Of a stretch of DNA of 64,000 nt, positions 1-64,000 are shown in pieces. Position 1 is the first letter of the stretch, and each line of letters starts with the position of its first letter. Position numbers and translations under genes: made by a program. The stretch covers positions 62,001-126,000 of the forward strand of contig NZ_JABBND010000001.1 in assembly GCF_012933465.1 (NCBI RefSeq), in the 5' to 3' direction. This DNA comes from Actinomycetospora sp. TBRC 11914. GTDB lineage: Bacteria; Actinomycetota; Actinomycetes; Mycobacteriales; Pseudonocardiaceae. A model generated the notes under the pieces. That model was not told where the DNA came from. It saw only the letters and a list, made by a program, of their open reading frames with translations, and did no database searches.

Positions 1-352
1 CATGGGAGAGCCGGCTGATCCGGCAGCGGCGCAGCACCTGGTGCGCGGTCGAGGACGCGACCCCGACCCGCGCGGCGATCTCGAGTGGGCCCAGACGCTG
101 CTTCCACCGCAGGTGCACGATCTTGCGCACCACTGGCTGCGGGGTCTTGCGCGGCATCCGGTGCGGGCGGCTCGAGCGGTCGGCCATGCCGGCCTCGCCT
201 TCGGCCTCGTAGCGGGCCGCCCAGCGTTTCGCGGTCGGCCAGGACACCTGGAACCGGGTCGCGGCCTGCGAGACCGGGCAGTGCCCGTCGACGATCAGAC
301 GCGCGAGCTTCAATCGGGCTCGCGGGGTCAGGGCAGCGTTAGCGTGGGCCAC
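1..352 (-). CDS. IS481-family transposase, N-terminal part (runs off the window)
   Basis: The minus strand from a GTG at 352 down to the window edge reads as a continuous N-terminus beginning VAHANAALTPRARLKLARL and continuing through SWPTAKRWAARY and RSSRPHRMPRKTP to VRKIVHLRWKQRLGPLEIA. This is the typical double helix-turn-helix N-terminus of IS481-type transposases, which bind the element ends before the DDE integrase domain; that domain lies outside the window. A GGGAGG purine run lies just upstream of the GTG. Whether the element is intact cannot be judged here. The outer inverted repeat should lie somewhere in 400-480, but I could not define it. Confidence 0.85.
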   Translation of the reverse strand, partial: MAHANAALTPRARLKLARLIVDGHCPVSQAATRFQVSWPTAKRWAARYEAEGEAGMADRSSRPHRMPRKTPQPVVRKIVHLRWKQRLGPLEIAARVGVASSTAHQVLRRCRISRLSH

Positions 353-779
353 GGAGGACCTCCCGGTCGGTGTGGAAGCCGTCAGACAGCTCCACAGCAC
401 TCCCGAGAGGTCCTCCCCTCAAGATCATTCAGACCGTGTCATCGCACGCGTTCAACCAACGTGTCCGGTCAGTACAGCTAGAACGGCCAAGAGGTCGAGC
501 CGCCTGGGACGCCGTGGAAGGCAAGGTTTCTCCAGACCGATCAGCGTCCCCGGAGCATGTGGAAATGTCGGTAACGCACACCCCGGGGCGATCGAACAAA
601 GCGGCGTGGTCAGCAGTGCGCGCCGACGTAGCGCCCGCCGCGGGTTGATCATCCCGACGACACGCAATCGCGTCGCGAAGGCCTGTCTGACGGTCTGGTC
701 GCGGTTGCGCTACGGCCCGGTCTCCCTGAGCGGCGGGGTGATGCTCGTCGTCGCAGCTGGGATGGCTGCGAGCAGACTG

Positions 780-807
780 ACTCCGCGCAGAGGCCATCGC
801 GCGGAGT
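780..807. terminator. Stem-loop, 9-bp perfect arms
   Basis: ACTCCGCGC and GCGCGGAGT form perfect 9-bp arms around a 10-base loop. There is no T-tract, as is common for high-GC actinobacterial terminators. No gene clearly ends here, so the role is uncertain. Confidence 0.35.
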
Positions 808-982
808 AGGGCCGTCCGGTCGCAACGCAGCCCCGTGAAGCCGACGGTGTTAGCACTGTCAATCGGTCCACAGCGCTCGGCATTGTCCGTGCGCGGCTTT
901 GACGGCTTCGTAACGGATGGCGTCTTCTAGCGCGAGCGGGTTCGAGCGGGCAGGCGTGTGGGGCCGGCGTCGGCAGGCGGAG

Positions 983-1010
983 TTGACATAGAGCGACTTA
1001 TCGGATAAGT
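983..1010 (+). promoter_or_regulatory. Promoter-like hexamer overlapping a 15-bp palindrome
   Basis: TTGACA at 983-988 is followed by the perfect odd-length palindrome ACTTATCGGATAAGT at 996-1010, which would cover the -10 region. This layout suggests a repressor operator or a recombinase half-site pair. No intact regulator or recombinase gene lies beside it, so it may be left over from a lost element. Confidence 0.35.
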
Positions 1011-1816
1011 AGGCGCGTCTATACTGGTTCGTGCATCGGGTGAGCCTAGTTGCGACGATCCGTTGCCCGGGGCCCGGCGGCTCTGGAAGTGAGCGCAGGG
1101 GACAACTCACGGAAAGGCCGCGTTCTACTGCCGGCCAAAGCGGCCATTGTCCACGACACGGCAAGACGTCGATCCCGCGGCCTGTCTCTGTCTGCGCCGA
1201 TTGACCGCATCCCGAAGCTGTCGAACGGGCGAGCCGCGCTCGGCCTCACGACCCGACTCGATACAGTGCGCGGACACTGCGGTGCCGCAGCTCACACCAG
1301 AGATCTCAGCGGCGCAGCTCAGCGTGTCATCACTCAAGCGTTACTCGACCGAAAGTCGGGGCCCGCCTCACCGCAGCGACACGACCCCAACCGGCCGGTC
1401 GATCACACCCTCAGCTGCACTCCAATTCCGGAAGAGCCCCTTACACGCCCACTTTGACCCCAAGGGGCTTTACGCATCGAGTGCGGGAGGAGTGGAGGAC
1501 GGGACGAGCACCCAGCCCCGATCGGGCTCGCTCTGACGTGCCTTCTGATCCGTAGTTACGTGCCGACCGCGTGCATGCCCACTAGCGCTCCGGCCCTCGC
1601 CGACCCATGCACACCCCAGTTGATCTATCAGGGGTGTCGTCGTTGACACCAACGAAGTAGCGGGCCCTGACGCGGCTAGTGCTCTCTGGGCGCTCATCGC
1701 TGTCGCCCTGCTGTCGTGAGGGGCAGCTCCCGGCCTCCGTACATCCGGTGACAGGGACAACATTGACCCGAAAGGCCGCATCCGACGCAGCGCCGCCGAG
1801 TGTTTGATTACTAGCC

Positions 1817-4800
1817 GTGGCGAGTGTGTCTCCCGGGGAGGGCGGAGGACCTGACTCCGCCTACGTGTTGCGGTTAAGGCCGTTGACCAAGCTCAAACAC
1901 TTCGGCGCTCTGTACTGGGGCGCGGTCGGCGAGGTCAGCGCCGCGCAGTTAGTGCTGGCAGCAGGCAGTCGCGAGGAGCCGCTGCGCTTGTGGGATCCCG
2001 CGACCAGCGAGATGTTGGCGGCGCCGCTGCACGGCATCGTCGCGTCGCCGTGGGGGGCGTTCGGCGAACTCGGCAACGCGAAGCTAGTCCTGGCCACACC
2101 CGGGCGCGATGACACGACGGTGCAGCTATGGGATCCAGCCACCGGCCAGGCGCACGGAAAGCCGCTGACCGGTCACACCGGCCGGGTGTCGTGGGGGGTG
2201 TTCGGCGAACTCTCCGACGGACAGGTGGTGCTGGCCACCGGCGGCGACGACACGACGGTGCGGCTATGGGATCCGGCCACCGGCCAGGCGCGACGGGAGC
2301 TGGCCGGCCACGACGGCGGAGTCTTCTGGGGGGTTTTCGTCGAGATCGAGAGTCAGGTGGTGCTGGCCACCGGCGGCATGGACGGGACTGTGCGGTTGTG
2401 GGATTCGGCCACCGGCCAGGCGCGACGAGAGCTGACCGGCCACAACGGTGGAGTCTTGTGGGGAGCGTTCGCCGAACTTGAGGGTCGTGCGGTGCTCGCT
2501 ACGGGTGGCGGCGCCCGTGACCAGACGGTGCGGTTGTGGGATCCCGCGAGCGGAAAGGCAGTGGGTGAACCGCTTTGGGTTCATCAAGGCGTCGTGAAAT
2601 GGGGAGCGTTCGCCAAGCTGCCGGATGGAAGTCCGGTGCTGGTCACTATCGGCGACGACGGTTTCCTACGGGTGTGGGAGTTGCTGTACGAGAAGGCCGT
2701 TACCCGACGGCGTCCGATATACCGAAGCGACACCGTCGGCGGCGAGGACGAGCTGCGTAGGGGTGTAGAGGCAACCGCCCTGGCAGAGCTCATCACCTCC
2801 AAGTCGGTGCGGCCGCCGTTGGCGATCGGACTGTTCGGGGATTGGGGAACTGGCAAGAGTTACTTCATCGACCTCATCCGCCGCGAGGTCGCCGGCGCGG
2901 CCCGCCGTGGCGGCGACCTCGCGTTCCGGGAAGTCCGCCAGGTCGGGTTCAACGCCTGGCACTACGCCGAGACCGACTTGTGGGCCAGCCTTGTTGCCCA
3001 GATCTTTCGCCAGCTCGCTAACCCCACTCCGGACGACAGCACTGCGGAGGCTGGCAGCCTTGACCGGGAGACGGCACAGCGACGACAGTTTCGGCTGGAT
3101 GCAGACCTTCTCGCCCAACGCGGCACCGTCCAGGAGCTCACAGCGGCCGAGAACAGGCTCGACGATCTGCGCGCCGTGGTACGCGACGAACGCCGGACCC
3201 CCTGGAGGAAGCTCCCGGAGGAGCAGCAAACGGAGCTTAAGGGGGCTTTGGGGTCCATCGACGCCGCCAAGGCTTACGCCGTGGCGACAAGCCAGATGAG
3301 GTGGCTGCGACTGCTGGCCTTCCAGCTCCGGGAGCTGCGTCGCGCACTGCGGGGCCGCGAGCTGGTCGTCGCAGCGTTGGCGACTCTGATAGTAGCCGGG
3401 CTAGTAGTAGGCGTTGCCGCTCTCGGTCCGTTGCTGGTGCAGTGGGCCGGGCGTTTGCTCGCCGTTGTCGGAGGCGGCGGGCTGGTAGCCGTCGTGGCGG
3501 CAAGTCAAGATCAAATTCGAGGGGCCCTAAAGCAGGTCGCTTCGGCCACCGCCCGCGCGCGACGCTTCATTGAGGCCCAGCAGAGCCAACTCCAGAGCGC
3601 GATCAAGACTGAAGAAGTCAGAATCGCTGCTCTGAAGCGCAAAGTGCAGAACTTCACTGCCGCCGGGAAGCTGGCTGGGCTGGTCGCTGAGCGCGCCGCC
3701 GAGGGCTACTACCGACGCTCGTTGGGGTTAATGACCGACATCCGCGAGGACTTCGAACACATGGCCAGCCTGCTTGCCGCCGCCGCCGAAGCCCCCGACC
3801 AAACCTCGTTTGGAGGCGAGCCCCAACTGGCCGCATCTTCCACTAACGGCGAGCGGGTACAGCGCTCTCCGCTTCAAGATAAGGCTGGGGACGAGCTGCC
3901 GCGCATCGACCGGATCGTGCTCTACATCGATGATCTCGACCGGTGCCCCCCGGCACGAGTGGTGGCGATGCTCGAAGCGGTGCACCTACTGTTGGCCGTC
4001 AAGGGAGGGCTGTTCGTGGTGGTACTCGCGGTGGACCCGCGCTGGCTGCTACGCGCCGTTGGCGCCCACTACCGCGACGTGCTTGACCATCGCGACACTG
4101 CCTTTGCCGGTGCCGGTGTTGAGCAGGCCGACGAGGCCACGCTGGGGGCGGCCACCCCCGCCCAGTACCTCGAGAAGATCTTCCAGTTGGTTTTCACCCT
4201 GCCCTCCCTGCGTGACCCCGGGTACCAGAGCCTTATCGACTCGATGATCGACCTCCGCGACGACACAACGCAGGCACCAGCAACCTCGCCTCAGCCGTCG
4301 GTTGGCGATTCCACCCGGGGCTCCCCAGACCGAGCTCGACGGCAACGTCGGGGGCCGGATCAGCTCATGACCGGACACCAGCCGGTCCAGTTGTCCGCAG
4401 CCCAGAGGGTCGACAAGATCGACCCGTTCGCGCTTAGCAAGGACGAGAGGGACCTGATGCGGTTGTTGGGCCCCCCGCTGATCGTCACACCACGCAGCGT
4501 GAGGCGCTTGGCCAACAGCTACGGTCTGCTCGCCGCCCTGCGCCGACTGCGCGACCCAACGGACGAGGACCCTGCCGTCACGCTAGCGGCCATGGTGCTA
4601 CTCGGCGCCCTCGTCGGCTACCCCGCTCTCGGGCCCCAGCTAGTCAACCGCCTTCACCGAAACGACAGCCCTAGCTATACGTGGTCTGAGTTCCTCGCCC
4701 AGGCTCCACCGGTGCCTGGCCGCGATCCCGGAACTTCCGATCACGTGCGAGCGAGCGCCGAGACAATCCCTGGCGGCGGACCTGATGGGCCTTCGGCAGC

Positions 4801-5197
4801 GCAGGGCCGAGCTTCCGACCCGGACCAAGCCCGCACGCGCCGGAGTGGCGAGGCCCAATCGCGATGGATCCAGAAAGTGCACGACGTTGCCGACGCCCGA
4901 GTCGCCGCCCTAGAGCGTGAGGCGCTGGACTTCACCGCTGCTGGAGAACCCGCCGGGCTGGTCCTCGAACGCTCCTCCTCTCCCGCTGACGCGATGCCTG
5001 CACAGTGGCAGGAGATGACCGAGGCCTTAGTCTCGGTCACAAAGCGCGCCAACAAGAAAGGGATCCAGTTGCCGGAGGACCTAGAGGTCTGGGCAGCCGT
5101 CGTTGAGGACGTGGCCCGGTTGTCCTTCCCCGCTGGCGCTGTGATCACTCAGCTCGCTTCGCGTACTCCGACCCCTGATGACGGCCATCGCACCTGA
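1817..5197 (+). CDS. WD40-repeat / KAP-family P-loop ATPase, 1126 aa
   Basis: About six WD40 blades fill residues 20-295, with tryptophan motifs such as VRLWDPATGQ near 57, 103, 150, 193, 239 and 286. A KAP-type NTPase follows: Walker A GLFGDWGTGKS at about 338-348, a membrane hairpin at about 515-562 inserted in the ATPase, a charged helical stretch, Walker B IVLYIDDLDRCPP at about 699-712, FVVVLAVDPRWL near 733, and an arginine-rich sensor-2-like region near 894. KAP NTPases act at the inner face of the membrane, and several prokaryotic ones occur in mobile islands; a WD40 front end would serve as a sensing or docking module. Blades 3 and 4 are nearly identical at DNA level. A short segment before Walker B is repeated near residues 1029-1054. 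No clear ribosome site precedes the GTG at 1817; a GTG at 1823 is an alternative. Function is unknown. Confidence 0.88.
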   Translation: MASVSPGEGGGPDSAYVLRLRPLTKLKHFGALYWGAVGEVSAAQLVLAAGSREEPLRLWDPATSEMLAAPLHGIVASPWGAFGELGNAKLVLATPGRDDTTVQLWDPATGQAHGKPLTGHTGRVSWGVFGELSDGQVVLATGGDDTTVRLWDPATGQARRELAGHDGGVFWGVFVEIESQVVLATGGMDGTVRLWDSATGQARRELTGHNGGVLWGAFAELEGRAVLATGGGARDQTVRLWDPASGKAVGEPLWVHQGVVKWGAFAKLPDGSPVLVTIGDDGFLRVWELLYEKAVTRRRPIYRSDTVGGEDELRRGVEATALAELITSKSVRPPLAIGLFGDWGTGKSYFIDLIRREVAGAARRGGDLAFREVRQVGFNAWHYAETDLWASLVAQIFRQLANPTPDDSTAEAGSLDRETAQRRQFRLDADLLAQRGTVQELTAAENRLDDLRAVVRDERRTPWRKLPEEQQTELKGALGSIDAAKAYAVATSQMRWLRLLAFQLRELRRALRGRELVVAALATLIVAGLVVGVAALGPLLVQWAGRLLAVVGGGGLVAVVAASQDQIRGALKQVASATARARRFIEAQQSQLQSAIKTEEVRIAALKRKVQNFTAAGKLAGLVAERAAEGYYRRSLGLMTDIREDFEHMASLLAAAAEAPDQTSFGGEPQLAASSTNGERVQRSPLQDKAGDELPRIDRIVLYIDDLDRCPPARVVAMLEAVHLLLAVKGGLFVVVLAVDPRWLLRAVGAHYRDVLDHRDTAFAGAGVEQADEATLGAATPAQYLEKIFQLVFTLPSLRDPGYQSLIDSMIDLRDDTTQAPATSPQPSVGDSTRGSPDRARRQRRGPDQLMTGHQPVQLSAAQRVDKIDPFALSKDERDLMRLLGPPLIVTPRSVRRLANSYGLLAALRRLRDPTDEDPAVTLAAMVLLGALVGYPALGPQLVNRLHRNDSPSYTWSEFLAQAPPVPGRDPGTSDHVRASAETIPGGGPDGPSAAQGRASDPDQARTRRSGEAQSRWIQKVHDVADARVAALEREALDFTAAGEPAGLVLERSSSPADAMPAQWQEMTEALVSVTKRANKKGIQLPEDLEVWAAVVEDVARLSFPAGAVITQLASRTPTPDDGHRT

Positions 5198-5759
5198 CTT
5201 CACGATCGGTTTCAGCGCCGACCACCGTGTCAGTCGGCGATCGCCGCCGAGACCGCGCGTCCACGCTAACGAGCGACCTAGAGCAAGCGACGCACTTGCC
5301 GGGGAAGCCGACCCCAGGTGTCTCGGGGGTGTGCAGTACCGCAGCGCGGGCTGGGGCGTGACCCCGGAACCCTAGTTAGCGCCATCACAGCCGCTGAGCG
5401 AGTCAGTAGTCCGACCCTAGTGGACGGCCATGCAGATCGGAGAAGGAGCGCAAGCATAGACGTCCGGGCGAGTGACGAACGGGCCGCTGCTTGCTTCCGT
5501 CGGAGGACTTCCTACGACCTAAAACGCTTGCCGGCGTCGAGGGACGTGCCCGGATGTGAGACCACCGGAGGAGCGCTGGGGCTCTACGGGTACAAGCTTG
5601 TAGCACTAGTCTGCCCCTCCATCCTGCCGCTACACTAACGCTTCCCGAGAGTGGCGAAGCGATCGCAGGCCAGATTGACGGCTCCCGAGCGTCGCGAGAC
5701 CGCAATAACGAGCTGACGTCCCGCTGTCGTCACAGGAAGACCCCTGAAATGGAGGTCGT
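5198..5759. other. Non-coding stretch, 0.56 kb
   Basis: I see no open frame with recognisable motifs and no RNA gene. GC content begins to fall towards the low-GC genes that follow. The region probably holds their promoter, since a good ribosome site (GGAGG at 5751-5755) precedes the next start. Confidence 0.4.
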
Positions 5760-6413
5760 ATGACGTGGCCCGCGCTCCTTCTGGCGTTTGGTGTGGCGAC
5801 ATTGGTCGTCATCTTAGAGATCCTCGGCCGGTACGGAGAGGGATTCGGATCAGCTTTTAGAACCCCGGGCTTCGTCTTGGTCCTAACATTAAATGTTGGA
5901 TGGAGCTTCCTCGCGACTTCGCTAGTTCTCAACTTTAGTGGAAGCGCTCTGAGTGCACCGCTAGTCGGTGCGATTGGAGGGATCGTTGGTCCCATTTTGT
6001 CCAACGTAGGCGTCGCGCGCATCAGTCGCAGATCATCTGCTGAGACGCTGATTGGACCAGCGTTCATTACTGGATACGCGTTTAGATTGATGGATGAGAG
6101 TGTCGACGATCGTGAGGCCTCAAAGCGAGCACTGCGCGCAATCTCAGCTGCCGAGGCTTTCGCAAACGTTCCGGACAGCTTGATTTACCAGTACATTCAA
6201 TCCGCAATAGTGTCGCGTGAGCAAAGTCCGAGCAGCAGGAGGGCGCTGACATCCTTCGTCAAGAACCTCGTGGACACGGAGATGGAACCGAAGGAACGGA
6301 ACTACATTCTTGCGCAGTTCCTGCTTGAAAGAGGCGGAAAGCGCGCTCTCGACGACCTGATCGAGGCCAGTGCAGGGGCTGCGCCCCGCAATTCTCAGGT
6401 CGAGGAGACGTAG
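5760..6413 (+). CDS. Small membrane protein, paralogue A, 217 aa
   Basis: The family is not recognised. The N-terminal 90 residues hold about three hydrophobic segments (near 3-22, 38-58 and 65-85) separated by a short loop containing LEILGRYGE. The remainder is a soluble, helical, charged domain. The layout and the (L/I)EI-x-x-x-YG motif after the first membrane helix recur in the next gene, so the two look like distant paralogues. The start is supported by GGAGG 5 bases upstream. Base composition is well below the surrounding DNA, and codon choice includes many A/T-ending codons, which indicates recent transfer. The stop is followed one base later by the ATG of the next gene, so the two are surely cotranscribed. 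Confidence 0.75.
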   Translation: MTWPALLLAFGVATLVVILEILGRYGEGFGSAFRTPGFVLVLTLNVGWSFLATSLVLNFSGSALSAPLVGAIGGIVGPILSNVGVARISRRSSAETLIGPAFITGYAFRLMDESVDDREASKRALRAISAAEAFANVPDSLIYQYIQSAIVSREQSPSSRRALTSFVKNLVDTEMEPKERNYILAQFLLERGGKRALDDLIEASAGAAPRNSQVEET

Positions 6414-6414
6414 A

Positions 6415-7155
6415 ATGTGGTGGCTGCTTTCGGCCGGGGTCGCCGCAGTCGCAAGCCTGATTGAGATTTTTTCTGGCTACGGCACAAGAATCCCGAAGAC
6501 CGCAGCTGGATGGGTCTCTCTTAGAGTCTTCATCGACGGCTTTGTGGGCGCTGTCATCTATGCTCCGGCAACAGCGGTACTCCCGGCAACTTGGAGCCCT
6601 ACGTTGACGGCTTTCCTCGCAGGGTTATCGGGCGCGGCTATCCTTCGAGCGTCGATAAACGTCAATCGGGGCAGTGGGCCTAAAGCTTCTCTAGGGCTCG
6701 AGAGCGGATACTCTCGATTGCTAGATCAGGTCAATAAGCAGATCAAGTCTGCTGGACAACTCGATACCACAAGCTGGTTGGCCGGCAATCGAGACATGCT
6801 GACGTCCGTTGACTATCAGGAGTTTGCACTTATTGCTAGACTGTACCTTCTTCAAGACCCAGTCGGCGACTCGAAGGTAGGGCTTGACCTAATCAAGAGG
6901 CTACAGAAGGACGGCTCGAAGACCGATGAGGAGAAGCGTGAAGAATTGCTAAATCACCTCGTAAAGTCGAACGAGATCGCGCTGCTGAGGCTGGTCGTCA
7001 AAGAAGTAGCGGGGGAGGACGGAGGCGAGCGGGGCAAGGGGTCTAGAGTCGTTGCGCCCGACCGTCGCCAGAGCACTGAGAGCGACAGGACTCATACGAG
7101 TGACGTTGTGAACGCACTTGAGGGTAACGAGACACCAGATAGGAAATTAGGGTGA
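6415..7155 (+). CDS. Small membrane protein, paralogue B, 246 aa
   Basis: The start ATG lies one base after the upstream stop, with GGAG about 10 bases before it. Residues 1-90 hold two or three hydrophobic segments, with LIEIFSGYG after the first, matching the LEILGRYGE position of the upstream protein. From about residue 95 the protein is soluble and helical; the C-terminal 45 residues are charged, Gly/Ser-rich and probably disordered. GC is about 50-55 percent against more than 70 percent for the window. The pair looks like two subunits of one membrane complex. Its closeness to the WD40-KAP gene suggests, but does not show, a joint function; a 560-bp gap argues for a separate promoter. Confidence 0.72.
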   Translation: MWWLLSAGVAAVASLIEIFSGYGTRIPKTAAGWVSLRVFIDGFVGAVIYAPATAVLPATWSPTLTAFLAGLSGAAILRASINVNRGSGPKASLGLESGYSRLLDQVNKQIKSAGQLDTTSWLAGNRDMLTSVDYQEFALIARLYLLQDPVGDSKVGLDLIKRLQKDGSKTDEEKREELLNHLVKSNEIALLRLVVKEVAGEDGGERGKGSRVVAPDRRQSTESDRTHTSDVVNALEGNETPDRKLG

Positions 7156-7280
7156 ATTGTTCTCTGTGACTGTTCCGAGCGCAGGAAGGACCTATCAGCG
7201 TTGGTGCACCTAACCTCGAGGCGGTCTAGGCAATCTCCTAGGCCGACGCTCGTGCACGCGTCCGCGTCCTTCGGAGTCCG

Positions 7281-7608
7281 TGCGCGCTGAAGGGCACCAC
7301 GCCGCCCTCGAACTCCTCGCCGGCGGCCCTCGACCAGGTCACATGCCTGCACCCAGCCATCCGCCGCGACCTGGCCCACCTCGACGGCCCGGAACTCGGC
7401 AGCAGCCTGCTCGAACGCGTCATGCGCGAACTCAACGCCCGTACCGACATCGGCGGCAGCCGATGGTCGGTCGACGGCCTCTGCGACCTGGTCACCATCC
7501 AGCTCGCCCGGATGACCAAGCATCCCTCGTGGGCCACACTGCGCGCGTCGACCCATCCGCCGAGGCATCGACTTCAAGATCAATAACCTGAAGTCCAACG
7601 CTGGCTGA
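7281..7608 (+). pseudogene. Remnant of a transposase-like gene, frameshifted
   Basis: A coherent frame without a start runs from 7281 through LDGPELGSSLLERVMRELN, ARTDIGGSRWSVDGLCDL and TIQLARMTKHPSW. It is lost near 7540 and resumes one base out of phase as GIDFKINNLKSNAG, ending at the stop at 7606-7608. The short C-terminal tail and coding-like composition suggest the end of a mobile-element protein, but I cannot assign the family. It is certainly not expressed as one protein. Confidence 0.45.
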
Positions 7609-8344
7609 CGCTACCGAATTCTCACGGCTCCAGTGGCGCGGCGCACCTTAAACATAGAGGGCAGCCAATGTGCAAGCGTCGATACCCACGGCCATATCGG
7701 CGCCAACCAACGCACCATACTCCGTATCGAGCTCACCGAGCCCCAGACGCCCGCTCGACAAGAACATCGATCAAGGCAGCGTTGGGCCTGACGGAACAGA
7801 CGACTCGTCGTGCTAACCGAACCACGGATTACGAGGACGTTTGTCTCCGCGAGCGGCAGCCTCTGTGCGTCCATCGGTGCACGTCGATAGCCCCGCCGTG
7901 CTCGCCCACGCGCTCACGTTCCACCCGTCTCATGCCGCGACCCGTTCCACCGGCGCGGGCCAAGCCGCTCGCGGTCGGCGCCAGAGGCGGACTCGCGGCT
8001 CCGTTGAGGCAGGTAGCTAACCCGGAGCTCGCCCCCCGCTCGGGGGCCCGCTGCCGGGGGCGACGGGCGGGGATGCCGGCTGCCACAAGGCCCGTGCAGC
8101 CGTCTCGCTCCCCGCGCGCCGACCAAGCACGCGTCCTTCTTGCAGTCTTCAATGCTCGGGCAGAATGTAACGCGAGGCCTTCCAATGATGGCAGTCGGTA
8201 GAGCTCTGCTCACCAGACGTAATCTGAGACTACTCCTAATGAGTGGTCGTGGTGCCGGTTCGCTACGTTCGTTACCACCCTAGCCTCGAAGGTTGGGAAG
8301 ATAGCCGTCCTGCAATCGTCCGTATTCAATTCGTTCGGAACACG
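7609..8344. other. Non-coding stretch, 0.74 kb
   Basis: No open frame here carries a recognisable motif. Around 8190 a short D-arm-like string occurs, but no tRNA cloverleaf can be completed. The last 100 bases could code an N-terminal extension of the next gene from a GTG at 8243, which I consider less likely than the ATG at 8345. Confidence 0.4.
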
Positions 8345-9355
8345 ATGACACAGCCGCGCTCGCGAGACCGTCGCCGTCGCCCTTCTGGTCACGCTTCAGT
8401 GGCGAACCGGCTACGACGACCGCCCGTAGCCGGGCGCTATGCCTCAAGATCGGCGCTGCGCTGTCCCAAGCGGTCATTATGGCGTCGCTTCACCGACGGG
8501 CTTGCGCGAGTGTGGCGTGGAGTGCGGGGGAATGCAGCTGTGGTGGCGGCAATCGCCACCGCCCTGGCGGCAGTGATAAGCGCCCTCGTGGCCACTGCCG
8601 CGCTGAACTCCACTCAACGACAGATCGAGATCGCTGAGCAGGGCCAGGTCACCGATCGCTATACCCGAGCTGTATCACAGCTTGGCGATCCGGGCCCCGA
8701 CGTGCATCTTGGTGGTATATACGCTCTTGAGCGCCTGTCTCACGATTCCCCTCGCGATCAGCCAACGATTCTCGCTGTGCTGTCTGCATATGTTCGCAAT
8801 CACGCACCAAAATCGTCTTGCCCCTCTCGGAATCCGCCGGCGTCGGGCCAAAGTTCGGCATTACCAGCGGTGGTTTTTGGTCTGCCTGAACCTCCGAGCG
8901 ACGTCGCTGGGGCGCTCACCGTCCTAGGGCGACGTGATCCGGCCCAAGACGCAGGTAGTAGGATCGATCTGGCCGGAGCATGTCTGCTGGGCGCTAATCT
9001 GATCGGCAACAACTTTGCAGGCGCGCGCATCTTCGACGCCGACCTCACGGGCGCCAATTTGACTGACAGTGGCCTCAAGGGCACCGAGTTCGTAGGCAGC
9101 AAACTTAACTTCTCCCACCTCGCAGATGCAGATCTTCGAGGTGCTGACTTCTACGACGCTGATCTTTCTTTTGCCCGCGCCGCTGGCGCCAATTTTGCGG
9201 GCGCAACACTAAGGGGCGCCAACCTCAGCGGCGCCGACCTAACGGGCGCAGACCTAAGCGGTACCGACCTAACGGGTGCTGACATTTCGTCCGCTATCCT
9301 TATTAATGCCACTGGGGCAAACCTCACCGACACTCTCGGGGTACCGCTCCGCTGA
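8345..9355 (+). CDS. Membrane-anchored pentapeptide-repeat protein, 336 aa
   Basis: From the chosen ATG the protein has a basic N-terminus, one strong membrane helix ([18 protein letters not shown], about residues 60-80), then the [14 protein letters not shown] and [13 protein letters not shown] stretch typical of this actinobacterial membrane-plus-pentapeptide family. The C-terminal 130 residues form a right-handed quadrilateral helix of A(D/N)LxG pentapeptides ([18 protein letters not shown]). Such proteins are common in Streptomyces and Frankia accessory regions; their function is not established. Start at GTG 8243 would add 34 residues with no better ribosome site. It stands alone between broken genes, with no obvious partner. 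Confidence 0.8.
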
Positions 9356-9360
9356 ATTGC

Positions 9361-9702
9361 TGGCCTGGGCCGGCCGAGGTCGGAGCGCCGAGCGAGGTCG
9401 CCCAAGGCCGCCTCACCGCCCCTGCGCGCGCAGCCGCCGACTCCTTGCGCACCGTTAACTCCGAGCGCGGCCTCGTCCGCCGGTTCGTAGCCCTGTTCTG
9501 CTCTGAGGTCGCCACCTACCTCGACGAGCCGGACCGCCGCGAGGCAGCGCGCGATGACGTGGCGGACAGGCTTGCCGCCGTCGCCCCACGGGTGGTGATC
9601 GCGCACTCGCTCGGCTCGGTTGTCGCATACGAGGCGCTCTGGGCCCGCCACGCGCCAGCCGTGGAGCTGCTGGTCACCCTTGGTGCGTTCAGGGCCACCT
9701 GA
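9361..9702 (+). pseudogene. Fragment of an alpha/beta hydrolase with GHSLGS-like nucleophile elbow
   Basis: The frame reads EVAQGRLTAPARAAADSL, then RRFVALFCSEVATYLDEP and VVIAHSLGSVVAYEALWAR, and stops after VTLGAFRAT. This resembles the C-terminal half of the lipase-like domains often fused to caspase or trypsin modules in actinobacterial conflict proteins. No start codon or N-terminal half is present, and the region after the expected LGSP motif is lost, so it is a remnant. The serine of HSLGS is still present. Confidence 0.55.
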
Positions 9703-10765
9703 ACTAGCCGATCAGGGCACAGGACTACTGGCCGAGGGCAGTCTGAAGCTTTGCCTGGCCCACGGCCCGCTGAAGGCGATCTGGTTCCGACATAGCCCGA
9801 CGAAACTGGACAGCACGGCCATCCACTGGCCGGTCAAGGGCAGCGACACGATCTCTACCTGGCGCTGTGGCCAACCGAGGCCGGCGATGTCGCTGACCTG
9901 CTCGACGCCGTGGACGCCGACGGACGGGGGGCGTGCCAGGACGCCTGGGCGCTCGGACCCAACCAAGCACCTTCTGGATCTGCCCCGATGAGTAGCCCGA
10001 CGATGACCACCGCCTCGAGCGCATCGAGCAGCTCGGGGTAGCCGTGGGCGGGGAGCAAGTAGGTCTCGACCTCGGTGCGTCGCCTACATGCGGGCGGGGT
10101 GACCCTGGTCGAGCCCTACCGCCAGCTCATCGGCACGGCAGCCTCCGGCTCAGCTCCCCGACGGGGTCAGGACGACCTGGCCATCGCCTTCGCCGAAGGA
10201 GCTGTCGTTGATTCGGCAGGTGACGCTCGTGGCGGTCATGACGTGGGTGGCCGAGCTCCCGGCGCCACCGCCGCCGGCCGCCGACGTGCCGCCCGCTCCG
10301 CTGCTGGGTTTCCCACGGTTGACGCCCCCGCCGCCCCCGCCGCCGTTCGCGCCGAGCCCGGAGCCGCCCTGACTCCGGCCGCCACCCATGCCCGACTCGC
10401 CGCCGGCCGCGCCGCCCCTGCCGCCGTCAACAGGAGAACCGTCCCTGCCGTTCTGTCCCGTCCACGAGGGGCTCCGCTGCGGAACCCCGCTGCATCCGGC
10501 GAAGCCGCCCTGCCGTAGTCCATCGGGTCCCCGCTGGGCCCGCCGTCACCGCCCCCGCCGCCGGCTCCTGTGCTGCCAGTCATCCACTGACGCGAGCTAT
10601 CGGCACTGCCCCTCGCCGACCACCGGAACCATCGCTTCTGCAGACGGCAATTAGCGCCTGCGGGCCGGCCGCGACATTGCAGCCTGCTTGCTGTCGCAAG
10701 TGGGCACAGCCACGTGGGGATGAGACGTTAGGGCTGCACCTGAGCAAGTAGTCGAGACTTAGCCC
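9703..10765. other. Degraded stretch, about 1.06 kb
   Basis: Short coding-like snatches occur (for example LYLALWPTEAGDVADLLDAV around 9860-9920), but every frame breaks within about 100 bases. Around 10240-10600 the minus strand is open and very rich in glycine codons (GANGGGGGGGVNRG). Without a supported start, and with shifting frames, I do not call a gene there. Confidence 0.35.
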
Positions 10766-10979
10766 GTGCCCAGCTACATGCACGAACTTCCTGTGGCAGA
10801 CCGCGACTCCGGCACGGACGTCTTCTACCGACTGCCCCAGATCAAGCGGTTGGACTGGCCAGAGGAGGTAGTCAAGCAGTGGCTGTACGACAACGCCATC
10901 ATGTGGCCTTCCTCGCCGGCTATCGAGTCGAGACGTCGACCTTGAGGAGGTCCATTGGGCCTTTGAGCTCGTCCCCTGA
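10766..10979 (+). pseudogene. Small broken gene, N-terminus intact, frameshifted
   Basis: From the GTG at 10766 the frame reads VFYRLPQIKRLDWPEEVV and KQWLYDNAIMWP, then loses sense and stops at 10945. A different frame picks up RDVDLEEVHWAFELVP and stops at 10977-10979. A single small soluble protein of about 70 residues broken by indels is the simplest reading. Such RLPQIxxLDWPxEVVxxWL proteins occur as hypothetical proteins in actinobacteria; no function is known to me. Confidence 0.5.
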
Positions 10980-10997
10980 CCGAGCTCGCCATCAACA

Positions 10998-11465
10998 TCA
11001 GCGTTGAGGACGAATAATGCCGACTATGCCCGCGACGAAGACGCTCGCTAGCAGCCAGCCCAAGATTTGGACACCGAGTTGGCCAACCGACAGGAGTGCT
11101 AAGTAGCCATCACCAGGGCGCACTTTGCACACCTTGTCCGCGCCTCCAGTAACGATTGGAAGGGTCAGCGAAGTGGCGTAAGTTATGCTCTGCGAAAGCG
11201 AACATGGGCGGTCGACGGGCAGACCGGGACTGTCGGTAGCCTGCACTAGCCAAGAGCCGCCTAGGAGAGTACAGAAGGCCACCGAGACGACCATGAGAAG
11301 CGTCAGCCAGTAGATCGCCCGTGCTGGCGTCTCGCTCCCACCACGGGACGGTGAATCTGCCGGGATGTCGTATCCATGGCATGGTCGGCGGGCAGCCGCT
11401 GGCCGGAATTGCGCTCGGAGGCGAGTGCCGGGCCAGATGACTCCGTGGGTCGTTGACCACGTCAT
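10998..11465 (-). pseudogene. C-terminal membrane part of a 'membrane-associated oxidoreductase'-like protein
   Basis: The minus frame ends with two membrane helices (AIYWLTLLMVVSVAFCTLLG and LGWLLASVFVAGIVGIIRPQR), and between them CSLSQSITYATSLTLPIV followed by GGADKVCKV. The C…LPIV…ADxVC pattern and the final AG-(V/F)-(A/V)-GI-(I/L)-R segment match the C-terminal end of large actinobacterial proteins annotated as membrane-associated oxidoreductases. The preceding repeat-rich part of that family is found on the opposite strand, starting at about 11453. No good start exists, so this is best read as a detached and inverted gene end. Confidence 0.55.
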
Positions 11466-12072
11466 CTGGAACGACGAACGCCGACGACCACCAGGCCCAG
11501 GTCGGCAACGAGGCTGACCCAGGTCTGCGGCTCGACCGGGGTCATCTTGCAGAAGGAGGGCAAGACGGGCCAGCAATCGACGTTGCCGATGCGCAGATCG
11601 GGCGCAACTTCGAGATGGTCGCCGGTCGCAGTAGAAGTCCAAATGGACCGGCCATCAATCTCACCGGGACTAGGATCGGAGGGCTTCTCAATATCTCAAA
11701 CCAAAGCGCTTGCTCAAGTGTGTCCGAGGTTGAGGCCGGCGCTCGATGGCCCTCGTCGCTCGACGTGTCGGATGAACGCACCAGCGCGGGCGCCGCTGAC
11801 AGGGGAGACGCCAGCTCGGGAGCGCAAAGCATCTGGACGACGGAAGGGGAACGCGAAAAGTGGCGCCTTTATGCTTGGCGCGCAACTGGTTGGCGGGCGG
11901 ACGGGCAAGTGCTGCTCGAGCACTGCACCTACTCGGGCGTGCCGCAAGGCGTGAGTCGCGATGAGTTGATGAGGTGGATTATCGGGCCTCCAGAGCGCCG
12001 ATACGAGCCGTCAGCCTTTCAGCAACTCGCCCGTGCCTATGACAGGGAGGGCGACCAAGCTGACGCATTGGG
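11453..12072 (+). pseudogene. N-terminal/middle part of the same 'membrane-associated oxidoreductase'-like family
   Basis: The frame contains beta-helix style repeats (GPAIDVADAQIGRNFEM, GPAINLTGTRIGGLLNI), then LLEHCTYSGVPQGVSRDEL, and QQLARAYDREGDQADAL. These match the repeat region and the conserved linker that normally precede a helical bundle and a C-terminal membrane domain. Sense is lost after DALG at about 12072, and the expected membrane part is missing downstream. That part exists on the opposite strand immediately upstream (10998-11465), suggesting an inversion that broke one ancestral gene, or two related broken genes head to head. Confidence 0.55.
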
Positions 12073-12371
12073 ATGCGCGACAGGGTCGCGGAGCCGCTCC
12101 TTCTTCAACGCGCGACAGCACGTCGTCAATAGTACGGGTGCAAGCATCCAAGCTGACGGGATTGAGGTCCGTCGAGACGTCGTCTTCGGACCGGGTTTTG
12201 CACCCACCCCGACGCCGGGGCGGCCCGAGCCCGGGTGGTCGATCACCTGGTCGGCGCGCGGTGACGCCGGGACATCCCCGCGCCGCGGGTGCCGCACGCG
12301 GCACCGTCGCGGCCGCGAGGTGAGCGATCGTCCCGCTCGTGCCCGACTCGAGCAGGACGCGACCCGCGCGG
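12073..12371. other. Junction of the island with core-like DNA
   Basis: No gene is seen in these 300 bases. Composition and coding density change here from the broken-gene island to compact operons, so a right boundary of the accessory region may lie near 12070-12200. I found no direct repeat or tRNA end that would mark an attachment site. Confidence 0.3.
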
Positions 12372-12890
12372 TCAGTGCGACACCCCGCTCGATGCTCCTG
12401 TCTGGTCGGTGGACCGGGTGTCGGCGGAGAAGGCGCGGGTCAGCGCGTCCTGCTGGGTCCGGGTGAGCGTGGTGGCGAGCAGATCGATGTGCGTGTCCGC
12501 GAGGACCTCGCCGACCGCGTCGACCACGGCGTCGTCGGTGAGCAGGAACAGCGCTGACGTGCCGGCGACGATGCGGTCGCGGACCCGACCGAGGAACGCG
12601 TCGGGCAGCCCGACGTGGGCCAGCCCCGCCCCGGCGGCGGCCGTGGACCCGCTGAGCGGGAGCAGGAACACCGTCCCGAACAGCAGGCCCCAGAACGCGC
12701 CGGACAGCGCGGCCGTCCCGGCGGCGGTCCCGGCCTGGTAGGTCCGGGGCCGCGCCGCGTCGGCCGCCCAGGCGACGACGGAGGCGTCGTCGAGGGTGAG
12801 CAGCCGCTGGTTCTGCCGGCGCTCGAGCGGTCGCAGCGCGGTCTCGGCACCGGTCTCGGTGTCGAACGTCCAGATGCTCAGCGTGGTCAT
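12372..12890 (-). CDS. DUF1269-type membrane protein, 172 aa
   Basis: The protein starts MTTLSIWTFDTETGAETAL. It has a predicted N-terminal ferredoxin-like fold that includes LLTLDDASVVAWAAD, a glycine/alanine-rich hydrophobic hairpin (GTAALSGAFWGLLFGTVFLL, about residues 58-80), and a C-terminal half with VRDRIVAGTSALFLLTDDAV. This is the layout of DUF1269 proteins, whose role is unknown though some are stress-linked. It lies downstream of the AfsR/SARP-type regulator gene on the same strand with a 110-bp gap that carries two direct heptamer repeats, so it likely has its own SARP-controlled promoter. Confidence 0.8.
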   Translation of the reverse strand: MTTLSIWTFDTETGAETALRPLERRQNQRLLTLDDASVVAWAADAARPRTYQAGTAAGTAALSGAFWGLLFGTVFLLPLSGSTAAAGAGLAHVGLPDAFLGRVRDRIVAGTSALFLLTDDAVVDAVGEVLADTHIDLLATTLTRTQQDALTRAFSADTRSTDQTGASSGVSH

Positions 12891-12955
12891 GTCGGTGCTC
12901 CGGTCCCGCTGCGGGCGGTGTCCCCGCCCGTCTGCCGACCACGGTGCCGCGGGTC

Positions 12956-12993
12956 CTCCAACGCGACTCCAACTCCGGTCGCGCGGGTTGGAG
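12956..12993 (-). promoter_or_regulatory. Candidate SARP operator upstream of the DUF1269 gene
   Basis: Read on the minus strand, GTTGGAG occurs twice (12967-12973 and 12956-12962) with a 4-base spacer, giving the 11-bp period typical of SARP binding sites. A third copy in inverted orientation lies at 12987-12993. The downstream-most repeat is 66 bp from the start codon at 12890. The same heptamer occurs at a matching distance upstream of the FAD oxidoreductase gene. Confidence 0.6.
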
Positions 12994-13000
12994 CCGCTGC

Positions 13001-15814
13001 TCAGGCCAGGAACTCGACGAGGGCGGTGCGGGCCCCCTCGGCCCGGGCGCGGGCGGCCGTCGTGGCGCCGAGACGGGCGGTGATGGCCGCGAGCAGTGTC
13101 GACATCTCCTCGTCCCGGGGCCACGGCACGCCGGCCGAGCGGTGCTGGGCCTCGGCCGCACCGAGGACGCGCAGCGCCGCGGCGTCCTCGCCGGCCCGAC
13201 CGAGCGCGAGGCCGTAGATCTCCAGGGCGAAGGCGTTGTCGCGCAGGCCCGCATCGGCCGACGCCTGCAGCATCGCGCGCGCCCAGGGCAGTGCCTGGTC
13301 GGGACGGCCGTCCGCCAGCGCGATCGTCGCCGCCCCCGCCGCGGCGCTCCACGCCGTGTACAGGTTGTCGGCGGCACGGGCGTCGTCGTGGAGCGCGGCG
13401 AAGCGCGCCACCAGCTCCGGGCGGGGATCGGCGACGGCCTCGGCGAGCAGCTGCGCGTGCCGGACGACGACGTCGAGCGCCGGGGCACCCGCGGCGAGCC
13501 GCGTGCTTGCGGCCGCCACCTCGGCCAGGACCTCCGCGTCGCCGACCCGGCCCAACGGGCCCGTCGTGACGGCGAGGTCGTCGCACACGATCGCGGCGTC
13601 GTCGCCGGTCAGGGACTCCGCGGCGGCCAGCGCCTCCCGGACGCGAACCCGCCCGGCGGCGGGATCGCCCTGCACGAGCCGGGAGTTGGCGTCGCCGAGC
13701 AGGAGGAGCACGCGGTCGACGGGCTCCGCGAGGGCCGGGTCGGCCTCGACGGTCCGCAGGACGGTCTCGCGCTGGCGGTCGCCCTCCAGGGCCTTGCCGC
13801 TGAACGCCCAGTACAGCCCGAGGCGGGCCACGAGCGCCGCGCCCAACGGGGTGGGGGCGTCGACCAGGGTGCGCTGCACCGTCGCGCGGATCCCGGCGAG
13901 GTCGTCGTCGAGGGCCGCGTACCAGCTCGCCATCGTGTGCGAGCCGAGCCGCGGCTTGTCGCGGGCGAGACCCTCGACCCACGCGTCGCGCCGGGCCGCC
14001 GGGTCCTCACCGGCCCGGTCGGCCTCGTGCACGGCGTGCCCGCGCACCGTCGCGAGCTGGGCGAACCGCGACGCACCACCGGCTCGCGGCGGCCCGAGCG
14101 CCGACAGCATGGAGCGGTGCACCAGCCCGGCGACGGCGTCGACCGCGTCCGTCGTCGTCATCCCGGTCAGCGCCGCCGCGACGTCGACGGTGAACGGGCC
14201 GGGCACGGCACCGACGGCGCGGTGCAGCGCGGCGAGGGGCTCGGGGAGGGCGCGGTAGCTGGTGTCGACGGCGTCGCGGACCGTCCGGTGATGGTTCGTG
14301 CCGCGGCGGCGCCCGACCCGGCTCAGCGTGCTGGCGTCGGCCCGGACCTGGGCGGCGATCTCGGTGAGCGTGTACGCGCGGGCGCGGCCGGCGGCCAGCT
14401 CCAGCGCGAGCGGGAGCCCGTCGACGGCCTCGGCGATGTCGCGGACGTCGACCATCGACTCGTCGTCGCCCACCCCGCCGGGCACGAGCGCGTCGAGCCG
14501 GTCGAGGAACAGCTCGACCGCCGCCGTCGACGTGAGCGGTGCCAGGGCCACGACCTCCTCGCCGTCGACCTCCAGCGGTTCCCGGCTGGTCGCCAGCACG
14601 GCGAGCTGCGGTCCTCCGACCAGTACCTTCTCCACCAGCTCGGCGACGGCGTCGAGGACGTGCTCGCAGTTGTCGAGGACGACGAGCATGCGCCGCGCGG
14701 ACGTGAAGCGGCGCAACGCCTCCGCGGGCTCGGCGGGACCCGAGGCCGGCACCTCCAGCGCGGACGCGATCGTGTCGGGGACCCCCTCGGGGGTGGCGAC
14801 CGTGAGGTCGACGAACCACGACCCGCCGGGCGGCGCGGTCTTCCGGGCGACCTCCAGCGCGAGCCGCGTCTTGCCGCACCCCGCCGCGCCCACGATCGTG
14901 ACCAACCGCCCGGGCACGACCAGCCCCGCGAGCTCGGCCGTCTCCCGTTCCCGCCCCACCAGCCGGCTGCGCGCCTCGGGGAGGTGCTGCGACGGCTCCG
15001 CCCGGGCAGGCGCGACGACGGGCCCGGGTGCCTCGTCACGCAGCAGTTCGGCGTGCAGCGCCTGGAGTTCGGGCCCCGGCTCGACACCCAGCTCCTCGAC
15101 GAGGACGGTGCGGGCGTCGGTGTAGGCCTGCAGCGCCTCGGCGCGCCGCCCGGCGTCCCGGTAGGCCGTCATCCGCAGCAGCCACAGCCGCTCCCGCAAC
15201 GGTTCCTCGGCCAGCGCCGTCTCGAGCTCGCCGAGGGCCTGCTCCGGAGCGCCGGTGCCCAGCAGAGCCCCGATGTGGGTCTCGCGGAGGCCGGCACGGA
15301 CCGCGTCGAGACGGGCGACTGCGGCATGCGCCCAGTCCTGCTCGGCGGCCACGCCGTAGGGCCGACCCCGCCACAGGGCGGCCGCCCGGGTGGCCTGTGC
15401 CAGAGCGCCGGTCGCGTCGCCGGAGGCGAGACGATCGGCCGCGGCGGTCGCCAGCCGGACCAAGCGGGCCGAGTCGGTCGGGTCGTCCCCGGTCAGCACG
15501 AGCCGGTAGCCGCCGGGGTCGCGGACCAGGACCCTCGACGGCTCGCCCCGCGCCCGGCCGGGTTCGAGCACCCGGCGCAGCCGCCACACGTGGGAGTCGA
15601 GCGTCGACACCGAGCGGTCGACGCCGCGCTCGCCCCACATGGCCTCGCACAGCGCGTCCACCCCGACGGTGTGGCCGCCGTGGATCAGCAGCAGCGCGAG
15701 CGCCGACTCCAGCCGGGCGCCCCCCACGGCACTCACCTCGCCGCCCCGTTCGACCTCCAGCCGGCCGAGGTCCCGGAAACGCACGGGCGGCTCGGCGGGC
15801 GTGTCCGTGGTCAT
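13001..15814 (-). CDS. AfsR/SARP-type transcriptional regulator with NB-ARC ATPase domain, 937 aa
   Basis: Domains in order: winged-helix OmpR-type DNA-binding domain (residues about 10-95, with SVSTLDSHVWRLRRVLEP), bacterial transcriptional activator domain (about 100-245), NB-ARC/STAND ATPase (Walker A GAAGCGKT near 310, Walker B MLVVLDNCEH near 375, LPLALELAAGRA as the GxP motif), then a helical TPR-like C-terminus. Proteins of this plan activate secondary-metabolism or stress genes by binding direct heptamer repeats. The ATG at 15814 is preferred over an upstream TTG because the canonical domain starts soon after it; its ribosome site lies inside a strong stem-loop. The FAD oxidoreductase gene lies upstream on the same strand and the DUF1269 gene downstream, both with matching repeats. 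Confidence 0.88.
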   Translation of the reverse strand: MTTDTPAEPPVRFRDLGRLEVERGGEVSAVGGARLESALALLLIHGGHTVGVDALCEAMWGERGVDRSVSTLDSHVWRLRRVLEPGRARGEPSRVLVRDPGGYRLVLTGDDPTDSARLVRLATAAADRLASGDATGALAQATRAAALWRGRPYGVAAEQDWAHAAVARLDAVRAGLRETHIGALLGTGAPEQALGELETALAEEPLRERLWLLRMTAYRDAGRRAEALQAYTDARTVLVEELGVEPGPELQALHAELLRDEAPGPVVAPARAEPSQHLPEARSRLVGRERETAELAGLVVPGRLVTIVGAAGCGKTRLALEVARKTAPPGGSWFVDLTVATPEGVPDTIASALEVPASGPAEPAEALRRFTSARRMLVVLDNCEHVLDAVAELVEKVLVGGPQLAVLATSREPLEVDGEEVVALAPLTSTAAVELFLDRLDALVPGGVGDDESMVDVRDIAEAVDGLPLALELAAGRARAYTLTEIAAQVRADASTLSRVGRRRGTNHHRTVRDAVDTSYRALPEPLAALHRAVGAVPGPFTVDVAAALTGMTTTDAVDAVAGLVHRSMLSALGPPRAGGASRFAQLATVRGHAVHEADRAGEDPAARRDAWVEGLARDKPRLGSHTMASWYAALDDDLAGIRATVQRTLVDAPTPLGAALVARLGLYWAFSGKALEGDRQRETVLRTVEADPALAEPVDRVLLLLGDANSRLVQGDPAAGRVRVREALAAAESLTGDDAAIVCDDLAVTTGPLGRVGDAEVLAEVAAASTRLAAGAPALDVVVRHAQLLAEAVADPRPELVARFAALHDDARAADNLYTAWSAAAGAATIALADGRPDQALPWARAMLQASADAGLRDNAFALEIYGLALGRAGEDAAALRVLGAAEAQHRSAGVPWPRDEEMSTLLAAITARLGATTAARARAEGARTALVEFLA

Positions 15815-15816
15815 CG

Positions 15817-15839
15817 GCTCCCCTCGCACCGAGGGGAGC
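15817..15839 (-). promoter_or_regulatory. 10-bp perfect stem-loop covering the regulator's ribosome site
   Basis: GCTCCCCTCG and CGAGGGGAGC pair perfectly around a 3-base loop, ending two bases before the start codon. On the transcript the GAGGGGAG ribosome site is buried in the stem, so translation would need the hairpin opened. An alternative is a protein operator. Confidence 0.6.
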
Positions 15840-15904
15840 TCGTCGTCACGGTCCCGAATATGGACCAGGCCTGAGCCGGTCCACAACGGGCGCGCTACCG
15901 GGAC

Positions 15905-17260
15905 TCACGACACGGATGCGGGTTCCAGGATCGTGACGCCGGTCCGGAACAGGTTCCGCGGGTCCGTCTCCGCCTTCACCTCCTGCAACCGGGCGAGCGT
16001 CGCCGCGTCGAAGGCGCCGCGGGCGTCGACGGGCCTGCCGTCGGGCCGGCAGGTGAAGTTGAGCAGTGACCGGCCGCCGCTCCACGGCAGCAGCCGCTGG
16101 TAGAACGCGGTCTGGATGCCGGCGGCGTCCGCGAACGCCGGGCCCGGGTAGGCCGAGGTGAACACGTTGAACGCGGCGTCTCGGTGGCCGACGGCGTCGG
16201 GCACGGCGGCCGGGCGGGCGAGGGCGCCACCGAGGTGGCGCAGCTCCAGCATGTGCGGCGTCGACGCGCCGACCTCGGCGAGCAGCACCTCGATCGCGGC
16301 GTCGTCCCACACGGGGAGCACCGCGCCGCCGCAGCTCACCGGCTGCGGGGCGGTCGGGTCGCCGTGGATGGTGCCGAACTCGAGGATCGGCAGGGGCCGC
16401 ACGGTGTCGAGGATCGGGGCCGCCACGGCGCGGAGCGGAGCGATGAGCCGCTCGGCCTCCTCGGGCGCACCGCTGTACGTCACCCGCAGGTGGGCGACGA
16501 AGCGGCCGCGCAGCGGCGCCGGGACGGCCTCGATCGGCGGGAAGGACACGAAGGCCACGGACAGGCTGAGCGCGTCGGGCGCGCCCGCGGTGACGCGGCC
16601 GAACGCGGCCACCAGCTCCGCGGCGCACTCCCCCGGCAGGAACAGCCCGCCGCCGTACAGCGCGTCGCCGGGGACGAGGTCGAACTCCAGCTCCGTCGCG
16701 ACACCGAAGCCGCTGCCGCCGCCGCGGACCGCCCAGAACAGCTCCGGGTCGGGGGCGGCAGTGACGTCGCGGACCTCGCCGTCGGGGGTGACGAGCCGAA
16801 TCCGGCGGACCCGGTCGGCCGCCCAGCCGTACCGCCGGCCGAGCGGGCTCAGCCCACCACCCGTCGTGTAGGACGCCACGCCCACCTCGGGCGACGACCC
16901 GCACAGCGGGATCAGCCCGGCCGGCGCGCAGTGCGCGAGGACCGGCGTCCACGTCGCGCCGCCGCCGACGACTGCGGTGCGCCGCTGCGGGTCCACGCGG
17001 ACCCGGTCGAGCGCGCGGGTGTCGATCAGCACGCCGCCCTCGTCCCCGCCGACCGGGCCGTGGCCCGTCGTGCGGACCACGACGGGCAGGTCGCGCTCGG
17101 CGGCGAACCGCACCGCGGTGACGACGTCGGCCTCGTCGCGGGCGGAGACCGCGACGTCGGGGGTGGGGATCGCGGACAGGTCGAAGCCGGCGCGGGCCGC
17201 GTCGTAACCCGGGGTGCCGGGCGTGAACACGGTGGGGATGGTGTCGAGGATGGTGGACAT
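15905..17260 (-). CDS. FAD-binding oxidoreductase, berberine-bridge-enzyme type, 451 aa
   Basis: The N-terminal half is a PCMH-type FAD domain (VRTTGHGPVGGDEGGVLIDT near residue 62-81, GGGLSPLGRRYGWAADRVR near 135-155, AVRGGGSGFGVATELEF near 180-200). The C-terminus has the BBE-like end PRNLFRTGVTI. The usual His and Cys pair for bicovalent FAD is not obvious: GHGPVGG replaces the common R-G-G-x-H, so attachment may be single or absent. Such enzymes oxidise small or secondary metabolites with O2. The start has AGGAG 8 bases upstream. Three direct heptamer repeats with 11-bp period lie 63 bp before it, implying control by the neighbouring SARP-type regulator. Substrate unknown. Confidence 0.85.
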   Translation of the reverse strand: MSTILDTIPTVFTPGTPGYDAARAGFDLSAIPTPDVAVSARDEADVVTAVRFAAERDLPVVVRTTGHGPVGGDEGGVLIDTRALDRVRVDPQRRTAVVGGGATWTPVLAHCAPAGLIPLCGSSPEVGVASYTTGGGLSPLGRRYGWAADRVRRIRLVTPDGEVRDVTAAPDPELFWAVRGGGSGFGVATELEFDLVPGDALYGGGLFLPGECAAELVAAFGRVTAGAPDALSLSVAFVSFPPIEAVPAPLRGRFVAHLRVTYSGAPEEAERLIAPLRAVAAPILDTVRPLPILEFGTIHGDPTAPQPVSCGGAVLPVWDDAAIEVLLAEVGASTPHMLELRHLGGALARPAAVPDAVGHRDAAFNVFTSAYPGPAFADAAGIQTAFYQRLLPWSGGRSLLNFTCRPDGRPVDARGAFDAATLARLQEVKAETDPRNLFRTGVTILEPASVS

Positions 17261-17322
17261 GGCCGGCTCCTGGGGACGGGGCCGGTCGTCGGCCCGCTCG
17301 GCCACGACGTTGCGCGCCGCAG

Positions 17323-17351
17323 CTCCAAGACCCCTTCAACCCGGCTCCAGC
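17323..17351 (-). promoter_or_regulatory. Candidate SARP operator: three direct heptamers, 11-bp period
   Basis: On the minus strand the heptamers GCTGGAG, GTTGAAG and CTTGGAG follow one another with exact 4-base spacers. They agree with the GTTGGAG pair upstream of the DUF1269 gene. The last heptamer ends 63 bp from the start at 17260. Confidence 0.65.
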
Positions 17352-17579
17352 GGAATTGGAGACGGTCCTGTCACCATCCCGACGTGCTGAGGAGCCCGTC
17401 CGCCCTGCGGTCCGCGCTGGCGCCGCTGCCCGGGCACTGGGGAGCCGCCGATCCGGCGCCCGTGGGCACACGCGGCGTCCACTCACTGCCCGTCTGCGCA
17501 CCTAGGGCCCGTCCGACCCTTTTGTGTCGTTCGCGCCACTGGTACGTGGGGTGGACGACACCACTGAGGGAGGCCGGTC

Positions 17580-18650
17580 ATGGCAGCCATCGAGAACCCG
17601 TTCTACACACACGAGCACCACGGCGATTACGAGGAGATCAGCATCGGGCGCCTGGACCTCGAGGAGGGCGGCTCGATCCCGGACTGCCACCTCGCGGTCA
17701 CGACCTTCGGAACGCTGAGCGAGGCCAAGGACAACGTGATCCTCGTGGTCACGTGGTACTCGGGCACCCACCAGATCTTCCGCGAGCAGTACATCGGCGA
17801 GAACCACGCGCTCGACCCGTCGCGGTACTTCATTGTCGTGATCAACCAGATCGGCAACGGACTGTCGACCGCGCCGCACAACGCGTCGGGGGTCAACGCC
17901 GAGCTCGCGATGTCGGCATTCCCGAAGGTCCGCATCGGGGACGACGTCGTGGCGCAGGAACGCCTGCTGCGCGAGCACTTCGGCATTGATCATCTCCAGC
18001 TCGTGGTCGGCGGCTCCATGGGCGCGCAGCAGACCTACGAGTGGGCCGTGCGGTTCCCCGACAAGGTCCTGCGCGCCGCGCCCATCGCCGGCACCGCGCA
18101 GAACACCGACCACGACTTCCTCTACGTCCGCACGCTCATGGAGGCCATCACCTCCGACCCGGGATTCCGCGACGGCGAGTACTCCTCCAACGACGAGGTC
18201 CAGGTCGGACTGGAGCGCCACGCCCGAATGTGGGGCGTCATGGGCTTCTCCACCGAGTTCTGGAAACAGGGCGTCTACCAGGGCCTCGGCTTCGACGACA
18301 TGGACGCGTTCCTCGCCGGATTCCTGCAGCCCTACTTCACAGTGCGCGATCCCGATGATCTGCTGGCGATGATGTGGAAGTGGCAGCGCGGCGACGTCGC
18401 GCGGCACACCGGCGGCGACCTGGGCGCGGCCCTCGCAAGGATCACCGCGAAGACGTTCGTGATCCCGATCGACGAGGACATGTTCTTCCCGCCGCGGGAC
18501 TGCTCGTTCGAGCAGAACATGGTCAAGGGCTCGGAGCTCCGGGTCGTGAACGACGTCCTGGGCCACCTCGGCCTCTTTGCGGTCAATCCCGACTACATGC
18601 CCCAGATCGACCGGCACCTGCGCGATCTGCTCCGGACCCCGGTCGGCTGA
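17580..18650 (+). CDS. MetX-like alpha/beta-fold hydrolase/acyltransferase, 356 aa
   Basis: The protein shows the homoserine O-acetyltransferase-like fold: oxyanion area HNASGVNAELA, nucleophile elbow GGSMGAQQTYEWA (Ser near residue 143), an acid in VIPIDEDMFFPP, and the histidine in LGHLGLF. Helical lid elements lie between. True MetX enzymes have a longer substrate-binding signature not clearly seen here, so hydrolase or thioesterase activity is equally possible. The start has GGGAGG 8 bases upstream. It stands alone, with no close neighbour on the same strand. Confidence 0.8.
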   Translation: MAAIENPFYTHEHHGDYEEISIGRLDLEEGGSIPDCHLAVTTFGTLSEAKDNVILVVTWYSGTHQIFREQYIGENHALDPSRYFIVVINQIGNGLSTAPHNASGVNAELAMSAFPKVRIGDDVVAQERLLREHFGIDHLQLVVGGSMGAQQTYEWAVRFPDKVLRAAPIAGTAQNTDHDFLYVRTLMEAITSDPGFRDGEYSSNDEVQVGLERHARMWGVMGFSTEFWKQGVYQGLGFDDMDAFLAGFLQPYFTVRDPDDLLAMMWKWQRGDVARHTGGDLGAALARITAKTFVIPIDEDMFFPPRDCSFEQNMVKGSELRVVNDVLGHLGLFAVNPDYMPQIDRHLRDLLRTPVG

Positions 18651-18890
18651 CCATCGCCCGAACCGACCGCCGCCCGGCGTCTCTCCGCGCAACCGAAAAC
18701 GGTGCGGCCGTTCGAACGGCGTCGCCCGGCCACCCCATTCTCGGCGCCGTTTGGAGGTCTTCCGGATATCGAGTGCACGGGAGGCCATGGGCGACCGGGC
18801 CGGTGGGGCCGTGTCGGTGCAGTAGGCAGGCCCCGAGAAAGTTGATGACCGAGGTTCCTACGCCTGCGCCCCGTCGCGGACCCGGCGGCG

Positions 18891-19043
18891 ATGGGCCCGC
18901 TCGCCGTCCTCGGCGCACTGCCCGGCATCGCGGTGGGGGTCGCGATCGTGACCGCGAGCCCCGAGCCGTTCCTCGTCCTGGTGGTACTCACTGTCGGACT
19001 CCGGATCCTCGCCACCGCCCGCCGCACGAGCGCCCGTCGGTGA
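18891..19043 (+). CDS. Possible small membrane protein, 50 aa
   Basis: ATG at 18891 opens a frame with two hydrophobic segments (PLAVLGALPGIAVGVAIV and PFLVLVVLTVGLRILA) and a basic tail ending RRTSARR. Two-helix topology with positive-inside tail is plausible. No ribosome site is evident and no homologue is known to me, so it is tentative. Confidence 0.4.
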   Translation: MGPLAVLGALPGIAVGVAIVTASPEPFLVLVVLTVGLRILATARRTSARR

Positions 19044-19110
19044 TCACCACCGGTCCGGCTCTGCTCGCGCGGTCCACCCCGATGGTCCGCCCGCCCGGGG
19101 ACCGTCGGCC

Positions 19111-19901
19111 GTGTCGGCGGCGATGCCCACGGGCTGCACTCACGAGATGATCGAACGAGACCTGGATGTCCCGGCCGGCGTGGCTGCCGTGCGGGCCGTG
19201 GGCATCGTGACCCCGCAGGACTACCACGACGTCGTGGCCCCGATCCTCGCCGCGGCCGTGGCCGAGCGGCGCGGGCTGCGCATCCTGTGCACGGTCGACG
19301 AGGCGTTCACCGGGATGACGCCGGGCGCGGTGTGGGACGACGTGCGCCTCGGTTTCGCCGCGATGCGCCACCTCGCCGGCTGCGCGCGGTGGTCTCCGAC
19401 CTCCTGTGGGTCCGGGACATGACCGCCTTCTCGGCCTTCTTCCTCCCCGGCCACGTCCGCGTGTTCGCGGTGGCGGAGCGGGACGAGGCCCTGCGGTGGT
19501 TGAGCGAGCTGCCCGGTCAGCTCGCCGGGGTGCGCCTGCAGGCCGAGGACGGCGTGGTCGTCGTCGACATCGGGCAGCCGCTGCGCCGCGAGGACGTCGA
19601 CGCGATCGCCGCGGAGGTCGACGGGTGGCTCGCCGAGCACCGCGACCTGCCCGGGCTGGCGTTGCGAGCGCACGGCTTCCCGGGGTGGGAGAACCTCTCC
19701 GGCCTGCTGCACCACATCCGGTTCGTCGCCGGTCACCAGTCGCGGGTCGCCCGGTTGGCGCTCGTGTTCGACGCGCCGGGCGCCGACGTCGCGGCGCGCC
19801 TCGCGGGCACGCTCCTGCACCCCGAGATCCGCCACTTCCCGGTGGCGGCGCGCGACGAGGCCGTGCGGTGGGCCGCGACCCAGCCCGTTCCCGCCGGGTG
19901 A
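19111..19901 (+). pseudogene. SpoIIAA-like (STAS/SEC14-type) tandem protein with a frameshift
   Basis: The first frame reads IERDLDVPAGVAAVRAVG, VTPQDYHDVVAPIL, and FTGMTPGAVWDDVRLGFAAM, which is a SpoIIAA-like domain. At about 19380-19391 sense moves to another frame reading AVVSDLLWVRDMTAFSAFF and FLPGHVRVFAVAERDEALRW, completing that domain, and then a second similar domain to the stop at 19901. The pieces fit if a single-base deletion lies in GGCTGCGCGCGGTGG. It is either a pseudogene or a sequence error. Start could be GTG 19111, ATG 19123 or ATG 19147. Confidence 0.65.
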
Positions 19902-19947
19902 GGTCGCGCCGGCGCCGAGGTCGCGTGACCCCGGCGCCGGTAGCAGG

Positions 19948-20212
19948 TCAGGCGGCGACGGGCAGCGGCACCACGGTGACCGGGCCGGGGCCCCGGAGCA
20001 CCTCCTCGGTCGGGGCGGCTCAGGTCGCGTGGCTCTCGTGGTCGTCGGCCTCGGCGCGACCCTCGGCCGGTGCGCGGACGACGAGGACGCTGCCATGGGC
20101 GTGCACACGGTGCTCAGGCCCACCGAGCCGGCTCCTCGGGGCCGCCGCCCGGGTCTCCCGCCGTCCCTCGCCGTCGACGTCCGGGTCCGGCTCGTGCCAC
20201 GGACCGGGTGAC
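19948..20212 (-). pseudogene. Remnant of a universal stress protein C-terminus
   Basis: The minus strand reads HAHGSVLVVRAPAEGRAEA, meets a stop at 20020-20022, and continues in the same frame as EEVLRGPGPVTVVPLPVAA to a second stop at 19948. The PVTVVP ending is the same as in the intact universal stress protein at 29069-30046. No N-terminal part is found. Confidence 0.45.
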
Positions 20213-20215
20213 GCG

Positions 20216-20251
20216 CCCCTGCGGGGACCGTCGTGACGGTCCCCGCAGGGG
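20216..20251 (-). terminator. 17-bp perfect stem-loop after the universal stress protein gene
   Basis: CCCCTGCGGGGACCGTC pairs perfectly with GACGGTCCCCGCAGGGG across a 2-base centre, 20 bases beyond the stop at 20272. It lacks a T-tract, as is usual for strong actinobacterial terminators. Confidence 0.75.
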
Positions 20252-20271
20252 TGTCGCGACAGATGCAGGCC

Positions 20272-21162
20272 CTAGACCGACGACGCCCGGTGAGCCACCG
20301 CGTCGTCACGGACGGCGCGGGCAACTGCGGTCGGCAGGACGGCCACCGGGCAGCGGGTCAGGGCGATCACGTCCCGGCAGGTCGACCCGAGGAGGGCCTT
20401 CCCCAGGGTGCCGCGCCCGCTGGAGGCGAGCACGAGCAGCCGACCCCGGGGCCCCGCGGCGCGGATGAGCTCCTCGGCGGCGATCCCGGAGCGTACGAGC
20501 TCGTGGATGCGCAGGTCGGGATGGTCCGCCGGGAGACCCGCCACGGACTCCGCGAGCCAGCGGCGCAACTCGATCTCGTCGTCCTCGTCGATCCAGGGAC
20601 CCACGGTCACCGCGGTCAGGGGGACGCCCCAGCGCTCGGCGGTCACGGCGGCGAACGCCGCCGCGCCGACAGAGGGCTCCGACCCGTCGATCCCGACGAC
20701 GACGTCGCCGACGTGCACGCTGCGAGGAGTCCAGTTCTGCGGGACGACGACCACCGGGCACGGCGCATGCGCGAGCAGGTGGGCGATCGTACGCCCCACG
20801 CCGGGCGCGTACCCCCGCTCCGGGATCCGGGAGCCGGTCACCAGCAGCAACGCGTCCGCGGCGGCCTCGGCCAGCGCCGGCCCCACCGCACCCTCGACCA
20901 CGGAGAGCCGGACCACCAGGTTCGCGGCGACGTCGTGGGCCGCACGCCGGGCGTGGTCGAGCAGGCCGCTCGCCCGTCCGGAGGGGGCGTGGGGGTCGGG
21001 GTCGCTCCCACCGGGAGGGTGGACCTGGACCAGGTCCAGCTCGGCCCCGCGAAGGACGGCCTCCCGGGCCGCCCACCCGACCGCACGCAAGGTCGCCGGA
21101 TGGTCATCGACCCCGACGAGCAGCCGTGAGCGGCGCTCCCGCGACACGGCGTCCGTGCTCAC
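20272..21162 (-). CDS. Universal stress protein, two tandem Usp domains, 296 aa
   Basis: Domain 1 (about residues 10-145) begins RLLVGVDDHPATLRAVGWA and ends VVVVPQNW; its ATP-binding loop is degenerate (GSRIPERGYAPGVGRTI). Domain 2 (about 155-285) begins VVVGIDGSEPSVGAAAFA and keeps the nucleotide loop ASSGRGTLGKALLGST before CPVAVLPT. Tandem Usp proteins of this kind are induced by hypoxia or nitric oxide in mycobacteria. The GTG start overlaps the stop of the upstream 58-aa gene by 4 bases, so translation is coupled. A strong stem-loop terminator follows. Confidence 0.88.
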   Translation of the reverse strand: MSTDAVSRERRSRLLVGVDDHPATLRAVGWAAREAVLRGAELDLVQVHPPGGSDPDPHAPSGRASGLLDHARRAAHDVAANLVVRLSVVEGAVGPALAEAAADALLLVTGSRIPERGYAPGVGRTIAHLLAHAPCPVVVVPQNWTPRSVHVGDVVVGIDGSEPSVGAAAFAAVTAERWGVPLTAVTVGPWIDEDDEIELRRWLAESVAGLPADHPDLRIHELVRSGIAAEELIRAAGPRGRLLVLASSGRGTLGKALLGSTCRDVIALTRCPVAVLPTAVARAVRDDAVAHRASSV

Positions 21163-21335
21163 CGAGGGACCGGCGCCCCGAGGCGCACCCCGGAGAAGTC
21201 GACGACGTCGTTCTTGCTGGTGAGCACACCGAGGCGCACACCCGCGAAGTCGGTGACCCATCCCTCCGAGTCCACCGTCCCGACCGCGATGCCGCTGAAG
21301 TCCTCGACCCGGCGCTCCTCGTCCATCTCCGCCAT
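21159..21335 (-). CDS. 58-aa protein made of three DF(S/A)G repeats
   Basis: After a short acidic start (MAEMDEERR) the whole protein is three copies of a roughly 17-residue unit: VEDFSGIAVGTV, VTDFAGVRLGVL and VVDFSGVRLGAP. The family is not known to me. Its stop overlaps the GTG of the universal stress protein gene (GTGA), so the two are cotranscribed and coupled. GGGAGGAG abuts the first ATG; an ATG three codons in (21326) has more normal spacing. The divergent neighbour is cydA, 378 bp away. Confidence 0.7.
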   Translation of the reverse strand: MAEMDEERRVEDFSGIAVGTVDSEGWVTDFAGVRLGVLTSKNDVVDFSGVRLGAPVPR

Positions 21336-21713
21336 CTCCTCCCGTTCGGTTGGGACTCGAGCGTGGGCACCGGGGAGGTGCGCACACTCGGGTCCTTCGG
21401 GCCCCGCTCGGCGGTCATCGGTCGCCCGCACGAAGGCTCTCGATGCGGTCCGGGGGCGGTGTCGACCACCTCGAGCCTCTCGGGTCCGGTGCCGGCGGCC
21501 TCCGCCGCCGCGGCGAGCACGGCCGGTCGATCACCCCGGCGTGGGGGCCCGCCACCACGGCGCCCCGGCCCACACGTCCGCCTCCCGCGCGCCGGGGGAC
21601 CCGATGGTCCGGGACCTCCCGGAGGACGTCCGGCCCTGATCTTGCCCCGGGGCCCCGACGCACCCTGCCCCCGACGCCGACCCCGGCGCCACACGATCCG
21701 GAGGGCGGGAGAG
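21336..21713. other. Divergent promoter region between the Usp operon and cydA
   Basis: No gene is seen. A TTGGGACT string at 21350-21357 resembles one half of a DosR/DevR box (GGGACT) but its second half is poor, so this is only a hint. Confidence 0.35.
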
Positions 21714-23108
21714 ATGGCGCTGGACCTGGCGCGGTGGCAGTTCGGGATCACCACCGTCTACCACTTCCTCTTCGTCCCCCTGACGATCGGCCTGTCGCTG
21801 CTGGTCGCCGGGATGCAGACCGCCTGGGTCCGCACCGGCGACGAGCGCTGGTTACGGATGACGAAGTTCTGGGGGAAGCTCTTCCTGATCAACTTCGCCA
21901 TGGGCGTCGTCACCGGCATCGTCCAGGAGTTCCAGTTCGGCATGAACTGGAGCGACTACAGCCGCTTCGTCGGCGACGTGTTCGGCGCGCCGCTGGCCAT
22001 CGAGGGGCTCCTGGCCTTCTTCCTCGAGTCGACGTTCCTCGGCCTGTGGATCTTCGGCTGGGACCGGCTCCCGAAGCGGGTGCACCTGGCGACGATCTGG
22101 CTCGCCGCGATCGGCACCACGCTCTCGGCCTACTTCATCCTCGCCGCGAACTCGTGGATGCAGCACCCGGTCGGCTCGACCGTCAATCCGGTCACCGGGC
22201 GCGCGGAGCTGCACGACTTCGCCGCCGTACTCACCAACTCGACCGCGGTCGGGGCCTTCGCCCACACCATCACCGCCGCGTTCCTGTCCGCGGCCATGCT
22301 GATCCTCGGCGTCTCCGCCTGGCACCTGGTCCGTGGCAACGAGGTCGCGGTCTTCCGCTCCTCGCTGCGGGTGGCGCTGTGGACCGTGGTCGTCGCCGGT
22401 CTCGGAGCCGTCGTCACGGGCGACCTGCAGGCGCGGCTGATGACCCAGCAGCAGCCGATGAAGATGGCCGCGGCGGAGGCGCTCTACCAGACGTCCTCGC
22501 CCGCGTCGTTCTCGCTGTTCACCATCGGCAGCCTCGACGGCTCCCAGGAGCTGTGGAGCATCCGGCTGCCCAAGGTCCTGTCGTTCATGGCCACCGGCAG
22601 CCCGGACGGCACCGTCGAGGGCATCGACAACATCCAGGCCGACTCGGTCGCCCGCTTCGGCCCGGGGGACTACGTCCCGAACATCCCGGTCGCCTACTGG
22701 TCGTTCCGCGTGATGATCGGGTTCGGCATCCTCGCGCTGCTGCTCGCCCTGGTCGGCCTCTGGCTGCAGCGCGGCGGCCGGGTGCCCGGGCAGCGATGGT
22801 TCGCCGGGCTGGCGCTCGCCGGCATCGGCTTCCCCGTGGTCGCCAACTCCGTCGGCTGGATCTTCACCGAGACGGGCCGGCAGCCCTGGGTGGTCTACGG
22901 CCAGATGACGACGGCGAGCGGCGTCTCGCCCTCGGTCGGGCCCTGGACGGTCGCGACCTCGCTGATCGTGTTCACCGTCCTGTACGGCGTGCTCGCCGTG
23001 GTCGAGGTGGGGCTGCTGGTCCGCTACGCCCGCCGCGGCCCGGACCCGGTGCCGCCGCCCGCTCCCGAGGGTGCCGACGAGCCCCGGCCGCTCGCCGTCG
23101 CGTACTGA
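21714..23108 (+). CDS. cydA: Cytochrome bd ubiquinol/menaquinol oxidase subunit I, 464 aa
   Basis: This multi-pass protein reads ALDLARWQFGITTVYHFLF at the N-terminus, where His19 is the expected haem b595-side ligand, followed by FGMNWSDYSRFVGDVFGAPL, FLESTFLGLWIFGWD and WMQHPVGS. The quinol-binding Q-loop is of the short type, and ETGRQPW lies before the last helices. Cytochrome bd reduces O2 to water at very low oxygen with high affinity. The start has GGGAGAG just upstream. cydB and a fused cydDC follow in the same orientation, so all parts needed for oxidase assembly are together. Confidence 0.96.
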   Translation: MALDLARWQFGITTVYHFLFVPLTIGLSLLVAGMQTAWVRTGDERWLRMTKFWGKLFLINFAMGVVTGIVQEFQFGMNWSDYSRFVGDVFGAPLAIEGLLAFFLESTFLGLWIFGWDRLPKRVHLATIWLAAIGTTLSAYFILAANSWMQHPVGSTVNPVTGRAELHDFAAVLTNSTAVGAFAHTITAAFLSAAMLILGVSAWHLVRGNEVAVFRSSLRVALWTVVVAGLGAVVTGDLQARLMTQQQPMKMAAAEALYQTSSPASFSLFTIGSLDGSQELWSIRLPKVLSFMATGSPDGTVEGIDNIQADSVARFGPGDYVPNIPVAYWSFRVMIGFGILALLLALVGLWLQRGGRVPGQRWFAGLALAGIGFPVVANSVGWIFTETGRQPWVVYGQMTTASGVSPSVGPWTVATSLIVFTVLYGVLAVVEVGLLVRYARRGPDPVPPPAPEGADEPRPLAVAY

Positions 23109-23138
23109 CGATCCCGACGACGGAAGCGAGGCACCGAC

Positions 23139-24226
<1,088 letters not shown>

Positions 24227-24230
<4 letters not shown>

Positions 24231-27200
24231 CGCCGCTGGACCCCCGCCTGCTGCGCCACGTCCGCCCGGCCCGCACCTTCGTGGTGCTCACGGCCGCGGC
24301 GGGCGTGGCCGTCGCCGGCCTCGTCGTCGCGCAGGCCGACCTGCTCTCGCGCACCGTGGCGAGGGCCTTCACCGACGGCGCCGGGCTCGACGTCCTCGCA
24401 CCGCTGGTGCTCGCCCTGGTCGTCGTCGGCGGGACCCGTGCCGTGCTGACGTGGGCGACGGAGGCCGCGGCGGTGCGCACCAGCGCGCTGGTCCGCGCCC
24501 GGCTGCGGGCCGACCTCGTCGACCACGTGCTGCGCCTCGGCCCGCGCGACCCGCGCCTGCCCTCCACCGCCGAGCTGGCCGTCCTGGCCACCCGCGGTGT
24601 CGACGCCCTCGACGGGTACCTGCGCCGCTACCTGCCGACCCTGTTGCTCGCGACCACCGTGCCGGTGCTCGTCGGCGTCCGGCTGCTCACCGCGGACTGG
24701 GTGGCGGCCGCGATCGTGGCGGTCACCGTCCCGCTCGTCCCGGTGTTCATGGTGCTCGTCGGGCTGCACACCCGCGACGACACCGCGAAGCGCTGGCGCG
24801 CCCTCGCCGTGCTGGGCCACCACTTCCTCGACCTCGTCGCCGGGCTCGACGTCCTCGTGGCCTTCGGGCGTGCCGGGCGCCAGTCGGAGCGGCTCCGTAC
24901 CGTCGCCGAGGAGTACCGCCGCGCCACGATGCGCACCCTGCGGGTCGCGTTCCTCTCCGCCCTGGTGCTCGAGGTTCTCGCCAGCCTGTCGGTGGCCCTG
25001 GTCGCGGTGTCGGTCGGGCTGCGCCTGGTCGACGGCAGCCTCGACCTCGCCACCGGCCTGCTCGCGATCATGCTCGCGCCGGAGATCTACCTGCCGCTGC
25101 GCGCGCTCGGGGCCCGCTTCCACGACAGCGCGGAGGGCCTCACCGCCGCCGGCGAGGTCTTCGCGGTGCTCGACACCGCTCCCCCGGATCCCGGGTCCGC
25201 CCGGCGGCCCGCACCGGACCCGTCGCGGGTGCCGCTGCGGGTCGAGGACGTGACGGTCGACGGGCGCCACGGCCCGGTGCTCGACGGACTCCGGATGCGG
25301 ATCGTGCCCGGTGAGGTCGTCGGCGTCCGCGGCGCCAGCGGGGTCGGCAAGTCCACCCTGGTCGATCTGCTGCTCGGGCTGCGCCGGCCCGAGCGCGGCC
25401 GGATCTCCGTGGGTGGGGTGGACCTGGCCGAACTCGACCTCGCCTCGTGGTGGGAGCGGGTGGCCTGGGTGCCGCAGCGCCCGGTGCTGGTCGCGGGAAC
25501 CGTCGCCGAGAACCTCCGGCTCGCCCGGCCCGGCGCCCCCGACGACGACGTGGCCGCGGCTGCCCGGGCGGCCCACCTCGACGTGGCCCTCGACGCCGAG
25601 GTGGGCGAGCGGGGCGGTGGGCTGTCGACCGGTCAGCAACGGCGGGTGGCGCTGGCGCGGGCGCTGCTCGCCGACCGGCCGCTCCTCCTGCTCGACGAGC
25701 CCACCGAGGGCGTCGACGCCGACACCGAGGCCGCCATCGTCGCCGCGCTGCCGGCCGCGCTCGCGGGCCGCAGCGCACTGGTGGTCAGCCACCGCGACAC
25801 CGTGCTGGCGGCGTGCGACCGCGTGGTGGCGGTGGCCGGCGGGGCCGCGGTCACGGTGCCGTCGCCCACGACGGCGAGGGCTGCGCCCGCCGCTCCGGTC
25901 GTGGAGGTGCCACCGGCCGTCGTCGCGGACCCCGCACCCGTCGTCGGGACCCACCCGCTGCGGTGGCTCGCGGGGGCGGTGCGCGGCCGGCTGGGCCGGC
26001 TGGCGGCCGCGGTGGCCCTCGGGGCCGCCGCGCTCGGCTGCACCGTGGCCCTCACCGCGACCTCGGCCTGGCTGATCTCGGCGGCCGCCCTGCGCCCGCC
26101 GGTGCTCGCCCTGACCGTCGCGATCGTGGCCGTCCGGGCGTTCGGGGTCGGGAAGGGCGTCCTGCGCTACCTCGAGCGGCTCGTCACCCACGACGTGGCG
26201 CTGCGCCTCGGCACCGATCTGCGGGTGCGGGTGTGGCACGCCCTCGTCCGGCAGGGCCCGGCGACGACCGCCCGGCTGCGCCGGGGCGACCTGCTCGCCC
26301 GGTTGACCGCCGACGTCGACGCCCAGCAGGACGTCGTGGTGCGAGGCCTGGTCCCGGGACTCTCCGCGCTGCTGGGCGGCCTGGGGGTCGTCGCGCTGTT
26401 CGCGGTGCTGCTCCCGGCCGCAGCGGTCGTCCTGGCCGTCGGTCTGCTGCTCGCGGGGGTCGTCGGACCGCTGCTCGCGGTGGCGACCGGACGCCGGGCC
26501 GACCGGGCGACGGCGGCCACGCGGGCCGCGGTCTCGGCCGGCGTGGTCGAGCTCCTCGACGGGGCCGCCGACCTGCTGGTGCTGGGCGCGGCGGCCGGGC
26601 GGCGGCGACGTCTGGCCCGCCTCGACGCCCGGCTGGGGGCGCTCGAGCGCGCCCAGGCCGGCGCCGCCGGGCTGGGCGCCGGGCTCGGGGTGCTGGCCAC
26701 CGGGCTGGCCGCCGCCGGCGCGACCGCCGTCGGCATCGCGGCCGTCGGCAGCGGGGCGCTCGCCCCGACCGCGCTCGCGGTGCTCGCGCTGACCCCGCTG
26801 GCCGCCGCCGAGCTCGTCGCGGGCCTGCCCGACGCGGCCGCCCGCACCGCCCAGGCCCTGCCCGCCGCTCGGCGTCTCGCCGAGCTCGAGCAGCGGGACG
26901 CGCCGGTCACCGATCCGGCGGACCCTCGTCCCGTTCCCGACGACCCGGCCGTGGCGACCGAGGCCCTCGCGGTCCGCTGGCCGGGGGCGTCGGTCGACGC
27001 GGTGTCGGGCGTGGGATTCGCGCTCGCCCCGGGCGGCCGGACCCTGCTCACCGGACCCTCCGGGGCGGGCAAGAGCACCGTCCTCGCCGCGGTCATGCGC
27101 ACCCTCGCGGCCCGCCGCGGCGCGGTCACCCTGGACGGCGCGGACACGGCCACGATGGCGGCCGGCGACGTGCGGTCCCGGATGGGCTGGTCGGGGGCTA

Positions 27201-27610
27201 CGGCCCACCTGTTCGACAACACGCTGCGCGAGAACCTGCGCGTCGCCCGGCCGGGCGCGACCGACCACGAGCTCGAGCACGCCCTCGCGCGGGCCCGTCT
27301 CGCCGACTGGTACGCCGGGCTGCCGGCCGGTCTCGACACCCCGCTCGGCGAGCACGGTGGCCCGGTGTCGGGCGGGGAGCGCCAGCGGCTCGCCGTCGCG
27401 CGGGTCCTGCTCGCCGACCGGCCGATCGTGGTCCTCGACGAACCCACCGCCCACCTCGACGGGCCCACCGCGACCGCGCTGGCCGGCGAGATCGAGGAGG
27501 TCACCCGGGAGCGCACGGCGCTCGTGGTCACCCACCGGCCCGGTGAGTTCCCGGGGCTCCCGGCCGTGGCCGTCGGGAGCCGGAGGGCCGCACCCGTCAC
27601 CGGCCGATGA
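24227..27610 (+). CDS. cydDC: Fused CydD-CydC thiol-exporting ABC transporter, 1127 aa
   Basis: Two complete ABC half-transporters lie in one chain. The CydD half has a membrane domain (about 15-300), Walker A GASGVGKS near 369, signature LSTGQQRR near 465 and Walker B LLLLDEP near 486. The CydC half, after a proline/valine linker near 545-565, has a membrane domain (about 590-870), Walker A GPSGAGKS near 943, signature VSGGERQR near 1047 and Walker B IVVLDEP near 1068. CydDC exports cysteine/glutathione-type thiols and is needed for cytochrome bd assembly. Fusion of the two is known in actinobacteria. It overlaps cydB by 4 bp and its end overlaps the convergent gene by 14 bp. Confidence 0.93.
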
Positions 27611-29072
27611 CGGTCCAGCGGGCGTGGGACCGGGGGCTGTGGACCTCGGTGAGGGCGAGCTCGATCGCGGCCTCGGCCGGACCGGCGGTGTCGATGACGG
27701 TGGCCTCCGGCCACGGGTCGGCGTCGAGCGACATCACCGCGGCCACCATCGGTGTGGCGTCCGAGGCGGACCCGCGCCGGCTGCGGATGCGCGGCTCGGT
27801 GACCTCGCGCGGCGCCCGGCACTCCAGGCAGGTGAGCTCGGCGTGGGCCTGCGTGGCGAGCTCCGTCGCCCGGGCGCGCTCGTCGGCGTCGGTCCACGAG
27901 GCGTCGAGGACCACGGTCTCGCCGCGGGCGAGCAGGTCGGCGGCCCGGGCGCGCAGCGCCGCGTAGGTGGAGGCGGTGTGCTCGGCGCGGTAGAGGCCCT
28001 CGCCGTACCCGCTCGGCGCGGGTTCGGTGGGATCGAGCCCGGCGAGCTCCTTGCGCAGCGGATCGCTGGAGACGACGGCCGCGCCGAGCCGGTCGCCGAG
28101 CCCGTCGGCCACCGTCGTCTTGCCGGTGCCGGGCAGGCCGCCGACGAGGACCAGGCGCACCTGGCCCGCCTCGAGGTGCCGCCGGGCCTGGCCGAGCAGG
28201 GCACGGGCCTCCTCGACCCCGGGGCCGCCCTGGTCGACGCGCACCGCGGACACCGCCGCGCGGGTCGCGGCCCGGTAGGCGCGGTAGTGGTGGCCCAGCG
28301 AGGCCGGCCAGCGGTCTCCGGAGAACTCCCCGTAGAGCCGGAGGAAACGCTCGCCCAACGCGGGACCGCCCTGGTGCTCGAGGTCCATCGCCAGGAACGC
28401 CGCGTCGTCGAGGGTGTCGAGGTAGCGCAGCCGGTCGTCGAACTCCAGGCAGTCGAGGAGCACCGGCCCCATGCGCAGGCAGAACACGTCGTCGCTGAGC
28501 AGGTCGCCGTGGCCGTCGACGATGCGTCCGGCCTCGCAGCGCAGGTCGAACAGCGTCCTGCGGCCGGCGAGGTAGCGGGTCGCCAGGGCCGAGACGCGGG
28601 CGACGTCGTCGTGGTCGAGGATCTCCCCGACGTGCCGGCGCAGGCCGGCGAGGACCCCGCGCCAGCGCCCACGCAGCGCCTCGGCCCGGCCCTCGCGGGT
28701 GACCTCCGGGCCGCGGCGCGCCATCGCGTGGAACGCCGTCAAGCGGCGCGCCACCGCGCGCAGCTCGTCGTCGACGTGGGCGCCCTCGCGCACGAGTGCG
28801 CCCAGGCTGCGGTCGGCCGGCATCCGGCGCATCAGCACGAGGTGGTCGGCGACGGCGCCGTCCGGGCCGAGCAGCGTCTCGATCCCGAGGTAGGCCTCCG
28901 GGCTCAGCCGCGCGTTGAGCGCGACCTCGCGCTCGCAGGCCTCGCGGCGCGCGGCCACGGTGGTGAAGTCGCAGAAACCGAGGTCGACCGGCTTCTTGAG
29001 CTTGTGCACCCGGTCGTCGAGGAACCACAGCACCGCGGTGTGGGTCTCGCGGACGGCGGCGGGCCCGGTCAC
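27597..29072 (-). CDS. APH-like kinase domain plus P-loop AAA protein (Rv2004c-like), 491 aa
   Basis: The N-terminal half (about 10-290) resembles an aminoglycoside-phosphotransferase fold: HKLKKPVDLGFCDF near the start and the catalytic-loop motif IVDGHGDLLSDDVF near 183-196. The C-terminal half is a P-loop kinase domain with Walker A GGLPGTGKTTVAD near 314 and VVLDASWTDADERARA. Mycobacterial Rv2004c has the same two-part layout and belongs to the hypoxic DosR regulon; its substrate is unknown. The GTG start overlaps the stop of the upstream Usp gene by 4 bases. It overlaps convergent cydDC by 14 bp at the 3' end. Confidence 0.85.
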   Translation of the reverse strand: MTGPAAVRETHTAVLWFLDDRVHKLKKPVDLGFCDFTTVAARREACEREVALNARLSPEAYLGIETLLGPDGAVADHLVLMRRMPADRSLGALVREGAHVDDELRAVARRLTAFHAMARRGPEVTREGRAEALRGRWRGVLAGLRRHVGEILDHDDVARVSALATRYLAGRRTLFDLRCEAGRIVDGHGDLLSDDVFCLRMGPVLLDCLEFDDRLRYLDTLDDAAFLAMDLEHQGGPALGERFLRLYGEFSGDRWPASLGHHYRAYRAATRAAVSAVRVDQGGPGVEEARALLGQARRHLEAGQVRLVLVGGLPGTGKTTVADGLGDRLGAAVVSSDPLRKELAGLDPTEPAPSGYGEGLYRAEHTASTYAALRARAADLLARGETVVLDASWTDADERARATELATQAHAELTCLECRAPREVTEPRIRSRRGSASDATPMVAAVMSLDADPWPEATVIDTAGPAEAAIELALTEVHSPRSHARWTVIGR

Positions 29073-30046
29073 GCGATCGGGCCGATCGGCAGCGCGGTGG
29101 CCGACTCCTCCGCCGCGTGGGCCGTGGCGGGCGTCGGGACCGGCGGCGGAACCACGGTGACCGGGCACGGGGCGTGGAGCACGACGCCGAGCGCCACCGA
29201 GCCGAGCAGCGCGCTGCGCCACGGTCCCCGCCCGCGGTGCCCGACGACGAGGAGCTCGGCGTCGACGGCCGCCTCGACCAGGGTCGGCACGGACGAACCG
29301 GTGATCGCGATCGCCTCGGCCTCCGCCGTCGACCCGGTCTGCTCGCGCAGCTCCTCGATGCGTCGGCGGACCTCGGCGGTGGCCAGCCTGCGGCCCTCTG
29401 CCGGATCGGGCTGCACGACGTCCTCGAAGGAGTACGACTCGGGCGGACGCACCGCGACCACCGCGCGCAGCGCGGCACCACGACGTCCGGCCTCCGCCAG
29501 GGCCCAGCGCAGCGCCTCCTCGGCCCCCGGTGACCCGTCCACCCCCACCACGATCACGCTCTCCGTCGTCGGCGGTCGGTCACGGGCGGGCACCACGGTG
29601 ACCGGGCAGGGCGCGTGCAGCACGCAGCCCAGGCTCGTCGAGCCCATCAGCACGCTCGAGACGGCCCCGCGCCCGCGGTGGCCGACCACCAGTTCCTGGG
29701 CCCCTTCCGCAGCCTCCACCAGGGCCTCGACCGGCCACCCGGGGACCGCGTCGATCTCGACCGGGGGCATGGTCGGCAGCTCGGGCCGGACCGCCTCGAG
29801 GACGGGCTCGACGATCTTCCGCGCGACCCGCCGCTCGCTCTGCTGGTACACCTCGAGCCGGGGCAGCGGAACGGCGCCGGTCGGGCCCCAGCCCCACGCC
29901 CCGGACATCTCCGGCGGCTCGTACACGAGCACGGCGCGAATCCGTGCCCCCCGGCGGCCGGCACGCCGGATCGCCTCCTCGAGGGCCGCGCGGCCCCCGA
30001 CCGAATCGTCGATCCCGCAGACCACGGTCGGCAGGTGCTCGGTCAT
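29069..30046 (-). CDS. Universal stress protein, two tandem Usp domains, 325 aa
   Basis: Both domains are complete and nucleotide-binding competent: VVCGIDDSVGGRAALEEA with VGHRGRGAVSSVLMGSTS in the first, and VVVGVDGSPGAEEALRWA with VGHRGRGPWRSALLGSVA in the second; each ends HAPCPVTVVP. The G-x2-G-x9-G-(S/T) loops are intact. Start ATG has AGGAGG 9 bases upstream. It is followed, with a 4-bp GTGA overlap, by the kinase-like/P-loop gene, an arrangement also seen with Rv2005c-Rv2004c in Mycobacterium. Confidence 0.92.
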   Translation of the reverse strand: MTEHLPTVVCGIDDSVGGRAALEEAIRRAGRRGARIRAVLVYEPPEMSGAWGWGPTGAVPLPRLEVYQQSERRVARKIVEPVLEAVRPELPTMPPVEIDAVPGWPVEALVEAAEGAQELVVGHRGRGAVSSVLMGSTSLGCVLHAPCPVTVVPARDRPPTTESVIVVGVDGSPGAEEALRWALAEAGRRGAALRAVVAVRPPESYSFEDVVQPDPAEGRRLATAEVRRRIEELREQTGSTAEAEAIAITGSSVPTLVEAAVDAELLVVGHRGRGPWRSALLGSVALGVVLHAPCPVTVVPPPVPTPATAHAAEESATALPIGPIA

Positions 30047-30564
30047 GGTGTCCTCCTGGTGTCGTGATCCATCAACGGGGCCCGGAAGCCCGCTCGTGCC
30101 GGCCCGCCGGGCTCGCGTCCTCCGTCGCGGTGCCCGCGCTGCCCGTCGGGACGACGAGGACGGGCCGGCGGCCTTTCCCGATCGCGGCGTGCGAGACCGA
30201 GCGGTGCTTCGGCCGACGACCACACCACCGTCGGCGGGCGTGGCGCCCGGGACGGACATGGGGACCTCCGGATCGGCGGCGGACGACGACCTCCGCACGA
30301 TGGCGTGGATGCGACGGCGACCTCAGGGCCGAACGACCGTTCGGTGGTCATCGGACGGGCGCCGGACGTCCCGCGTCTCCTGGTCCGTCCGGCCCGGCAG
30401 GCCCGGCGTCGAGGACCCGGCGCGCGCCGGGAACCGGGAGCTCCTCGTCGCGGACCTGCGGAGCCCGGGGGCCCTCGGTCCCCGAGACGGTGACCGTTCG
30501 CCCCTGATCGCTCCGCCCGCGTCCGACCAGCGTCTCCCCCGACACTCCGAGGAGGGAGGCCGAG
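30047..30564. other. Divergent intergenic region, 0.52 kb
   Basis: No supported gene. It must contain the promoters of the minus-strand Usp operon and of the plus-strand SHOCT gene. A GGGG-CC…GG-CCCC near-palindrome at 30468-30483 is listed separately. Confidence 0.4.
30468..30483. promoter_or_regulatory. Near-palindrome, possible response-regulator box
   Basis: GGGGCCCTCGGTCCCC matches 12 of 16 positions of the DosR/DevR box core (SGGGACTWWAGTCCCS) by eye and lies 82 bp before the SHOCT gene start. Given the very high GC, chance is possible. Confidence 0.3.
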
Positions 30565-30801
30565 ATGATGTGGGGTCACGGAGGCGCCTGGATGACCCCG
30601 GCCATCATCGGCGTGACGGGCTTGCTCGTCTGGGTCCTCCTGCTGACGGCCGTGGTGGCGTTGCTGGGTTGGTCACGATCGGCTCGCTCACCGCAGGTCC
30701 GCGCTCCGGACGCCCGCGAGGTGCTCGACCAGCGCTTCGCCCGCGGCGAGATCGACGCCGACGAGTACGCCACGAGACGTCGCGTACTCGAGGACCGCTG
30801 A
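30565..30801 (+). CDS. SHOCT-domain small membrane protein, 78 aa
   Basis: One membrane helix (IIGVTGLLVWVLLLTAVVAL, residues about 14-34) is followed by a C-terminal SHOCT motif: EVLDQRFARGEIDADEYATR. SHOCT segments mediate oligomerisation or are appended to secreted and membrane stress proteins. GGAGGGAGG lies 8 bases before the ATG. Next gene on the same strand is 107 bp away. Confidence 0.85.
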   Translation: MMWGHGGAWMTPAIIGVTGLLVWVLLLTAVVALLGWSRSARSPQVRAPDAREVLDQRFARGEIDADEYATRRRVLEDR

Positions 30802-30908
30802 CGGTCACGAGGAGGCGAGCACGCCCGACGTGACGGCGAGTCCGACCAGCCGACGCCTCGGACCCGGTCGGGCAGGACCTCCGGCCCTGTCCCGGGGGAC
30901 CGCCGGCC

Positions 30909-32234
30909 GTGAGGCTCGCCGCCGTGCAGCCGGACGGGATGATCGACCGGGCGCGCCCGGACGACCTGCTCGAGCTGGCGGTCGATCGCGGCCCCGTGCC
31001 GTGGCAGGTCGGTGCGCTGCTCGTCCTCGACCGCGCCCTCACTCCCTCCGAGGTGCGCCGCGCCCTCGCCGAGCGGGTGCAGGCGGTTCCACGGCTGCGG
31101 CGCAAGCTCGTGCGGACCCCGCCGCTGTGTGGCCGGCCGATCTGGGTCGACGACCCGGACTTCTCGGTCGAGCACCACGTGCGGGAGGTGAGCGTCCCCG
31201 GGTCCGACCGGACCACCCTGTTCGACGTCGCGATAGCTGCGGTGGGCTCCCGGGTGTCGCTGCGGCGCCCTCCCTGGGAGGTGGTCGTGGTCAGTGGCGG
31301 CGAGGGAGACCGGGGCGCGCTCGTCCTGGTGTTCCACCACGTGCTCGCGGACGGCATCGGCGGCCTCGCCGCCCTCGCGCAGCTCGTCGACGGAGCCCCA
31401 CCTGCCGAGGACCGCAGCTTCCCGCGCCGACCCCCCACCACACGAGCGCTCGCCGTCGACGCCCTGCGGGCGCGGGCCGCCGTGCTGGCCCACCTGCCGC
31501 GGGCCCTGCGGCAGCTCCACGATGCCGTCCGCGAGCTCCGCTCGACTCGTGCGCCCCGCGCGCCCCGGTCTTCGCTCGACTGCCCGACCGGCTCACGACG
31601 TGTCCTCCGCGCGGTTCGGACGGATCTCGCGGCGGTGCGCGAGGCTGCCCACCGCCGCGGCGGTACGGTCAACGACGTCGTCCTCGCGACCGTGGGCGGG
31701 GTACTGGGCGCCCTGCTGGCCCGGCGCGGGGAGACGGTCGACGACGTCGTCGTCTCGGTGCCGATCTCGGCGCGGCGACGCACGACCGCCGACCAGGTGG
31801 GCAATGCCGTCGGCGTCCTGCCCGTCGCCGTCCCGACGACGGGGCCGGCCGAGGCCCGCCTTGCCACTGTCGCCCGCCGGACCGCGGGACGGGACCAGAG
31901 CCCGCGGGCGGCGTCCGCGCCGCTGCTCGACGCCGGGTTCCGCCTCGTCGCCGCGACCGGGGCACTCCCCTGGCTCCTCGACCACCAGCACCTCGTCACG
32001 ACGTTCGTGACCAATCTGCGCGGCCCGGCGACACCCCTCGCGTTCCTCGGCGCCCGGGTCGTCGACCTCATCCCCATCACGACGACGACCGGGAACGTCC
32101 CGGTCGTGTTCGGCGCCTTCTCCTACGCCGGGGCACTGACCATCACCGTCGTCGCGGATCCCGACGGCTGCCCGGAGGTCGATGACCTGGTCGACGACCT
32201 GCGTAGAGAGCTCGCCGAGGTGCAGAGTCCCTGA
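30909..32234 (+). CDS. Wax ester synthase/diacylglycerol acyltransferase (WS/DGAT), 441 aa
   Basis: The catalytic HHxxxDG motif is present as HHVLADG at residues 143-149. The N-terminal region has VPWQVGALLVLD and PRLRRKLV as in this family; the C-terminal half has TVNDVVLATVGGVLGALL, PISARRR, and NLRGP and PITTTTGNVPVVFGAFSY. These enzymes make triacylglycerol or wax esters for storage, a hallmark of non-growing actinobacteria. Start GTG 30909 is chosen by length; ATG 30939 is possible. It sits among stress and hypoxia-type genes. Confidence 0.9.
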   Translation: MRLAAVQPDGMIDRARPDDLLELAVDRGPVPWQVGALLVLDRALTPSEVRRALAERVQAVPRLRRKLVRTPPLCGRPIWVDDPDFSVEHHVREVSVPGSDRTTLFDVAIAAVGSRVSLRRPPWEVVVVSGGEGDRGALVLVFHHVLADGIGGLAALAQLVDGAPPAEDRSFPRRPPTTRALAVDALRARAAVLAHLPRALRQLHDAVRELRSTRAPRAPRSSLDCPTGSRRVLRAVRTDLAAVREAAHRRGGTVNDVVLATVGGVLGALLARRGETVDDVVVSVPISARRRTTADQVGNAVGVLPVAVPTTGPAEARLATVARRTAGRDQSPRAASAPLLDAGFRLVAATGALPWLLDHQHLVTTFVTNLRGPATPLAFLGARVVDLIPITTTTGNVPVVFGAFSYAGALTITVVADPDGCPEVDDLVDDLRRELAEVQSP

Positions 32235-32433
32235 GGACCGGCCGACGGTCAGCCCACCTCGGGCCGTCGACTCGACGACACGAGGTCCCCGGGCACTCGC
32301 CTGCCCCCCGGGAACTCCTGGCGGCGGCGCAACGACACGGTGGCGTTCCTTCGAGGGTCGGGCTACCGTCGTGGAACGATGTGGTCTGGATCACACCTGG
32401 CCTGCAGCGTTCTTCCCGTGAGGAGGTCAGGTC

Positions 32434-32649
32434 GTGACCGAGAGCGTCTACCGCGTCACCGAGGTCATCGGTACGAGCAGCGAGTCGTGGGAAGCGGCGG
32501 CTCGGAACGCCGTCGAGACCGCTGCGAAGTCCGTGCGGGACATCCGCATCGCCGAGCTCGTCCGCTCCGATGTGGTCGTCGAGGAGGGACGGGTGACCGG
32601 CTTCCGCGTCCGTCTCGCCATCTCTTTCAAGTTCGAGTCGGGCGACTGA
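32434..32649 (+). CDS. Dodecin family flavin-binding protein, 71 aa
   Basis: Length and sequence are typical of dodecins: VYRVTEVIGTSSESWEAAARN, then VRDIRIAELVRSDVVVEEG and FRVRLAISFKFE. Dodecins form dodecamers that store FMN, FAD or coenzyme A derivatives. GGAGG lies about 9 bases before the GTG. Confidence 0.93.
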   Translation: MTESVYRVTEVIGTSSESWEAAARNAVETAAKSVRDIRIAELVRSDVVVEEGRVTGFRVRLAISFKFESGD

Positions 32650-32689
32650 GCGCCGTGACCTGGATCGGGATCGGGAACCACCTGGACCG

Positions 32690-32992
32690 GTGACCCTCGA
32701 CCCCGGCCCGGAGGAGCGTCATGCTCTGGGTGTGACCGCACCGGTGGACGACCTCATGCGTCGCGCGGTGAAAGCTCGGCAACGGGCGCAGACCGAATTC
32801 GCGACGGCGGTGCGGGAGGCGAGAGCGGCTGACTGGTCGTGGGAGCGCATCTCGACCGCACTGGGCGGCTCGCCGGATCCGGAGAAGCTCCGACGGGCGT
32901 TCGGCGTCGAGCGGTTCGACGAGGGCGGCCCAGGCCCGTCGTGTTGCGGTGGGGAGGGCGGGTGCGTCTGCGCCGGGTGCGGGTCCCCCTGA
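32690..32992 (+). CDS. Small protein with HTH-like segment and Cys-rich tail, 100 aa
   Basis: The central part (VDDLMRRAVKARQRAQTEFA, then WSWERISTALGGSPDPEKLR) looks like a short helix-turn-helix of the kind seen in small actinobacterial proteins with an (R/K)xxxGWSWxxIxxALG core. The C-terminus is CCGGEGGCVCAGCG, five cysteines in 14 residues, a probable metal site. The GTG at 32690 is chosen; a later GTG at 32732 (VTAPVDDLM) is an alternative. No close family is known to me. Confidence 0.6.
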   Translation: MTLDPGPEERHALGVTAPVDDLMRRAVKARQRAQTEFATAVREARAADWSWERISTALGGSPDPEKLRRAFGVERFDEGGPGPSCCGGEGGCVCAGCGSP

Positions 32993-33096
32993 GGCCAGGG
33001 CCCTCGACGGGTCGCCCGGCCGAGTCGGCGATGCACCCCGCGGACCGCTGAGGTCCCGGAGCCCGTGCACTCGCGGACGCGGACGTGCGGGGCGGA

Positions 33097-34497
33097 TCAC
33101 GGGCGGTCCGGACCCACGGACGTGCCCGTCGGACGTGTCGCCTCCTGGTCACCGGCCTCCGCCGTGGGAGTCGGCGAGGGAGACGGCTCGCCTGCCATCG
33201 CCGCGGCCAGCTCCTCGTCCTCACGCGGATCGTGGTTGCGTCCGAGGGCCAGACCAACAGCCGACAGGACGCACGCGACGGCGACGTACGACGCCGCCGC
33301 GACCCAGCCGAAGCTGGCCTGGAACTGCGTCAACAGCAGCGGCGCGATCGCGCCGCCGACGACACCGGCGACGGTGTAGCCCAGCGACGAGCCGGTGGCG
33401 CGGAGCCGCGGGGAGAACTGCTCGGTGATGAACGCGGCCTGCGGGCCGTAGGCGGCTGCGTGCAGGACGAGGCCGACCACGACGCCGAGGACCAGCAAGG
33501 CGAACGTCCTCGAGGAGATGGTCGGGAACAGCACGAAGACCCACACGCCCCCGCCGAGCACGGCGACGACGGAGAGGGCCCGCCGGTTCCACCTGTCCGA
33601 CAGCGCCCCGAAGGCCGGGACGAGCCCGAGCTGCAGCGCCGAGCCGATCAGCACCGCGGAGAGCACCTGGGCACGCGAGAACCCAGCGGTCCGGGTCGCA
33701 TAGGTCAGGACGTAGACGGTGAGCAGCGAGTAGGCCACGTCAGGACCCAGGCGGGAGAGGACCACGGCGAGGAGTGCGCGTGGCTGGGTCCGCAGGACCT
33801 CCACGATCGGGTGCGCCGGCGTCGATCCGGCGGCCTGCAGCGCGCGGAACACCGGGGTGTCCTCGAGCCGCAGCCGGATCCACAGGCCGAAGGCCACGAG
33901 CACCGCGGAGAGCAGGAACGCCACGCGCCAGCCCCACGAGAGCAGCTGGTCGGCCGTGAGCGCGGCGGCCAGGACGGCGAAGACGCCGTTGGCGAGCAGG
34001 TTGCCCGCGGGCGGGCCGATCTGGGCCGCCGAGGACCAGAAGCCGCGGCGGCGGGGATCACCGAACTCTCCGGAGAGCAGCACCGCGCTCCCCCACTCGC
34101 CCCCGACGCCCACGCCCTGGGCGAAGCGCAGCAGCACGAGCACGATCGGCGCGGCGACCCCGATCGTGCGGTAGGTCGGCAGCAACCCGATCAGCACGGT
34201 GGCGACCCCGATGAGCAGCAGCGTGATCACGAGGACACGCTTGCGCCCGACGGTGTCCCCGAGCCGCCCGAACACGAAGCCACCGAGCGGCCGGGACACG
34301 TAGCCGACCGCGAAGGTCGTGAACGCGAGGAGCAGACCGGTCACCGGGTCGTTGCCGGGGAAGAAGAGCTGTGGCAACACCAGCGCCGACGCCGTGCCGT
34401 AGACGGCGAAGTCGTAGTACTCCAGCGATGTCCCTGACAGGGACGCGACGAAGGCCCTGCGCCTGTCCATGGCGGTGTGGTGCCCCATTGGTGGCAT
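33097..34497 (-). CDS. MFS metabolite:H+ symporter (MHS) family transporter, 466 aa
   Basis: Twelve membrane helices are predicted. MHS hallmarks are present: SLSGTSLEYYDFAVYGTAS at the N-terminus, FGRLGDTVGRKRVL in loop 2-3, and RFAQGVGVGGEWGSAVLL in helix 4. MHS proteins import organic acids, sugars or osmolytes with protons. The C-terminal tail is soluble, Asp/Glu and Pro-rich. No ribosome site is clear; starts at 34497, 34488 and 34470 are possible. It lies 36 bp downstream of the next MFS gene on the same strand. Confidence 0.88.
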   Translation of the reverse strand: MPPMGHHTAMDRRRAFVASLSGTSLEYYDFAVYGTASALVLPQLFFPGNDPVTGLLLAFTTFAVGYVSRPLGGFVFGRLGDTVGRKRVLVITLLLIGVATVLIGLLPTYRTIGVAAPIVLVLLRFAQGVGVGGEWGSAVLLSGEFGDPRRRGFWSSAAQIGPPAGNLLANGVFAVLAAALTADQLLSWGWRVAFLLSAVLVAFGLWIRLRLEDTPVFRALQAAGSTPAHPIVEVLRTQPRALLAVVLSRLGPDVAYSLLTVYVLTYATRTAGFSRAQVLSAVLIGSALQLGLVPAFGALSDRWNRRALSVVAVLGGGVWVFVLFPTISSRTFALLVLGVVVGLVLHAAAYGPQAAFITEQFSPRLRATGSSLGYTVAGVVGGAIAPLLLTQFQASFGWVAAASYVAVACVLSAVGLALGRNHDPREDEELAAAMAGEPSPSPTPTAEAGDQEATRPTGTSVGPDRP

Positions 34498-34533
34498 AGA
34501 TCACACATCCGGTCCAGCGCTCGAACCGGCCGG

Positions 34534-35919
34534 TCACGAGCCGCCCGTCACCGAGGCGCTGCTCGCGCCCACCGACCGTCCGGGCAGGGCCACCGCGCAG
34601 GCGAGGCCCGCGACCAGCGCCGCGGCGAAGACACCCAGGACGGTGTGGTGCTCGCCGAGGACCGCGAGCCGGTTGCCGGTGTCGACGAGGCGTCCGAGGA
34701 GCGCGATCCCGACGATTCCGCCGAGGTAGCGCATGGTCGAGTTGATGCCGGCGGCGGCGCCGCTGCGCTCGCGCGGGACGGCGGCGAGCGACGCGCTCTG
34801 TGCCGCGGGGGTCGCCAACCCGACACCGAGACCGAACAGCGCGAGCGGCAGGACCAGCGATCGCACCGAGGACAGGTCGTTCGCCGCCAGCAGGCCCACC
34901 GCCACGAGGCAGCACACGGTCCCGCCGACCGCGACCGGCCGCGGCCCGATCCGGTCGGTGAGCCGCCCGGCCACCAGGGAGGCAAGGACCGTCGTGGCCG
35001 TCATCGCGACGAGGAGCCGGCCGGTGGCGGCGGCGTCGACGGCGAGCAGCGCGTCGAGCACCTGGGGCAGCTCGAACAGCAGCGTGTACACCGCCAGGTT
35101 CTGGAAGGCCAGCAGGAGGGACCCCGCCGTGAACGACAGCGAGCCGAACAGCGCGAAGATCACGACCGGGTCGTCGGCCCGGCGCTCCCACCACACGAAC
35201 AGCGCGAGCAGGGCGGCGCAGGCACCGAGGAGGACCGCAGCCCTCACCCCGTCGGCCTCCAGGCCCAGGACGAGCGCGCTCAGTGTAGTCGTGAGCAGGA
35301 CCGCACCGACCAGGTCGAAGCGCGAGCGGTGCGTCGACTCGGCCCGTCGTCGGTGCCCGCTGGCGAGCAGCGCCGAGAGGCCGATCACCGGCAGGTTGAC
35401 CGCGAAGATGCTGGTCCATCCGAAGACGCCGACCAGTTCGCCGCCGACCACCGGGCCGATGCCCGCCGCCAGCGACATGATCGCGCCGAACAGCCCGAAG
35501 GCGCGACCGCGGCGCTCCGGCGGGAGCTCGATCCGCAGCAGGGCCAACGTCGCCGGCACGGTCGCGGCCCCGCCCGCGGCCATCAGCACCCGGGCCACGG
35601 CGAGCGTGGCGAGCCCCCACGCCAGGATGCCGAGCACGGCGCCGGCGGCCGTCAGCAGCTGACCGATGGTGAGGACCCGCCACTGCCCCAGGCGGTCGCC
35701 CAGCTTGCCGCCCGGACTCTGCAGCACGAGCGCGGCGACGAGGTAACTCGCCACGACGGCCTGTGCCACCGCCCCCGGTGCCCGGGCGAACTCGCGGGCG
35801 ATGTCGGGGAGGGCCACCGCGATCATGGTCGAGTTCAGCGGCAGCAGTGAGGAGGCGAGCAGCGCCGCTCCGAGCGCGCGCCGTGCTCCGAGCGCGCGCC
35901 GTGCTCCGGGCTCAGCCAC
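34534..35919 (-). CDS. DHA2-type MFS drug exporter, 461 aa
   Basis: The chain has about 12-14 membrane helices and begins, after a short repeat, with LLPLNSTMIAVALPDIAREF, the DHA-family motif in helix 1. GGKLGDRLGQWRVL lies in loop 2-3 and FGAIMSLAAGIGPVVGGELV in helix 5, the antiporter motif C. The GTG start overlaps the end of the upstream PEP-binding gene by 8 bp, so it belongs to that operon. A tandem 18-bp repeat encodes GARRAL twice at its N-terminus. An efflux pump next to a possible antibiotic-phosphorylating pair is suggestive. Confidence 0.88.
   Translation of the reverse strand: MAEPGARRALGARRALGAALLASSLLPLNSTMIAVALPDIAREFARAPGAVAQAVVASYLVAALVLQSPGGKLGDRLGQWRVLTIGQLLTAAGAVLGILAWGLATLAVARVLMAAGGAATVPATLALLRIELPPERRGRAFGLFGAIMSLAAGIGPVVGGELVGVFGWTSIFAVNLPVIGLSALLASGHRRRAESTHRSRFDLVGAVLLTTTLSALVLGLEADGVRAAVLLGACAALLALFVWWERRADDPVVIFALFGSLSFTAGSLLLAFQNLAVYTLLFELPQVLDALLAVDAAATGRLLVAMTATTVLASLVAGRLTDRIGPRPVAVGGTVCCLVAVGLLAANDLSSVRSLVLPLALFGLGVGLATPAAQSASLAAVPRERSGAAAGINSTMRYLGGIVGIALLGRLVDTGNRLAVLGEHHTVLGVFAAALVAGLACAVALPGRSVGASSASVTGGS
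35867..35902. repeat. Tandem repeat, 18 bp x 2, at the start of the MFS gene
   Basis: Unit GCTCCGAGCGCGCGCCGT occurs twice in a row followed by a partial third copy. It keeps the frame and adds a GARRAL unit to the cytoplasmic N-terminus. Confidence 0.85.
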
Positions 35920-36718
35920 CGGTGATCGGGCGTCGCTGCAGGAGGAACACGGCGCCGTCGACGAGGGCGAACTCGATGTCGTGTCCGCGGGACCCGTAGA
36001 CGGTGTCGCACGCCTCGGCGAGGGCGTGCAGCGCGGCCAGCTGCGCGTCCTCCAGGCACGGCGTGTGGACCGCCGGACCGGCGACCGCGACTTCCTCGGT
36101 GCCCTCCGGACCGGCACGGAGCGCGACGTCCTTCTCCCCGGACGAGCGCTCGATCACCCGCCCGCCGGTGTCGAGCCGGTACCGGTCCGGGACGACCAGT
36201 CCGGCGACCACGGCCTCGCCGAGACCCCAGCTCGCCTCGATCACCCGCTCCTCGGCGCCGGTGACCGGGTTGCGCGTGAACATCACCCCGGCCACGTCCG
36301 CCGGCACGAGCTCCTGGATCACGACGCCCATCCGACACGGGCCGAGGCCGAGCCGGCTGCGGTACGCGCGGGCGCCGGCCTCTGCACCGGAGGCGTGCAC
36401 GCGTCGAACGGCCGCCACTACGGCGTCGGGCCGACACACGCCGAGGACGGTGCGGTGGGCACCGGCGAAGCTGGCCACCCCGGAGTCCTCGCCGACCGCG
36501 CTGGAGCGTACGGCTCGCCGGCCGCCCCCGGCACAGGCCGCCCGCAGCGGTGTGACGACATCCGGGTCCGCACGGATCACGGCATCGACCGCGTCCACGG
36601 ACAGCGCGAACCCGGTCGGCACGGGCAGACCGGCGCGGGCGGCCGCTCCGAGCGACACCGCCTTCTCGCCGAACGCGGCGGTGTCGGTGGCCTCGACGAG
36701 CGGGGTCAATGGGCACAT
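35912..36718 (-). CDS. PEP/pyruvate-binding ATP-grasp protein, 268 aa (stand-alone N-domain of PEP-synthase type enzyme)
   Basis: The protein is the ATP-grasp domain of PEP synthase/PPDK-type enzymes: FGEKAVSLGAAARAGLPVPT, AVRSSAVGEDSGVASFAGAH, VVIQELVPADVAGVMFTRNP, and the end DIEFALVDGAVFLLQRRPIT. It is shorter than usual and stops exactly after the QxRPIT motif. The phosphohistidine domain is encoded by the separate gene upstream. In rifampin phosphotransferase and phenylphosphate synthase these parts act together, moving the beta-phosphate of ATP via histidine to an acceptor. The gene is 7 bp downstream of that partner and overlaps the MFS gene by 8 bp. Confidence 0.85.
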   Translation of the reverse strand: MCPLTPLVEATDTAAFGEKAVSLGAAARAGLPVPTGFALSVDAVDAVIRADPDVVTPLRAACAGGGRRAVRSSAVGEDSGVASFAGAHRTVLGVCRPDAVVAAVRRVHASGAEAGARAYRSRLGLGPCRMGVVIQELVPADVAGVMFTRNPVTGAEERVIEASWGLGEAVVAGLVVPDRYRLDTGGRVIERSSGEKDVALRAGPEGTEEVAVAGPAVHTPCLEDAQLAALHALAEACDTVYGSRGHDIEFALVDGAVFLLQRRPITGG

Positions 36719-36725
36719 GCCGCCC

Positions 36726-38366
36726 TCAATCCAGTAGCCGTACCTCGCCGGTCGTCCCGTCGACCCGCACCCACGCTCCGTCCGGGATGAGCCGGGTGGC
36801 CTCGCGGGTGCCGACGACGCCCGGGATGCCGTACTCGCGCGCGACGATCGCGGCGTGGCTGAGCTGGCCGCCGCGGTCGGTGACGACGGCGCCGAGCAAC
36901 GGCAGGACGACGGTGAAGTAGGGCGAGGTCATGCGGGTGACCAGCACGTCTCCCTGCTGCACGCGGTCGAGGTCGGTGCCGTCGACGACGAGGCGGGCCG
37001 GGCCCTCACAGACGCCGGTGTTGACCGCGAGCCCGTGGAGCGTCGTTGCGGAGTTCGGGGTGTCGGGGACCCCGAACAGGTTGCCCATCGCGGCGTCCGT
37101 CGCGAGCGTGGCGCGACGGGCAGGCTCGGGGACCGCGTCCAGTGGTGGGGGCGGTGACGGCGGCGGGCCGATCAGCAGCGGCGCGTCGTCGACGGTCAGG
37201 GTCGTGCGGCGTCGGAACCGCGCGGCCACCTGGTCCGCACTCGGACCCGGCTCGCCGCGCAGGAGCGCCGCGAGTTCGGCCGCGTCCGCGTCGACGGCGT
37301 GTTCCGGGTCGGCGAGCGCGCCGCGGGCGGCGAGCCGGCGTCCGGTCTCGAGCAGGGCGCGGCGGGCGAGGCCGACGGCCCACCCGTCGGAGTACGTGGC
37401 TCGCTCGTCGCGGAGCCGGTTGGCCAGCCGTGCCTCGTGCAGTCGATCGTCGAACTCGGCGAGCTTCTCGGCGGGTACCCGCGCGCGGATCGCGATCAGC
37501 GCGGTATCCCCGTCGTCCCCCGGCCCGGTCTTCCGGTGCGCGACGGCCGCCCGGATCGCCCCGACCTCCATCGCGGGTAGCTCACCCGCGGACGGTTCCC
37601 CGACGTCGTAACCGATCGACCGGTACCGAACGGCGTCGAGGTAGGCCTGGGCGGCCGGCCCCGCGCCGGGGTCAGTGCTGAGGGCACCGAGGACAGCCGC
37701 CGGGTCGCCGGGCGAGCGGAGGATCGCTCGCGCGCTCTCGGATGCGGAGACGGCATCGACCAGCGCGTCCAGCTCCGCGGTGGCGAACCCGGTGGAGATG
37801 GGGGAGGTACCCCGCAGCAAGCCCATCAGCTCCCCGGCGGTCGCGCCGGTCCACTCCAGGGCGCCGGCGAGGAAGTCCCCGGTCGCCATCAGCGAGGGCG
37901 CGCTGTAGCGGTGGTGCAGCTCGACCATCGCCTCGAGATGGTCCCGGCACCGCGCGACGTGTTCGGCCAGCTCGTCGTCCGACAGCCGCGTCGGGTCGAC
38001 CGCCTGGACGGCCAGATGCGCGGCGATCGCGTCGGGCTTGACCACCTCGTCCCAGTGGGTGAGGTCCTCCCGCCAGAACCGCTCGGTGAACGCGCGGGAC
38101 GACGTCTCGACCCGCGCACGCATCTGCTCGGGGGTCGCTGTCCCACCGAAGCCGTACGGCAGACGCTGGGCGTACATGAAACCGCCGATCACCGCCACGT
38201 CGTAGCGGCCGAGCAGCAGCCCGTAGCGCGCCAACCCTTCGGCGAACCCGCGCGGGAAGCCGGAGACCAGCGCGGACCGCGTGAACGAGGTGATCGGCCG
38301 GTTGTTGTGGGTCGTGTCCAGCTCCCACGTGCCGTCGTTCGGTGGTTCGAACGTGTCGTCGTCCAC
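36726..38366 (-). CDS. PEP-utilising enzyme with swivelling phosphohistidine domain, 546 aa
   Basis: The C-terminal 100 residues are the mobile phosphohistidine domain: GVCEGPARLVVDGTDLDRVQ, DVLVTRMTSPYFTVVLPLLG, and GGQLSHAAIVAREYGIPGVVGT with the catalytic histidine near residue 490. The first 400 residues are helical and resemble the acceptor-binding part of rifampin-phosphotransferase-like proteins, but I do not recognise the substrate. The GTG at 38366 has GGAG about 9 bases upstream; GTG 38375 is possible. Together with the next gene it would make a full phosphotransfer enzyme in two chains. An 8-bp inverted repeat lies 88 bp upstream. Confidence 0.8.
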   Translation of the reverse strand: MDDDTFEPPNDGTWELDTTHNNRPITSFTRSALVSGFPRGFAEGLARYGLLLGRYDVAVIGGFMYAQRLPYGFGGTATPEQMRARVETSSRAFTERFWREDLTHWDEVVKPDAIAAHLAVQAVDPTRLSDDELAEHVARCRDHLEAMVELHHRYSAPSLMATGDFLAGALEWTGATAGELMGLLRGTSPISTGFATAELDALVDAVSASESARAILRSPGDPAAVLGALSTDPGAGPAAQAYLDAVRYRSIGYDVGEPSAGELPAMEVGAIRAAVAHRKTGPGDDGDTALIAIRARVPAEKLAEFDDRLHEARLANRLRDERATYSDGWAVGLARRALLETGRRLAARGALADPEHAVDADAAELAALLRGEPGPSADQVAARFRRRTTLTVDDAPLLIGPPPSPPPPLDAVPEPARRATLATDAAMGNLFGVPDTPNSATTLHGLAVNTGVCEGPARLVVDGTDLDRVQQGDVLVTRMTSPYFTVVLPLLGAVVTDRGGQLSHAAIVAREYGIPGVVGTREATRLIPDGAWVRVDGTTGEVRLLD

Positions 38367-38453
38367 AGGAATCACTCCACTCGGTCCGACCCCGTGACAC
38401 GGCGGCGGCGACGCCAACGAACCCCCCTCCGCCGTCGTGTCGCGCGGGAGTCC

Positions 38454-38476
38454 CTCAGTGTCGATGTAACACTGAG
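38454..38476 (-). promoter_or_regulatory. Operator-like inverted repeat upstream of the split PEP-utilising operon
   Basis: CTCAGTGT and ACACTGAG form perfect 8-bp arms around a 7-base centre. The position, 88 bp before the first gene, fits a dimeric repressor site. No regulator gene is adjacent. Confidence 0.5.
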
Positions 38477-38792
38477 CCACAGCACTAACCCGAATGAGTG
38501 GGCCAAGCATCGGATATACCCTCGAACGGCTCCAAAACCGATCAGGACTTCGACAGAGCGTTGCTAGACACGACTCGACGCCCCCGAGCCGCGGTCGCCC
38601 CGCACAACCCCGAGGAGGCAACACCGAGCTCGTCCCGGCGCTCAGCGCCTCACCAACCAGAAGGATCACGCGGCAGACCGCGCTACACCACGCCCTGGGA
38701 CTTGGTCGTAGGCGACCCGGACCCGCAGCTGGCCCGGGCCGGGGTGCGGCTCGACGACGTCATTCAGGGCCAGAACATGTTCGGGGTCGCCA
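38477..38792. other. Intergenic stretch, 0.32 kb
   Basis: No supported gene. A plus-strand frame at about 38690-38785 (DLVVGDPDPQLARAGVRLDD then VIQGQNMFGVAI) looks coding-like but has no start and runs into the antisense of the next gene; it may be a gene fragment. Confidence 0.35.
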
Positions 38793-40907
38793 TCATCGGA
38801 CCCAGCGCTGGACCATCAGGGAGGTCCAGGTGCCGCGGAGGAACCACTGCTCCTGGACCCGCAGGCCCGCCCGGACGAGCAGCTCGTCGCCGTCCACGGG
38901 CCCGGTCTCGCCGCGGATGATCGGCACCCGCACGTACCAGACGACGGGCGGGTCGGGGACGGCGAGCACCGGAGGAACGCGCAGGTCGGGGGCGATCTGC
39001 GGGTGGCGCGTGCGCACGTGGTGCTCGAGACCGAGGGCGGACTGCCGGTCCCCCGCGACCACCGCGTCGCCCGGGCGGTGCGCGGCCGCGATCAGGGCTG
39101 CGGCGTCGTCGGCGCGCTCGCGCGGCGTGACCCGCAGCAGCGTCGTCGACGCGGCCAGCGACGCGGCGACCAGCACCACCGACAGCACGACCGCGACACG
39201 CCGCGACGACCATCCGGCCGCACCGCAGGCGGTGAGGACGCCCAGTCCGAGCAGCGCCGCGAGCACGTAGCGCGGCTCGTAGACCGGGCGCACCCAGTGC
39301 TCGACGGCGAGGAGCAGGGCTACCGGCACCCCGACCCAGGCGAGCGCCACGACGCGCAGGCGCCGCGCGCCCCGGACGATCCCGAGCAGCCCGAGGACGG
39401 CGACGACCAGCGCCGTCCCGTAGTCGGTGCCCGACCACTGCCAGGCCGCGAAGAGCGGCAGGCGCAGTTCGGTGTCGTAGAGCAGGGCGGCGTTGCGGTC
39501 GCCGACCGTCGACCGGTTGAGCTCCACCATCGCGGCGGTGGGCAGCGCGGCGAGGGCGCCCACCACGAGCAGCGCCGGGGACCGCCGCGGCGCGAGGGCC
39601 GCGCCGCCGGCGACGATCCCGGCGACGGCCAGCAGCGCGAACCAGTGGGCGAGGCCGGCTCCGGCGCCGGCCAACCCGACGAGGAGCAGCCCGCCCCGGC
39701 ACCGGTCGAGCCACCGGGCGAGGCCCAGCGCCGTCCCCGCGACCGCGAGCACCGCGACGCCGTAGGGCCGGGCCTCCGTGATCCACGCGAGCACCAGGGG
39801 GTTCGCCGCGACCGCGAGCCCCGCGACCACCGCGATCCGCCGAGGCCCGCCGAGCCGGGCGACCGCGCGCGTCAGCACCGCGACGCCGACCGCCCCCGCC
39901 AGCAGCGACAGCACCCGCAGGACGGGGTCGGCCTCGCTCCCGACCAACCACAGCCACAGGTGGGCGAGCACGTACCAGGGCAGGTTGTAGGACGGCGGGA
40001 TGTCGCGCAGGGACCAGGTGGTGCCGTGGCCCTCCCAGGCCGCGCGGAGGATCTCGGAGAGCGGTCGGCGCGCGACCTCCATCGAGTAGAGCTCGTCGTA
40101 CCAGAGCCCGTGGGCGCGGCCGAACACGATCACCGAGCCGAGCACCAGGGCCAGGACGGCGGGGCCCGCCCACCAGACCCACGACGACGAGGTCGCGCGC
40201 CGGGCCACCAGCCAGCCCAGGCTGCGCAGCGACAGGCGCAGGCGCGCGGCGCCGGTCCACGCCGAGGCGCCCTCGGCCCGGGCGTCACGAGCCACCGGGA
40301 CGCTGCGCACCGGCAGGCGGGCGGCGCCGATCGCCGCCACGAGGCTGGGGGCGCGGGCGTCCAGCACCGCCTCCCGAGCGCGGGGGCCGAGCACGAGGAA
40401 CGCACCCGCGTCGGGCGGCAGCCCGGTCAGGGCGCTGACGGCGCGGCGGTGCAGCGCGCCCGTCACCCGGCGCCCCCGCGTCCCGTACACGCCCCGCCGA
40501 CCGGCGAACACGGCGTCGGGCCGGTCGACGGTCCCGGCCAGCGCGTCGAGCAGGGCGGGCAGCGCCTCCGGCGGGTCCTGCAGGTCGGCGTCCAGGCACA
40601 CCCACGCGTCGGCGTCGGGCTCGTCGGCGAGGCCGCGCTCGAGGGCCCGGTGCTGGCCGACGTTCTGCGCCAGCACGGTCACCGCGACACGCGGGTCGCG
40701 CGCGGCCAGCTCGGCGCCCACCGCCGCGCTGTCGTCGGGCGAGCCGTCCACGACGAGGCGCACCCGCCACGCCTGCTCGGCGAGGGCGGCCCCGAGGCGC
40801 TCGACCAGCGCGGGCAGCGTGGCGGCGTTGCGGTAGACGGGCACGACGACCGCGACGGTCCCCGTCGCCACGGGTGCGGCCTCGGGGGCGCGAACCTCGG
40901 TGCTCAC
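38793..40907 (-). CDS. GT2 glycosyltransferase fused to a GT39/ArnT-type membrane domain, 704 aa
   Basis: Residues about 15-235 are a GT-A glycosyltransferase of dolichol-phosphate-sugar synthase type: VAVVVPVYRNAATLPALVER, VVDGSPDDSAAVG, NVGQHRALERGL and the metal-binding CLDADLQDPPE. The rest has about ten membrane helices, with YDELYSMEVARRPL near the start of the first periplasmic loop as in GT39/GT83 enzymes, where an Asp-Glu pair is catalytic. So one protein may both make a lipid-linked sugar and transfer it outside the membrane. The GTG overlaps the stop of the epimerase gene by 4 bp. Confidence 0.85.
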   Translation of the reverse strand: MSTEVRAPEAAPVATGTVAVVVPVYRNAATLPALVERLGAALAEQAWRVRLVVDGSPDDSAAVGAELAARDPRVAVTVLAQNVGQHRALERGLADEPDADAWVCLDADLQDPPEALPALLDALAGTVDRPDAVFAGRRGVYGTRGRRVTGALHRRAVSALTGLPPDAGAFLVLGPRAREAVLDARAPSLVAAIGAARLPVRSVPVARDARAEGASAWTGAARLRLSLRSLGWLVARRATSSSWVWWAGPAVLALVLGSVIVFGRAHGLWYDELYSMEVARRPLSEILRAAWEGHGTTWSLRDIPPSYNLPWYVLAHLWLWLVGSEADPVLRVLSLLAGAVGVAVLTRAVARLGGPRRIAVVAGLAVAANPLVLAWITEARPYGVAVLAVAGTALGLARWLDRCRGGLLLVGLAGAGAGLAHWFALLAVAGIVAGGAALAPRRSPALLVVGALAALPTAAMVELNRSTVGDRNAALLYDTELRLPLFAAWQWSGTDYGTALVVAVLGLLGIVRGARRLRVVALAWVGVPVALLLAVEHWVRPVYEPRYVLAALLGLGVLTACGAAGWSSRRVAVVLSVVLVAASLAASTTLLRVTPRERADDAAALIAAAHRPGDAVVAGDRQSALGLEHHVRTRHPQIAPDLRVPPVLAVPDPPVVWYVRVPIIRGETGPVDGDELLVRAGLRVQEQWFLRGTWTSLMVQRWVR

Positions 40908-41758
40908 CGGGCCGCCCAGGTGCGGCGCAGGCCCTCCTGGAGGTCGACGGCCGGCGTCCAGCCCAGCAGTCGGCCGGCGAGGGCCGGGTCGGCGACCCAG
41001 TCGGCGGTGTCCCAGGCGCGGCCGGGGTGGGCGCCCACCGCGCGGGCGATCGGTCGGCCGGTGGCCCGCTCGGCGTGGCCGACGAGGTCCTCGTTGGTGG
41101 TCTGCGTCCCGGTCCCGAGGTTGAGCACCTGCCCCGGCGGCAGGGCGTCGTCGGCGGCGGCACGCACGCAGGCGTCGACCACGTCGCCGACCCACACCCA
41201 GTCGCGGCACCGCCCGGGGGCGGTCAGCGGCAGCGTCGCGCCGCTCGCCGCCGCGGCGAGGACCGTCGGGACGAAGCGGTCGGCGTGGTCGCCGGGTCCG
41301 TAGACCTGGAACGCGCGCAGCACCGCTGCCCGGACGCCCCGCTCGGCGGCCGCGGCCAGCAGCAGCAGCGAGCCGGCGGCCTTGGTCGCGCCGAAGAAGC
41401 CGCGGGGCGTCACCGGGGCGTCCTCGGCCATCGGGCGCCCGGACGCGCCGTACTCGGTCGACGACCCCAGCCGGACCACGGTGCGGCACCGAGCGGGCAG
41501 GGCGTCGACCAGCCACGGTGCGGTGTTGACCGCGGTGGTGGCCGCCCGATCGGCGGCGGTGGCCTTCGCGCGGCCGGCGGCCAGCCAGAACACCACGTCG
41601 GGGTCGGCGGCCCGCACCGCCTCGCGCCCGGCGTCGGGGTCGGCGAGGTCGACCTCGGCGCGCGGCGGGGCGATGACGTCCCACCCGTCGGCGCGCAGGC
41701 GGGCAACGAGGTGGCGCCCGACGAACCCGCCGGCGCCGGTCACGAGCACGCGGGTCAC
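40904..41758 (-). CDS. NAD-dependent sugar epimerase/dehydratase (extended SDR), 284 aa
   Basis: The Rossmann motif VLVTGAGGFVGRHLVARL opens the protein. LGSSTEYG and FFGATKAAGSLLL supply the Ser and Lys; the usual YxxxK tyrosine position appears as F-G-A-T-K, so catalysis may differ. FQVYGPGDHADRFVPTVLAA and VLNLGTGTQTTNEDLV are typical of NDP-sugar epimerases. GTGA overlaps link it to both neighbours, consistent with a sugar-modifying operon. Confidence 0.87.
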   Translation of the reverse strand: MTRVLVTGAGGFVGRHLVARLRADGWDVIAPPRAEVDLADPDAGREAVRAADPDVVFWLAAGRAKATAADRAATTAVNTAPWLVDALPARCRTVVRLGSSTEYGASGRPMAEDAPVTPRGFFGATKAAGSLLLLAAAAERGVRAAVLRAFQVYGPGDHADRFVPTVLAAAASGATLPLTAPGRCRDWVWVGDVVDACVRAAADDALPPGQVLNLGTGTQTTNEDLVGHAERATGRPIARAVGAHPGRAWDTADWVADPALAGRLLGWTPAVDLQEGLRRTWAAR

Positions 41759-42552
41759 GCGGGCAGGAGGGGTGCGGCGGGGCGCGCGAGGCGGCCGTGG
41801 AGGGCGACCAGCTCGGCCCGGTCGGCCCGCACCTGCGCGGGGGTGCGGCCGCGCAGGGCGTCGCAGGCGGCGTGCATCCGCGGGATCTCCACGGCGGGGT
41901 CGCGGTCGGCGAGGTCGGCGAGGAAGGACCGGCGCAGGAAGGTGAACGCGGCACCGATCCTGTCGAGCTCGGCGGCGAGCAACTCCGTCGGCACGGGGTC
42001 GCCGCGTCCCGGCAGCGTGAGGCCGGCCACCCCGAACGGCACGTCGACCGCCGCGCGGACCGCATCGACGGTGCCGTCGAGCAGCGGGGTGAACAGGTCG
42101 GTGGCGCCACGGTCGATCCGCAGGTCGTTGAGCCCGACGTAGAGCCGGCTCAGCGGACGGCGGGCCAGCTCGGCGACGCGGGCGACCGCGTCCCGCGTCT
42201 CGACGAGGATGCCGAGCCCGCACCGGCCGTCGACGAGCTCGAGAGTCCGGTCGACCTCCTCCGGCCGGCGCACCATCGGCAGCAGGAGCTCGTCGGCGCC
42301 GCGCGCGACGGCGGCCTCGACCTCGCCGGAGGTCCACGGCCCGTACGCGTTGACCCGGCAGAGCACGCGCCCGCCGGTGGCGGCCCGGACGCGCTCGAGG
42401 TCCCGGGGCGTGTGCCGGTTGATCTCGGTGTCCTGGCCCTCCTGGCGGCGAGCCTTGCCACGGCACTCCCAGTCGACGACGACGCCCGCGGCGCCGGCGG
42501 CCACGACGTCGTGGACGAACCCCGGGTCGACCGAGAACACGTACAGCTGCAC
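41755..42552 (-). CDS. HpcH/HpaI aldolase (citrate-lyase-like) family protein, 265 aa
   Basis: The protein has the TIM-barrel motifs of this family: VVVDWECRGKARRQEGQDTE, VLCRVNAYG, ADELLLPMVRRPEEVDR, GILVETRDAVA and LYVGLNDLRIDRGATDLF. It probably cleaves or forms a C-C bond in a keto-acid or acyl-CoA. The GTG at 42552 is preferred, with a TTG at 42570 as alternative; neither has a strong ribosome site, so a leaderless message is possible. The stop overlaps the epimerase GTG by 4 bp. Confidence 0.82.
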   Translation of the reverse strand: MQLYVFSVDPGFVHDVVAAGAAGVVVDWECRGKARRQEGQDTEINRHTPRDLERVRAATGGRVLCRVNAYGPWTSGEVEAAVARGADELLLPMVRRPEEVDRTLELVDGRCGLGILVETRDAVARVAELARRPLSRLYVGLNDLRIDRGATDLFTPLLDGTVDAVRAAVDVPFGVAGLTLPGRGDPVPTELLAAELDRIGAAFTFLRRSFLADLADRDPAVEIPRMHAACDALRGRTPAQVRADRAELVALHGRLARPAAPLLPA

Positions 42553-42560
42553 GCGCAGCA

Positions 42561-42656
42561 AGGTAGGCAAGCCTGTCCTGTTATGTCCAGTTCCGTCCTG
42601 TTCACGGCCGCGAGGAGTACAGAGTCCCCCTCATGAAGGTAATGCTAGGTTTACCT
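42561..42656. promoter_or_regulatory. Two iron-box-like inverted repeats between divergent operons
   Basis: AGGTAGGCAAGCCT at 42561-42574 and AGGTAA…TTACCT at 42637-42656 (8-base centre) resemble DtxR/IdeR boxes (TTAGGTTAGGCTAACCTAA) in their AGGT/ACCT arms. The second lies 23 bp before the start of an iron(III)-transporter gene. This fits iron repression, though neither is a full consensus box. Confidence 0.45.
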
Positions 42657-42679
42657 CGGTCGGGAGATGAGGAGGCGTC

Positions 42680-43690
42680 GTGCGGGTGAGCAGGGGTGTC
42701 ATCGGCCTCGTCGTGGGAGCCCTGCTCCTCGCCGGCTGCGGGTCGGCGGGTCCGCCCGAGCCGGCCACGGTGACGCTCTACAACGCCCAGCACGAGGACC
42801 TCGCCCAGGAGTGGGTCCGGGACTTCACCGCACGCACGGGCATCCGGGTCGAGGTGCGCAACGGCGACGACAGCGAGCTCGCCAACCAGATCGTCCAGGA
42901 GGGCCAGGCCTCACCCGCCGACGTGTTCATCACCGAGAACTCCCCGGCGATGTCGCTGGTGTCCGACCGCGGCCTGTTCGCCCCGGTGGAACCGGCCGCG
43001 CTGGGCCAGGTGCCGCCGCAGTTCCGGTCGGCGGCGAACGACTGGGTCGGGATCGCCGCGCGCTCGACGGTGCTGGTCTACAACCCACGGCTGCTGCCCG
43101 CCGACCAGCTCCCGCGCTCGATCATGGATCTCGCCGGGCCGCAGTGGCAGGGCCGCGTCGGGTTCCCGCCCGGCGGCGCCGACTTCCAGGCCATCGTCAG
43201 CGCCGTCGCCGCCACCCGCGGCGAGGCCGCCACCGGGCAGTGGCTCCAGGGCCTCGAGACCAACGGGCGGCTCTACCAGAGCAACACCGCGACGATGCGC
43301 GCCGTGAACGCCGGCGAGATCCCCGCCGGGATCATCTACCACTACTACTGGTCCAAGGACCGCGCCGAGGCCGGCGCCAACAGCGCGAACGCCGAGCTCC
43401 ACTACTTCGGCAACCAGGACCCGGGTGCGTTCCTGTCCACCTCCGGCGGCGGCGTGCTCCGCTCGAGCGACACCCCACGCGAGGCCCAGGCGCTGGTGGC
43501 CTACCTCAACGGGCCCGACGGGCAGCGCGTGCTCGCGAACAGCACGGCGCTGGAGTACACGGTGAACCCGGCGGTGCCGTCGAACCCCCGCCTGCCCCCG
43601 ATCGCGCAGCTCGGGGCGCCGCCCATCGACCCCAACGCGCTCGACGGGCCGCGCACCGTGCAGATGATGCAGCAGGCCGGCCTGCTGTGA
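42680..43690 (+). CDS. Iron(III) ABC transporter substrate-binding lipoprotein, 336 aa
   Basis: The N-terminus is a lipoprotein signal peptide (VVGALLLAGCGSAG, lipobox LAGC, Cys near 20). The mature part follows the FbpA/AfuA pattern: TLYNAQHEDLAQEWVRDF, QEGQASPADVFITENSP and GIIYHYYWSKDRAE, whose tyrosines bind Fe(III). AGGAGG lies 6 bases before the GTG. A permease and an ATPase follow. Iron-box-like repeats upstream suggest control by an IdeR/DtxR protein. Confidence 0.92.
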   Translation: MRVSRGVIGLVVGALLLAGCGSAGPPEPATVTLYNAQHEDLAQEWVRDFTARTGIRVEVRNGDDSELANQIVQEGQASPADVFITENSPAMSLVSDRGLFAPVEPAALGQVPPQFRSAANDWVGIAARSTVLVYNPRLLPADQLPRSIMDLAGPQWQGRVGFPPGGADFQAIVSAVAATRGEAATGQWLQGLETNGRLYQSNTATMRAVNAGEIPAGIIYHYYWSKDRAEAGANSANAELHYFGNQDPGAFLSTSGGGVLRSSDTPREAQALVAYLNGPDGQRVLANSTALEYTVNPAVPSNPRLPPIAQLGAPPIDPNALDGPRTVQMMQQAGLL

Positions 43691-43700
43691 GGGCCGCCGC

Positions 43701-45266
43701 GTGTCCGCCGGCCTGACGACGGCGCCCGCGGCCGCGGCCGCGCGGGTGCGGCCTCGGGTGCCGTTCGGTTCCGTCGCGGCGGTCGCGGTCGCGGCCCTGA
43801 CGCTGGTGCCGCTGGGGTTCGTGCTCGTCGCCTCCGCCGGCGCCGGGCCCGCCGAGGCCGGCGCGCTGCTCTTCCGGGCCCGGGTCGGCGAGCTGCTGCT
43901 CAACACGGTCGGCCTGGTCCTCGCCACGACGACGGCGTGCGCGGTGGTGGGCACGGCCGCGGCGTGGGTGGTGGTGCGCACCGCGGTGCCCGGACGCCCG
44001 GTGTGGCTGGCCCTGCTGGCCGCGCCGCTCGCCGTGCCCGCCTTCGTCAACAGCTACGCGTGGGTGTCGCTGACGCCGGCGGTCGAGGGCTTCGCCGGCG
44101 CCGTGCTGATCACGACGCTGTCGTACTACCCCTTCGTCGCCCTGCCCGTGGCCGCGGTGCTGCGCGGACTCGACCCGGTGCACGAGGAGAGCGCCCGCGC
44201 CCTGGGCCTGGGGCCGGTCGCGGCGGTGCGCCGGGCCGTGCTGCCCCTGCTGCGCCCCGCCGTGCTCGGCGGCGCCCTGCTGGTGGGGCTGCACCTGCTC
44301 GCGGAGTTCGGCGCGCTGCAGATGCTGCGCTTCCCGACGTTCACCACCGCCATCTACGACGCCTACGAGGCGACGTTCGCCGGCCCCGCGGCCACCCTGC
44401 TCGCCGCCGTGCTCGTGCTGCTCTGCCTGGTGCTGCTGGTGGGCGAGCTGCGCCTGGCCGGTCGCGCCCGGCTGGCCCGCGTCGGCTCCGGCGCGGCGCG
44501 CCTCCGCCCGCCGCGGCCGCTGGGCCGGGCGACCCCGCTCGCGCTCGCGGGCCTCGCCGCGTTGGTCGTGCTGGCGCTCGGGGTGCCCCTCGGCGTGCTC
44601 GGACGCTGGCTGGTGGAGGGGAGCTCGACGGCGTTCCCGCTCGTCGAGCTGGGTGCGGCGACCCTCACGACGCTGGGCCTGGCCGCGGGTTGCGCGGTGC
44701 TCACCACCCTGCTCGCCCTGCCCGTGGCCTGGGTCGCCGTGCGCCGCCGCGGGCGCCTCATCCGGATCGTCGAGCGCAGCAGCTTCATCGGCAGCTCGCT
44801 GCCGGGCATCGTCGTCGCCCTCGCGCTGGTCACGGTGGCGGTGCGCGGCCTGCCGGTGATCTACCAGACGACCGCCCTGCTGCTCGTCGCGTACGCGATC
44901 CTCTTCCTGCCGCGCACCATGGTGGCGCTGCGGGCAGCGCTGGCTCAGGTCCCGCCCGAGCTGGACGACGCCGCCCGCTCGCTCGGTGTCCGGCCGGCCG
45001 GGGTGCTCGCGCGGGTGACCCTGCCGCTCGTCGCGCGAGGGCTGGGTGCCGGCTCCGCCCTGGTCTTCCTGGCGGTGGTCACCGAGCTGACCGCGACGCT
45101 GCTGCTCGCCCCGATCGGCACCGACACGCTCGCCACGGAGTTCTGGGGGCACGCCGACGCCGTGGCCTACGGGGCGGCCGCTCCCTACGCCGCGCTGATG
45201 GTCCTCCTCTCGGCGCCGGCGGCCTACCTGCTCACCCGGCGCGGGATCCCGGAGGCGGTGTCGTGA
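43701..45266 (+). CDS. Iron(III) ABC transporter permease, duplicated domain, 521 aa
   Basis: About twelve helices form two BPD-type permease halves. Each half carries the EAA loop: HEESARALGLGPVAAVRRAV in the first and LDDAARSLGVRPAGVLARVT in the second, which contacts the ATPase. This double permease is typical of FbpB/SfuB. It begins 10 bp after the binding-protein gene and overlaps the ATPase gene by 4 bp. Confidence 0.93.
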   Translation: MSAGLTTAPAAAAARVRPRVPFGSVAAVAVAALTLVPLGFVLVASAGAGPAEAGALLFRARVGELLLNTVGLVLATTTACAVVGTAAAWVVVRTAVPGRPVWLALLAAPLAVPAFVNSYAWVSLTPAVEGFAGAVLITTLSYYPFVALPVAAVLRGLDPVHEESARALGLGPVAAVRRAVLPLLRPAVLGGALLVGLHLLAEFGALQMLRFPTFTTAIYDAYEATFAGPAATLLAAVLVLLCLVLLVGELRLAGRARLARVGSGAARLRPPRPLGRATPLALAGLAALVVLALGVPLGVLGRWLVEGSSTAFPLVELGAATLTTLGLAAGCAVLTTLLALPVAWVAVRRRGRLIRIVERSSFIGSSLPGIVVALALVTVAVRGLPVIYQTTALLLVAYAILFLPRTMVALRAALAQVPPELDDAARSLGVRPAGVLARVTLPLVARGLGAGSALVFLAVVTELTATLLLAPIGTDTLATEFWGHADAVAYGAAAPYAALMVLLSAPAAYLLTRRGIPEAVS

Positions 45267-46357
45267 GCGGGAGCGGTGTCGTGGGTGGAGTCGGTGGGCC
45301 CACGGGTCTCTCGGTCGCCGCGGTGTCCGCGTCCTTCGGCGCCGTCCGGGTGCTCCACGACGTCCACCTCGAGGTGCCGCCGGGCAGCCTGACCGCCGTG
45401 CTCGGGCCGTCGGGGTGCGGCAAGACGACCCTCCTGCGCATCATCGCGGGTTTCCTGCGTCCCGACACCGGCTCCGTCGCCCTCGACGGACATCCCGTCC
45501 TCGGGCTGCCACCCGAGCGGCGGCGGATCGGCTACGTCAGTCAGGAAGGCAGCCTCTTCCCCCACCTCTCGGTGGCCGACAACGTGGGCTTCGGCCTGCC
45601 GCGACGCCTCCGGCGAACCCGCCGGCGCGTCGGGGAGCTGCTCGAGCTCGTCGGCCTCGGCCCCGATCTCGCCGACCGCGCGCCCCACCAGCTCTCGGGC
45701 GGGCAGCAGCAGCGCGTCGCCCTGGCGCGGGCCCTGGCCCCGGAGCCGCGCGTGGTGCTGCTCGACGAGCCGTTCGCCGCCCTCGACGCGTCGCTGCGCG
45801 AGACCACCCGCCACGGCGTGGTCTCTGCCCTCGCCACGGCCGGGACGACCGCCCTGCTGGTCACCCACGACCAGGCGGAGGCCCTGTCCGTGGCCGGCCA
45901 GGTCGCGGTGATGCGCGAGGGCCGGGTCGTGCAGGTCGCCCCGCCCGCGGAGCTCTACCGGCGCCCTGCCGACGCAGCGGTCGCCGGATTCGTGGGCGAC
46001 GCCGTGCTGCTGCCGGCGACCGTCCGGGCCGGGCGTGCCGAGTCCGCGCTCGGCCCGCTCCCCGTGGCCGGTAGGCCGGAGGACGGACCCGCCACCGTCC
46101 TCGTGCGCCCCGAGCAGCTCGTCCTCCGGCCCGCCACCGACGGAGGTGCCACCGGCGAGCCGATCGCCCGCGTCGTGGCCACCACGTTCTACGGGCACGA
46201 CGCGACCGTCCGACTCCGACTGCACCACGAGGCCGACAGCAACGGACACGCCCTGCCCACGGTGCTGGCCCGCACTCCCGGGCACGCCGCGCCCGCCGTC
46301 GGCAGCGACGTCCGGGTCGAGGTCGACGGGAACGTCACGACGGTGGATGGTCACTGA
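45263..46357 (+). CDS. Iron(III) ABC transporter ATP-binding protein, 364 aa
   Basis: Walker A GPSGCGKTT near residue 52, Q-loop YVSQEGSLFPHL, signature LSGGQQQRVALARAL near 148, Walker B VVLLDEPFAALD and switch VTHDQAEAL are all present. A C-terminal TOBE-like part (LVRPEQLVLRP) follows as in FbpC. The GTG start (GTGA overlap) has GGAGG about 8 bases upstream. Confidence 0.94.
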   Translation: MSGSGVVGGVGGPTGLSVAAVSASFGAVRVLHDVHLEVPPGSLTAVLGPSGCGKTTLLRIIAGFLRPDTGSVALDGHPVLGLPPERRRIGYVSQEGSLFPHLSVADNVGFGLPRRLRRTRRRVGELLELVGLGPDLADRAPHQLSGGQQQRVALARALAPEPRVVLLDEPFAALDASLRETTRHGVVSALATAGTTALLVTHDQAEALSVAGQVAVMREGRVVQVAPPAELYRRPADAAVAGFVGDAVLLPATVRAGRAESALGPLPVAGRPEDGPATVLVRPEQLVLRPATDGGATGEPIARVVATTFYGHDATVRLRLHHEADSNGHALPTVLARTPGHAAPAVGSDVRVEVDGNVTTVDGH

Positions 46358-46576
46358 CAGGGCGCACTCGACCTCGGGGTCTGGTTACGTGAGTCCTCCA
46401 CACCTGGACGCCGATAGGTCAAGCCCTCTTCTACCCACCCCTACGATTCCCAGGCCTGCGATTCCTGGGTCTCCAGTGGCATAGCCCATTTCGGGGTCGG
46501 TTTCCATGAAACAGCCGAACCGAGGCGACCTTCCCGTCCTGTTCACCCGATACGACGTCGAGTAGATTGCCGGTCG

Positions 46577-47368
46577 ATGGTGTGGTTGACGTCGCTCCCG
46601 GTCGGCCTCCTCATCGGAGGCTGTCTCCTCGTCGCCGGACTCATCGCCATCGCCAGTCGGCTCGCGGCGCGCGCCTTCCTTCTCGAGTCCCAGCACGACG
46701 GGGCCCATGCGATCGCCGCGCCGCTGATGTCGTCGTTGGGGGCCGGATTCGCGATCCTCGCCGCGTTGACCCTCGCCAACGAAGCCGCTGCCCTCAGCGA
46801 CGCCGAGTCGATCGTGAGCAACGAGGCCGCCGACGCCTCACGTCTGGCGTGGGCGGCGACCACGCCCGGGGTGGCGGCCGACCTCGTCCACACCGCGTTG
46901 CTGCGCTACCTGGAAGCGACCCGGGCCAACGAGTGGCGTGGTCAGCAGGCCGCGGCCGGGAACGACCCGCGGACCGCGAGCGCCGTCGCCGACCTGGAGA
47001 GGGTCGTCCGGACCGAAGCGGTGAGGCCCGGGCTGAGCACGCCGGTGAGCACCGAGCTGCTGGCCTCGGTCGACGCGATCACCACCGACCGGCGCGCCCG
47101 GCTCGCCTCGGCGGCCAAGCAGCTCCCGGGCCTGTACGTGATCACCCTCGTCGTCGGCGGCATCGCCCTGATCGCGAACGCCGGGGTACTCACGGTGCGC
47201 GTCCACCGTCGAGGAGCGTTGGTCATCAGCGGACTGACCATCGTGATCGGCTTGAGCGTCGCGCTCATCCTCGCCCTGCACAATCCCTGGGACGGTTCCA
47301 TCGTCGTCAGTGGCTATCCCCTGGACTCGGTCATCAACGACCTCGTTCACGATTACTTCCATACCTGA
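46577..47368 (+). CDS. Bestrophin-like DUF4239-type membrane protein, 263 aa
   Basis: Two N-terminal helices (SLPVGLLIGGCLLVAGLIAI; LMSSLGAGFAILAALTLA), a helical middle containing SDAESIVSNEAADASRLAW, and two C-terminal helices (LYVITLVVGGIALIANAGVL; LVISGLTIVIGLSVALIL) followed by LHNPWDGSIVVSGYPLDSVI fit the DUF4239 layout, which resembles bestrophin anion channels. No ribosome site is obvious before ATG 46577. Stands alone. Confidence 0.75.
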   Translation: MVWLTSLPVGLLIGGCLLVAGLIAIASRLAARAFLLESQHDGAHAIAAPLMSSLGAGFAILAALTLANEAAALSDAESIVSNEAADASRLAWAATTPGVAADLVHTALLRYLEATRANEWRGQQAAAGNDPRTASAVADLERVVRTEAVRPGLSTPVSTELLASVDAITTDRRARLASAAKQLPGLYVITLVVGGIALIANAGVLTVRVHRRGALVISGLTIVIGLSVALILALHNPWDGSIVVSGYPLDSVINDLVHDYFHT

Positions 47369-47575
47369 CACCGCGCGCGGAACGGACAGGGACGCAGCGA
47401 ACCGACGGACACGAGAGACACCCCGGTCCCCTGGACGGCGCCGGACCAGCGATATCGCGCGAACCCCGCGTAGGCCCCGACGATGGCGGGCCGGTCTTCC
47501 TCCGGTCGGGCGGTTGCTCTGCGTGCCCGCCTCTTGCGATGCTTCGCCGGCAAGGCGACTCATTGGGGGGACGAA

Positions 47576-48748
47576 ATGGTCGATACGTCGCTGCTCGTGA
47601 TCGGGGCTGGCCCGTACGGGTTGGCGGTGGCGGCCTACGCCCGACATCGCGGTATCGAGCCCACGGTGCTCGGGGAGCCGATGGGCTTCTGGCGCGAGCA
47701 CATGCCCCGCGGGATGTTCCTGCGCTCGGGCCCGGACTGGCACCTCGACGCGACCAACGTCCACACCTTCGAGGCCTACCTCGCCGAGCGCGGCGTGGAC
47801 CCGGCCGCCGTCGACCCGATCCCGGTCGACCTGTTCCTCGCGTACGCCACATGGTTCCAGGAGATCGCCGGCCTCCACGTGCGTCCCCAGCTCGTGACCG
47901 CGCTCCGCCGCCACGAGGGCGCCTTCGAGGCCGACCTCGACGGCAGAGGCACGGTGTCGGCAACGACGGTGGTCGCCGCCCCGGGGATCAGCCACTTCAC
48001 CAACATCCCGCACCGGGCCGTGGCGGAACTGCCCCCGGAGCGGTTCACCCACACCTGCTTCCTCACCGAGGTCGACCGGGCCCGCGACGCCCGCACGCTG
48101 ATCATCGGCGGCCGGCAGAGCGCGTTCGAATGGGCTGCGCTGCTCGCCGACGCCGGTGTGGACGAGGTCCACGTCGCCTACCGCCACGACACCCCCGCGT
48201 TCGCCCCGGCCGACTGGCACTTCGTCGACCCGATGATCGATCAGACCGTCGCCGTGCCCGGCTGGTTCCGGCACCTCCCGGCCGACCAACAGGACGCCGT
48301 CGCGCAACGGTTCTGGGCCGAGGGCCGGCTCAAACTGGAGCCGTGGCTGACCCCCCGCATGCCCGAGTCGGTGGTGCACCGCCACCCCCGCACCGAGGTG
48401 ACCCGCTGCGTCGAGCTCCCCGACGGCGACATCCGCGCCGAGCTCTCCACCGGTGACGTCCTGCTCGTCGACCACGTCGTCCTGGCGACCGGCTACCGGG
48501 CCGACATCACCGCCGTGCCCTACCTCGCCGACCTGCCCGGCCTCGAGACCATCGACGGCTTCCCCGTGCTCGACGAGCACATGCAGACCAGCGTGCCCGG
48601 CCTGTTCCTCACCGGCTTCGCCGCCACCCACGACTTCGGGCCCTTCTTCGGCTTCGTCCGCGCCTGCCCTGCCGCCGCCCAGATCATCGTGCCCGAACTC
48701 GCCCGCCTCCTCGAGGCACGCGCAGAGCTCAGCGGCCAGTCGCGGTGA
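47576..48748 (+). CDS. FAD/NAD(P)-dependent monooxygenase-like flavoprotein, 390 aa
   Basis: Rossmann FAD motif LLVIGAGPYGLAVAAYA at residues 6-22, NADPH motif LIIGGRQSAFEWAALLAD near 181-198, and VLATGYRAD near 303-311 are those of N-hydroxylating or related class B flavoprotein monooxygenases. It lacks the long substrate domain of full ornithine hydroxylases. GGGGGG lies 5 bases before the ATG. Its stop overlaps the start of an acyl-adenylating enzyme gene, so the two probably act on one substrate. Confidence 0.82.
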   Translation: MVDTSLLVIGAGPYGLAVAAYARHRGIEPTVLGEPMGFWREHMPRGMFLRSGPDWHLDATNVHTFEAYLAERGVDPAAVDPIPVDLFLAYATWFQEIAGLHVRPQLVTALRRHEGAFEADLDGRGTVSATTVVAAPGISHFTNIPHRAVAELPPERFTHTCFLTEVDRARDARTLIIGGRQSAFEWAALLADAGVDEVHVAYRHDTPAFAPADWHFVDPMIDQTVAVPGWFRHLPADQQDAVAQRFWAEGRLKLEPWLTPRMPESVVHRHPRTEVTRCVELPDGDIRAELSTGDVLLVDHVVLATGYRADITAVPYLADLPGLETIDGFPVLDEHMQTSVPGLFLTGFAATHDFGPFFGFVRACPAAAQIIVPELARLLEARAELSGQSR

Positions 48749-50385
48749 GCGGAGGCGACAGCAGGGCGAGAACGGAGAAGCGCCCGTCGACTTCGCCGCT
48801 CGGAGCAATGTCCGGTTCCCCCGACGACCGGCGCCGCGAGAGCACGACGCTGCCGCGGGAACGTGGGGCCGGGGAGGCCGCCCGCGCGGCGAACCGGCCC
48901 TACATCGCTGCGCTGCTCGAGATGCTGCACGATGCCGGCGAGCGAACCGTGCTGCGGCACGAGGGTCGCGACGTCAGTGGTTCCGCGTTGCTCGGGGCCG
49001 TCCACCGATACGGCCGAGTCCTCGACCAGCTCGGTGTCGGTCATGGGGACCTGGTCGCGCTCTACGCGCCGAACCGGCCGGAGAGCCTGGTGGTGCGCTA
49101 CGCCACCCACCTCCTCGGAGCGGCGTCGGTGTACCTCTCCGCGCCCCCCGACCCGGCGATCCGGGCGCGCATGCTGGTCGACTTCGACCCCCGACTGGTC
49201 GTGGTCTTCCCCCAGACCGCGCACCTGCTCCCGCAGACCAGCGCCCCGATCGTCGCCGTCGGCCCGGTCAACGGGGTCGAGACCCGCCTCGATGTGCTGG
49301 CCGCCGACCAGGCGTCCGGGCCACTGCACCCGCGGGCACGCCAGCACGACCTGGCCGTGGTGGTGTCCTCCGGCGGCACCACCGGGGTGCCCAAGGGCAG
49401 TGTGAGGGACTTCGCCACCTGGACCGCCTCCGTCCGCGCCCCGCACCGCCCGGAGCGGCGCCAACTCGCGAACGGCCCCCTGGCCTACCTCACCCAGATC
49501 CTGATCGATCAGACCCTGCTCGGCGCCGGCACGGTCGTCCTCGACGACGACACCACCGCGGCCGCGACCCTCACCGCCATCGAGCAGGAGCGGATCACCG
49601 ACCTCTTCCTCGTCGAGCCGCAGCTCGTCGACCTCGTCGACCACCCGGACCTGGCAGAGCGGGACCTTCGATCACTGCGCACGTTGACCCACATCGGGGC
49701 GTCCGCGCCCCCGACGCTGCGCCGCCGCGCCTACGAGCGCCTCGGACCGAGACTCGCGCACACCTACGGAGCCAGCGAGATGGGCATCGTCAGCGCCGCA
49801 TCCCCGGCGGCGTACGACCGCGACGGGTTCACCGGCGCCGGCCCCATCGTCCCCGGCGTCGAGGTCCGGTTCCGTCGCACCGACACCTCCCTGGACCCGA
49901 CCGTCGGGCGCGTGGAAGTGCGCTCGCCGACGGTCGCGCAGGGCTACCGGCACCGCCCGGTCGACGCGGCCGCGAACTTCGTGGACGGCTGGTATCGCAC
50001 CGGGGACCTCGGACGCCTCGACGACGCCGGCTGCCTGCACGTCCTCGGGCGGGCCGTCGACTGCGAGGACCTCGACGGCGCCCTGGTCAGCCCGACCTCG
50101 CTGGAGGACACGCTGTGCCGGCTCCCGCCGGTGCGCTACGCCGTGGCGGTCTGCGACCTCGACCGGCCCCGGCGCATCCTCGCCACGCTGGGGTGGCCCG
50201 GCCGGTCGGTCGACCCGCGCGCCTGCATCGACGCCATCCGCGTCGAGCACGGCGCCTCCGTCGCCGACACCGTCATCGTCGTCCCGCTCACCCGGATGCC
50301 GCTCACCGAGCAGGGCAAACCGGACCGCTCGACCATCCGCCGCCTCGCCGCGGCCCGAGCAGCCCCGCGCGGCAGGGAGGCCTAG
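48745..50385 (+). CDS. AMP-dependent acyl-CoA synthetase/ligase (ANL family), 546 aa
   Basis: All ANL core motifs are visible: A3 VVSSGGTTGVPKGS near 208-221, A5 HTYGASEMGI near 338-347, A7/A8 GWYRTGDLGRLDDAGCLHVLGR split near 412-433, and A10 PLTEQGKPDR near 515-524 with the catalytic lysine. It activates a carboxylic acid with ATP for CoA or a carrier. The first 40 residues are a poorly conserved, charged extension, so ATG 48808 could be the true start instead of the overlapping GTG. No carrier-protein domain is present. Confidence 0.87.
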   Translation: MSGGDSRARTEKRPSTSPLGAMSGSPDDRRRESTTLPRERGAGEAARAANRPYIAALLEMLHDAGERTVLRHEGRDVSGSALLGAVHRYGRVLDQLGVGHGDLVALYAPNRPESLVVRYATHLLGAASVYLSAPPDPAIRARMLVDFDPRLVVVFPQTAHLLPQTSAPIVAVGPVNGVETRLDVLAADQASGPLHPRARQHDLAVVVSSGGTTGVPKGSVRDFATWTASVRAPHRPERRQLANGPLAYLTQILIDQTLLGAGTVVLDDDTTAAATLTAIEQERITDLFLVEPQLVDLVDHPDLAERDLRSLRTLTHIGASAPPTLRRRAYERLGPRLAHTYGASEMGIVSAASPAAYDRDGFTGAGPIVPGVEVRFRRTDTSLDPTVGRVEVRSPTVAQGYRHRPVDAAANFVDGWYRTGDLGRLDDAGCLHVLGRAVDCEDLDGALVSPTSLEDTLCRLPPVRYAVAVCDLDRPRRILATLGWPGRSVDPRACIDAIRVEHGASVADTVIVVPLTRMPLTEQGKPDRSTIRRLAAARAAPRGREA

Positions 50386-50404
50386 CGCGATGGGACACGG
50401 CCGG

Positions 50405-50794
50405 CTACCGCGCGCCCCCGTCGCCCGACCGTTCCGCGCGCAGTCGGGCCTCCTCGCGCTGCACCTCGGCGCGGAGGGCGCGCTCGCGCCGCAGCCACTC
50501 CGGCGGTTCCTCCTTCAGCGCCGTGATCTGGGCGGTGGTCAGCGGCTCGGTGATCTCGGCGCGGGCCAGACCGGAGATCGACACACCGAGCCGGTCCGCG
50601 ACCACGGGGCGCGGATGCGGGCCGTCGCGGCGGAGCTCGCGCAACCACGCGGGCGGGTCGGCCTGCAGGGCGTCGAGCTCGTCGCGGGACACCACGCCGT
50701 CGCGGAACTCGGCAGGCGTGGCGTCGAGGTGCACGCCCAGCTTCTTCGCCGCCGTCGCGGGCTTCATCGTCTGCGTCGCCCTCTGCCGCGTCAT
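50405..50794 (-). CDS. DUF5997-type small protein, 129 aa
   Basis: The sequence MKPATAAKKLGVHLDATPAEF, with SRDELDALQADPPAWLREL and VVADRLGVSISGLARAEI, matches the actinobacterial DUF5997 family. Two PP-(A/E)-WLR repeats are visible (PPAWLRELRR and PPEWLRRERA). The function is unknown; the helix-turn-helix-like VADRLGVSISGLAR suggests DNA binding. It is divergent from a LysR effector-domain protein 43 bp away, a conserved actinobacterial pairing. Confidence 0.85.
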   Translation of the reverse strand: MTRQRATQTMKPATAAKKLGVHLDATPAEFRDGVVSRDELDALQADPPAWLRELRRDGPHPRPVVADRLGVSISGLARAEITEPLTTAQITALKEEPPEWLRRERALRAEVQREEARLRAERSGDGGAR

Positions 50795-50836
50795 CGGCCC
50801 ACTTTATCGGGCTCGACCCGTCGATAGCCTGGGCTC

Positions 50837-51532
50837 GTGACCGACCCCGGCGAGACCGCGTCCTTCCGACTCGGGTACGTGCCGGGCGCCACGCCGGGCA
50901 AGTGGGCACGGATCTGGGCCGAGCGCCGCCCCGACGTCCCTCTCGAGCTCCTCGGCGCGACCACCGACGACGTCGTCGACCGGATCCGGTCCGGTGAGGT
51001 GGATGCCGGTGTGGTCCGGCTGCCGATCGACCGGACCGGGCTGCACGCGATCCCGCTCTACACCGAGACCACCGTGGTCGTCGCGCCGAAGGAACACGTG
51101 CTCACCGCGGTCGACGAGGCCGTGCTCGAGGATCTGGCCGACGAGATCGTCCTGCGACCGCGGGACGACACCCTCTCCTGGGACGATGCCGGGCCGGGCC
51201 GGGCGGCAGCGTTCGAGCCCACGACGACGGCCGAGGCGATCGAGCTCGTCGCCGCCGGTGTCGGCCTGCTGGTCCTCCCCCAGTCGCTGGCGCGCCTGCA
51301 CCACCGCCGGGACCTCGCCCACCGGCCCGTGGTCGACGCGCCGCAGTCCAGCGTCGTCCTCACCTGGCCGGACGCGGACAACACGGAGCTGATGGAAGAG
51401 TTCATCGGGATCGTCCGCGGACGCACACCCAACAGTTCCCGCACCCCACGACGTCAGGACCGCCCGTCACCGGGCGCCCCGGCCCGCGCGAAGAAGCGGC
51501 CTACCGGGCGCCGGGCGACCCGCCGTCGGTGA
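50837..51532 (+). CDS. LysR-type effector-binding domain protein lacking the HTH, 231 aa
   Basis: The chain begins directly with the periplasmic-binding-like fold (FRLGYVPGATPGKWARIW), passes VRLPIDRTGLHAIPLYTETT, and ends with AIELVAAGVGLLVLPQSLAR. No helix-turn-helix precedes it, and no room exists for one. The C-terminal 35 residues are basic (RRQDRPSPGAPARAKKRP), perhaps nucleic-acid binding. It likely works with the divergent DUF5997 protein, which carries a HTH-like segment. Confidence 0.82.
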   Translation: MTDPGETASFRLGYVPGATPGKWARIWAERRPDVPLELLGATTDDVVDRIRSGEVDAGVVRLPIDRTGLHAIPLYTETTVVVAPKEHVLTAVDEAVLEDLADEIVLRPRDDTLSWDDAGPGRAAAFEPTTTAEAIELVAAGVGLLVLPQSLARLHHRRDLAHRPVVDAPQSSVVLTWPDADNTELMEEFIGIVRGRTPNSSRTPRRQDRPSPGAPARAKKRPTGRRATRRR

Positions 51533-51569
51533 GCCCGAAGAGCGTGACGCCGAGGGCGATGTCGAACAG

Positions 51570-52529
51570 CTAGGCGCGAGGGCCGAGCACGCGCCGGAGC
51601 CACGGCAGTCGGGCCGCCCGGGCGGCGCGGGAGAGCTCCGCGTCGGGCACCATCCCGTCGAACACGTGGAATCCGCCGGGCCAGACGTGCAGCTCGGCCT
51701 GGCCGCCCGCCGCCCACAGCGCGGACGCGTAGGTGACCGTCTCGTCGCGGAAGGTCTCGGCCGACCCGACGTCGAGGAACGTCGGCGGGAGCCCGGCGAG
51801 GTCCGTGCACCGTGCGGGCGCGGCGTAGACGGACACGTCGGGGCCACCACGCCGGCCACCGAGGAGCGCGGTCCAGCCGGTGTCGTTCGCCGTCCGGTCC
51901 CAGACCCCGACCCCCGCCATCTGCTGGGCGGACCCGGTGTCGTTGCGGTCGTCGAGCATCGGGCAGAGGAGCATCTGCCCGGCGGGCATCGGGCCACCAC
52001 GGTCCCGGGCCATCAGGGTGATGCCGGCGGCGAGTCCGCCCCCGGCGCTCGTCCCGACGACGACGGCGCGCGCCGGATCGAGCCCCAGATCGTCGGCCTT
52101 CCCGTGGAGCCACGTCCACCCCGTGTAGCAGTCCTCGACCGGCACCGGGTCGGCGTGCTCGGGCGCGAGCCGGTAGTCCGCCGAGACGACGGTCGCCCCG
52201 AGGGCCTGCGCCCACTCGACCACCTCGAGCAGCGCCATGCCGCGCGACGAGCCCATGATCATCCCGCCGCCGTGCAGGTAGTAGAGCAACGGGGTGGGCC
52301 CGGTGGCCGCGGTCGGGCGGCACACCAGCAACCCGACCCCGGCCTCGTCCGCCCCGATCTCGCGCACCTCGACCGCCCCACCGCGGGCGAGGTCCTCGTC
52401 GCTGGCCGTGCGGGCGCCGGTGACGGCGCGCATGGTCGGGATGTGGTCGGGCCCGAAGCCGGGCGGGACGTGCTCGTTGATCGTCGGCAGCGCCGCCGCG
52501 AGCTCGGGGTCGAACGGCGGGCGGGTCAC
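51570..52529 (-). CDS. Alpha/beta hydrolase, HSL-type esterase, 319 aa
   Basis: Oxyanion motif YYLHGGGMIMG near residues 86-96, nucleophile GTSAGGGLA near 160, and the late Asp (FLDVGSAETFRDE) and His (PGGFHVFDG) place it in the hormone-sensitive-lipase esterase group. It is the last gene of an operon with a Baeyer-Villiger-type monooxygenase and an alcohol dehydrogenase, which suggests it opens the ester or lactone product. Start GTG overlaps the upstream stop by 4 bp. Confidence 0.9.
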   Translation of the reverse strand: MTRPPFDPELAAALPTINEHVPPGFGPDHIPTMRAVTGARTASDEDLARGGAVEVREIGADEAGVGLLVCRPTAATGPTPLLYYLHGGGMIMGSSRGMALLEVVEWAQALGATVVSADYRLAPEHADPVPVEDCYTGWTWLHGKADDLGLDPARAVVVGTSAGGGLAAGITLMARDRGGPMPAGQMLLCPMLDDRNDTGSAQQMAGVGVWDRTANDTGWTALLGGRRGGPDVSVYAAPARCTDLAGLPPTFLDVGSAETFRDETVTYASALWAAGGQAELHVWPGGFHVFDGMVPDAELSRAARAARLPWLRRVLGPRA

Positions 52530-54163
52530 GCGCTCACCGGCCGGGGCGTGCGGAGCGACGGGGAGTGGGGGTCGGCCCGCTGCCGCGTGAAGCCTCGGTA
52601 GTCGTCGGCGGCGACGGCGTCGCACACGTCGCGGTAGGCGGCGATGCCGCCGACCCAGGCCAGGTGCACCCGTGGCTTGCCGGGGATGTTCGAGCCCAGG
52701 TACCAGGAGTCGGCGCGCGGGTAGAGCGTCTGGTCGACCATCGCGGCGGTCTGCGTGACCCAGGCCTCCTCCGCGGCCGCCTCGACCTCCATCGTCGCCA
52801 CGCCGTCGGCCTCGCACCGGGCGATCGCGTCGGTGATCCAGTCGACGTGCTGTTCGATGGAGACGACCATGTTCGAGAGGACGTTCGGGCTGCTCGGCCC
52901 GGTGACGGTGAACATGTTCGGGAAGCCCGCGACGGCGAGCCCGAGGTAGCTGCGGGCGCCGTCGGCCCAGTGCTCCGAGAGACGCTCGCCGTCGCGGCCG
53001 ACCGGGTCGACCGCGAGCAGCGCGCCGGTCACGGCGTCGAAGCCGGTCGCGAGGACGATGGTGTCCACCTCGGTGACCCCGTCGCGCGTCCGGAGGCCGT
53101 CGGCCGTGGCGCGCTGGATCGGGGTCTCCCGGGCGTCGACGAGGTGGACGTGGTCGGCGTTGAACGCCTCGTAGAACCCGGTGTCGAGACAGGGCCGGCG
53201 GGTCCCCAGCGGGTACGACCGCGGGGAGAGCGTCTCGGCGACGGCGGGATCGGTCACGGTCTCCCGGATGCGCTCCCGCACGAACTCGGCCGCGGTCTCG
53301 TTGGCCTCGAGGTTCGTCCGGATGTCGGTGTAGGCGGAGGTCACCGCGGTGAGCACCCCGCTGTCCCAGCGCTCCCGGTAGGTCGCGGCGCGCTCGGCCG
53401 GGTCGACCTCCAGCGCCGAGCGGGTGGGCAGTGCGACGGGGACCCCGAAGCCGGAGGCGCGCTGGGCGTCGCGCCACTGCGGGTACGTGGCCTTGCGCTC
53501 GGCGATCTCGTCGGCGTCGAGGGGCCGGTTGAACGCCGGGAAGGAGTAGCTCGGGGTTCGCTGGAAGACGGTCAGCTCGGCGGCGTCGGCGGCCAGCACG
53601 GGGGTCACCTGGATCCCGGAGGACCCGGTCCCGACGACGGCGACGCGCTCGCCGGTGACGTCGACGCCCTCGTGCGGCCAGCGGGCCGTGGACAGCACCC
53701 GGCCGCCGAAGTCGTCGAGCCCGTCGATCTGCGGGTCCTTCGGCACCGAGAGGCAGCCGGTCGCCCAGATCAACCAGCGGGAGGTGATGCGCTCGCCCGC
53801 ATCGGTGGTGATCCGCCAGCCGTCGTCGGCCCACGACGCGGCGGTCACCGAGGTGTCGAACGTGATGTCCCGGCGCAGGTCGAACCGGTCGGCCACGTGC
53901 TGCAGGTAGGCGAGGATCTCCGGCTGCGCCGGGTACTTCTCGGTCCACGTCCAGTCCTGCTCGAGCTCCGGGGAGAACGAGTAGGAGTACGACATCGACT
54001 CGACGTCGCAGCGGGCACCCGGGTAGCGGTTCCAGTACCAGGTGCCTCCGACGTCGGACGCGGCGTCGATGACCCGCGTCCGCAGGCCGAGGTCGCGCAG
54101 CCGGTGGAGCTGGTAGAGGCCGGCGAAGCCGGCCCCGACGACGAGAACGTCGATGTCCGTCAT
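52526..54163 (-). CDS. Flavin-containing Baeyer-Villiger-type monooxygenase, 545 aa
   Basis: FAD motif VLVVGAGFAGLYQLHRLRD, then GGTWYWNRYPGARCDVES, and the NADPH motif VAVVGTGSSGIQVTPVLA are all typical of class B monooxygenases. The BVMO fingerprint FxGxxxHxxxW(P/D) appears as FGGRVLSTARWP, with Ser in place of His. DxATGxD-like ATGFDAVTG and a C-terminal NIPGKPRV segment are present. It would convert a ketone to an ester or lactone, fitting the neighbouring dehydrogenase and esterase. ADH lies 10 bp upstream on the same strand. Confidence 0.9.
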   Translation of the reverse strand: MTDIDVLVVGAGFAGLYQLHRLRDLGLRTRVIDAASDVGGTWYWNRYPGARCDVESMSYSYSFSPELEQDWTWTEKYPAQPEILAYLQHVADRFDLRRDITFDTSVTAASWADDGWRITTDAGERITSRWLIWATGCLSVPKDPQIDGLDDFGGRVLSTARWPHEGVDVTGERVAVVGTGSSGIQVTPVLAADAAELTVFQRTPSYSFPAFNRPLDADEIAERKATYPQWRDAQRASGFGVPVALPTRSALEVDPAERAATYRERWDSGVLTAVTSAYTDIRTNLEANETAAEFVRERIRETVTDPAVAETLSPRSYPLGTRRPCLDTGFYEAFNADHVHLVDARETPIQRATADGLRTRDGVTEVDTIVLATGFDAVTGALLAVDPVGRDGERLSEHWADGARSYLGLAVAGFPNMFTVTGPSSPNVLSNMVVSIEQHVDWITDAIARCEADGVATMEVEAAAEEAWVTQTAAMVDQTLYPRADSWYLGSNIPGKPRVHLAWVGGIAAYRDVCDAVAADDYRGFTRQRADPHSPSLRTPRPVSA

Positions 54164-54173
54164 GGGCGACCCT

Positions 54174-55301
54174 TCAGTGCTCGTGCACGACGACGCCGCG
54201 CAGGTTGCGGCCCGCGTGCATGTCCTCGTAGCCCTGGGCGATGTCGTCGAGCGCGTACGTCGTGGTGACCAGCTCGTCGAGCTTGAGCGCGCCCTGCCGG
54301 TAGAGCTGGATCTGACGGGCGATGTCGGCTCCTGCGTTGGTCGAGCCGAACAGACTGCCCTGCAGCCGCTTGCCGTAGAAGGCGAGCTGGCCGGCCGGGA
54401 TGTCGATCCCGACCTGGGTCATCAGCCCGACGCCGGTGACCACACAGGTGCCCGCCTTGCGGATGGCGGCGAACGCCTCCCCGATGTGGTCGGGTCGGGT
54501 GACGCCGACGGTGACGATGGCGGAGTCGGCGCCCTGGCCGTCGGTGGGCCCCCGCACGATCTCGACGGCCTCGTCCATCGTGGCGACGGCGTGCGTGGCG
54601 CCGAACTCCAGGGCCTTCTCCCGCTTGAACGGCACCGGGTCCACCCCGACCAGGGTCGTGGCCCCGGCGTGGGCGGCACCCTGCACGGCGTTGATCCCGA
54701 CGCCGCCGACGCCCATCACGATCACGGCGTCACCCGGCCGGACCGCGGCGTCGTTCACCGCGGAGCCCCAGCCGGTGCCGACCCCGCAACTGAGCAGGCA
54801 CGCGACCTCGAAATCGATGTCGTCGGGCAGCGGCACGACCGAGTCCACCGACACCGTGGTGGTGGCACAGAACGTCGACAGGCCCGACATCTGCCCGACC
54901 GGACGGCCGTCCTCGGCGAGGTGGAGCCGGAAGTCGTCGGTGGTGCCGGGGCGGGCCCCGGAGAGGGTGCTGCCGCCCATGTTGCAGAGGTGCGAGCGGC
55001 CGACCGCGCACCACCGGCACCGGCCGCAGGCGGGCACGAAGGAGAAGACGACGTGGTCGCCCTCCCGGATGCCCTTGTGGTTCGGCGGGGCCACGGTGAC
55101 GATCCCGGCGCCCTCGTGCCCGCCGGCGAAGGGGTAGACCGCCACCGGCAGGTCACGGGTCGCGATGTGGTCGTCGGAGTGGCACAGCCCCGCGGCCATC
55201 ACCCGGACCTGGAGCTCACCGGGTCGCGGGTCGTCGAGGTCGATGTCGACGACCTCGTACTTCCCGGGCGCCTCACGGACGACCGCCCCACGCGTACGCA
55301 T
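54174..55301 (-). CDS. Zinc-dependent alcohol dehydrogenase, NDMA-dependent type, 375 aa
   Basis: Catalytic zinc ligands lie in AAGLCHSDDHIA and GGHEGAGIV; structural zinc cysteines are in CGRCRWCAVGRSHLC. The Rossmann motif is VMGVGGVGINAVQGAAHAGA. The length and the start RGAVVREAPGKYEVVDID resemble the actinobacterial NDMA-dependent ADH family with tightly bound NAD. It heads the operon ADH-BVMO-esterase. GAGGAGGG lies 6 bases before the ATG. An AAACC/GGTTT inverted repeat lies just upstream. Confidence 0.92.
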   Translation of the reverse strand: MRTRGAVVREAPGKYEVVDIDLDDPRPGELQVRVMAAGLCHSDDHIATRDLPVAVYPFAGGHEGAGIVTVAPPNHKGIREGDHVVFSFVPACGRCRWCAVGRSHLCNMGGSTLSGARPGTTDDFRLHLAEDGRPVGQMSGLSTFCATTTVSVDSVVPLPDDIDFEVACLLSCGVGTGWGSAVNDAAVRPGDAVIVMGVGGVGINAVQGAAHAGATTLVGVDPVPFKREKALEFGATHAVATMDEAVEIVRGPTDGQGADSAIVTVGVTRPDHIGEAFAAIRKAGTCVVTGVGLMTQVGIDIPAGQLAFYGKRLQGSLFGSTNAGADIARQIQLYRQGALKLDELVTTTYALDDIAQGYEDMHAGRNLRGVVVHEH

Positions 55302-55334
55302 GTAGCCCTCCTCACACCGTCGTGTCGCATGACC

Positions 55335-55351
55335 AAACCATCGTTCGGTTT
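55335..55351 (-). promoter_or_regulatory. Inverted repeat upstream of the alcohol dehydrogenase operon
   Basis: AAACC and GGTTT arms with a 7-base centre lie 34 bp before the ADH start, between it and the TetR gene. A TetR-type operator is plausible. Confidence 0.45.
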
Positions 55352-55356
55352 ACGGG

Positions 55357-55914
55357 TCAAGACGATGCCGGAGGTCGCGGCCGCAGACCGTCGGAGACCA
55401 GCGCGATGTAGCGGGCGCGCCGGTCGTCGTCGCGCTCGGGGGCCTGGCCGAGGAGCATGAGCAGGTCGGCCAGGTCGACGTCCGTGCGCATGTCCCCGGC
55501 GCGCTGGGCGGCCGCGACCATGGCGCCCATCGCCGCCACGGCGCGCGCGGCCGAGCCCTCCGGGTCCTCCGCGGACCCCAACTCGAGCAGGGCCGCCGTC
55601 GTGACGACCGCACGGTGCGCGCTGTAGCCCTGGGCGATGGAGGCGAACAGGCCCTCCAGCTGCGACCAGGCGCTCGCGCCGAGCCGCACCTGGTCCAGCG
55701 CGTCCTCGGCGCGGACGGCGAGCGCCCGCGTGGACTCCTCGACGACGGCCCCGATCAGGTCGGACTTCGTCGGGAAGTGCCGGTAGAGCGTGCCGACGGC
55801 CACGCCGGCCCGCGCGGCCAGGGCGTCCATCCGCACCGCGTCGCCGTCACGGGCGACGAGCTCGCGGGCGGCCTCGACGATCTGCTGTCGGTTCCGGACG
55901 GCGTCGACTCTCAC
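55357..55914 (-). CDS. TetR-family regulator, 185 aa
   Basis: The N-terminal HTH is clear: RQQIVEAARELVARDGDAVR, then MDALAARAGVAVGTLYRHFPTK. The C-terminal ligand domain is of the common SBP-independent TetR type. It lies between the ADH operon and a divergent monooxygenase gene, and two near-identical 14-bp palindromes sit in its divergent promoter region, so it likely represses itself and the monooxygenase, perhaps also the ADH operon. Confidence 0.9.
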   Translation of the reverse strand: MRVDAVRNRQQIVEAARELVARDGDAVRMDALAARAGVAVGTLYRHFPTKSDLIGAVVEESTRALAVRAEDALDQVRLGASAWSQLEGLFASIAQGYSAHRAVVTTAALLELGSAEDPEGSAARAVAAMGAMVAAAQRAGDMRTDVDLADLLMLLGQAPERDDDRRARYIALVSDGLRPRPPASS

Positions 55915-55924
55915 GTCGACAAGA

Positions 55925-55967
55925 TGAACCCTGCTTCATTATCGTCGCAAGAGTGAATCCTGATTCA
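55925..55967. promoter_or_regulatory. Twin 14-bp operators between TetR gene and divergent monooxygenase
   Basis: TGAACCCTGCTTCA (55925-55938) and TGAATCCTGATTCA (55954-55967) differ at two positions and lie 29 bp apart. The second is a perfect TGAATC-CT-GATTCA palindrome. Placement in the divergent promoter fits autoregulation by the TetR protein. Confidence 0.65.
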
Positions 55968-55976
55968 GGTAAGGGG

Positions 55977-57440
55977 ATGGTCCACGTGGACGACCACGCG
56001 ACGCCGCGGGTGCTCGTCATCGGCTCCGGGATCGCGGGCATCCTGACCGGGATCGAGCTGCGCGCCCGCGGTCTGACCGACTTCACGATCCTGGAGAAGG
56101 CCGACACGCTCGGGGGCACCTGGCGGGACAACGTCTACCCCGGGGTCGCGTGCGACGTCCCCGCGCACCTCTACAGCTTCTCCTTCGCCCCCAACGTCCA
56201 CCCGACGACGCGCTTCGCGAGCGGACCGCAGCTCTGGGACTACTTCCGGGAGATCGCCGAGCGGTACCGGGTCACCGAGCACATCCGGTACGGCACCGAG
56301 GTCGCGGACGCGCGGTGGGACGGCTCCCGTTGGACGGTCACGACGACCACCGGCGAGTCGCTGGTGGCCGACGTCGTCGTGTCCGCGGTGGGCCGGCTGC
56401 AGCAGCCCTCGCTGCCCGACATCCCCGGGATCTCCGACTTCCGCGGACGCGTGTTCCACTCCGCGCGCTGGGACCCCGCCGCCGACGTCGACGGCGCCCG
56501 CCTCGGGATCGTCGGCACCGGGTCCTCCGCCACGCAGATGACGGTGGCCACCGCCCCGCGGGTCGCCCACCTCGACCTGTTCCAGCGCACCGCCCAGTGG
56601 ATCTTCCCGATGGACAACACCCCCATCCCGTGGTGGCGCCGGACGCTGATGCGGCTGGTCCCGGGCTACGCCCGCCGCTACCGCGCCGGCATCAAGCGCT
56701 GGGTCGACGAGATCGGGCGGGCGGCCACCGGCGACCCGCGCGCGGCCGACGAACGGCGGCAGGCCTGCGTGGACGCGCTGAACACGGTGCGCGACCCGGA
56801 CCTGCGCGCGAAGCTCACCCCCGACTACGAGGTCGGCTGCAAACGGCTGGTGATCTCCGGGGAGTTCTACGACGCGGTGCAGCGCGACAACGTCGAGGTG
56901 GTCACCGCGGGCATCCAGCGGGTGGAGGCGGACGGCGTACGCACCACCGACGGGGAGCTGCACGAGCTGGACACCCTCGTCCTCGCGACCGGGTTCCACG
57001 CCGACGCCTACCTCCGGCCGATGACGGTCACCGGCGAGGACGGCATCACCCTCGACGACATCTGGGCCGACGTGCCGATGAACTACAAGTCGGTGGCGCT
57101 GCCCCACATGCCGAACTTCTTCCTCATCAACGGGCCCTTCTCCCCGGGCGGCAGCGCCTCGGTGCTCTCGATCATCGAGATCCACGTCGGCTACGTCATG
57201 CAGCTGATCGACCGGGTCGTCGCCGACCGGGTGGCCCTCGAGCCCGACCCCGATCGCAGCGCCGAACTGCTCGCGGCGATCCGGGAGCAGGCGTCGAAGA
57301 CGGTCTGGGGCACCGGCGGGTGCTCCAGCTGGTACCTCGACCGCAACGGCGTGCCCCTGGTCAACCCGATCCTGCTCGACGACCTCGCCGCCGACATGGC
57401 CCACCCCGAGCCGACCGATTTCCACGCCGTGCCCCGCTGA
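55977..57440 (+). CDS. Flavin-containing Baeyer-Villiger-type monooxygenase, 487 aa
   Basis: FAD motif VLVIGSGIAGILTGIELRA, then LGGTWRDNVYPGVACDVPAH, the full BVMO fingerprint FRGRVFHSARWD with its histidine, and NADPH motif LGIVGTGSSATQMTVATA are present. LATGFHADAYLRP follows. It is shorter than typical cyclohexanone monooxygenases. The ATG at 55977 is chosen because the upstream GTG at 55953 would lie inside the operator; GTG 55986 with GGGG spacing is also possible. It is divergent from the TetR gene. Confidence 0.9.
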   Translation: MVHVDDHATPRVLVIGSGIAGILTGIELRARGLTDFTILEKADTLGGTWRDNVYPGVACDVPAHLYSFSFAPNVHPTTRFASGPQLWDYFREIAERYRVTEHIRYGTEVADARWDGSRWTVTTTTGESLVADVVVSAVGRLQQPSLPDIPGISDFRGRVFHSARWDPAADVDGARLGIVGTGSSATQMTVATAPRVAHLDLFQRTAQWIFPMDNTPIPWWRRTLMRLVPGYARRYRAGIKRWVDEIGRAATGDPRAADERRQACVDALNTVRDPDLRAKLTPDYEVGCKRLVISGEFYDAVQRDNVEVVTAGIQRVEADGVRTTDGELHELDTLVLATGFHADAYLRPMTVTGEDGITLDDIWADVPMNYKSVALPHMPNFFLINGPFSPGGSASVLSIIEIHVGYVMQLIDRVVADRVALEPDPDRSAELLAAIREQASKTVWGTGGCSSWYLDRNGVPLVNPILLDDLAADMAHPEPTDFHAVPR

Positions 57441-57478
57441 CCACGACGCCGTCGCGGCGGCCCTCGGCTGACGGGTCG

Positions 57479-58444
57479 CTAGCGCGCCGCGACGACGACC
57501 TTCGTCCGGCCGGGTCGCGGCCATGCGGCCCGGTCGAACGCGGTCTGCACGTCGTCGACGGGCAGGACGTCGGTGACGTAGGCCGCGCGCAGCGCCGGGT
57601 GCGCCGCGAGGTGGGCGTCGGCGGCCGCCAGCACCCGCCGCCGTTCCAACGCCACCCCCGAGCGCATCGTCAGGTTCTTGCGCAGGAACGTCCGCATCGG
57701 GAACGGGTAGACGAGATCGTCGGCGACCCCGAAGTAGAAGACCTGCCCGCCGAACGCCGCCGCGTCCACGGCCTGCGCCAGCGTCGCGGTCTGGTGCCCG
57801 ATCGCCTCGATGACCACGTCGGGGCGATCGGCGCCCACCGAGGCCACCCACCGGTCGATCGGGGCGTGGACGGCCTCCGTGACCCCGTACACCGACGAGA
57901 CGGCGCTCCGGTCGACGCGGTCCACCCCGATCACCCGCGAGGCGCCGCCGCACGCGGCGAGGTGGGAGAACAGCAGGCCGATCGGGCCCTGACCGAGTAC
58001 CGCGACCGACCGCCCCGCCACCGGTCCCAGCTGCTCCATCGCGTAGAGAACGCACGCCAGCGGCTGGATGGTCACGGCCTCCCACGGCTCCAGGCCCGCG
58101 GCGTACGGCGCGACCCCGTCGCCCGCGGTGACGACGTACTCGGCGATGCCGTCGAAGCCGGACGCCCACCCGACGACCCGCTCCCCCACCGCGACCTCGG
58201 GGTGGGCGGAGGCCAGGACCTCGCCGACGACCTCGTGCATCGGGAATCCCGGCGACCCGAACGACGGCCGTTCCGGCGGCGCGTCGGGCGCCGTCCCACC
58301 CCGGAAGAACGGGAGGTCCGAGCCGCAGATGCCGCCCGCGGTCGTCCGGAGCAGGACGTGGCGCGGCGGGAGGGCCGACGCGTCCGGATCGGGTGCCTCG
58401 CACGGCGCGAACGTCGACGGCGCCACGAGGCGCTGGGCCCACAT
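57479..58444 (-). CDS. Zinc-type medium-chain dehydrogenase, 321 aa
   Basis: Zinc-site elements are TTAGGICGSDLPFF and MHEVVGEVL (His-Glu); the structural zinc loop is absent, as in short members. Rossmann motif VAVLGQGPIGLLFSHLAA is near residue 142. It likely oxidises a secondary alcohol. Its ATG shares one base with the stop of the lactonase-like gene (TGATG), so it is the last member of the P450-aldolase-lactonase-dehydrogenase operon. It converges on the monooxygenase gene. Confidence 0.86.
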   Translation of the reverse strand: MWAQRLVAPSTFAPCEAPDPDASALPPRHVLLRTTAGGICGSDLPFFRGGTAPDAPPERPSFGSPGFPMHEVVGEVLASAHPEVAVGERVVGWASGFDGIAEYVVTAGDGVAPYAAGLEPWEAVTIQPLACVLYAMEQLGPVAGRSVAVLGQGPIGLLFSHLAACGGASRVIGVDRVDRSAVSSVYGVTEAVHAPIDRWVASVGADRPDVVIEAIGHQTATLAQAVDAAAFGGQVFYFGVADDLVYPFPMRTFLRKNLTMRSGVALERRRVLAAADAHLAAHPALRAAYVTDVLPVDDVQTAFDRAAWPRPGRTKVVVAAR

Positions 58445-59526
58445 CAGGCGTTCCGGGGCGAGCGCAGCGACGGGGAGGTGTTCCGGGGCGAGCGCAGCGA
58501 CGGGGAGATGTTCCGGCCGAGCAGCCGGGCCGGGTTCGTCACCATCATCTGCTCGATCGCCTTCTCCTCGAGGCCGCGCTCCCGCAGCGCGGGGAGGATG
58601 ACGTCGCTGACGTGCGTCGGCACCCAGGTCGCGGGATAGGCGTCGAAGGAGTCGAGCCAGTCGCAGGCCATCAGGCAGTCGTGGGAGAGCACGATCCGGT
58701 CGGCGTAGCCCTCGCCGCACAGGGCGATGATCGTGTCGAGGCGCTGGTCCTCGCTCGCGCGGCCCGCGCCGTTCAGCCCGAACCGGTCGGAGGCGATCGT
58801 CGACCCGGCGTCCATGAGGGCGCGGAGGTAGTCGAGGTCGGTCGTGTCGCCGGAGTGCCCGACGACGACGCCGGCGAGGTCCAGCCCCTCCTGCGCGAAG
58901 ATCGCCTGTTGCGCCAGCCCGTTGCGGGCGGGCGCGTGGGTGTGGCAGGTGATCGGGGCTCCCGTGGCGATCGCCGCCTGCGCGGCCGCGCGCAGGATGC
59001 GCTCGTTGTTGGCGGTGACGCCGGGGGCGTCGGTCATCACCTTGATGTTCTGGGCGCGGACCCCGGACTCGCCGATGCCGACCTGCAGGTCCCGCAGGAA
59101 CAGCTCCGTCATGACGTCGACCTCGCCCGGCCGCCGCGGCCGGTGCTTCAGGTAGAAGGGCAGGTAGTCGTCGGTGTAGATGCCGGTGGACACGACGACG
59201 TGGAGCTCCGGCACGGCCGCGTTCGCCTCCGCGACGAACGCCATGTCGCGGCCGTGGAACAGCGCCGTGCAGTCGACGATCGTGCGGATCCCCCGGGCGT
59301 ACGTCGCCCGCAGCTGGGCGACGACGTCGGCGAGGGCGGCCTGGCGACCCCGTGGCCACGCCCGCTCCGGGTAGTCCCGCGCGAACTCGACGGAACTGAC
59401 GACGAGGTGCTCGTGGGTCAGGGTCGGGCCGAGGTCGCCGACGGCCACCGGCCCCCGGACGGTCTCGATGGTCGAGCTCCGCTCCGCTCCGTCTCCGGTC
59501 TCCACGGTCTCCACGGTCGAGCTCAT
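58444..59526 (-). CDS. Phosphotriesterase-like metal hydrolase (probable lactonase), 360 aa
   Basis: The binuclear metal site of the PTE family can be read: THEHLVV (HxH), the lysine in AQNIKVMTDA, histidines in ITCHTHAPA and VVGHSGDT, and the Asp in LSHDCLM. Related PTE-like lactonases hydrolyse lactones, which fits two nearby Baeyer-Villiger monooxygenases. The C-terminus carries an unusual twofold repeat NISPSLRSPR/NTSPSLRSPR caused by a 30-bp DNA repeat. The start overlaps the aldolase stop by 4 bp (ATGA). Confidence 0.9.
   Translation of the reverse strand: MSSTVETVETGDGAERSSTIETVRGPVAVGDLGPTLTHEHLVVSSVEFARDYPERAWPRGRQAALADVVAQLRATYARGIRTIVDCTALFHGRDMAFVAEANAAVPELHVVVSTGIYTDDYLPFYLKHRPRRPGEVDVMTELFLRDLQVGIGESGVRAQNIKVMTDAPGVTANNERILRAAAQAAIATGAPITCHTHAPARNGLAQQAIFAQEGLDLAGVVVGHSGDTTDLDYLRALMDAGSTIASDRFGLNGAGRASEDQRLDTIIALCGEGYADRIVLSHDCLMACDWLDSFDAYPATWVPTHVSDVILPALRERGLEEKAIEQMMVTNPARLLGRNISPSLRSPRNTSPSLRSPRNA
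58451..58510. repeat. 30-bp direct repeat x2 at the 3' end of the lactonase-like gene
   Basis: TTCCGGGGCGAGCGCAGCGA plus ten more bases occurs at 58451-58480 and again at 58481-58510, followed by a partial TTCCGG. The units differ by one base. It extends the protein by SPSLRSPRN units and looks like a small mobile or expanding repeat inserted at the gene end. Confidence 0.85.
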
Positions 59527-60248
59527 GTCGTCCTCTCTCGCGCAGCCTGCAGGGCCCGGGCCATCCCGGACGCGATCACGGCCCGGTCCGCGGCCACCGT
59601 CAGGAAGGACAGCCCCCGCGCCAGGAGGTCGGTGACCGCGTCGGCGTCGGCGGCCACGCCGCCGACGGGCAGGTCCCGACGACGGGCGGCGGCGACACAG
59701 GTGTCGACGGCGGCGGCGAGCCCGGGCGGCGGCGGCCCGGTGACGACGCCGAGGCCGAGGTCGAGCCCGAGGTCGACCGTGCCGAGGAACAGGCCCGAGA
59801 GACCGTCCGTCGCGGCGATCGCGTCCACCTGCTCCAGCCCGGTCGTCGTCTCGATCATGGGCAGGACCAGCGGGTGCTCCGCCTGGGCCCGTCGCCGGGC
59901 CGGGCCGTACGACCGCACCCCGGCCGGCGGGTACCGCGCGGCCCGGACCGCGGCCGCGGCGTCGTCGGGACCCGAGACCAGCGGGACCACCACGCCGGCG
60001 GCCCCGAGGTCGAGCGCCGTGCCGACCAGACGCTCGTCGTTGGCCGCCACCCGGACCAGCGGGGTCGCCCCGGCCAGCTCCACCGCCTGCAGGACCGGCG
60101 CGAGCGTCGAGTCGGTGACCGTGCCGTGCTGCGTGTCCACGAGCACCCAGTCAAAGCCGGTCGCGGCGACCGCCTCGGCCTGGACCGGGTCCGGCGAGGT
60201 GACCCACGCCCCGAAGCCGGGCGGACCGCCGTCGGGAACGAGGCTCAT
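59523..60248 (-). CDS. HpcH/HpaI aldolase family protein, 241 aa
   Basis: The class II aldolase motifs are present: GAWVTSPDPVQAEAVAATGF, WVLVDTQHG, PLVRVAANDE, GAAGVVVPLVSGPDDA, LPMIETTTGLEQVD and LFLGTVDLGLDLGLG. The metal-binding Glu and Asp are in IET and the GTVDLG stretch. It probably cleaves a hydroxy-keto acid formed after ring opening. ATGA overlaps link it to the P450 upstream and the lactonase-like gene downstream. Confidence 0.88.
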   Translation of the reverse strand: MSLVPDGGPPGFGAWVTSPDPVQAEAVAATGFDWVLVDTQHGTVTDSTLAPVLQAVELAGATPLVRVAANDERLVGTALDLGAAGVVVPLVSGPDDAAAAVRAARYPPAGVRSYGPARRRAQAEHPLVLPMIETTTGLEQVDAIAATDGLSGLFLGTVDLGLDLGLGVVTGPPPPGLAAAVDTCVAAARRRDLPVGGVAADADAVTDLLARGLSFLTVAADRAVIASGMARALQAARERTT

Positions 60249-61504
60249 GCCCGCGCTGCCTCGACCGGGACCGAGCCCCACCCCCACTGGAACGACGACG
60301 GGTGGCGCTGCGCGCGGGCCTCGTCCACGGCGTAGTCGCCGACGCGGGCGAGGAACTCCTCGGCGAGGACGACCATCTCCAGCCGCGCCAGGTGCGCACC
60401 GACGCAGAAGTGCTGGCCGCGCCCGAAGGAGAGCTGGCGCGGGATCGGGCGGTTCCAGCGGAACGCGTCCGGGTCGTCGAACTCGCGCGGGTCGCGGTTG
60501 GCCGACGCGATCAGCGACATCACCCGCTGGCCGGGGCGGACGGCGACCCCGCCGATCTCGACCGGCTCCCGCACCGTGCGCAGGAACCACTGCGCCGGCG
60601 CGCAGTAGCGCAGGAACTCCTCCCGGGCCATTGGCAGCGTCGTGGTGGGGTCGGCGCGCACCGCGGCGAGCTGATCGGGATGACGGGCGAGCTCCCACAG
60701 ACCGTGCGCGGTGACCTTCGGGACCGTCTCGGTGCCCCCGACGAAGATGCAGACCAGGTTGGTGGCGATCTCGCGGTCGTCGAGGCGGCGACCCTGGAAC
60801 TCCAGGTCCAGCAGGCCGTCGATCATGCGGCTGCGCCACGGGGCGCCCTCGTCGACGTCCCCGGCGCGGTGCCGCGCAACGGCCGGGACCAGGATCTCCA
60901 GGGACCGGGTGAAGAGCTTCACCTTGTCCAGGCCGCCGTCGCCGGAGTTGGTGCCGGTCGAGGAGTTCACGACGTCGAGGACGTCGTCGGCCAGCTCCGG
61001 GGGCAGCGCCAGCAGGTGGCAGATCATCCCCGCGGCCACGCGGCCCCCGTACTCCTGCGCGAGGTCGAACGGGCCGCCGCGGTCGAGGAGCTCGTCGAGC
61101 CGGGTGCAGGCGAGGTCGCGGACGACGTCGGCGAGCGCGCGGACCTGTCCGGCGCGCAGCGGCCCGGCCGAGGCGTGGCGCACCGTCTCGTACACCGGTG
61201 AGCCGAACATGTTCGCGCTGCCGAGCGGGTCGGTCGGCGGGTCCGCGACCGGGCCGCCGTTGTGGGTCCGCAACGTGCTCGGCGAGGGCAGGCTCGACTC
61301 GCTGGAGACGAACGTGCCGCTCATGTCGCCGAGCACGGCGTACACGTCGTCGAACCGGGAGATCGCGAACGTGTCGTAGGCGGGCAGGTAGTGCACCGGG
61401 CTCTCGTCCCGCAGGCGCCGGTAGAACGCGAGCGGATCGGCCATCACCGCCGGCGAGAACGGGTCGTAGTCCTCGGGCGCCGGACCGAGCGTCGCTGCCG
61501 TCAT
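60245..61504 (-). CDS. Cytochrome P450, 419 aa
   Basis: Haem-binding signature FGRGQHFCVGAHLAR with the proximal Cys near residue 363, I-helix FVGGTETVPK near 249, K-helix ExxR as EEFLRYCAP, and RDPREFDDPDAF are all present. It is a soluble class I bacterial P450 and needs ferredoxin from elsewhere. It starts the operon P450-aldolase-lactonase-dehydrogenase and probably hydroxylates the substrate first. ATG 61504 has GGAGGCGGAG upstream. Confidence 0.94.
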   Translation of the reverse strand: MTAATLGPAPEDYDPFSPAVMADPLAFYRRLRDESPVHYLPAYDTFAISRFDDVYAVLGDMSGTFVSSESSLPSPSTLRTHNGGPVADPPTDPLGSANMFGSPVYETVRHASAGPLRAGQVRALADVVRDLACTRLDELLDRGGPFDLAQEYGGRVAAGMICHLLALPPELADDVLDVVNSSTGTNSGDGGLDKVKLFTRSLEILVPAVARHRAGDVDEGAPWRSRMIDGLLDLEFQGRRLDDREIATNLVCIFVGGTETVPKVTAHGLWELARHPDQLAAVRADPTTTLPMAREEFLRYCAPAQWFLRTVREPVEIGGVAVRPGQRVMSLIASANRDPREFDDPDAFRWNRPIPRQLSFGRGQHFCVGAHLARLEMVVLAEEFLARVGDYAVDEARAQRHPSSFQWGWGSVPVEAARA

Positions 61505-61571
61505 CTCCGCCTCCGCTGCTTCGCCGACCCTGTGTTTGGTTAAAGCCGTGGCGAGGCTAACATCGCGGGCC

Positions 61572-62054
61572 ATGGGCGTGTTCACGGCGAGCGGCGAGAC
61601 CCTGCTGGACGCGACGCCGGAGGAGACCTACGACTTCATCTCCGACCCGCGGAACTGGCCGAAGCTCTTCCGGGGCAGCGCCGACATCTCCACCTCGGTC
61701 GAGATCCCGCTGGGCGTCGGGGACTCGTTCACCGAGGTCGTGGAGGTGGGAGAGCTCTCGCTCCGCTCGACCTGGACCGTGATCACGGCGGTCCGTGGGC
61801 GGGTCTTCGCCTACCAGCAGGTCGACGACCTCGGCGCCGACGGCGACGGGCAGGGCGGGGTCGACGGCATCACCACCATCACGTACACCCTGACACCCGT
61901 CGACGGCGGGACGATGTTCCACCGCGTGCTGCGCTGCGAGCTGCCGCGCGGGGTCAGCATCCCCGTCCCGCTGCTCGTCGCCCGCGCGACGACGGCCAAC
62001 ATCGAGCACTTCCAGGAGAACGTCGGGCGGGAGATCGCCCGGGTGCGCGCCTGA
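61572..62054 (+). CDS. SRPBCC (polyketide cyclase/START-like) protein, 160 aa
   Basis: The protein reads GETLLDATPEETYDFISDPRN, WPKLFRGSADIS, and ends with FHRVLRCELPRGVSIPVPLL and TANIEHFQENV. This is the helix-grip fold that binds small hydrophobic ligands. It is divergent from the P450 gene with 67 bp between them, a placement that often pairs a ligand-binding protein with the pathway. A GTG at 61536 would add 12 residues. Confidence 0.8.
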   Translation: MGVFTASGETLLDATPEETYDFISDPRNWPKLFRGSADISTSVEIPLGVGDSFTEVVEVGELSLRSTWTVITAVRGRVFAYQQVDDLGADGDGQGGVDGITTITYTLTPVDGGTMFHRVLRCELPRGVSIPVPLLVARATTANIEHFQENVGREIARVRA

Positions 62055-62066
62055 CCGGACGCCGGA

Positions 62067-62660
62067 TCAGCTCCGGGCGGCGGCGACGGAGCCGACCGCG
62101 ATGCCGGCGATCACCGTGTCGGCGATCTGGTCGGCGACCGCGTCCGGGCCGAGCGGACCGTCCGGGTTCCACCACCGGGTCAGCCAGTTCAGCGCGCCGA
62201 GCAACGTCATGGTCATCAGCCGCGGGTCGCGGTCGGGCCGGAACGCCCCCGAGGCGATCCCGGCCTCGACGATCTGCTGGACCATCGAGGTGTACTCGCG
62301 GTCGTTGGTACGCCACTGGTCGCCGAGATCGGTCGCGGCGGTCTCGTAGAGGTAGACCGCCGCGAAGTCGTAGATGTCGACGAGGACGTCGACGTGACAG
62401 CGGACGACGGCCCGCAGCTGGTCGGCGGGCTCGCCGCCGCCGTCGCGGATGGCGCGGACCTCGGTGAGCAACCGGTCGGCCGGCACCTTCACCACCGCGA
62501 GGAGCAGATCCTCCTTGGAGGAGATGTAGTTGTAGAGGCTGCCCTTCCACATCCCGAGGTCATCGGCGATCTCCTCCAGCGACGCCCGGGCGAACCCCCG
62601 GCGCCGGAACACCTTGGCGGCCGAGCGCACCACGTCGTCCCACCGGCTGGGTCGGGCCAT
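62067..62660 (-). CDS. TetR-family regulator, 197 aa
   Basis: The HTH reads RSAAKVFRRRGFARASLEEI and ADDLGMWKGSLYNYISSKEDLL. The C-terminal domain ends ALNWLTRWWNPDGPLGPD as in KstR2-type regulators of steroid and acyl-CoA catabolism, so an acyl-CoA ligand is possible. AGGAGG lies 7 bases before the ATG. It follows the SDR gene on the same strand and is convergent with the SRPBCC gene. Confidence 0.9.
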   Translation of the reverse strand: MARPSRWDDVVRSAAKVFRRRGFARASLEEIADDLGMWKGSLYNYISSKEDLLLAVVKVPADRLLTEVRAIRDGGGEPADQLRAVVRCHVDVLVDIYDFAAVYLYETAATDLGDQWRTNDREYTSMVQQIVEAGIASGAFRPDRDPRLMTMTLLGALNWLTRWWNPDGPLGPDAVADQIADTVIAGIAVGSVAAARS

Positions 62661-62677
62661 GGTGTCCTCCTTGTCCG

Positions 62678-62693
62678 GGGTGGAGTCCCACCC
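62678..62693 (-). promoter_or_regulatory. Inverted repeat before the TetR gene
   Basis: GGGTGG and CCACCC form 6-bp arms around AGTC, 18 bp upstream of the TetR start. A candidate autoregulatory site, weak on its own in high-GC DNA. Confidence 0.35.
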
Positions 62694-62700
62694 TAGGAGT

Positions 62701-63462
62701 TCACCGCGGCCCCATCCGGATCGCGCCGTCGAGACGCACGGTCTCGCCGTTCACCATCGGGTTCTCCAGCAGCGAGATCGCCATCTTCGCGTACTCCGCC
62801 GGGTCGCCCATCCGTCGCGGATGGGGCACGGACGCCGCGAGGGACTCCTTGACCGTGTCGGAGAGCGTGTCGAACAGCGGGGTCTGGAAGAGGCCCGGCG
62901 CGATGGTGTTGACCCGGATCAGCTTCGAGGAGAGGTCCCGCGCCGCGCAGATGGTCATCGCCACGACGCCGCCCTTCGACGCCGTGTACGCCATCTGCCC
63001 GATCTGGCCCTCGAAGGCGGCGACGCTCGCCGTCATGACGACCGCCCCCCGCTCGCCGTCGACCGGCGGCGTGTGGGCCGCCATCGCCGCGCCCGCGACC
63101 CGCAGCACGTTGAAGGAGCCGAACAGGTTGACCCGCACCACGCGCTCGAAGTCGGCCATGCTCCCCGGCTCGCCCGACTTCTCGACGACGCGGGTGAAGC
63201 TGCTGATCCCCGCGCAGTGCACCACCGCGCGCAGCGGGCCCGCCTCCACCGCGGCGTCGACGGCGGACCGCACCTGCGACTCGTCGGTGACGTCGGCGGG
63301 CACGAACCGGCCCCCGAGGTCGGCCGCGACCTTCTCGCCGTTCGAGGACGGGAGGTCCGCCACCACCACCTGGGCGCCCGCCGACGCAAGCGCCATCGCG
63401 GTGGCGAGACCGAGCCCCGACGCGCCGCCGGTGACCAGGGCCACACTGCCGTCGAGCTGCAT
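62701..63462 (-). CDS. Short-chain dehydrogenase (17-beta-HSD10/3-hydroxyacyl-CoA dehydrogenase type), 253 aa
   Basis: The cofactor motif VALVTGGASGLGLATAMALA, HCAGIS (NAG variant), catalytic SVAAFEG and YTASKGG (YxxxK), and NTIAPGLFQTP fit the type II 3-hydroxyacyl-CoA dehydrogenase subgroup, where the GxIGQxAYTASK stretch is typical. It is probably part of a beta-oxidation step with the enoyl-CoA hydratase 13 bp upstream. GGAG lies near the ATG at 63462. Confidence 0.92.
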   Translation of the reverse strand: MQLDGSVALVTGGASGLGLATAMALASAGAQVVVADLPSSNGEKVAADLGGRFVPADVTDESQVRSAVDAAVEAGPLRAVVHCAGISSFTRVVEKSGEPGSMADFERVVRVNLFGSFNVLRVAGAAMAAHTPPVDGERGAVVMTASVAAFEGQIGQMAYTASKGGVVAMTICAARDLSSKLIRVNTIAPGLFQTPLFDTLSDTVKESLAASVPHPRRMGDPAEYAKMAISLLENPMVNGETVRLDGAIRMGPR

Positions 63463-63475
63463 GGATCTCCTCTGC

Positions 63476-64000
63476 TCAGGGGGTGGGGGCCGGACCGAAC
63501 TGGGCGTCGCGCCAGGCGAGCGCCTCCTTGACGCCCTGCTCGGCCGCCATGGCCCAGAACTCGTTGTCGTCGTCGTTGCCGTGGGAGTCGCGGATGGCGT
63601 CGAAGGCGGCCTTGAAGTCGCCGATGTCACGGCGCCGCAGGATCTCGGCCATCGCCGACTTGAAGGCCGTGACCGACGTCGGGTGCATCCGGGCGACCGA
63701 CGAGGCCAGCCGGATCGCCTCGTCGAGGACCTCGGACTCCGCGACCACGCGGTTGACCGACCCGCAGGCCAGCAGCTGCTCGGCGGACAGGCGGCCGAGC
63801 AGGGCGATCTCGTTCACGAGCTTCACCGGGAGGAGTCCGGAGAACGCCGCCGCCCCGGCCGCGCCGCCCGTGCGCATCACCTCGAGGTTGAACACCGTCC
63901 CCGGAGCCGCGACGACCAGGTCGGTCGCGAGCACCTGGAACACCGCCTGCCCGACGACGTGACCGTGCACGGCCGAGACGATCGGCTTGGTGAACTCGCA
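63476..64000 (-). CDS. Enoyl-CoA hydratase/isomerase family protein, C-terminal part (cut by window end)
   Basis: The visible 174 residues run from KPIVSAVHGHVVGQAVFQVL, the oxyanion-hole region of crotonases, through TDLVVAAPGTVFNLEVMRTG and LLGRLSAEQLLACGSVNRVV to the stop at 63476. The usual second catalytic Glu position lies in FNLEVMR. The N-terminus is outside the window. It is just upstream of the dehydrogenase gene on the same strand, so the two likely act in sequence on an acyl-CoA. Confidence 0.88.
   Translation of the reverse strand, partial: CEFTKPIVSAVHGHVVGQAVFQVLATDLVVAAPGTVFNLEVMRTGGAAGAAAFSGLLPVKLVNEIALLGRLSAEQLLACGSVNRVVAESEVLDEAIRLASSVARMHPTSVTAFKSAMAEILRRRDIGDFKAAFDAIRDSHGNDDDNEFWAMAAEQGVKEALAWRDAQFGPAPTP

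Follow-up and report, generated by a model that had tools for sequence, protein, structure and literature searches.

The promoter of afsS in Streptomyces coelicolor, whose -10 (CACTGT) and -35 are both poor, is recognized by AfsR at two 11-bp repeats located at -40 to -19, where R92 of the regulator contacts T at -38 and -27, and AfsR adapts sigma (PMC10936776). The distance given in the same paper between the last repeat and the -10 is about 8 bp, a figure that varies with the point taken as the end of the unit. Binding of PimR, another SARP regulator, requires two heptamer units (PMC5930380), and the gene of the mitomycin radical oxidase, mcrA, is located outside the mitomycin cluster (PMC6804068). 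These descriptions, and the comparisons made with them below, are drawn from parts of the cited papers.

Here we describe a locus of the soil actinomycete Actinomycetospora sp. TBRC 11914 in which a large SARP regulator is likely to activate two neighboring genes, encoding a FAD-dependent oxidase (FADox) and a small DUF1269 protein, from predicted operators, replacing the -35 element and recruiting RNA polymerase. The locus constitutes a candidate new control switch, with one activator, one repeated word and two neighboring genes. The window, that is, the whole stretch of DNA analyzed, comprises 64 kb (G000:C1:62001-126000) of a 6.52-Mb genome, and contains the following features:

12372..12890 (-), DUF1269 gene, encoding a small protein
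12941..12946 (-), -10-like hexamer CACCGT, 9 nt 3' of the DUF1269 operator
12956..12973 (-), predicted DUF1269 operator, GTTGGAG-4-GTTGGAG (sequence scan; conserved in L003)
13001..15814 (-), large SARP regulator (Trans_reg_C, BTAD, NOD-type ATPase, helical C-terminal third)
15817..15839 (-), hairpin, its 3' arm with the ribosome-binding site of the regulator
15857..15886 (-), candidate own promoter of the regulator, TTGTGG-18-CATATT, with no heptamers (found by eye; TTGTGR-18-CATATT kept in L003)
15905..17260 (-), FADox, a FAD_binding_4 oxidase whose nearest solved protein is the mitomycin radical oxidase
17307..17312 (-), -10-like hexamer CAACGT, 10 nt 3' of the FADox operator
17323..17351 (-), predicted FADox operator of three heptamers, GCTGGAG-4-GTTGAAG-4-CTTGGAG (sequence scan; conserved in L003)
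17323-17340 (-), core doublet of the FADox operator
12394..17449 (no strand), block shared with Pseudonocardia dioxanivorans CB1190 (the cassette), 90.4% nucleotide identity

Direct repeats at two promoters

In agreement with a previous sequence-only reading of this DNA, both repeats are direct, lie on the coding (minus) strand with an 11-bp period and, upon recount, end 63 bp (FADox) and 66 bp (DUF1269) ahead of the start codon, counted to its first base, which leaves 62 and 65 nt between. That reading placed both in promoters flanking the regulator, which is correct for DUF1269 but not for FADox, since the minus-strand order is FADox promoter, FADox, regulator, DUF1269 promoter and DUF1269. 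With SYTGRAG as the strict heptamer and pairs counted at periods 7-30 on both strands of the window, 65 occurrences were found, forming three pairs at period 11 (two from the triplet), one at period 22 (also from the triplet) and none at the other 22 periods, when about 0.03 pairs per period (65 x 65 / 128,000) are expected by chance. A scan of the whole genome for three units at 11-bp spacing, the check proposed by the same reading, returned this single triplet, versus 0 for the reversed-pattern control.

The looser doublet YTGRAGN5YTGRAG occurs six times in the genome, and its control also six. Three of the six matches correspond to the two promoter sites, those on contigs C25 and C62 fall in opposite-strand long frames whose third positions are rich in G+C (0.95-0.96), and the remaining one (C1:165950) is located in long open frames of ordinary composition, its sequence resembling that of the C62 match. 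A motif equally common within coding sequence had been named as what would speak against an operator, and for the bare doublet, genome-wide, this turned out to be so (six versus six). The bare doublet is at chance level across the genome, but its clustering at two adjacent promoters is not chance; consequently, the case rests on position and conservation and not on the rarity of the word. A large regulon in this genome was also considered, and is unsupported by the same scan.

Inverted heptamers are present at 17355-17361 and 12987-12993 (+); read on the operator strand they are CTCCAAT and CTCCAAC, and they precede the core doublets by 14 and 13 nt, with CTCCAAT at 14 nt and CTTCAAT at 12 nt in P. 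dioxanivorans. Considered as a conserved part of the operator, the inverted heptamer occurs at the two promoters of either genome, and is inconsistent in the loci of other relatives.

Conservation of the predicted operator and of its distance to the -10

The repeats are found again next to regulator homologues in Actinomycetospora and Pseudonocardia. A heptamer model built from the five units of the window alone was run on 18 loci whose homologous regulators can be aligned over the greater part of their length, two 90% copies of the window (L003 and L131) and one locus identical to L006 (L007) being left out of this period test. At a score of at least 16, 12 pairs were found at period 11 and two in total over 14 control periods (not multiples of 3, nor 11 or 22), with up to five pairs at multiples of 3 and four at period 22. 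In 70 more distant loci the three pairs at period 11 represent no excess over the same 14 control periods (28 in total, two each). A GTTGGAG-type operator was recognized in 11 of the 18 loci (L002, L004, L005, L116-L122 and L132), in L122 before the regulator itself, and a GTGTGAG operator in two (L126 and L133); near the regulators of the other five (L006, L009, L123, L124 and L125) no operator was recognized.

A -10-like hexamer, (C/G)ANNNT, with a background of 0.0144 (1.4%) per position, is found 9 or 10 nt downstream in 15 of 22 matches to the window-only model (score of at least 14; window plus 19 other loci), or 11 of 17 without the window and L003. The same hexamer follows all 21 curated sites (19 at 10 nt, two at 9 nt), and a start codon stands 53-80 nt after 19 of them, with one at 105 nt and one without an assigned start; several of these sites come from close relatives and, like related loci in general, are not independent. 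Model matches outside the curated set are the window site at 17351, L120 7755 and L120 4825, which are upstream pairs of triplets, as well as L118 4862, L119 9288, L120 7498, L120 4814 (which has a -10) and L122 3577. Conversely, the curated sites of L005 and L121 and two in L116 were added beyond the model list, and those of L119, L126 and L133 were picked from a scan requiring a start codon, not a -10. Both features expected of a SARP operator are thereby found, namely direct heptamer repeats with an 11-bp period and, through this hexamer, a last repeat near the -10 and over the -35 position.

Judged by sequence comparison, it is the two units closest to the -10 that form the conserved core; in P. 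dioxanivorans, the third unit of the FADox operator is GCTGGAT. The motif (G/C)(T/C)TG(G/A)AG formulated in the sequence-only reading describes the sites here, whereas across relatives the curated sites define a looser one, about N(T/C)TG(G/A)A(G/A).

The regulator and its expression

In Pfam, the regulator scored 29.2 bits for Trans_reg_C (cut-off 26.2) and 121.1 bits for BTAD (cut-off 22.1), the domains of the SARP family. Behind BTAD, alignment with AfsR over residues 10-609 reveals a NOD-type ATPase with an intact P-loop, whose residues are invariant in nine homologues; Pfam NB-ARC itself is below cut-off (21.2 versus 23.5). The assignment to the AfsR/SARP type is therefore upheld by Trans_reg_C, BTAD and the NOD-type ATPase, and for the family of AfsR itself (NCBIfam NF053617) the protein reached 160.3 bits versus a cut-off of 1430 bits. 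No TPR family was found in the C-terminus in the Pfam scan, and the AlphaFold model (mean pLDDT 83.8, pTM 0.50) is all-helical after residue 587, that is, in the last third.

The DNA-contacting residues R92 and T88 of AfsR align with R78 and S74 of the regulator. R78 is kept in 19 of 19 readable rows and S74 in 17 (21 rows are listed, L005 and L124 lacking the region), and asparagine occupies the S74 position in L009 and L123, both without an operator found. In L126 and L133, the loci with GTGTGAG operators, a leucine replaces the recognition-helix residue H75. These two cluster with L125, separately from all others (100/100), in a tree calculated without L124, a fragment, and L005, in which the reading frame is interrupted past the start of the match. 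L125 keeps the histidine and has neither operator word, and thus the covariation between H75 and the word rests on two cases. Such regulator-operator pairs with differing words could reveal a SARP recognition code. L126 (G000:C14:63411-66236) is a full-length paralogue (38%) encoded in the same genome, next to a GTGTGAG-4-GTGTGAG doublet.

Regarding expression of the regulator, the sequence TTGTGR-18-CATATT suggests a basal promoter; a stricter sigma-70 scan returned 0 sites at the regulator, FADox or DUF1269 promoters. Just 5' of the ATG, the nine-pair hairpin holds GAGGGGAG in its 3' arm, and the 61-nt fold (-29.9 kcal/mol, z -3.8) was equaled in stability by none of 200 shuffles; translational control of the regulator by this hairpin is possible. 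A shorter version can be seen by eye in P. dioxanivorans. No terminator-like site was found in 12200-17700, which makes read-through from FADox possible, and the FADox operator may in this way drive the regulator too.

Operator-linked genes in relatives

In 18 genomes of the genus, the pattern TTGRARN5TTGRAR gave seven matches, versus six for the control; five of the seven are at most 5 kb from a homologous full-length regulator (two in G000, one in G005 and two in G009) and the other two are not. In 297 genomes of the family, TTGGAR twice plus a -10 gave 14 matches (control nine), five in already-known loci and nine new. Identical sites in G504 and G520 are located 63 nt 5' of a FADox orthologue (69% over 434 residues; domains FAD_binding_4, BBE and SnoaL_2). 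Within 17 kb around these sites no regulator match was found, and each genome carries a full-length regulator homologue (49%) on another contig. This homologue is the likely regulator of the orthologue, and that of G504 contains the L006 regulator exactly, so that L006, without an operator nearby, would have one in trans. In G574, the site is 60 nt 5' of a FAD_binding_3 hydroxylase gene, and the same locus displays a further operator 63 nt 5' of a DUF1269 gene (48%), as well as a third doublet with TACCGT 10 nt downstream; the best regulator homologue of this genome (39%) is about 40 kb off on the same contig, with its own adjacent operator and -10. This 4-kb stretch (L167:6854-10726) thus holds three doublets or triplets of one word, before FAD_binding_3, DUF1269 and a third frame. 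The other six new matches have no such context, L168 falling in a coding-like frame and L169-L173 lacking a start codon at a suitable distance; only weak regulator matches (31-34%) are present in L171 and L172. The minimal regulon anticipated by the sequence-only reading fits this genome at the sensitivity of the loose doublet scan, but relatives have other targets, which may be located at a distance from the regulator.

Among solved proteins, FADox is best matched by the mitomycin radical oxidase (E 3e-115, residues 13-444), and for the bagremycin/ferroverdin oxygenase family BagG/FevA2 it scored 387.1 bits, below the 850-bit cut-off. Operator-linked genes in relatives encode FAD_binding_3 hydroxylases (L002 and L167), an RPE65/lignostilbene-type dioxygenase (L116, and the second gene in L004) and tautomerases (L117-L120 and L122), the latter followed by an Asp/Glu racemase gene in L120 and L122, the two tested. 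Other operator-linked genes are of the glycine-transporter type (L122), have a metallo-beta-lactamase fold (L133) or a peptidoglycan-binding domain (L132), or belong to no family at all, and in L005 an AMP-binding gene is found in or behind the first operator-linked frame. When nine operator-linked proteins were scanned, no NCBIfam cut-off was reached among the matches listed.

That these genes are mostly oxygenases and tautomerases suggests detoxification or catabolism, and our guess is that the system responds to an aromatic compound, quinone-like or other, by oxidative detoxification or catabolism. No biosynthetic gene cluster was found around the regulator among the genes scanned in the partly annotated window. 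More tentatively, and as a conjecture that we find plausible but would not yet call probable, this Pseudonocardiaceae clade of large SARPs may serve not antibiotic clusters but chemical-response cassettes. In each, a single sensor-activator and a single standard promoter, made up of a heptamer doublet and (C/G)ANNNT 9-10 nt further on, would be paired with one enzyme of detoxification or catabolism that can be exchanged for another (an oxidase, an aromatic hydroxylase, a lignostilbene-type dioxygenase or a tautomerase), in several cases accompanied by DUF1269. The cassettes would be able to travel between genera as intact units, and from one subclade to the next the operator word would change in step with the recognition helix.

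A cassette shared with Pseudonocardia dioxanivorans

The alignment with CB1190 is a single 5060-bp block that stops at both ends. The rpoB regions of this genome and P. dioxanivorans share 86.5% identity across their main 3.6-kb block (91.8% within the genus). Since the cassette is more similar than rpoB, and the best regulator of the same genus reaches only 62%, transfer is the likely explanation, and on this sequence comparison the cassette probably moved between genera. No integrase or transposase family was found in ten frames at the cassette ends (six of L003, four of the window), most of which have no family and may not be genes. In a search of 296 genomes of the class, in which the P. 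dioxanivorans genome (G179) is not among the genomes listed, the genome's own copy is the only full-length match among the matches listed, the next spanning about 1.2 kb.

A MetX-like alpha/beta hydrolase gene (17580-18650, +; NCBIfam PRK07581) adjoins the cassette; its product finds an 81% match in the genus genome G017 and only 38% in P. dioxanivorans, which places it outside the shared block. A pentapeptide-repeat protein is encoded at 8243-9355 (+), a few kb downstream of the cassette. Being self-contained within 5 kb, the cassette offers a handy system for studying what NOD-type SARPs sense.

Proposed mechanism and alternatives

By analogy with AfsR, we infer that ATP, perhaps together with a small-molecule inducer, would act on the NOD-ATPase and the helical C-terminal part to release the regulator. 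Two SARP domains would then occupy the GTTGGAG-4-GTTGGAG doublet next to each other; with this doublet in place of the -35 element, they would hold sigma region 4 and bring RNA polymerase to a poor -10 (CAACGT or CACCGT), turning on FADox, perhaps the regulator via read-through, and DUF1269. When the GTT of the last heptamer is set on -28 to -26, a -10 is predicted after 9 nt, which is true at DUF1269, most sites having 10 nt; the geometry fits that of the solved AfsR promoter within 1 bp. The reading of the repeats as SARP operators is sustained by the class of the regulator, the period, the -10 distance, the recurrence beside homologous regulators and the recovery of a FADox orthologue through the operator alone. 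Binding by this regulator, activation instead of repression and sigma adaptation are putative steps, against which alternatives have to be weighed.

The repeats might be bound by another regulator, either a different SARP of the genome or a response regulator carrying an OmpR-type domain, the neighboring SARP being not the binder or not the only one. The genome holds eight matches to the SARP regulator at E 1e-3 or better, and PhoP also binds direct repeats of 11-bp period at the AfsR site (PMC10972967); nevertheless, the operators adjoin homologues of this very regulator, and beside its nearest full-length paralogue, L126, stands another word, so that we regard this alternative as unlikely. 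Less probable still, and in our view quite improbable, is that the regulator binds the repeats as a repressor released by an inducer: occupancy of the -35 region could block RNA polymerase as well, but no good -35 was found at these promoters, so that an activator seems needed, and the SARPs studied in the parts of PMC5930380, PMC10936776 and PMC10972967 drawn upon are activators. Finally, chance or a codon-phase echo, compatible with the genome-wide doublet count, was discarded as exceedingly improbable given the excess in homologue loci at period 11, which is no multiple of 3, the -10 and start-codon distances, and the retrieval of FADox and DUF1269 genes by the operator pattern.

Comparison with known systems

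Literature searches combining GTTGGAG with SARP returned no title on SARP operators among the matches listed, and those on SARPs and catabolism, on SARPs of Actinomycetospora or Pseudonocardia and on AfsR in P. dioxanivorans returned nothing on this clade among the matches listed. The kind of system is known; its word, clade, targets and cassette are absent from the literature among the matches listed. For large SARPs that do not belong to Streptomyces antibiotic clusters, the locus provides an operator prediction complete with -10 and geometry.

The mitomycin radical oxidase (McrA/MCRA) is the best solved relative of FADox but, in the parts of PMC6804068 considered, mcrA has no SARP link. The operators of PimR and other SARP-LAL regulators likewise consist of three or two heptamers with 4-bp spacers (PMC5930380); the PimR heptamer, however, is CGGCAAG, its main operator, as described in part of that paper, is not over the -35, and its targets belong to an antibiotic cluster. 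The system of AfsR and its afs box at afsS shares with the present one the domain order of the regulator (E 4e-36), two repeats of 11-bp period starting with GTT, a nearly equal distance to the -10 and a poor -10, CACTGT there and CACCGT or CAACGT here (PMC10936776). It differs in the word, CGTT(T/C)ATCGNN for AfsR (PMC10972967) versus the heptamer GTTGGAG, and in scope, the role of AfsR being global whereas the predicted targets of the regulator described here are local.
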